This document shows positions 1 to 24,193 of a stretch of 24,193 nucleotides of DNA, in pieces. Every line of letters starts with the position of its first letter. Position 1 is the first letter of the stretch. The notes under the pieces are model-generated. The model was not told the origin of the DNA, searched no databases, and was given only the letters and a program-made list of their open reading frames with translations. Origin of the DNA: a virus; IMG/VR virus record IMGVR_UViG_3300017788_000165, positions 1 through 24,193 of that record; one strand, written 5' to 3'. A program made the position numbers and the translations under genes.

Positions 1-360
1 AAACAACGAGTCGAAACATATCAAATCATCTCCACCCTTAAGGCACTTCAGCAACCAAGTAAGACTATTGGATGGGCTAAACACCCTGCTGTCCTCATGT
101 GGAAAGGACACGAAGGATTCTTATCCATTTATGGTCTTGAAATGTGCCGTAAATGGATAAGTCTCGGCTACCAAGATACTATGATGGAGCGGTTTCTTGA
201 CATGAGCTTCCATGACTACACCCCACCATCTTGGTGGGGTTATGAACCCATACACCAAAGCCATCGTTCAAAACTTATCCAAAAGAACCCCCTGCACTAT
301 GCCCCCTTATTCCCTGAAGACCAAGCTGGACTTGAGTACATTTGGGGACACCATGTCTGA
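1..360 (+). CDS. Pyr_excise / MSMEG_6728-like family protein (5' end cut off)
   Basis: The reading frame is open from base 1, so the N-terminus lies outside the window; 119 residues are visible. The visible part begins KQRVETYQI and continues with GWAKHPAVLMWKGHE, YGLEMCRKWISLGYQDT, PPSWWG, HQSHRSKLI and NPLHYAPLF. This order matches, from memory, the family annotated as MSMEG_6728/pyrimidine dimer DNA glycosylase-like (Pfam Pyr_excise, named after T4 endonuclease V). Members of this branch are mostly uncharacterised, so glycosylase activity on UV-damaged DNA is an inference from the family name. The catalytic N-terminus of a T4 DenV-type enzyme would be in the missing part. The stop codon overlaps the ATG of the next gene by 8 bases, suggesting coupled translation. 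Confidence 0.75.
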   Translation, partial: KQRVETYQIISTLKALQQPSKTIGWAKHPAVLMWKGHEGFLSIYGLEMCRKWISLGYQDTMMERFLDMSFHDYTPPSWWGYEPIHQSHRSKLIQKNPLHYAPLFPEDQAGLEYIWGHHV

Positions 361-691
361 AATAACATACCTAGATAACGGAATCCGTAAAGTCAAACCC
401 GAATACTCAGCACATCCCGAAACATACAAATCAGCATCTGAATTACTCTTCTTGGAGTGTGGATTCATCCCCCTAACCACAGAAGCCAACAAAACATGGT
501 ACGCACATAAACATGATCAAAACCTGTTTGCTTCCCTTGAGTGCTTCAACTATTGCATCCGCCTAACACTATTAATCAACACAACCAAAGAGGAGTTGTT
601 CTTCCTTGTTCTAAAAGAGCACAAAGACCTTAGGTTTATCCTAGACTGTATCCTAGTAGCAATCCGTAAAGTCTACTTGGAGTCTAGGTAA
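353..691 (+). CDS. Unknown 112-residue protein
   Basis: I chose the ATG at 353 (MSEITYLDNG), not the longer in-frame ATG at 212, because the extra 47 residues would lie wholly inside the Pyr_excise-like gene in another frame and are low-complexity in character. The short form overlaps the upstream stop by 8 bases (ATGTCTGA), a usual spacing for coupled phage genes. The protein has an N-terminal polar part and a leucine-rich C-terminal half (about residues 75-112) that is probably helical. I recognise no family or catalytic motif. Its 3' end overlaps the opposing gene at 673-921 by 19 bases, so the two converge with no room for a terminator. Confidence 0.6.
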   Translation: MSEITYLDNGIRKVKPEYSAHPETYKSASELLFLECGFIPLTTEANKTWYAHKHDQNLFASLECFNYCIRLTLLINTTKEELFFLVLKEHKDLRFILDCILVAIRKVYLESR

Positions 692-921
692 GGAAGTGTA
701 CAATTTATTACAACAGGCATCGCATCTAATCTCTTACAAACTGGACTAATCTCAGAGTACAAAGCATTTAATCTCTCTTTTAAAAATCCAATCAGTTCAG
801 ACTCCCCTGCCGTAGGAACATCAATCTCGCATAACCCCATAAATATCACCCCATATTTATCCATTATGCGATTGTATGCCTCTAGCTCCATCTCCAGCAG
901 TTCTCTCTGTGTAAAGACCAT
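673..921 (-). CDS. Unknown 82-residue protein
   Basis: A small acidic, probably helical protein beginning MVFTQRELLEMELEAYN. It is supported by a strong purine-rich ribosome binding site (GAGAGGGGG, about 7 bases before the ATG) and by lying downstream of the capsid gene on the same strand. It contains two cysteines but no CxxC pair. No family is recognised. It is separated from the capsid gene by two stem-loops, so it may be transcribed only by read-through or from its own promoter. Its end overlaps the end of the plus-strand gene by 19 bases. Confidence 0.55.
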   Translation of the reverse strand: MVFTQRELLEMELEAYNRIMDKYGVIFMGLCEIDVPTAGESELIGFLKERLNALYSEISPVCKRLDAMPVVINCTLPYLDSK

Positions 922-995
922 TTGAATACCCCCTCTCTATAGGATGCTTTGTCTCCCCATTTTACCATGTAAGTATCCAATATTAAGCCATAAAT

Positions 996-1033
996 GATGA
1001 AGCCCCACTCCCTGAAGAAAGTGAGGCTTCATC
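996..1033 (-). terminator. Stem-loop downstream of the capsid gene (distal)
   Basis: Arms at 996-1008 and 1021-1033 pair over 13 positions with one mismatch (GATGAAGCC pairs with GGCTTCATC, then CAC with GTG), with a 12-base loop. Read on the minus strand it is followed by ATTTATGG, only a weak T-rich tail. It is either a terminator or a 3'-end mRNA-protecting hairpin for the head operon. Confidence 0.5.
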
Positions 1034-1040
1034 TAGCCCT

Positions 1041-1073
1041 AGTTAGCCCACCCATCTACGAGGTGGGCTAACT
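1041..1073 (-). terminator. Perfect 12-bp stem-loop directly after the capsid gene
   Basis: AGTTAGCCCACC (1041-1052) pairs perfectly with GGTGGGCTAACT (1062-1073), with a 9-base loop. It starts 9 bases after the capsid stop on the minus strand. No T-run follows, so a classic intrinsic terminator is not complete; protection of abundant capsid mRNA from 3' exonucleases or a factor-assisted terminator are alternatives. Confidence 0.6.
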
Positions 1074-1081
1074 CACCCGTA

Positions 1082-1960
1082 TTAGCGAGTGACGGTCAAG
1101 CGAGCAAGACCACGGGGGTTGTAGGCACCAATGCCGAGGTTCTCAAACACCGAGAAGCCGATGGTGCGAGCCTTCGGGTCGTCAGCGGAGAGAACGGTCA
1201 GCTCGGTGCGGACAGGGATGCGACCAAACATCTCAGGCTCACAGCAGACATACACCGTGCCGACAGGCACGAGACGGCTGGTGATGATCTGAGAACCCCA
1301 AAGAGTCGCCTGAAGACCCGTCTTGAGGAGGGCAGCCTGCGACTCAATGTCGAGGATGTCACGACCGAACTTTCTGATGTCGGCATAATCACGGGCGTTC
1401 ATGAACACGCGGGCTACGCGAAGGTCATGACGCTCGATGAGAGCGAAGGCATCAGCAAGAACGGCTCCGTTGAGGGGAGCGATCACGGGGAGGTCAGCGT
1501 TGGTCTGACCGGGGAGGCTATCAAAGCCCTGAGTAGCCACCGCGTCAAGGATAGCGAATACACGCTCATCCTCAGCAGCCTGAATCTGAGCACGAGCCAA
1601 ATCCTGAGCACGCTCGATCAGATCGAAGCGACGCTCTTTGATCTGAGTCAAAGGAATCTCAGGGTTCGAGGCGATCTCGAAGAGGGGGAAAATCACGCGG
1701 CGGGGCTTGGTGATGGCGAGGATGTTCTGACCCTCCTCACCAACCACATAAGCCGTCACATCGGGGTCTTTGTCATAAATGGGTAAGGCACCATCAGGTA
1801 GCTGCTCCACGAGGAAGGTCTTACGACCGACCGAGGTGTAGTCTCTACGAAGACGGAGGGGCTGAGTCATAGAAGCGGCTAACTTAGCACGACCCTGAGG
1901 GGTCTTGATGTAGTCGCTAATGATCTTTTGCTTGACGGCATTGTCTACGGTATTGCTCAT
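1082..1960 (-). CDS. Major capsid protein, HK97-like (putative)
   Basis: A 292-residue protein that would form the icosahedral shell. What is seen: an N-terminal segment IIDYIK-like followed by TPQGRAKLAASMTQPLR; a long charged helix at about residues 105-143 (ERRFDLIERAQDLARAQIQ) typical of the HK97 spine helix; and a C-terminal stretch with PVR, IGFSVFENLGIGAYN and a final beta-like strand, as in the P-domain of HK97-type capsids. The ribosome binding site is AGGAG, 7 bases before the ATG. The gene lies at the end of the protease - scaffold - decoration series, the usual place for the capsid gene. Codon use is more GC-rich than the unknown genes nearby and it lacks the GGATAA word common elsewhere, fitting high expression. 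The protein is short for a large-phage capsid. Fold assignment is by pattern and context, not by a search. Confidence 0.85.
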   Translation of the reverse strand: MSNTVDNAVKQKIISDYIKTPQGRAKLAASMTQPLRLRRDYTSVGRKTFLVEQLPDGALPIYDKDPDVTAYVVGEEGQNILAITKPRRVIFPLFEIASNPEIPLTQIKERRFDLIERAQDLARAQIQAAEDERVFAILDAVATQGFDSLPGQTNADLPVIAPLNGAVLADAFALIERHDLRVARVFMNARDYADIRKFGRDILDIESQAALLKTGLQATLWGSQIITSRLVPVGTVYVCCEPEMFGRIPVRTELTVLSADDPKARTIGFSVFENLGIGAYNPRGLARLTVTR

Positions 1961-1980
1961 TTTATTGCTCCTGCCTTCTA

Positions 1981-2580
1981 TTAGATACGCTGATCGTAGA
2001 CCAACTCATCAGAGTTGGAATCGGGAGCGATGGTACAAATGCCGATGACCGTATCGTCCGTGTGGTCGTGAGCAACATCCACCGAAGTGGTGAGGTAGCC
2101 GTTAGCCGAAGCTACGAGTTCCTCTCCGGGGGCGTAGGCATCAGCGAGGGCACCACCACCAACAATATCACGGCTCTCGTAGAGCTTGTTGCCATAGGCA
2201 CCCTGAGCAGACACATAAGGTCCACGGTTAGAGGCTACCCCAGGCTGGTTCTCGAAAGCGTTACCAACAGCGTTGTTGATGTACACGCCAAGAACACGCT
2301 CGGTGTGAGCACGACCTGCGGCAGCAGTAGGACCACCATGGAACGAGGAACCCTCGTCACCACGGGTAAAGGCGATAGAACCGCTGAGAACACCAAACAC
2401 GGAGGTCAGAAGACCTGCGGCTTGTGTTGCATGGGTACCGCCACCGGCGGCAGGTGGGTTCGTCTGAGTGAAGCTATCTGCGGTAAGCTGCCCGATGGTG
2501 TTACGAACACCAACATGGAGGATACGCAGAGCCGAGCTTGACTCAGTAAAACCACCACTAGCTTGTCCAAGTAGAGCCAT
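1981..2580 (-). CDS. Putative capsid decoration or cement protein
   Basis: A 199-residue protein rich in Gly, Ala, Ser and Thr without long helices, so probably beta-rich. The C-terminal part reads YAPGEELVASANGYLTT and then VIGICTIAPDSNSDELVYD. This arrangement (a 'PGdeL..S.nGyLT' segment followed by 'vGi....p') is what I associate with phage head decoration or structural-cement proteins. It lies between the scaffold-like and capsid genes, where decoration proteins are often found. The ribosome binding site AGGA precedes the ATG by 8 bases, and a 5-bp inverted repeat (CATAG/CTATG) encloses that spacer and includes the start codon. A minor structural or head-fibre role is the main alternative. 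Confidence 0.55.
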   Translation of the reverse strand: MALLGQASGGFTESSSALRILHVGVRNTIGQLTADSFTQTNPPAAGGGTHATQAAGLLTSVFGVLSGSIAFTRGDEGSSFHGGPTAAAGRAHTERVLGVYINNAVGNAFENQPGVASNRGPYVSAQGAYGNKLYESRDIVGGGALADAYAPGEELVASANGYLTTSVDVAHDHTDDTVIGICTIAPDSNSDELVYDQRI

Positions 2581-2725
2581 AGTTATTTTCCTATGTTCTC
2601 ATACTCCCTGTTTTCAAGGAAGTAGTGTGTTGTGTTTAGAGGAGGGTTCACCATTGAACCAACCCCAAGTTTCGGTTATTACTAGGCGGGAGGGTATAAA
2701 CAAACTATTACACCCAAGTGACTTC
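2581..2725 (-). promoter_or_regulatory. Gap with leader of the decoration and capsid genes; candidate promoter word
   Basis: This 145-base gap is one of the two largest in the head module. On the minus strand it holds TTTATACCC (2692-2700), resembling TTTATATTT at 19395-19403 and TTTATATCC at 24039-24047, and a 6-bp stem-loop GGTTCA/TGAACC (2645-2660) with a 4-base loop. A separate promoter here would allow extra expression of the two most abundant head proteins. No convincing -35 box was found. Confidence 0.35.
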
Positions 2726-4300
2726 TTAGCTGAAGAACTTGCTCACATCAGGAGCGGTTTCCCACAACTTGGATAGTTCATCAGAAGCGGAAGCCTCACG
2801 GCTGATGTTGCCGAGAGTCTTGACGGAGGCTTGGCGAGAGGGAGCCTTGGGACGATAAGCAGCCTTCTTTGCTTCGGGCTTCTTTTCTTCCTTGGCTTCT
2901 TCTTCTTCCTCTTCATCCTCATCATCCGTCATTTTGACATCATCATCAGATTCTTCGGATTCTTCCTCAGCTTTTTCTTCGGTTTCTTCCTCAGCTTCTT
3001 CTTCGGTTTCTTCCTCAGCGGCTTGGAAGATACGGGCGAGCTTAGGGTCCATAGCTGTAGCCTGAGCCTCTGAAACATCTAAGCCCATGACATCTTCACC
3101 CAAGGCTTCATCAGAAGCCTCAAGTTCAGCCATGAGTTCAGCCATTTCATCAGCCATGAAATCAGCCTTCTTAGCAGAGGCTTTCTCGCCCTTGCTGTAG
3201 AAAGCGGTGGGGCTGTTCTGATCCGCCATGTACTCTGCGAGAGCATAGGCAAGACGATTCAGACGAGGACGGCTTGCAAGGCGAGGGGTAGGCTCACCAG
3301 CAACCTCTTCTTGGTCGGGGTGTGTGTCGATCTGATTTGAGAAATCTTCGACCGTGTAGCCCGTGTTCTGCTGTGTGGCGTTATCCGCCATCTTACGAAC
3401 CTGACGGGCAAGGCGAGCATTAGCAGCCTTGAGCATAGCCAGCTCTTCAGCGAGTAAATCAGCGGCGGGGGTAACACTCGCTCTACGAGCGGAGGTTCTA
3501 CGCTTGGAAGCTGTACGGCTAGCCATGAAAGCCTCTGCCTCTTCCGCGAACGACTCTCCAACTCCCATCGAGATGTCATCAGCATCAAGCATCCCATCCA
3601 TATCGGAATCCATAGCCTCAAACACGCTTGAAGACCCGCCCCACTCCTCACTAGAGATCATGCCGTCCATGTCGAAATCATATTCGTCAAGGAGGGTGTG
3701 ACCCATCATTTCATCAGCCTCAAGATCGTCAGCCTCAAGATCGTCAGCCTCAAGATCGTCAGCCTCAAGATCATCGGCAACAAGTTCATCTTCGGCGTTG
3801 AAGGGGCCGGTGAAGTCGAGACCCTGATCATAGCCTGTGTTGACCTGCACCACATTGTCGGCATTGCGTGATAGAGAGGCAACACGGCTATTGATGGTGT
3901 GGTTGGGCAAGTCCATGAAACGAAGGGCAAGTTCCTCAATCTCAGCCTGAGAAGCGTTCTTGCCAAGGCGAGACTCGGCAATACGGATACACTTAGCCGC
4001 CTTACGCTCCATTGCCAACTTGAGGTTCTCCTTACGGAGGTCTTCGGTCATAGCGTAGTCCTCCACCAAGGAATCGTTAGTGGCGGGATGGTCAGGAGTC
4101 CAACCATACGAAGCGGGGGCGGGACCTGAGCGGTAAGGTCCCTTACGGACACCTTCGCCAAACTCAGCATCAAAACCATAGGCATCCACTTCAGTCTGAG
4201 CGGAAGAAGCGGGGTGTCCAAAGCTATCCCAACCAAGGTTGTCGGTACCAGGAAGGGCAGTAGTAGCCCTGCGATTTAATCTACGACCATAATTAGACAT
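2726..4300 (-). CDS. Acidic scaffold-like head protein with two EF-hand loops
   Basis: A 524-residue, highly acidic protein, probably the capsid scaffold or an internal head protein, judged from its place between protease and capsid genes and its composition. Seen in order: N-terminal FDAEFGEG...GPY block (43-56); helical segment 75-145; four LEADD repeats (about 178-196); EF-hand loop 1 at 208-219 (D208, D210, D212, G213, I215, E219); EF-hand loop 2 at 231-242 (D231, D233, D235, G236, L238, D242); Ser/Arg-rich stretch 261-276; coiled-coil-like 280-305; a Glu-rich tract 428-475; and a basic, then hydrophobic tail ending KLWETAPDVSKFF. The phrase ADN-x-x-Q-x-NTGY occurs twice (147-157 and 305-315), suggesting an internal duplication. 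Ribosome binding site AAAGGA. Scaffold proteins are usually removed by the protease encoded next to them; that is inference here. Confidence 0.65.
   Translation of the reverse strand: MSNYGRRLNRRATTALPGTDNLGWDSFGHPASSAQTEVDAYGFDAEFGEGVRKGPYRSGPAPASYGWTPDHPATNDSLVEDYAMTEDLRKENLKLAMERKAAKCIRIAESRLGKNASQAEIEELALRFMDLPNHTINSRVASLSRNADNVVQVNTGYDQGLDFTGPFNAEDELVADDLEADDLEADDLEADDLEADEMMGHTLLDEYDFDMDGMISSEEWGGSSSVFEAMDSDMDGMLDADDISMGVGESFAEEAEAFMASRTASKRRTSARRASVTPAADLLAEELAMLKAANARLARQVRKMADNATQQNTGYTVEDFSNQIDTHPDQEEVAGEPTPRLASRPRLNRLAYALAEYMADQNSPTAFYSKGEKASAKKADFMADEMAELMAELEASDEALGEDVMGLDVSEAQATAMDPKLARIFQAAEEETEEEAEEETEEKAEEESEESDDDVKMTDDEDEEEEEEAKEEKKPEAKKAAYRPKAPSRQASVKTLGNISREASASDELSKLWETAPDVSKFFS
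3716..3775 (-). repeat. Four tandem 15-bp repeats coding LEADD
   Basis: The unit AGCCTCAAGATCGTC occurs at 3716, 3731, 3746 and 3761, the last with one mismatch. It lies in frame inside the scaffold-like gene, so copy-number change would lengthen or shorten an acidic run by five residues at a time without breaking the gene. Confidence 0.95.
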
Positions 4301-4328
4301 GGTTATGTCCTTTCAGGGGGGGCAGGAC

Positions 4329-5720
4329 TTATCTGCCCTTAGGGTGGAGAGAGAGGAGCTTCGCAAAACGGATAAGTTTTATTTTATCCGCTTCGGAGAT
4401 GTTGTTACCAAACAAGAGGGCAGCTTGTTTTAGATAAGCATCAACACTCTTGAACCTTGAGCTAGACCCAAGTGTCTGTGCCATCTTGTAGATGTGTGCG
4501 GGAATCTTCACACCATAGTGGTTATTGACGAGAGACAGATTTAAGACCGCCTCTTGGATATTTGAGGCTGTCTTAACGCCCGCTTCTAGTGCGTCAAAAT
4601 ACTCCGCCTTCAAGTGGGCGTGACCTTCTTTGATTACGGTGTCGTTTTGAGAAACGGTAGATTCCGATATTGGAGGATTAAGGACAGCTTTTGATTTCTC
4701 TTCTTTAATCTCGTTTTCGAGTTTAGTTCTTAAACGATCAAGGATAGCTGTTTCATAAACGCCCTCAATCTGTTGAAGTAAAGACTTGGGAGTCTCAGCT
4801 GGAGCTGCTTCACCCCCACCATCTTCATCATCATCATCAAAAGGACCTGCTACTTTGGATAACCAAGCATCAGGGATACGATTAAGGATAGTTTCAGAGG
4901 CAGCTTTGGCATGAGGCTTGGGTGCTTCAAGGATATTCCGAGTAACAGCCCCTGTGAATGCTGGTGTGGCTACCCACGAAGCCTCGATGAAAGTGACACC
5001 ACCTGTCTCGCCCATGTCCTCATGCCCACAGAGTTCTGCGACTCTGTGTTTATTGCCGAGGTCATCATAAAACACATTGCCCTTTTCATATTTCACATGG
5101 GGGCAAAACTCAGTTTCATCTGCGGCTACATTTCCACACTTGGTGCAGATAGTAGCTTCTACAGAACAACCCATACTCATGGCGTTCATTTCGCCTTTGA
5201 GTATTTGATTCACCAAGTCTGTGTGTTTCCTGTCGGTGGCAACTAGTATGTCCACATACAAAGATTCACCAATATCTCGAAGAACAGCATCAATAATCCG
5301 ACCCTTAGATAGTTCTTCAACCTGAATATGCTCCAAAAAGTTCTGTGCTCCAATGAAGGTCTTGTATGACTTCTTTAGAACTTCCCTAGACCAACAATCC
5401 AAATTGTTGTTGATGAATTTATCCGTCTCGGAGGAGACTCTCCAATTTGGATACTTGCGATTGATTTTAACACCTGACTCGGTGACGGAACCTGTTTTGG
5501 TGTTAGGTACTACAAGGGCATCTACTGAACACACAATAGTGGAGTGGGTTAAGAGAAACCGATCAGGAGTACATGGCTCACCCAAAATGTCTTGTGCTCT
5601 TTGGATGAGTTCACCCGTTAAATTGCTACGATTGCCGCTCGCCACGCGAACTTTATCCCAACCCTGAAAGTTGAGATGGGGTCTGACAACATTGGCTTTC
5701 GCATATCTTAGAAAAGCCAT
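4329..5720 (-). CDS. Prohead maturation protease with zinc-finger insert and C-terminal extension
   Basis: A 463-residue serine protease predicted to cleave scaffold and other head proteins inside the prohead. The catalytic part resembles the herpesvirus-assemblin-like prohead proteases: His131 in NFLEHIQVEELSKGRI and Ser182 in NAMSMGC are the likely nucleophile pair. Just after the Ser motif is a probable zinc site, C192-x2-C195 with C206/H208 and C231/H233, which is unusual for short phage proteases. GVTFIEASWVATPAFTGAVT (242-261) is typical of the end of this fold. After it come the peptide NRIPDAWLSK (280-289), an Asp-rich linker (295-300) and a helical tail of about 150 residues. Such a tail could act as a fused scaffold-like segment removed by self-cleavage. 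The start ATG is 4 bases past the upstream stop and directly abuts a stem-loop. Confidence 0.8.
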   Translation of the reverse strand: MAFLRYAKANVVRPHLNFQGWDKVRVASGNRSNLTGELIQRAQDILGEPCTPDRFLLTHSTIVCSVDALVVPNTKTGSVTESGVKINRKYPNWRVSSETDKFINNNLDCWSREVLKKSYKTFIGAQNFLEHIQVEELSKGRIIDAVLRDIGESLYVDILVATDRKHTDLVNQILKGEMNAMSMGCSVEATICTKCGNVAADETEFCPHVKYEKGNVFYDDLGNKHRVAELCGHEDMGETGGVTFIEASWVATPAFTGAVTRNILEAPKPHAKAASETILNRIPDAWLSKVAGPFDDDDEDGGGEAAPAETPKSLLQQIEGVYETAILDRLRTKLENEIKEEKSKAVLNPPISESTVSQNDTVIKEGHAHLKAEYFDALEAGVKTASNIQEAVLNLSLVNNHYGVKIPAHIYKMAQTLGSSSRFKSVDAYLKQAALLFGNNISEADKIKLIRFAKLLSLHPKGR

Positions 5721-5742
5721 GATATTACCCCCCTACAATATC
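5721..5742 (-). promoter_or_regulatory. Stem-loop showing the ribosome binding site of the protease gene
   Basis: On the minus strand GATATT pairs with AATATC (6 bp perfect), with a 10-base loop GTAGGGGGGT that carries the Shine-Dalgarno sequence. The ATG follows immediately. The stop codon of the upstream gene (5725-5727) lies in the stem, so terminating ribosomes would open it. Confidence 0.6.
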
Positions 5743-8700
5743 GGTGGTTTTGATGACGAAAACGCAGGATGTACAGACTAGAAGTCTATCACTCTTTCCA
5801 TTTCGCCTTTTGTAGACTGAAGGCTTTAGGGGTCTCTTGCATTTAGGACAACAAGAGTCCACTTCGCCTTTTGACTTCCGATACACTCTGTCTTTAGACC
5901 ACCAATAAAGTGCCACTTTATCCATATATGCAGAGGCTACTCTTTGGATACCCAAAGAGACAGGTTGTGTACCTGCACCGCCCGGTACGGATATCTGTGA
6001 GGAGGGGAGAGGTTTTATTTCTTTGGTGTGGTCAATTAAAAGGTCTTCAACAGGGATGCGGGTGCTTCCATGTGGAAACTGAACATCAACCATTCCAATT
6101 GCGGGAAACACAGCGACAACAATACCTGCCCGAGCGGGGTCTCCTCCGCTATGCGTGTACACGCTCATCCCAACCTCAAAATCTGAGGCTAAGGATTGAT
6201 AGTCCACATAGGTTGTCGATCTTTTCTTCATAAGAAAGTCTCCTGCGGTATTAAGGCGGGTGCCTATAAATGATTTATTAAATAAACCTGCAACTCTAGC
6301 TGGTGCTGAACTTACAGGGTTTTCTTGCCTCAGGAAATCCTCAAACTGTTGAGCTAGCTCTTTGACCTTCTTCTCTCGCTCTTTTTTATCCATTTCTTGC
6401 ACCTTACGGAGGTACTTCATTATGGCTTCGTGTCCTATGATTTTCTTGCCATCTATTTGAAGTGCCTCATAATTCTTAATGCGTAACTCAAGTCCAAAGA
6501 GTTCTAATGTGGAAGCAACCTTTTCCTCATCATAGTCGGGATCATTTTCATCCATCGTAATAGATTTGAGTACTTCTTCCTTGTTATTTTCCCAAAGGGA
6601 TTTGAAATCTTTACGCTGTTTATCCGATATGCCGTTTCTTTTCTCTTTGTCCATGCTTGAGTCTTCGCTTAAGATAGACTGAGTATCGACAAAAGAGTCG
6701 GTCATGTACCTTCGCACAAGGTCATGTAGACGAGGGTCTAGGGGTTCAGGACATTTCTCTCCCTGACTGAGAGTTTTATCCGCTACGCCTGCGGCTTCAT
6801 TGGCAGGAGTATTAGGACAATATGCGGGGGACAATAAATCAGCCATCTCCCCATAGGTATCACCAACAGACTCTGTAAATCTATCTATGGACATTTCGGA
6901 TAAAGCTGACTTTAGGGCTTCTCTTGTTTGTTCTCTATCCCTACCAGCACCTGATGGACTACCCAAGACGCTTATCGCCTCAAGTAGGTTGTCGTCATTG
7001 ACTTGTTTGGCAAGGGCAAGTAGATTAGGGTCTACTTCATTAAACCCCTCCATAGGTTTATCGCCTGACATTAACTTAGCAGTATTAAGTCCTGCTAGTG
7101 TGTCTTGGTACTGAGAACGCAGTTCAAGAGCCATTTCGAGTTCGGCTTTCCGACTCGTATCGTTCTTCAGTTCTTTTATCTCTTGTTCCAAGCTATCCAA
7201 TCTATTTTGTGTTTCTACTTCAGCCTGATTTCGGACATCAGGAGGCATTTGTTGATACCTCCTAGCTTGGTTTATCCGTACCTGTCTTCTGTGGGCAACA
7301 ACCTCAGGGTCATCCCTATCCGTTTTTCCAATAGTCTTCACGCCATACATAGGCTCACGGATAAAGCCTTCTTCCATAGCCTTAGCCGCTAAGTATTTCC
7401 CAATTTGTTGTCTGTAGGGAGCAAGGGCTTTTTTCCGAGCTTCGTCCACATCGGCTTGCAGACCATCTAGGTTATCCTCCATCCACTTAGACTTCTCTAA
7501 AGCCTCGGCAAATGCTTTAAAGTTTTTAGGATTCTTTCCATAAGCGGTGTACTCTTTGAGAGTCTTAGCATCTAGTTGGGAGGGATCAATATCTTTTAGT
7601 TTGGAAGCCGCAGCTTCGCACAATAGCTTGGCTTCAATATCGGGATCATCGGATAATGGGTTCTGTGGGGGACCCGCCTTAAGTATTTCAGCCGTTGCTT
7701 TTTGTAACTCCACTAATCCTTCGTAATCCCCTTCCTTATCCGTAAAGGATTGGATAAGTTGCTCTCCTTGTTTCTCGTAGCTTTGAGCAACTTCTTCCAC
7801 TTCTTCCTTGGACATAGCCGCTACGGATTGGGTGAGTTGTTTTAACTCAGACTTCTGTGTGCGGACTTTCTCAGATGAGAGAAAACCTGTTTGTCCCTCG
7901 AACATCTTGTCGATGGTTCGGTTGAGTGCATCAGCTAGGTCTGCACCACCTTCAAGGGATTTGATCTTGGATGAGCGTACTTCCTCTGTGATCTTTTCAC
8001 TCTGCTTTTGTTCTTCTTGCTTTGAAGTCGGCTCTTCGGAGGAACGCTCTTCAGCCCTTGTTTCCAATGTGTCTCTGATATCCTGAGCCTGCTCTGAAGT
8101 CATATTGGATAGCGTGTCTTTGTTGATAGGTAAGACACCGCCATCGGGTAGCTTCAATTCATCAGGTAGTTCTTCTTTTATCCGTTTGGCTAGCCGCTTT
8201 TTCCGTTCTTTAGGTTCAACGGGAGACTTGGGGGTGGATTTGGGGGAGGACTTGGGGGTGGTGGTGGGCTTGGGGGTGGATTTGGGGGAGGACTTAGACT
8301 TGGCAGGGGGTGGTTCAACCCCATCTACTTCAGCATTGATATTGACCACAACATTTATGACGGCTCTCATGCCTAGCTCTTGGGGAATGGATAGTGCTTC
8401 AATATCAACCTTAACGCTAGCACTTGAGAATGCCCCCTGTAGAGCAACCTTAACTTCGGCAGAGAACTGTCCTGTAGACCCATAATCGGAATTATTTTTG
8501 GGTTTTTTCTTTTTTAAAGAAGATAGCTCCGATTGATAATCTTTTAGGGCTTTGGGGTGTTGTTTCTTAAATGCGGTACTGAAAGACACCTCTACTTTGG
8601 TTTTATAGTCTTTGTAGGTGTTCTCTTTTAGGTTTTCTTTTGCTTTTTCAGAAAGTGGTTGATCTTTTTTAGCTCCTGCTCGATGGGCGAGAGAAGCTAT

Positions 8701-8748
8701 GCGATCATTCAGTTCAGCTATTTCTTTAAGAATAGACAAGTAGCCCAT
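5725..8748 (-). CDS. Unknown 1007-residue probable virion protein with C-terminal zinc ribbon
   Basis: No family recognised for the whole protein. Seen in order: N-terminal helix with NDRIASLAHRAG (14-25); a basic region; a Pro/Ser/Lys low-complexity tract of SPK/TPK units (about 147-180); a very long, charged, mostly helical and coiled-coil-like middle (about 190-820); a small beta-like domain at about 857-906 (GMSVYTH...AGIVVAVFPAIGMVDVQFP) resembling KOW/SH3-like barrels; QRVASAYMDK (935-944); and a four-cysteine zinc ribbon, C967-x2-C970 and C992-x2-C995. Position between portal and protease genes suggests a head-associated structural or injected protein. The ribosome binding site AAGGG overlaps the stop of the upstream gene. 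A DNA- or RNA-binding role is possible from the ribbon and barrel, but not shown. Confidence 0.7.
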   Translation of the reverse strand: MGYLSILKEIAELNDRIASLAHRAGAKKDQPLSEKAKENLKENTYKDYKTKVEVSFSTAFKKQHPKALKDYQSELSSLKKKKPKNNSDYGSTGQFSAEVKVALQGAFSSASVKVDIEALSIPQELGMRAVINVVVNINAEVDGVEPPPAKSKSSPKSTPKPTTTPKSSPKSTPKSPVEPKERKKRLAKRIKEELPDELKLPDGGVLPINKDTLSNMTSEQAQDIRDTLETRAEERSSEEPTSKQEEQKQSEKITEEVRSSKIKSLEGGADLADALNRTIDKMFEGQTGFLSSEKVRTQKSELKQLTQSVAAMSKEEVEEVAQSYEKQGEQLIQSFTDKEGDYEGLVELQKATAEILKAGPPQNPLSDDPDIEAKLLCEAAASKLKDIDPSQLDAKTLKEYTAYGKNPKNFKAFAEALEKSKWMEDNLDGLQADVDEARKKALAPYRQQIGKYLAAKAMEEGFIREPMYGVKTIGKTDRDDPEVVAHRRQVRINQARRYQQMPPDVRNQAEVETQNRLDSLEQEIKELKNDTSRKAELEMALELRSQYQDTLAGLNTAKLMSGDKPMEGFNEVDPNLLALAKQVNDDNLLEAISVLGSPSGAGRDREQTREALKSALSEMSIDRFTESVGDTYGEMADLLSPAYCPNTPANEAAGVADKTLSQGEKCPEPLDPRLHDLVRRYMTDSFVDTQSILSEDSSMDKEKRNGISDKQRKDFKSLWENNKEEVLKSITMDENDPDYDEEKVASTLELFGLELRIKNYEALQIDGKKIIGHEAIMKYLRKVQEMDKKEREKKVKELAQQFEDFLRQENPVSSAPARVAGLFNKSFIGTRLNTAGDFLMKKRSTTYVDYQSLASDFEVGMSVYTHSGGDPARAGIVVAVFPAIGMVDVQFPHGSTRIPVEDLLIDHTKEIKPLPSSQISVPGGAGTQPVSLGIQRVASAYMDKVALYWWSKDRVYRKSKGEVDSCCPKCKRPLKPSVYKRRNGKSDRLLVCTSCVFVIKTTDIVGG
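8230..8310 (+). repeat. G-rich tandem repeat with seven G-runs
   Basis: Runs of five G occur at 8230-8234, 8242-8246, 8254-8258, 8272-8276, 8284-8288 and 8306-8310, plus one of three at 8265-8267, mostly spaced by 7-13 bases. It encodes the SPK/TPK tract on the minus strand. On the plus strand the pattern is that of a G-quadruplex-capable sequence. Confidence 0.85.
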
Positions 8749-8757
8749 AATGAACCC

Positions 8758-9366
8758 TTACTCAGACAAGTAGCGAGCGACTATCCGATGTACGAGAGAG
8801 GCTTTTTTCAAGTCTTTATCTTGTGTGGTGTCTTTGTCATTGTCGAGGTCTTTATCTTCGACTTGGAGTCTTCTTCTCATGCGGTCTTTTCTTGGCGGTT
8901 TTTTCTTGGGTTCCGTCTTAATGAGAGAGGCGGCATCCCTTTCTTCCTTTTCTACCTGAGATAGAGTAGCCAATCGTACATGGGGACAAGTGTGTGCCAT
9001 CTTGCGAACATCAAAGGACAAGGGGAGAAAGTCTTTCCTCAGCTTCCGTAAGACCTGTGCCAGCATCAAATAAGCCTGATTGGCACTATCCGTATCTTTG
9101 GTGTTTAGCCACAGACCCTGTAGATCACGGATAATCTGAGCCTTCCCATCAAGTAGTTTACTATATTTGAATTCTTTATCGAGTGAGATGGCTTCTTCAA
9201 AGAGGGCTTCGATAGTTAAAAAGTGTTTTGAGATGCAGTCGGGACACCTTTTACGGGCATTATTAAGATGATCTTCTAAAAGGACAAACTGCTTACAAAT
9301 TTCTCTAAGATTAAACAAAGGGTTCATTATGGGTAGTAGTCCCATAGACTTCTCATGCTCGCTCAT
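8758..9366 (-). CDS. Unknown 202-residue protein with CPDC motif and RYLSE C-terminus
   Basis: The N-terminal half is helical and includes REICKQFVLLEDHLNN, then RKRCPDCISKHFLTIEALFEEAISLDKE. The CPDC pair followed by K-H could bind metal or be redox active; I believe similar segments occur in other large-phage proteins of unknown function. The C-terminal 50 residues are a Lys/Arg/Asp-rich linker ending with HRIVARYLSE, one of the recurring short motifs of this region. The gene sits between portal and the 1007-residue protein. The ribosome binding site GAGGGG lies in the loop of a 9-bp stem-loop whose 3' arm contains the ATG, the most stable such element in the window. Confidence 0.7.
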   Translation of the reverse strand: MSEHEKSMGLLPIMNPLFNLREICKQFVLLEDHLNNARKRCPDCISKHFLTIEALFEEAISLDKEFKYSKLLDGKAQIIRDLQGLWLNTKDTDSANQAYLMLAQVLRKLRKDFLPLSFDVRKMAHTCPHVRLATLSQVEKEERDAASLIKTEPKKKPPRKDRMRRRLQVEDKDLDNDKDTTQDKDLKKASLVHRIVARYLSE

Positions 9367-9394
9367 AACCGCACCCCTCTCAATAGGTTATGAG
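9362..9394 (-). promoter_or_regulatory. 9-bp stem-loop showing the ribosome binding site of the 202-residue gene
   Basis: Minus strand CTCATAACC (9394-9386) pairs perfectly with GGTTATGAG (9370-9362). The 15-base loop carries GAGAGGGG. The start codon (9366-9364) is inside the 3' arm. The remaining gap to the portal stop (9395-9416) holds nothing else visible. Confidence 0.65.
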
Positions 9395-9416
9395 ACACGA
9401 TTAGATAAACAGATTA

Positions 9417-11105
9417 TTAGAAGCGACCCCCATCTTCATCGGCGGGAGGGGTGTATTTCAGTCCCAAGTTTCGGGCAATACGCTCAATAGCATCAGAGTT
9501 CTCTGCTATCTTAGAGCCAGCATCTCCATAAATCCCTCTCAGCACCTCATTGAACTGAGAGTCGTTCAAGGTGAACATATCTCTCTCAAGTTTGGCTTTG
9601 GTGGTTTGGGGATCAATATTTAGCAGCTCTAGGATAACATCTATATCAAGAGAACCCTTTTGATATAGATTGAACAGGGCATCGAAGGTGTCCTGATTGT
9701 CTCGTAATCCGAGGCGTGTAAAACTCAAAGAGGGATGGATAACGACTTCTTCACCGCTATCATCTTCTTCAATGAACCCCATACGCTTGCACATGGGTTT
9801 GAGGATATTTTCCTCCACCATCTCTTGGAGAACCTCACGCATGAGCATATAGCGTGTGTTAATCACCTCAAGATTGATTCTGTCGCCAGAGTAGCTAGAC
9901 TCGCCCGACAAGAGAGACTCTGTAACGCCCAAACCTGCGTACATCTGTCTATCCGTCATATCGTATTCCCCCGACAAGTCCAACAAACGAGAATCAGCAC
10001 CCATTTCTTCCCAACTCACCTGAAAGTTAGCGATGATTGAGTAGTCAGGGTCTTGTAGAGCCAAATCCACTTGATCTCTTAGGGCTTCCACATCTGCTGC
10101 ATCCATATCTTCTGCGTAGACCAAACGGATAGGTGTCATATGGCGAGAAGCGATAGATGTTTGTGCTTGTCTCAACTTATCGCGATACACCAAGATACGG
10201 AGACAGCGTTCAAGGATAGAGTGACCTCTTGGCTCATACTGAGACTTCTTTCGAGCCATGAAATAAACAAAGCTGCCCGCATCAGGATCAGTATTTAGAG
10301 GAATGTTCCGACCATCTCGGATAGCTTCCACTACATCTGAGGGCATTGATTCCACTACCCTCATAGCTGAGGGGTCTTGCATGGTAGCTCGCTCCACTAC
10401 AGCTTTTGTCTTGGAGTCGGGAATAAGCTCCACTATCTTTTCCGTGGTGAAAGGAAAAGACTCCATGTGTACCTGTTCGGGAGGAAGAACACGGATACTT
10501 GTCCAACCCCTGTAGTTCTTCTTTAACCAAGCGTAGGCTCTCTCAAGTGAATCGGATAGTTCCTCCCACTTTTCCACCGCTTCCCCTTCAGCGGTTAACA
10601 CATTCAACTTTTTATGTGTCACGCTTTTGGGCATATCGGGATTGTTATCTTCGCAGAAAACAAAGACCTCGCCCAATAGATTGTACTCATGAAGTATCTC
10701 TATGAGCCTGTGCAGTAGACCCACTCTCTTTGCCCACTTCTCACAAAACCTGAGGGATTCGTAAGCCATCTCCCTATTCTTCGCCTTGGGAAGACCTAAA
10801 CGGATTTTGGATAGTGGCAACTCGGTGTGTAAGTCTACAGCCTGTCCGACAAACGGATCGGTTCGATAAAAGAACCTAAAGTAGTTCCTTTGTTCGTCCT
10901 GAGACTGAGGAAGCTCTAAGAAGTCTGTGGATAACTCAGGCGAGTAGAAGTTCCCGCCACCGCCCATCATGGAGCCACCCGTTGTCATAGCTACCTTTAC
11001 GCGGGATTTCATCTCCGTTGGAGACAACTTCCTTGTACTAGCCTTTGACTTGGGTTTTATTTCGGCTACAGGCGTGCCAAGAACACCATCATCATCTTCG
11101 CTCAT
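9417..11105 (-). CDS. Portal protein
   Basis: A 562-residue protein that would form the dodecameric DNA entry ring at one capsid vertex. Supporting pattern: EQRNYFRFFYRTDPFVGQAVDLHTELPLSKIRL (71-103, given here by its key parts RNYFRFF, TDP and LHTELPLS) matches the N-terminal portal core; LGEVFVF follows; then a run 'YAGLGVTESLLSGESSYSG' and NTRYMLMREVLQEMVEENILKP are the usual clip/crown-side helices that end in 'LxP'. The C-terminal helix region (FDALFNLYQKGSLDIDVILELLNID) is also typical. The length is normal for portals. It lies just downstream of TerL, the standard order. Its start overlaps the preceding small gene by 14 bases and has GAAGGAG as ribosome binding site. Confidence 0.9.
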   Translation of the reverse strand: MSEDDDGVLGTPVAEIKPKSKASTRKLSPTEMKSRVKVAMTTGGSMMGGGGNFYSPELSTDFLELPQSQDEQRNYFRFFYRTDPFVGQAVDLHTELPLSKIRLGLPKAKNREMAYESLRFCEKWAKRVGLLHRLIEILHEYNLLGEVFVFCEDNNPDMPKSVTHKKLNVLTAEGEAVEKWEELSDSLERAYAWLKKNYRGWTSIRVLPPEQVHMESFPFTTEKIVELIPDSKTKAVVERATMQDPSAMRVVESMPSDVVEAIRDGRNIPLNTDPDAGSFVYFMARKKSQYEPRGHSILERCLRILVYRDKLRQAQTSIASRHMTPIRLVYAEDMDAADVEALRDQVDLALQDPDYSIIANFQVSWEEMGADSRLLDLSGEYDMTDRQMYAGLGVTESLLSGESSYSGDRINLEVINTRYMLMREVLQEMVEENILKPMCKRMGFIEEDDSGEEVVIHPSLSFTRLGLRDNQDTFDALFNLYQKGSLDIDVILELLNIDPQTTKAKLERDMFTLNDSQFNEVLRGIYGDAGSKIAENSDAIERIARNLGLKYTPPADEDGGRF

Positions 11106-11340
11106 GTTGCTCCTTCTTGTGTTTCATCACAGCCGAAATGACCACCTTAAGCAGCTTATTATGGTCAGGGTTCCCGCCGAAAAACTCTACCCACCGACCG
11201 CCCTTATTCATGTAGATCGTGGATATTTCGTCTAATAGACTATCACTAGGATGCTTTTGCCCATGACTTAACTCAAGTATCCTAGCAATCACCCTGTGAT
11301 CCGCTTGCTTACGACTTTTAGGATAAATAGGTTCACTCAT
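11092..11340 (-). CDS. Unknown 82-residue protein between TerL and portal
   Basis: Begins MSEPIYPKSRKQADHRVI. An in-frame ATG nine bases upstream (11349) would add MDK, but the AAGGAG ribosome binding site ends only one base before that ATG, whereas it is about 10 bases before 11340; the later start is therefore preferred. The protein is basic and mostly helical, with KGGRWVEFFGGNPDHNKLLKVV in the middle. No family recognised. Its 3' end overlaps the portal start by 14 bases. Location between terminase and portal hints at a packaging or head-assembly helper, without direct evidence. Confidence 0.65.
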   Translation of the reverse strand: MSEPIYPKSRKQADHRVIARILELSHGQKHPSDSLLDEISTIYMNKGGRWVEFFGGNPDHNKLLKVVISAVMKHKKEQHERR

Positions 11341-11341
11341 T

Positions 11342-11367
11342 TTATCCATTCTCCTTGGTTAGGATAA
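11342..11367 (-). promoter_or_regulatory. Stem-loop showing the ribosome binding site of the 82-residue gene
   Basis: Minus strand TTATCC (11367-11362) pairs with GGATAA (11347-11342), 6 bp perfect, with a 14-base loop carrying AAGGAG. The chosen ATG (11340) is one base away. The stem is made of the hexamer that is over-represented across the window. Confidence 0.55.
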
Positions 11368-11388
11368 GAGAGTGTGCCTATAGACGGA

Positions 11389-14300
11389 TTATGAGCTGCC
11401 CCCAAAGCGTTTGTTTATTGCGTCTCTTAGGGTTGGTCGAGCAGGTCTTGGTGCAATACGCCGTTCATCACTCCCACCCTTAAAATAAGAACCCTGAGCC
11501 AAGACCTTAGAACCTGCCATCAAAGGATGTCTAGACGATCCGCCTGATAAAGCAAAATGCTTTTGTGTGCCTATATGATTAGACGCTACCCATATCATAC
11601 GCACTAAGGCATCCGACATATCGTCATGTTTACCTGCTACCTGTGGTGCCTCAACGGAAATGATGTTTTTAGAGTGTACCGTAGCCTGTAATTCTAGTAG
11701 TTCCAACAAATAAGGTTCATGCCCATTTATATCAGGGTCAGGCTTATCATAAAGCCTTAGGCGTTTATCCCACATCATATCCTTAAAGTTTTGAAACATT
11801 TGAGAAGTGAGTTGCTTGGTCATGTTCACCGAGACCATTTGCTTCAAGCCTCGCTTCTCTAGAGCCTGTTGAAGGGGTATCCCTACCCATTGGTCAAAGA
11901 TAGCATCTGAAATGTAAAACCTCTTACTCCACCCATGTATCCAATCTGCCACCTCATCAAAGTCCAGCCGTTCTTTATCCTTAAACTTACCCTCCCCTGC
12001 TTTTATTTGATCCACCAAATCTAAGATGATCTTGTCTCCCTCTAAATGACCAATCGCTATTGCACTTGCGTCTCCCACCAAACCCAAGTCTATGCCCATG
12101 TAGTGTGGCTTCCTCGCAGGGGCTGATGTGACAGGTCTTAGCTTAGGATCGACACACTCATACAAGTCTTCCTCTTTCTCCAACCAACCTCGCGTTCTAT
12201 CCGTAAACTCACCTCCATACTCAGTAAAGAATACTGTAGGGTTTTTCAGATAGTGTTTTTCAAACTCGCTAGCGGGAACCGTGGGATTAACTTCCCATGT
12301 TGGTGCCTGTACAGCTAAGATGTTATCCGATGCAGCACCTCCCTGCATACCTATTTGAAAGAGATTGTAGAAAAGACCCTGTTTGCCTAAGGGTGAAGAA
12401 ATAAGGATAACCCGACCTTCCACTTCCCCAATTGGTTTGGTGGGATTTATGGGGTCTTTTGGAGAATAAGCGGATGTTGAAGGAACAACTGCGTTGTAAA
12501 CTTCTTCTGCCCCTGATTGCCCTTTATCCGTAAAGTGTGCCACCTCGTCCAAGATTACACAGATGTTACCTGCACCACGGAGCCCCTTAGCTACGCATGA
12601 TCTAAAAGTCACTTTAAGTGTGGCTTTAGCCGATGGGTCATCTAGGTATCTCCCATACTTATCCACATCCGCAGGTGTTTGGAAACGGGCATAACTTAAA
12701 GTGTTATTTGCCGTATAGGGACCGAAGAAAGAACAATTGCGATAGTGTCCCGATACCTCCTGATACAATAAACCCGCCTGATCCTTATCCGTGGCTACGG
12801 AAATAATCTGTATGTTATTCGAGGCAGGTAGCCCATAGTATTTCTGAGGGTCGCCTTTTTTGATGAGCTTGTATGTTTCATAAGCTGCAATACAAGCTGA
12901 GATGGTCGTATTGTGGTTTGTAAAACCATTTCCGATAAACATCGAACCTTCAGGAACATTTAGATCATATACCTCACATTCACCCTCTGTAACGGATTGA
13001 ACAGGATCAAAAAAGTAATCTAAATCCAAAAGGCTGTTGATCTTGGCTCGCACATAGCTCGGAGTATCCTTTTCCTCTAGTATCCGACCTAGCTCTAATT
13101 GGCTGACCTTTTTATTCCCATTACAAAAAATCTTCCTTAGTGAAAGATGCTGTTTTAGAAAGGGGAGCAAATAAGGAACTGCGTCTATGGGATGCGGTGA
13201 CCGATAAGACAGATTCTCAAATTGTTTATCCATCATGGATTTTTTACGCTGAGTTAGGAATCCTATCTCGTTCTTGAACTTGAGCTTAGAGGCTGTTCCC
13301 TTTACTCTAACAACCCACTCAGTCTCTCTAGATACTGATGTGTTGGTCACTATCCCAAAATTTAAGAGCAATGCTTGTACATCATACGCTAGTTGCTTTG
13401 AGCTAGTGGAAAAGCATACGCTGTTCCCTGTGGCAGAACCATCAGTTTCAAAAAGACCCCTCAGATATGCCGCGACTACGCTCTTTGGAGAACGCATAAT
13501 AGTAAATGGAACCCTCTTATCATAGGGGGTCGCTTTAATACTCCACCCTATTTTATCCATGAAAGAGCGGACCACCTTCCCATAAACATAGACATCACCT
13601 ACATCTGTGCCTCTCTTGTCCACAACATAAGACGCTTTTCCGAAAATAGCTTTCGCCTTATCCAAAAAGATATCTTTAAACTCAGGGTCAGCGGTAGTAA
13701 CTCTTAGGGCTCTCTTGTTTGTCCAATTCCCATCCCCTGAAACTATCCCAAGTAGCTCGCCCCACTCCTCGGTTAAGAAGTCGGGCATCCCCACAAAAGG
13801 GGAACTTTGGTAGGGTCTAAGGTCTACATACTCTTTCGCCCACAAGTTACTGCTTCGGTTAATACAAGCCAAGTCCCCCGCTTTGACATCCCCTAAGTAC
13901 TTCCAAACAACTTCACAATCAGGTGTAAGAACTTTGATCCTGTGGTTATCCGTCCCTTCGATGAAGTATCCGCTTTCTGTCATAACGGCTTTGGTGGGTT
14001 TAACTCCACCTTTGTAAAAGAAGGCTGTTCTCCGAACATCTCCCATCTCTTGTGCCACCCGTACAGATAATGGCTGATACTCCATCCCATTATCCGTAAT
14101 GTCCCCAAGAGAAGATATGGGGACAATACCCATATCTGTGGGGATGAGGGTATCTCCCCTAACGCATTTGCCTGATCTACGCCCAATGGATAAGATCATT
14201 TCTCGTCTTTGTTTGCCGGGGATGACTTCACCGATATTGCATCGTCCCTCTTCAAATAGGATTTTCAGATATTCCTTTTCCGTCACATGGCGAGCATTTT

Positions 14301-14502
14301 GCCTTCTCCAATCCGTGATCGTAAACCTCTCAGTATCATCTAGCTCAAGCCCATAGTGAGCCTTTAGGATAACCTTCTGAACAGGGAACAGGGTCATTTT
14401 CAGACCCCAAGGAGCTTCTACAAACTCAATAATATCTGCATTGTGTTCTGATTGCTTCCCTGCTTTTGCACTTGCCGCTATAGCGACCGAAGATAAACTC
14501 AT
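11389..14502 (-). CDS. Terminase large subunit (TerL) interrupted by an intein
   Basis: The DNA-packaging motor: an N-terminal ATPase that pumps DNA through the portal and a C-terminal nuclease that cuts the concatemer. The 1037-residue precursor gives a 618-residue TerL after removal of residues 113-531. ATPase: Walker A is split, SIGRRSGK (105-112) before and TT (532-533) after the intein; Walker B ICVILDE (647-653). Nuclease (RNase H-like): Asp805 in MGIDLG, Asp866/Asp870 in ISDAIFD, and Asp960/961/964 in KHDDMSDAL. Without splicing the ATPase P-loop is broken, so activity should require splicing. The ATG overlaps the upstream stop by four bases (ATGA). Followed 39 bases later by the next start. 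The assignment rests on motifs and on the portal gene next door. Confidence 0.92.
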   Translation of the reverse strand: MSLSSVAIAASAKAGKQSEHNADIIEFVEAPWGLKMTLFPVQKVILKAHYGLELDDTERFTITDWRRQNARHVTEKEYLKILFEEGRCNIGEVIPGKQRREMILSIGRRSGKCVRGDTLIPTDMGIVPISSLGDITDNGMEYQPLSVRVAQEMGDVRRTAFFYKGGVKPTKAVMTESGYFIEGTDNHRIKVLTPDCEVVWKYLGDVKAGDLACINRSSNLWAKEYVDLRPYQSSPFVGMPDFLTEEWGELLGIVSGDGNWTNKRALRVTTADPEFKDIFLDKAKAIFGKASYVVDKRGTDVGDVYVYGKVVRSFMDKIGWSIKATPYDKRVPFTIMRSPKSVVAAYLRGLFETDGSATGNSVCFSTSSKQLAYDVQALLLNFGIVTNTSVSRETEWVVRVKGTASKLKFKNEIGFLTQRKKSMMDKQFENLSYRSPHPIDAVPYLLPFLKQHLSLRKIFCNGNKKVSQLELGRILEEKDTPSYVRAKINSLLDLDYFFDPVQSVTEGECEVYDLNVPEGSMFIGNGFTNHNTTISACIAAYETYKLIKKGDPQKYYGLPASNNIQIISVATDKDQAGLLYQEVSGHYRNCSFFGPYTANNTLSYARFQTPADVDKYGRYLDDPSAKATLKVTFRSCVAKGLRGAGNICVILDEVAHFTDKGQSGAEEVYNAVVPSTSAYSPKDPINPTKPIGEVEGRVILISSPLGKQGLFYNLFQIGMQGGAASDNILAVQAPTWEVNPTVPASEFEKHYLKNPTVFFTEYGGEFTDRTRGWLEKEEDLYECVDPKLRPVTSAPARKPHYMGIDLGLVGDASAIAIGHLEGDKIILDLVDQIKAGEGKFKDKERLDFDEVADWIHGWSKRFYISDAIFDQWVGIPLQQALEKRGLKQMVSVNMTKQLTSQMFQNFKDMMWDKRLRLYDKPDPDINGHEPYLLELLELQATVHSKNIISVEAPQVAGKHDDMSDALVRMIWVASNHIGTQKHFALSGGSSRHPLMAGSKVLAQGSYFKGGSDERRIAPRPARPTLRDAINKRFGGSS
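12910..14166 (-). mobile_element. Intein with LAGLIDADG homing endonuclease inside the TerL Walker A motif
   Basis: Codes for precursor residues 113-531 (419 residues). Splicing blocks: N-terminal Cys113 in CVRGDTLIPTDMGIVPISSLGD (key part CVRGDTLI); block B GTDNHRIKV with Thr184 and His187; C-terminal block VYDLNVPEGS and NGFTNHN, with penultimate His530, terminal Asn531 and Thr532 as the +1 residue. Endonuclease: two LAGLIDADG-type motifs, LLGIVSGDG (250-258) and YLRGLFETDG (346-355), with acidic residues in both, so homing may still be possible. The insertion lies between the Lys and Thr of the P-loop, the most conserved site of the ATPase. The block F position usually holding His or Phe before the asparagine block reads GSMF, a mild departure. 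Confidence 0.93.
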
Positions 14503-15191
14503 TTATCGTCTTCCATCGCCTTCTTAGCATCCGCTATCCATTCCTGCTCATCAACCAACTTTCCAAATGTTGCGAAGATGCTTTCCGCAAGTTCAGGGCG
14601 ACAACCTGATTCATCACACGCCCTTCTAAAGGTCTCTGCTATGTGTCCAAATAGCTTCCTAAATGCCTTGGACTCTAGGTCGATGGATTTAGAGGATAAA
14701 AGTTCTCTCTTTTTTATCCATGTGTCACCCACAGCCCTTAACGCATTCACCCTTCTCAGAGAAATCTGAGAAGTAGGTTCGCCCTTTCTCTCGGCTTCTT
14801 CTCTCTCAAAAGCAAGACTTGCCGCCTCTTCGGATAATCCCTCAATCACTCTCGTCAATACATCTGAAGATTCAGGATTCTGTCTCACCTGACCATAAAC
14901 GATATCAGTATCCAATTTGGAAAACTTGCGTTGATTGAGATTATTAATTGCCGCCTGAGGCGTATGGTACATCGGTGGCTGAGAAGCTGTCTGAGGAACA
15001 GGGGCAGATGGATTAGAAGCAGGAGAGCCACGACCAGGATTGCTGTACATGACAAATGGCTCACCCGTTTTGGGATTTAGAGATATTGTATCCGTAGGCA
15101 AGACCTCCGCTGGCTTACGCCATATGGTTTTCCCCAACTCATCCTCTACCTTAACCCTAGAGGCACCTACAGGAATTGGGATACTTGACAT
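14499..15191 (-). CDS. Unknown 230-residue protein; possible small terminase by position
   Basis: Lies directly upstream of TerL and overlaps it by four bases, the usual place for the small terminase that selects DNA for packaging. The N-terminal 80 residues are a Pro/Ser-rich linker; the rest (about 85-230) is helical with LTRVIEGLSEEAASLAFE, RRVNALRAVGDTWIKKRE and HIAETFRRACDESG. I see no clear helix-turn-helix, so the small-terminase role is only positional. Two cysteines (in ACDESGCRPE) are close together. Ribosome binding site TAGGAG, 9 bases before the ATG. Confidence 0.6.
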   Translation of the reverse strand: MSSIPIPVGASRVKVEDELGKTIWRKPAEVLPTDTISLNPKTGEPFVMYSNPGRGSPASNPSAPVPQTASQPPMYHTPQAAINNLNQRKFSKLDTDIVYGQVRQNPESSDVLTRVIEGLSEEAASLAFEREEAERKGEPTSQISLRRVNALRAVGDTWIKKRELLSSKSIDLESKAFRKLFGHIAETFRRACDESGCRPELAESIFATFGKLVDEQEWIADAKKAMEDDK

Positions 15192-15206
15192 GGATATGTG
15201 CTCCTA

Positions 15207-15872
15207 TCAGCTAGAAATCATAGGGGAAGTGTTTTTTGGACTGATTACGAGTGCTACAGCACCTGTATTAGTAGCTGTAGCGGGATCGTAAAGAACATTA
15301 CCATCTAAGTCTTGGATAATAAAAGGAGGGTTCCCCGCTAGTAAGTCCCAACTAAAGGATAAAACTTTAACGAAGATGGAATCCGTTGTCCCTAAGGCTG
15401 TGCAGATGACCTCGTTTAAGTTAAGAGGGTCCACAGAGGCTTTTAACCCCATGCCAGACTCATTAAGTACAAGGGCTAGTTCTGAAGCTACATCGTTTAC
15501 ATTTCCCGCACCCTCACCAATCAAGCGAGCTAAATGATTTCCCACTTGGAGGGCAGGAACTCGATCCTGATCAAACATCCCCGCAGCTTGAACTTGTATC
15601 TCGTCATAATCATATTTAGTCGCACCACCTAAATTCACATTCCCGAAGTCCACGGACGAAACCACTATCCTAATTCCCGTTTGATTAGGTGTGGCGATGC
15701 CCAACACGGCATTACCCAAATGTGTGGTGATGACTTGCGTCTCAAATGCCTGTCGGATAGGTATGGGGTTTCCCGCTTCACCTTTAGATGGGTCAGAAGG
15801 TCTAAGGTTATGACCAACCAACATCTTGAAGCGAGGGGATGTAGCCATGCGGTTTACATATGAGGGAAGCAT
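15207..15872 (-). CDS. Unknown 221-residue probable virion protein
   Basis: A Gly/Ala/Val-rich, beta-type protein without long helices or charged coiled coils. Notable segments are TSPRFKMLVGHNLRPSD, RIVVSSVDFGNVNLGGA, and FSWDLLAGNPPFIIQDLDGNVLYDP (key part IIQDLDGNVLYD). It lies 15 bases before the 230-residue gene in the same operon and 12 bases after the 962-residue gene, with a clear AAGGAG ribosome binding site. No enzyme motif or signal peptide. A structural head or neck role is the most likely guess from context; no family recognised. Confidence 0.65.
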   Translation of the reverse strand: MLPSYVNRMATSPRFKMLVGHNLRPSDPSKGEAGNPIPIRQAFETQVITTHLGNAVLGIATPNQTGIRIVVSSVDFGNVNLGGATKYDYDEIQVQAAGMFDQDRVPALQVGNHLARLIGEGAGNVNDVASELALVLNESGMGLKASVDPLNLNEVICTALGTTDSIFVKVLSFSWDLLAGNPPFIIQDLDGNVLYDPATATNTGAVALVISPKNTSPMISS

Positions 15873-15884
15873 ATCTAGGACTCC

Positions 15885-18773
15885 TTAGACTTCAAAGCCG
15901 CCAAATAACACATCCCCCAATGACTTATTGGATACTTCCTCGCCTATTTCAACATGGTCGGAAGGCAAGAGTCCAAACTCATCGGGATCATAATCGTTCA
16001 CGAATAGAGAAGCTGTTCTATCCGCATCTGTACCATTAGCTAGACGGATATTTTCCTGCTGAAGTGCAGACAAACTATCCGTTATTTCGGAGGGGGAATC
16101 TATGAGTACCTTGTTGTATTTTTGGCAAGTGCCTTCGACATTAAAGACGCAGGTGGAACACTTACCCACCCCTAAAAGAGTTGGGATTTGGTTCGACCTG
16201 TGTAACAATGCCCCCTTGTCACAGCCCTCAACACCTTCCGTCACATATGCTCCTGCATCCACATAAGCATGACCCGATAAGCCTTCATGTTCTGTTCGTA
16301 GAGAAGCTATGCGTGTGGTGTAGGTATCCAATACCTTTTGAGAGAAGCGGCTAGAGAGAAGGACATCTAGTTCCTGCCCTGCTCCACCCTCGCTCATCTT
16401 TTGACGAAGCCAAGTCGCCACTTTCATTTCAGAGTCGGATAACCTTTCCGACTTCTTAGGCGTGATGATGTGTGCCGTTTCTGAGCCCTCATAAAACGCC
16501 CTTTCTACCTTCTCCGAGGCTACCCTAAATAAAGCCTTGAGTTGGAGTTCAGGCTCTCCCATATGAGAAGCCACTACCCTTCTTACATCATCCGCAGAAA
16601 CCAAACCACTATCCAATAGCTTGGACATCTTCAGTCTTACGGATTCCTCTCGTTGTTCAAAAGTAAGCTCGGTTCGGGTTTTAAACTCGGTGGCGATTTT
16701 CTTGGTGCGTTTGACCATTCGATGTTCTTTGAGGTCATACTCGTGGTACTGAGAAGCTACTTTTGGTCTCGCTACAAAATCAAAGACCCTACGAACTCGA
16801 TCCTCAGGGGTCTTTGACCCTTTTATGGCGACCGCCACCTCATCATGAGTAATCAAACCCGCTTTGATCAAAAGACCGACTTTCTCTAAACTTCTTTGTT
16901 CTCTGCCACGCTCTGTCCTACTTGCGGCTTCTTTTAAGCCCAAAAGGTCAGAGTCGTTTAAGAGAGCAACTCTCGTGTCTAGAGTGTGGGCATTTTTGCC
17001 AATGCCCACATAGGTAGATGCCTGATCTTCCGTAAAGTTATCCGCTGCTCTCTTAAAAGCAACCTTTACAGCCTCCTCAGGGTTAGACCTGTGTATTGTG
17101 GCTATCCGCTCTATGTCCTGCGAAGACAACAAACCTGTGAAAGCCAACCCCTTTAACTTTTCGCTGGCTGTCTTTACTCGTTGTTCAAAAGTAAGCTCGG
17201 TTCGAGTTTTAAATTTGGTGGCGATTTTGGATTTGGTGGTCGTATGTAAAGATGCTTCCTTGCCTGAACCTTCATAGGTGGAAGCCCTGAGGGGCTTAGA
17301 CGCTAGTTCAAACGCCTTCTTCACATAAGCACCTGCTTCTGTAATAGATTGGATAGACGAATACACTTCTTTGGTAATCAAACCAAACTTAAGAAGTTTA
17401 TCCACCTTGTCGTGAGCATCTTTCCACAAGGATGCTGACGCTCTCTTTTTCATATCGGGCAGTTTATCCAATTTGGATTTTGTGGGTGTATGCGTCTTTA
17501 CCCCTATGCCCGTTCCGTCATAAGTAGATGCTTGAGCGGGTGTGGTAGCCAAATGAAACAAGCGGTCTATTTTTTCTTGTGCCGTCTTGGATGTTGTCTC
17601 TGTGACGGCAGTAATTACTTCTTCATCTAGGAAGCCCTGTTTAGCTAACTGAGAAGCAATACGGGCTAGTTTCTTTTCAGTCTTAGTTTCATGTCTATCT
17701 TCGTGTGTTGCAATAAAGATGTGTTCTTGCTGAGAGGCTTCGAGTTGTCTTCTTGCGTGATCAAGAGAGATGAAGTCGCTCTCATTTCTCTGAGTGGGGA
17801 ACCATGTTTGGTTCGCCTCATGCCTTGTCACCCTGCCCTCTATGAGATCAATAAAGGCAGTTCTCACTTGCTCCTTATGAGAGAGAGAGGATGCAGTCTT
17901 GACCCCATAGGATTCTAGTCTAGGCATGAGAGTGCGGGCGACTTTTGACCAAGGGATATCGTTTACAGAGGCAACGATCTCCATACCTAGAAACCTATCG
18001 AAAGCACAATCCTTATTGACGGGAATGATGTACATAGCGGTTTTGCACCGATTGTGAATCACCTCGTCCCAACGCCCATTAAATAACCCTGGGAAATGTG
18101 CTTCTTTAATGTAAACACGACCATGCAGTCCATATTCCTCCTCTATCTTTAGCTTAAGTGCCAAAGGATTTGAGGCATCCTTTAACACCGAGGATAAGGA
18201 CTCGCCATATGCCAACTTCCGATGAAGTTTCTCTGCCTGATGACGGATATCATCTCCAGGGAGATTGGATACTTCCTTGTATGTGTTTTTGTACTTCTCA
18301 TGGAGGCGTTGATTGTTAGGGATAATATCCAAACCTGTAGTGCTTTCAGTACCCCAAGCCTCTTGCAGGTTTTTGAACTGATTGACTTCAGGGTTTTCAA
18401 ACCTCCCCTGAGACAAGTGTTCTAGGATATCCTCCATGGAACGCTGTCCTGATAAATCAGGCTTAGATTGGGTAGCGAGCCATGAGTGATCCACAAGAGC
18501 AATACTTTGGCTCGCGTCTTTTGTGAAATCCTCTAGGTCTAGGGGCATATCCACCTCTACCCCATCAGGCAAAGAGGACTCACCATTCCCACCCATAGGG
18601 ATCATCCCACTTGGTAAAGAGGATAGCCCCTTGGCTTCAGGAAGCCTTGCCTTCTCATAAGGTCCAGCACCATACTCGGTGTCGAACTGAAACCCATCCA
18701 ACATATAGTTAGAGCCATGCTCAAGAGAGTACCCCCCGTTCGGAAGATAACTTGATGCAGTTTTCTTAGCCAT
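15885..18773 (-). CDS. Unknown 962-residue repeat protein, probable virion component
   Basis: No family recognised. N-terminus MAKKTASSYLPNGG, then FDTEYGAGPYEKARLP (30-44), a block that resembles one in the scaffold-like protein. Residues about 150-345 form a mixed domain. From about 366 to 775 there are five degenerate repeats of roughly 60 residues, starting near 366, 456, 536, 629 and 712: each has a helix 'KhxxLLxxGLhTxxxV', a second helix 'PExxVKxAFxxA' and a tail like 'ASTYEGSGxxxH'. The C-terminal part carries C851-x20-C872-x2-C875-x7-C883, a four-cysteine metal-binding pattern (zinc or iron-sulfur). The C-terminal 60 residues are acidic. Its start overlaps the upstream gene by 8 bases. 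Long helical repeats suggest a structural or internal head protein. Confidence 0.7.
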   Translation of the reverse strand: MAKKTASSYLPNGGYSLEHGSNYMLDGFQFDTEYGAGPYEKARLPEAKGLSSLPSGMIPMGGNGESSLPDGVEVDMPLDLEDFTKDASQSIALVDHSWLATQSKPDLSGQRSMEDILEHLSQGRFENPEVNQFKNLQEAWGTESTTGLDIIPNNQRLHEKYKNTYKEVSNLPGDDIRHQAEKLHRKLAYGESLSSVLKDASNPLALKLKIEEEYGLHGRVYIKEAHFPGLFNGRWDEVIHNRCKTAMYIIPVNKDCAFDRFLGMEIVASVNDIPWSKVARTLMPRLESYGVKTASSLSHKEQVRTAFIDLIEGRVTRHEANQTWFPTQRNESDFISLDHARRQLEASQQEHIFIATHEDRHETKTEKKLARIASQLAKQGFLDEEVITAVTETTSKTAQEKIDRLFHLATTPAQASTYDGTGIGVKTHTPTKSKLDKLPDMKKRASASLWKDAHDKVDKLLKFGLITKEVYSSIQSITEAGAYVKKAFELASKPLRASTYEGSGKEASLHTTTKSKIATKFKTRTELTFEQRVKTASEKLKGLAFTGLLSSQDIERIATIHRSNPEEAVKVAFKRAADNFTEDQASTYVGIGKNAHTLDTRVALLNDSDLLGLKEAASRTERGREQRSLEKVGLLIKAGLITHDEVAVAIKGSKTPEDRVRRVFDFVARPKVASQYHEYDLKEHRMVKRTKKIATEFKTRTELTFEQREESVRLKMSKLLDSGLVSADDVRRVVASHMGEPELQLKALFRVASEKVERAFYEGSETAHIITPKKSERLSDSEMKVATWLRQKMSEGGAGQELDVLLSSRFSQKVLDTYTTRIASLRTEHEGLSGHAYVDAGAYVTEGVEGCDKGALLHRSNQIPTLLGVGKCSTCVFNVEGTCQKYNKVLIDSPSEITDSLSALQQENIRLANGTDADRTASLFVNDYDPDEFGLLPSDHVEIGEEVSNKSLGDVLFGGFEV
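16650..17228 (-). repeat. Two near-identical 51-bp segments inside the 962-residue gene
   Basis: The 51 bases at 16650-16700 and 17178-17228 differ at three positions by eye. They code for KIATxFKTRTELTFEQR in the linkers after repeats B and D. Such high DNA identity, against much weaker similarity of the flanking protein repeats, suggests recent duplication or gene conversion. Confidence 0.85.
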
Positions 18774-19362
18774 TTGAGGTCTCCTTATTTCTAGGGGAAG
18801 TGAAGTCCCTGCTTAGCCCCTCTTCATCGGATTCTTCTTCTTCTTGTTTTGCCCATGCCTCAGGGTCATCTTTAATATCTTCAATATCCTCCATCACCTT
18901 CTCCACCATAGCCTCCTGCAAGGCTTTCCAATGGTCTGCCTTTATCTCGTCATAAAGCGTATCGGATAACGCGGATAAAGCCTCGACAATATTCATGTAT
19001 TGCCTCCTCATACCTTTTATTTCCATGATATACCCCCTGCCACCAAGGTTCCCATCAGGGCTTATATCTCGGCTCTTAATCTTAGCAAATACGCTGTATG
19101 CACTCATAGCATGACCAAGTGCCGATAAGGTTGCCCTAAGTACCCTCGCAAGGTCTTTACTGCACCTTTTATTGAACACATGGTTTTTATCCATTACACG
19201 CTGACTCGGAGGATGTTGTCCCCATGCCCACGCAGATGAATCATCACCATGATCTTTGATGAACCTTACTTCACCTGCGGTCTTTTTAAGACCTTTGGGT
19301 TCCGATGCGGTCTTAGACATAAACCGATCAGCTACCCTCTTAGGGTCAGCAGAGTTAGACAT
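18766..19362 (-). CDS. Unknown 198-residue protein, first gene of the head operon
   Basis: Begins MSNSADPKRVADRFMSKTASEPKG, given here for its motif KRVADRFMSK (8-17). The middle is helical: SKDLARVLRATLSALGHAMSAY, then KIKSRDISPDGNLGGRGYI and a helix pair, ending in an acidic tail with DIEDIKDDPEAW and EEEESDEEG. No family recognised and no catalytic motif. Its 3' end overlaps the 962-residue gene by 8 bases, so the two are probably translated together. It is the first gene after the divergent gap, so its leader should contain the operon's promoter. Confidence 0.65.
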   Translation of the reverse strand: MSNSADPKRVADRFMSKTASEPKGLKKTAGEVRFIKDHGDDSSAWAWGQHPPSQRVMDKNHVFNKRCSKDLARVLRATLSALGHAMSAYSVFAKIKSRDISPDGNLGGRGYIMEIKGMRRQYMNIVEALSALSDTLYDEIKADHWKALQEAMVEKVMEDIEDIKDDPEAWAKQEEEESDEEGLSRDFTSPRNKETSNG

Positions 19363-19491
19363 AATTCAGACTCCTAGTTGTATAGCACTACCCCAAATAT
19401 AAACGCTCTAAAAACTATCCAACACAACTCAATCCCTAAAGGTTTAATACTCATGCACCAACGAAACCCAGAGTCCGAAAGGATAACGATA
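19363..19491. promoter_or_regulatory. Divergent gap between the head operon and PhoH; candidate promoter word
   Basis: 129 bases separate the two divergent starts. On the minus strand TTTATATTT (19403-19395) lies about 33 bases before the ATG of the 198-residue gene; similar words occur upstream of two other minus-strand units. The plus strand reads AAATATAAACG at the same place. Near the PhoH start, TCCGA (19474-19478) and TCGGA (19495-19499) can pair and would enclose the AAAGGA ribosome binding site and ATG. Confidence 0.35.
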
Positions 19492-20811
19492 ATGTCGGAA
19501 ATATCCCTCAAAACATCTCCCAAAGCGGTTATCCTAGACACTTCGGTTTTAATCTATGACCCCCAATCAATGGTCGCTTTCCCTGAAGACACTCAAGTTC
19601 TTATCCCAATCTTTGTCATCATGGAACTAGATGTTCTCAAGGACACCACCAAACAAGATAAGTCCCATGTAGCACATCTCGCTCGACAGGCATCTAAACT
19701 TATCCTTGAACTTCAGCCCATCGGAAAAGTCAAAGTTATCGCCAACGCAGGAGAGCTAGACCTCAAAGCCCTCGATCAAGCCTCTAAAATCAGATATCTT
19801 GATTTACTTATCCTTCAAACTGCTATGCACCATAGCAACAACTATCAAGTCACTCTAGTATCCAAAGATGTAAACTTACGCATCCTCGCAGGATGTGTTG
19901 GGCTTAAAAGCGATGATTTCACCTCCGACACAAGATCGGATAACACATTAGCTTCCATCGCCATAAAAGAGTTTCACCCCGATCTCAATCTTGAAGCTGA
20001 CCTGATCGGCTCATATTGGAAAGGGGCTACAAGACTCCCCGAAGATTTCTCTTACGAGAACTTCCACGAAAACCAATATGTTTGGTTCAACGACTTCAAC
20101 AACAAACAACATCTCTTTCAGCACAAAGATGGGGCTCTCTATCTAATAGACAAGGATAAAACCCGCACCAAAGATGCCAAACCCCGAAACATGGAACAAA
20201 GGGCTGCTCTTGATCTACTCTTGGATAAAGATGTTCACCTTGTCGCTCTAGTCGGTAAGGCAGGTACAGGAAAGACATATCTTGCCTTAGCCGCAGCTAT
20301 CCATCAGTCCAACATCTATCAAAGGGTCGTCCTCTCAAAACCTGTCGTTGATGTCGGCAACGGAATAGGATTCCTACCAGGGTCACTATCCGAAAAGATG
20401 GAGCCTTGGATGCAGAGCTTCTTCGACAACCTTGATCAAATCAATCCCATGTGGGACACCAACACCTTCGGCGGAGAAAATAAAGAATCCTTCCTTGAGA
20501 AAAATCACATCGAGATACAACCCATCAACTCTATCCGTGGTCGTTCTCTCAAAAATGCCTTCATGATTATTGATGAAGCCCAAAACCTCACCAAACATGA
20601 AATAAAAAGCATCATCACTAGAGCGGCTGAAGGCACCAAAGTTATCCTCTTGGGAGACCCAAGCCAAATAGATCACCCTTATCTCACCGAACGCTCTAAT
20701 GGTCTAACCTATGTCATCGAGAAAATGAAGGGACACCCTATCTTTGGTTGTGTCTCTCTTAAGAAGTCAGAACGCTCTACTTTATCCGATATTGTGGCGG
20801 ATATGCTTTAA
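19492..20811 (+). CDS. phoH: PIN-PhoH fusion ATPase (PhoH2/YlaK type)
   Basis: A 439-residue protein with an N-terminal PIN ribonuclease domain and a C-terminal PhoH ATPase. PIN acidic residues: Asp16 in VILDTSVLIYDP, Glu45 in VIMELDVLK, Asp104 in LDLLIL and Asp126 in VSKDVNLR. PhoH: Walker A GKAGTGKT (255-262), Walker B MIIDEAQ (358-364), and LLGDPSQ (387-393) as sensor motif. Proteins of this type are RNA helicase/ribonucleases in bacteria; in phages the role is not settled. I chose the ATG at 19492 because it has AAAGGA eight bases upstream and begins just before the PIN domain; an in-frame TTG at 19378 and ATG at 19453 would add 38 and 13 unconserved-looking residues. It overlaps the end of the opposing gene by four bases. 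Confidence 0.92.
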   Translation: MSEISLKTSPKAVILDTSVLIYDPQSMVAFPEDTQVLIPIFVIMELDVLKDTTKQDKSHVAHLARQASKLILELQPIGKVKVIANAGELDLKALDQASKIRYLDLLILQTAMHHSNNYQVTLVSKDVNLRILAGCVGLKSDDFTSDTRSDNTLASIAIKEFHPDLNLEADLIGSYWKGATRLPEDFSYENFHENQYVWFNDFNNKQHLFQHKDGALYLIDKDKTRTKDAKPRNMEQRAALDLLLDKDVHLVALVGKAGTGKTYLALAAAIHQSNIYQRVVLSKPVVDVGNGIGFLPGSLSEKMEPWMQSFFDNLDQINPMWDTNTFGGENKESFLEKNHIEIQPINSIRGRSLKNAFMIIDEAQNLTKHEIKSIITRAAEGTKVILLGDPSQIDHPYLTERSNGLTYVIEKMKGHPIFGCVSLKKSERSTLSDIVADML

Positions 20812-21758
20812 CCCCTACGCCTTCTTGGTCTTTGTCTCAAGTAGGAGGGTTTGGCAGGTTCAGGTTCAGGGGCAGATGATTCCTCCGTCTCCTCAACCTC
20901 CCCTAATAACTTACAACTCGGTTTAGGATCGTCTTTACCCTTGGGATACATGGTCTTAACGCTTACCTGTTCTAAGGTTAAACCAAAAGTATCTATAAGC
21001 TGAGGCAAAAGATGCTCTCGCACAATCTGTGCAGCCTCAAACTTTTGACCATTTGTGTTTAAGTACTCCTCAATCGTCAACGCCTTTGAGATGGGAACTT
21101 CCACCACCTCCCCATGCACCTTCTTCTCTATGTGGAATGGCTTATAAAGCCATTCCTCATACGCTGTTTTGCTGATTTCGTTACATCTCGGAATAACCGA
21201 CAAAATATGCCCTTTATGTTCCCCCGTTACCTTGTACCTCGCATCCCCATCAGCAGACCCCATAGGTCCTAGTCTCTCATACAAAGCTGCTATATGTGCG
21301 TAAATCCACTTAAAGGCTAACACTTGACGGATACCCTCTAATAAGAAGTCCATCTTGATCTCACGAGAATCCAATCGGGCTTGGGTGTGAGGACTCAACT
21401 CAACCTTAACTGTTGAGTTCATCACGCTGATGGTCTCAAATATCGTACTCGGATAAGCAGCTCTCTCTAACTTCTTGTCTAGGCTTAAGGTCTTAACGGG
21501 TGGATTACCCCTCGATATCATGGGGGTACTATTAATCTCGGATAAGAGCTTATTATATTGCTCTTTCACTAGAGGGTCTAGATTCGCTAAATTCTTGGGA
21601 TCAGTCCCTAAAATGCGATCTGCAATACCACAGGGACCTAGACCTAGAGGAGGGTCTAAGTCCGCTTCTTTCTCTAGGCGAGCTATACGAGAAATAAGCA
21701 ACCCTATCTGCCGATTCTCATACGCCACACGCACCATTGCTCTCTTTATGTTATCCAT
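20808..21758 (-). CDS. Unknown 316-residue protein
   Basis: N-terminus MDNIKRAMVRVAYENRQIG then a short coiled coil (LISRIARLEKEADL) and a Pro/Gly-rich segment. The middle (about 115-210) is helical and includes LSPHTQARLDSREIKMDFLLEGI and FKWIYAHIAALYERLGP (key part LEGIRQVLAFKWIYAH). The C-terminus is acidic, then Pro-rich, ending in RQRPRRRRG, a strongly basic tail that could bind nucleic acid. No family recognised. Convergent with PhoH (4-base overlap) and 44 bases downstream of the Mre11-like gene. It has a strong AAAGGAG ribosome binding site held in a stem-loop. Confidence 0.65.
   Translation of the reverse strand: MDNIKRAMVRVAYENRQIGLLISRIARLEKEADLDPPLGLGPCGIADRILGTDPKNLANLDPLVKEQYNKLLSEINSTPMISRGNPPVKTLSLDKKLERAAYPSTIFETISVMNSTVKVELSPHTQARLDSREIKMDFLLEGIRQVLAFKWIYAHIAALYERLGPMGSADGDARYKVTGEHKGHILSVIPRCNEISKTAYEEWLYKPFHIEKKVHGEVVEVPISKALTIEEYLNTNGQKFEAAQIVREHLLPQLIDTFGLTLEQVSVKTMYPKGKDDPKPSCKLLGEVEETEESSAPEPEPAKPSYLRQRPRRRRG
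21134..21156. repeat. Perfect 10-bp inverted repeat inside a coding region
   Basis: GGAATGGCTT (21134-21143) and AAGCCATTCC (21147-21156) pair perfectly around a 3-base centre. It lies in frame in the 316-residue gene (coding for EEWLYKPF). It could form a hairpin or a protein-binding palindrome. Confidence 0.8.
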
Positions 21759-21786
21759 TGTCTCACTCCTTTGATTGACGAGACAA
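21758..21786 (-). promoter_or_regulatory. Stem-loop showing the ribosome binding site of the 316-residue gene
   Basis: Minus strand TTGTCTC (21786-21780) pairs with GAGACAA (21764-21758), 7 bp perfect; the 15-base loop carries AAAGGAG and the A of the ATG is the last paired base. A competing 6-bp pairing, CCTTTG with CAAAGG (21789-21784 with 21774-21769), would instead hide the ribosome binding site. Confidence 0.6.
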
Positions 21787-21802
21787 AGGATGAATAAAGG
21801 AA

Positions 21803-22789
21803 CTATAAGTCTTCTTTATCCACCTGCTCAAGATAAGCCAAAGCACACTCCTTAGCCCCATTTGAAGCCTTTACACTCCGCACTCTATCCTTTAGAGATA
21901 AATGAGACCAACCCGTAGTGGCGACTTGTTTCATCTTCTCGACTATCTGTTCCATTCTCTCTTTTGAATCCTTTTCCCTTATCGCCTCCTCCACCTTGAA
22001 AGCCTCACTCGCAGGTCTAACAGGTACATCATGGCGGATAACGGATAAGCCAGCTACGCTGACGCTCACCTCCACTACACAAGGGGATCGGTCTAAATCA
22101 TCAAGGTGCAAGGCACCTCGCGTCAAACTACCCACATTCACCACATAGCCACCATTCGATAACCTCGTTATCCCTTGATCCTTATGCCAATGACCAAAAA
22201 ACCAACAATCCACATCAGGGATACTATCCAATAAATCATAACCAACAATATCTTCGTTTTCAAACATACTGCCACCTGCACCTGAGCGGGCTAATAAGTG
22301 ACAAGCCACAAACAAGTAATCCTCAGGTCCCTTTTTAATATTCCTCAACCGATCTAAATCGTACTCTGTTCCGTGATAAGGGATACCCACTATCCGTAAA
22401 GAAATGCCCTCTTCATCCGTTACGAAAATCTCTTCAGAGTCACCGAACTGCCTAAAAACCGATGCTGAAAACAAAACGCTCAAGGGCTGTTCAGGTAGAT
22501 ATTCGATATTTCCATACTTCACATCATGATTACCCACAAGGGCATATACAGGACAAGGGTAATCTTTGTGTGCTTCACAAGCTGAACGAACCAAAGCATG
22601 GGAGTTCCGAGTGGGGGACTTCACATCAAAAAAATCCCCGCCGTCTAACACCAAATCTACGGATAAATCCTTTGCCTTTCGACCTATCCATTTCAGCTTG
22701 TCTACAACATCCATAGACCAATCTCCCGTCCTCCGTTTTGGGGTTCGGTCGGCTAAGTGAACATCAGTCCTCCACAGCACTTTAATCAT
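21803..22789 (-). CDS. Mre11/SbcD-like metallophosphoesterase (DNA repair nuclease)
   Basis: A 328-residue calcineurin-like phosphoesterase expected to use two Mn ions to cut DNA ends or hairpins. All five metal-binding motifs are present: D9/H11 in RTDVHLAD, D52 in GGDFFD, N87/H88 in GNHD, H164 in CHLLAR, and H200/H202 in GHWHKD. The length matches the nuclease part of SbcD, Mre11 and T4 gp47. The usual partner, an SbcC/Rad50/T4 gp46 ATPase, is not in the window. The C-terminal helices (about 265-325) could be the partner-binding region. The start is clear (GGGAG, 9 bases upstream of ATG). It is divergent from the next gene with only 25 bases between starts. Confidence 0.9.
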   Translation of the reverse strand: MIKVLWRTDVHLADRTPKRRTGDWSMDVVDKLKWIGRKAKDLSVDLVLDGGDFFDVKSPTRNSHALVRSACEAHKDYPCPVYALVGNHDVKYGNIEYLPEQPLSVLFSASVFRQFGDSEEIFVTDEEGISLRIVGIPYHGTEYDLDRLRNIKKGPEDYLFVACHLLARSGAGGSMFENEDIVGYDLLDSIPDVDCWFFGHWHKDQGITRLSNGGYVVNVGSLTRGALHLDDLDRSPCVVEVSVSVAGLSVIRHDVPVRPASEAFKVEEAIREKDSKERMEQIVEKMKQVATTGWSHLSLKDRVRSVKASNGAKECALAYLEQVDKEDL

Positions 22790-22814
22790 GTCTCACACTC
22801 CCTAGGATTACTTC

Positions 22815-23108
22815 ATGAAGTTCATCGCATATACGAGTATATATGGACACATCGCAAGAACCGAAAATAAGTTCTTGGTCGCTGTTATGCCTTTTGAAGA
22901 TCAACCCCCCTGCATCTCCTCCGTGACACATAAAATCCGTAAACACGCCACACTATCCGAAGATGCTTTGTTGACGGGTGGTGTTCTTCTCTTTGAGAGC
23001 CAAGAACAGGCAACACAAGTCGCCCTCGCGTTCGAGGGAGTATCCACTTCTGAATTCTATGTGAAGTTGTACAACGACAAAGGCGAAACCATTTGGACAA
23101 ACATCTAG
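22815..23108 (+). CDS. Unknown 97-residue protein
   Basis: A small protein with an alpha/beta look: MKFIAYTSIYG (strand), NKFLVAVMPFED, ALLTGGVLLFESQEQATQVALAFEG and EFYVKLYNDKGETIW. No family recognised. It is supported by an AGGA site seven bases before the ATG, a full-length open frame, and its fit between neighbours: 25 bases from the divergent Mre11-like start and a four-base overlap with the end of the opposing 302-residue gene. Because the gap is so short, any promoter must lie inside the neighbouring gene. The ATG lies in the 12-base palindrome ACTTCATGAAGT. Confidence 0.6.
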   Translation: MKFIAYTSIYGHIARTENKFLVAVMPFEDQPPCISSVTHKIRKHATLSEDALLTGGVLLFESQEQATQVALAFEGVSTSEFYVKLYNDKGETIWTNI

Positions 23109-24013
23109 AGTGGCTCCCCCTTTTCGTTTAAAAGTCCCTTCGTGTAAAGAGCATAAAGCTGAAGCCCTATTGCGGGGGCAAGTAGTGCGTTCCAACCTAT
23201 GGATAAAGATTTAAATATCCAACCTCCAGGTATACCAGGGAAGAGCAAGGATATCAAAAATCCAATTCCGCTCTCGGGGAGTCCCGATAATAAGTCTGAC
23301 CAAGAAATGAGACCTAAAAATCCTTTTAATAACTCGGAAATCTTCCAACTCACCTCCGTCACATTTATCCAAATCACCCAATAAAGGTACGACTTAGCAG
23401 GGATAGTTAAAACCTTAAGTAGTGGATGCCTCTCTAAGAAATGGTCTAGCCAATCAGCTAAATTCTTAGCTGTACCAAGAACGGGCTTTACTACCTTGCC
23501 TAGCCATCTAGAAAGCTCTCCCCCAGCTCCTCCATTCTTTTTAAGGATAGACTGCACGATAGATGTTAGTGTGGGAGCATCAGACGCATACAGAAATAGA
23601 AAGTGTAAAATCTTGCTGTCTTTCTTCAGCTTGCTCTTAGCTCCTTCCCACCACTTAGCTCCTTCGTCCAATAATGCCTGAAACTTTTTGGATAACTCCG
23701 TGTACAGCTTGATCGGATTGGTTGTAGTTATCCCCAACATATCCTTAAACTTTTCCCATAAATCAGGTGCCTTCTGAAATGCCTGATAAATCTCTTTTAG
23801 CTTCTTCCCCAATCCCTTGATGATCGCTTCCTTATCTAATCCTGCACATCGGATAATCCCTTCCCCAAAGACGCTCAAAACCTTTTCATCAAGCTCGTGG
23901 AGCACAACGGATGCCGTTCTGTGAGAAGAACTTGATTCAACCGCCCACTTGGACGCTTCTAGTGCATACCTTTTGGAAAGATAACGGCAGGATATTCGTT
24001 GTGGGATATTCAT
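23105..24013 (-). CDS. Unknown 302-residue protein with hydrophobic C-terminal half
   Basis: N-terminus PQRISCRYLSKRYA (4-17) carries the short motif shared with other proteins here. Residues 40-165 are amphipathic helices rich in Lys and Trp (KFKDMLGI, AKWWEGAKSKLKK). From about 205 onward there are several hydrophobic stretches: YLYWVIWINVTEVSW, FLGLISW, GIGFLISLLFPGIPGGWIF and ALLAPAIGLQLYALY, enough for two or three membrane passages or membrane-active helices. No signal peptide, lysin or holin motif recognised. It could be an internal virion protein that meets the cell membrane on infection; this is inference. The ribosome binding site GAGGGAG is shown in a stem-loop. Confidence 0.65.
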   Translation of the reverse strand: MNIPQRISCRYLSKRYALEASKWAVESSSSHRTASVVLHELDEKVLSVFGEGIIRCAGLDKEAIIKGLGKKLKEIYQAFQKAPDLWEKFKDMLGITTTNPIKLYTELSKKFQALLDEGAKWWEGAKSKLKKDSKILHFLFLYASDAPTLTSIVQSILKKNGGAGGELSRWLGKVVKPVLGTAKNLADWLDHFLERHPLLKVLTIPAKSYLYWVIWINVTEVSWKISELLKGFLGLISWSDLLSGLPESGIGFLISLLFPGIPGGWIFKSLSIGWNALLAPAIGLQLYALYTKGLLNEKGEPL

Positions 24014-24015
24014 CT

Positions 24016-24039
24016 CTGTACTCCCTCATGGAAGTACAG
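24016..24039 (-). promoter_or_regulatory. Stem-loop showing the ribosome binding site of the 302-residue gene
   Basis: Minus strand CTGTACT (24039-24033) pairs with AGTACAG (24022-24016), 7 bp perfect. The 10-base loop plus the first stem base carries GAGGGA. The ATG is two bases away. Confidence 0.65.
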
Positions 24040-24193
24040 GATATAAAACAACTAGGACACAACAAACTTAGTGTACTTATCCGCCACGCAGGACGCACAC
24101 CACGCATTAGGTTTTGTTTCTACTCGGTCAAATCCATACCCCTTTACAATGCTCACTAAACCGCTCGACCACCTGTAGGTGTACCCCCTCGGA
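24040..24193. other. Gene-free right edge with candidate promoter word
   Basis: On the minus strand TTTATATCC (24047-24039) lies about 26 bases before the ATG of the 302-residue gene and matches similar words at 19395 and 2692. A plus-strand frame of 43 codons (24028-24159) lacks a ribosome binding site and is not called. A short palindrome CACCTGTAGGTG lies at 24170-24181. Nothing else is visible up to the window end. Confidence 0.35.

Follow-up and report, generated by a model that had tools for sequence, protein, structure and literature searches.

Eukaryotic signalling has the EF-hand as its standard calcium module, which bacterial proteins can contain too. In the lobes of calmodulin and troponin C, canonical 12-residue loops are assembled into helix-loop-helix pairs; in dockerins, a pair of calcium loops follows the D-x-D-x-D-G pattern, and position 12 is frequently Asp. 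Bacterial lanmodulin is a periplasmic protein with four loops in compact tandem arrangement, in which Asp at loop position 9 is a further feature. PMC9260416 gives Pro at loop position 2 as the lanmodulin hallmark. PMC4022735 describes the loop-F layout of dockerin sites and a calcium-binding EF-hand-type loop within a phage protein, the lysin LysGH15. There, a single loop and one helix belong to the CHAP domain, and this lysis enzyme has no relation, in protein or in role, to the protein described here. For phage TP-84, the putative structural proteins were screened for the EF-hand signature by the authors and none was detected (PMC5889276). Our own literature search, which reached few subscription papers, did not find any EF-hand in a scaffold or core protein of tailed phages.

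In tailed phages, the scaffold gene is usually located between the protease and the capsid genes. The window, i.e. the whole stretch of viral DNA analysed here (24,193 nucleotides, IMG/VR record IMGVR_UViG_3300017788_000165), carries on its minus strand the genes for the portal, two proteins without assigned function, the protease, a scaffold-like ORF, a small head protein and the capsid, in this order:

9417..11105 (-), portal protein (phrog_16240, E=2.9e-34)
4329..5720 (-), prohead (head maturation) protease (phrog_18299, E=2.9e-17; homologues found)
2726..4300 (-), scaffold-like ORF of 524 aa with a net acidic charge, predicted to be disordered or helical for the most part
1981..2580 (-), small conserved head protein between the scaffold and capsid genes, with a putative decoration-like role suggested by its position
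1082..1960 (-), major capsid protein (phrog_2522, E=1.5e-50)

The ORF 2726-4300 lies between the protease and the major capsid protein, which is the scaffold/core position, and this position ahead of the capsid gene was constant among the relatives. No named scaffold family could be attributed to the ORF, its best PHROG match (E=0.029) being to a function-unknown PHROG. As scaffold sequences change rapidly and this lineage may be absent from the libraries, a missing match lowers the family claim and not the role claim. A putative scaffold role was assigned because of the position, the acidic and helical composition and the gene order in the cultured Tunturiibacter phage Tunturi_5, where a protease, a 528-residue acidic hypothetical protein with no Pfam match, a small protein and the capsid follow each other in the identical order. 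The position and the acidic/helical make-up are shared with scaffold/core proteins of tailed phages such as the T4 core, and a conserved C-terminal segment may be a further likeness. The conserved elements of the scaffold-like protein are:

3905..4012 (-), N-terminal helical segment MERKAAKCIRIAESRLG...FMDLP
3080..3094 (-), DVMGL, the D-x-M-G-L motif conserved across the scaffold-like family
2729..2779 (-), C-terminal segment ELSKLWETAPDVSKFFS, a candidate coat-binding segment

In this C-terminal segment, the predicted helix 502-514 is of low confidence (pLDDT 53-55). The N-terminal HPA motifs, the helical segment, D-x-M-G-L and a C-terminal ELSKLWESAPDVSKFFG-like segment are common to the members with and without the EF-hand pair, and between these conserved ends stands a fast-changing acidic middle which contains the EF pair, acidic repeats or a coiled coil. 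The scaffold N-terminus (window about 4079-4225) and its relatives also display repeated PGY...HPA segments, HPA being found 109 times in 52 proteins for 4.2 expected; these segments may serve as a peptide to which another head protein binds. In the neighbouring protease (4329-5720, minus strand), a zinc-ribbon-like cysteine motif was noticed at residues about 190-208, under the Pfam cut-off (Zn_Ribbon_1, E=0.012).

The acidic middle of the window protein is organised as follows:

3710..3778 (-), acidic tandem repeat ADDLEADDLEADDLEADDLEADE, residues 175-197, on the N-terminal side only; at the DNA level a 15-bp repeat, 3.9 copies at 3714-3772
3680..3712 (-), helix predicted at residues 197-207, leading into loop 1 (AlphaFold2)
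3644..3679 (-), EF-hand loop 1 DFDMDGMISSEE, residues 208-219 (translation, Pfam, shuffles)
3611..3643 (-), linker WGGSSSVFEAM between the loops, with W/F, G and F nearly invariant, containing a predicted helix 224-230
3575..3610 (-), EF-hand loop 2 DSDMDGMLDADD, residues 231-242 (translation, Pfam, shuffles)
3557..3583 (-), helix predicted at residues 240-248, leading out of loop 2 (AlphaFold2)
3476..3514 (-), basic stretch TASKRRTSARRAS on the C-terminal side of the EF pair, containing K/R-x-A-S motifs as candidate protease sites

The original prediction of paired EF-hand loops at residues 208-219 and 231-242 of a phage scaffold-like protein is in agreement with the translation, which puts the loop starts 23 residues apart, and with the position of the gene in the head-assembly cluster: the pair is genuine. 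Both loops are canonical, with oxygen ligands at positions 1, 3, 5 and 12, Gly at position 6 and a hydrophobic residue at position 8, loop 2 ending in Asp rather than Glu. Pfam EF-hand_5 recognised two stretches in the window protein (E=1.4e-6, 28.0 bits for a cut-off of 25.9). The range first proposed (3575-3677) places both loops but omits two bases of loop 1, and the LEADD repeats thought to flank the pair were present on the N-terminal side (residues 175-197) but not on the C-terminal one, which is basic.

The structure of the EF region, whose prediction had been suggested as a check, was modelled by AlphaFold2; the alignments given to AlphaFold2 and Pfam comprised 32, 32 and 40 chosen members. 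For the whole protein (32 proteins aligned) the mean pLDDT was 58, with blocks at 81-89 over residues 201-240 and values of 90-95 over residues 91-140, which correspond to the conserved N-terminal helices. A fragment of 63 residues (40 segments) reached 89-92 over the loops. In the fragment model, a helix, a loop, short helices, a second loop and a helix succeed each other with bridge residues in both loops, so that a helix-loop-helix pair whose loops are joined by a short beta bridge is confidently predicted. Foldseek with the fragment model gave no match at E<=0.001, and its 50 best-ranked matches were, judging by their titles, EF-hand proteins; weak E-values can be expected for 63 residues. 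Comparison by VIA-align yielded Z values up to 8.6 with EF-hand lobes, Z near 8 being a level that can reflect merely a common arrangement. In a viral structure library, 23 weak matches were obtained, none at E<=0.001, and several of them were giant-virus EF-hand proteins.

Conservation of the loops was followed in 40 aligned segments that scored above 30 bits against a profile derived from 34 pattern-chosen segments. F38 and D42 were invariant, and D19, D21, W31, G33, D44, D46 and G47 were kept in at least 90% of the segments. These positions are D1 and D3 of loop 1, the W, G and F of the linker, and D1, D3, D5 and G6 of loop 2. The degenerate acidic positions by which homologues might have betrayed a random acidic tract were thus not encountered as a rule. 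One loop was degenerate in 6 of the 40 copies: loop 1 was lost or degenerate in L238, L258, L288, L260 and L268, whereas in L013 it is loop 2 that is affected, with Lys at position 3. The linker lies outside the search pattern behind the profile, and its aromatic positions (W/F and F) were the most conserved ones besides the ligands. In the table of the 34 segments themselves, the ligand positions were fixed by the search pattern and their invariance is partly due to selection; the DADEDD repeat segments L069 and L070 were left out of this table. At the codon level, 163 segment pairs, which are non-independent and give a contrast rather than a test, revealed 0.15 amino-acid changes per pair-site at ligand codons versus 0.80 elsewhere in the module, about five times fewer, while silent changes amounted to 0.20 and 0.28 per pair-site, respectively. 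The median dN/dS of 0.51 was set aside, since among the GC-rich relatives the silent changes seem compressed, and only the contrast between ligand and other codons was used.

Among solved structures, the best sequence matches of the window segment were the lanmodulins 8fns and 6mi5 (E=4.5e-7 and 6.1e-7, whole sequence). Their tandem loops are 24 residues apart in the alignment, for 23 in the window protein, and the fragment model superposes on 8fns with a TM-score of 0.77 on model length, an rmsd of 1.9 and 30% identity. The phage pair has the compact layout known from bacterial lanmodulin. The phage proteins differ from lanmodulin by having one pair, inside a scaffold-like protein, and by their loop residues: Pro2 was present in neither loop of the 34 aligned phage pairs, and Asp9 in 6/34 (loop 1) and 5/34 (loop 2). 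Loop 2 of the window protein has Asp9, but with Ser at position 2. Because the hallmark Pro2 is absent from the 34 pairs and Asp9 uncommon in them, lanmodulin-like lanthanide binding was rejected and a lanthanide role is not suggested. The lobes of calmodulin and troponin C gave structure Z values of about 7.5-8; the middle helices of the phage pair are, in contrast, very short, and the spacing is indeed shorter than in calmodulin, where the loops are 36 residues apart in the alignment. The proposed proximity to dockerin-like pairs did not hold. The dockerin family was absent among the Pfam matches at E<=1 for the window protein, helices are predicted on entry to and exit from the pair, in contrast with the loop-F layout of dockerin sites, and the best solved match is lanmodulin; dockerin identity was therefore rejected.

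The presence of the module was examined in relatives, 290 of the loci used coming from five viral-contig scans (protease, scaffold and three capsid queries). Several relatives are located on contigs of 290-620 kb and a further one in the 485-kb phage record LR745208.1. At the scaffold-candidate step, 42 of 292 loci gave no candidate. The 201 loci in which protease and capsid were both present reduce to 112 distinct intervals, in which the EF pair was counted by a six-frame profile search; two MAG loci, Tunturi_5 and other later records do not enter these counts, and the capsid relatives taken were the best 80 of 515, of 124 and of 501. Within this sample (best 80 per capsid scan), the pair was found in 39 of the 77 distinct intervals whose capsid is at least 85% identical to that of the window, and in 0/35 of those below 85%. 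After collapsing similar intervals, 31 of the 62 clusters of the first group, from the same best 80 per scan, carry it. All EF-pair matches in the counted intervals scored at least 40 bits, and the pair occupied the same place in every EF-positive protease-to-capsid interval. The pair was recognisable in proteins that align poorly, such as L228 with 28% identity to the window protein, and in the positional scaffolds L231, L251 and L256, which did not come up among the BLAST matches to the window protein. In 32 EF-positive proteins, Pfam detected EF-hand_6 in 26, EF-hand_1 in 23 and EF-hand_5 in 22; for 32 EF-negative relatives seven Pfam families were listed, none of them EF-hand. A tblastn search for the module in isolated-phage records, with the low-complexity filter on, gave no match at E<=1 for the window segment or at E<=0.1 for the L279 segment, and none of the 40 module segments matched PHROGs at E<=0.01.

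Other features were seen in these relatives. The phage of L010, whose scaffold has no EF pair, codes for a separate 232-aa protein with several EF-hands (L298:1898-2596, minus strand, same record; EF-hand_5 E=2.1e-14) beside a peptidase C39-like gene. The EF-positive scaffolds L225, L228, L231, L248, L253 and L256 have a two-cysteine segment like GCEKLPEG.RDNCEKK at varying places, which behaves as if it were a movable module. Two MAG contigs, one of them titled Actinomycetota, bear close capsid genes; no host was assigned from them because the binning of phage contigs is unreliable.

The EF module should be regarded as accessory, an insert carried by a scaffold-like protein that is itself conserved, because at least six changes of state are found on the protease tree (see below) and because many relatives have acidic repeats or a coiled coil instead. 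As 38 of the 77 intervals are devoid of the module and 6 of the 40 copies have a degenerate loop, these phages cannot strictly depend on metal bound at both sites. The original interpretation is partly supported: the genuine pair at the scaffold position is upheld, and the proposed calcium control of folding, assembly or release is a hypothesis. We give about an even chance to the following reading: the ORF 2726-4300 would code for the protein that forms the prohead core, or internal scaffold, in a huge tailed phage, and in this protein residues about 197-248 form a compact, metal-folded EF pair in a disordered acidic middle. Each intact loop likely binds Ca2+ or Mg2+, on the grounds of the EF-hand family and the canonical ligands. 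Metal binding would fold residues about 197-248 into a small rigid knot in the disordered chain, this knot might help the scaffold chains to pack or to bind a partner in the prohead core, the metal might offset the dense acidic charge, and the module would be lost when the protease destroys the core. The free Ca2+ of the bacterial cytoplasm being low, the sites may hold Mg2+ or stay empty during assembly. As far as the literature searched shows, the conserved pair would be the first calcium-binding domain in a phage scaffold. The module is a small soluble piece suited to direct tests of metal control in head assembly, and phages that naturally possess or lack it can readily be compared.

Alternatively, the pair could be a protein-docking module which, like a calmodulin lobe, clasps a helix belonging to one of several candidate partners (the capsid, the portal, the protease or a host protein), the metal being a structural cofactor only. 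The linker aromatics are conserved as residues in a buried core or on a binding face should be, and the six copies with one degenerate loop keep the rest of the module. These aromatics may, however, simply form the hydrophobic core of the pair, and the relatives without the module differ little in their capsid protein and have a related protease. We consider such docking unlikely, while still a serious candidate.

It is also conceivable that the prohead protease excises the module and that the acidic EF peptide stays in the head, where it would be calcium-loaded after cell exit and act in the virion or in ejection. K/R-x-A-S/N is a candidate site of the prohead protease, suggested by an enrichment of about 5.6-fold in 52 scaffolds (582 versus 104 in shuffles) and by the presence of R-x-A-S at residues 25-28 in most of the protease N-termini examined. 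Should the protease cut at this motif, the EF pair in the window protein would lie within one acidic fragment, since no K/R-x-A-S/N occurs between residues 139 and 262. Acidic core peptides are retained in T4 heads, a precedent of which the accessible part of the T4 review PMC3012670 makes no mention, and the motif itself is a statistical candidate only. We hold a retained peptide to be distinctly unlikely.

The scaffold EF pairs could further sense Ca2+ or the Ca2+/Mg2+ ratio and switch the core between an assembly-competent and a protease-clearable state, calcium then timing maturation. If true, this would amount to metal-gated head building in huge phages, with prohead maturation timed by calcium; we see it as a very unlikely proposal. 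Release of the scaffold by extracellular calcium is unlikely, because in tailed-phage assembly scaffold removal precedes DNA packaging and lysis.

The distribution of the module bears on whether it is a neutral passenger, derived from a bacterial EF-hand protein and kept without any metal role. On a quick protease tree with several long branches (62 rows, 28 skipped), EF presence required 8 changes, 6 of which are forced by well-supported branches, and such patchiness would suit a passenger. The presence is nevertheless clustered, shuffled labels requiring about 21 changes and none of 500 shuffles being as low as 8, and the ligand positions and the spacing are constrained across diverged phages, which makes a passenger highly improbable. 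EF-positive members stand on either side of the deepest drawn split of the tree. The distribution fits an old module lost repeatedly, and gains by exchange may also have taken place.

Finally, the region around the loops is 37% acidic, so that a chance match had to be excluded. The window protein was shuffled in 40-residue blocks, which preserves acidic tracts and local composition, and a pair at spacing 23 arose in 4 of 20,000 shuffles. In a set of 75 complete proteins from the scaffold position (capsid identity at least 85%), 34 have a pair at spacing 23, for a shuffled mean of 0.04, and the number was also 34 when any spacing of 18-45 was allowed. Although L069 and L070 carry DADEDDIMAMMD repeats that fit the loose loop pattern too, the loops as a chance product of an acidic low-complexity tract are scarcely credible and were rejected in view of these shuffles, the positional conservation and the ligand-codon contrast, the relatives retaining the loops, their spacing and the W-x-G...F linker in alignable form while the flanking acidic repeats have diverged past alignment.

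Outside the head genes proper, a 1037-aa ORF (11389-14502, minus strand) matched LAGLIDADG_3 (E=2.1e-20) and an intein-splicing family just below its cut-off (E=1.1e-8); by these matches it is a phage gene containing an intein with a homing endonuclease. In two relatives, the prohead protease itself is interrupted by Hint/LAGLIDADG intein domains (L297:1742-4675 and L040:6001-8724, both on the plus strand).
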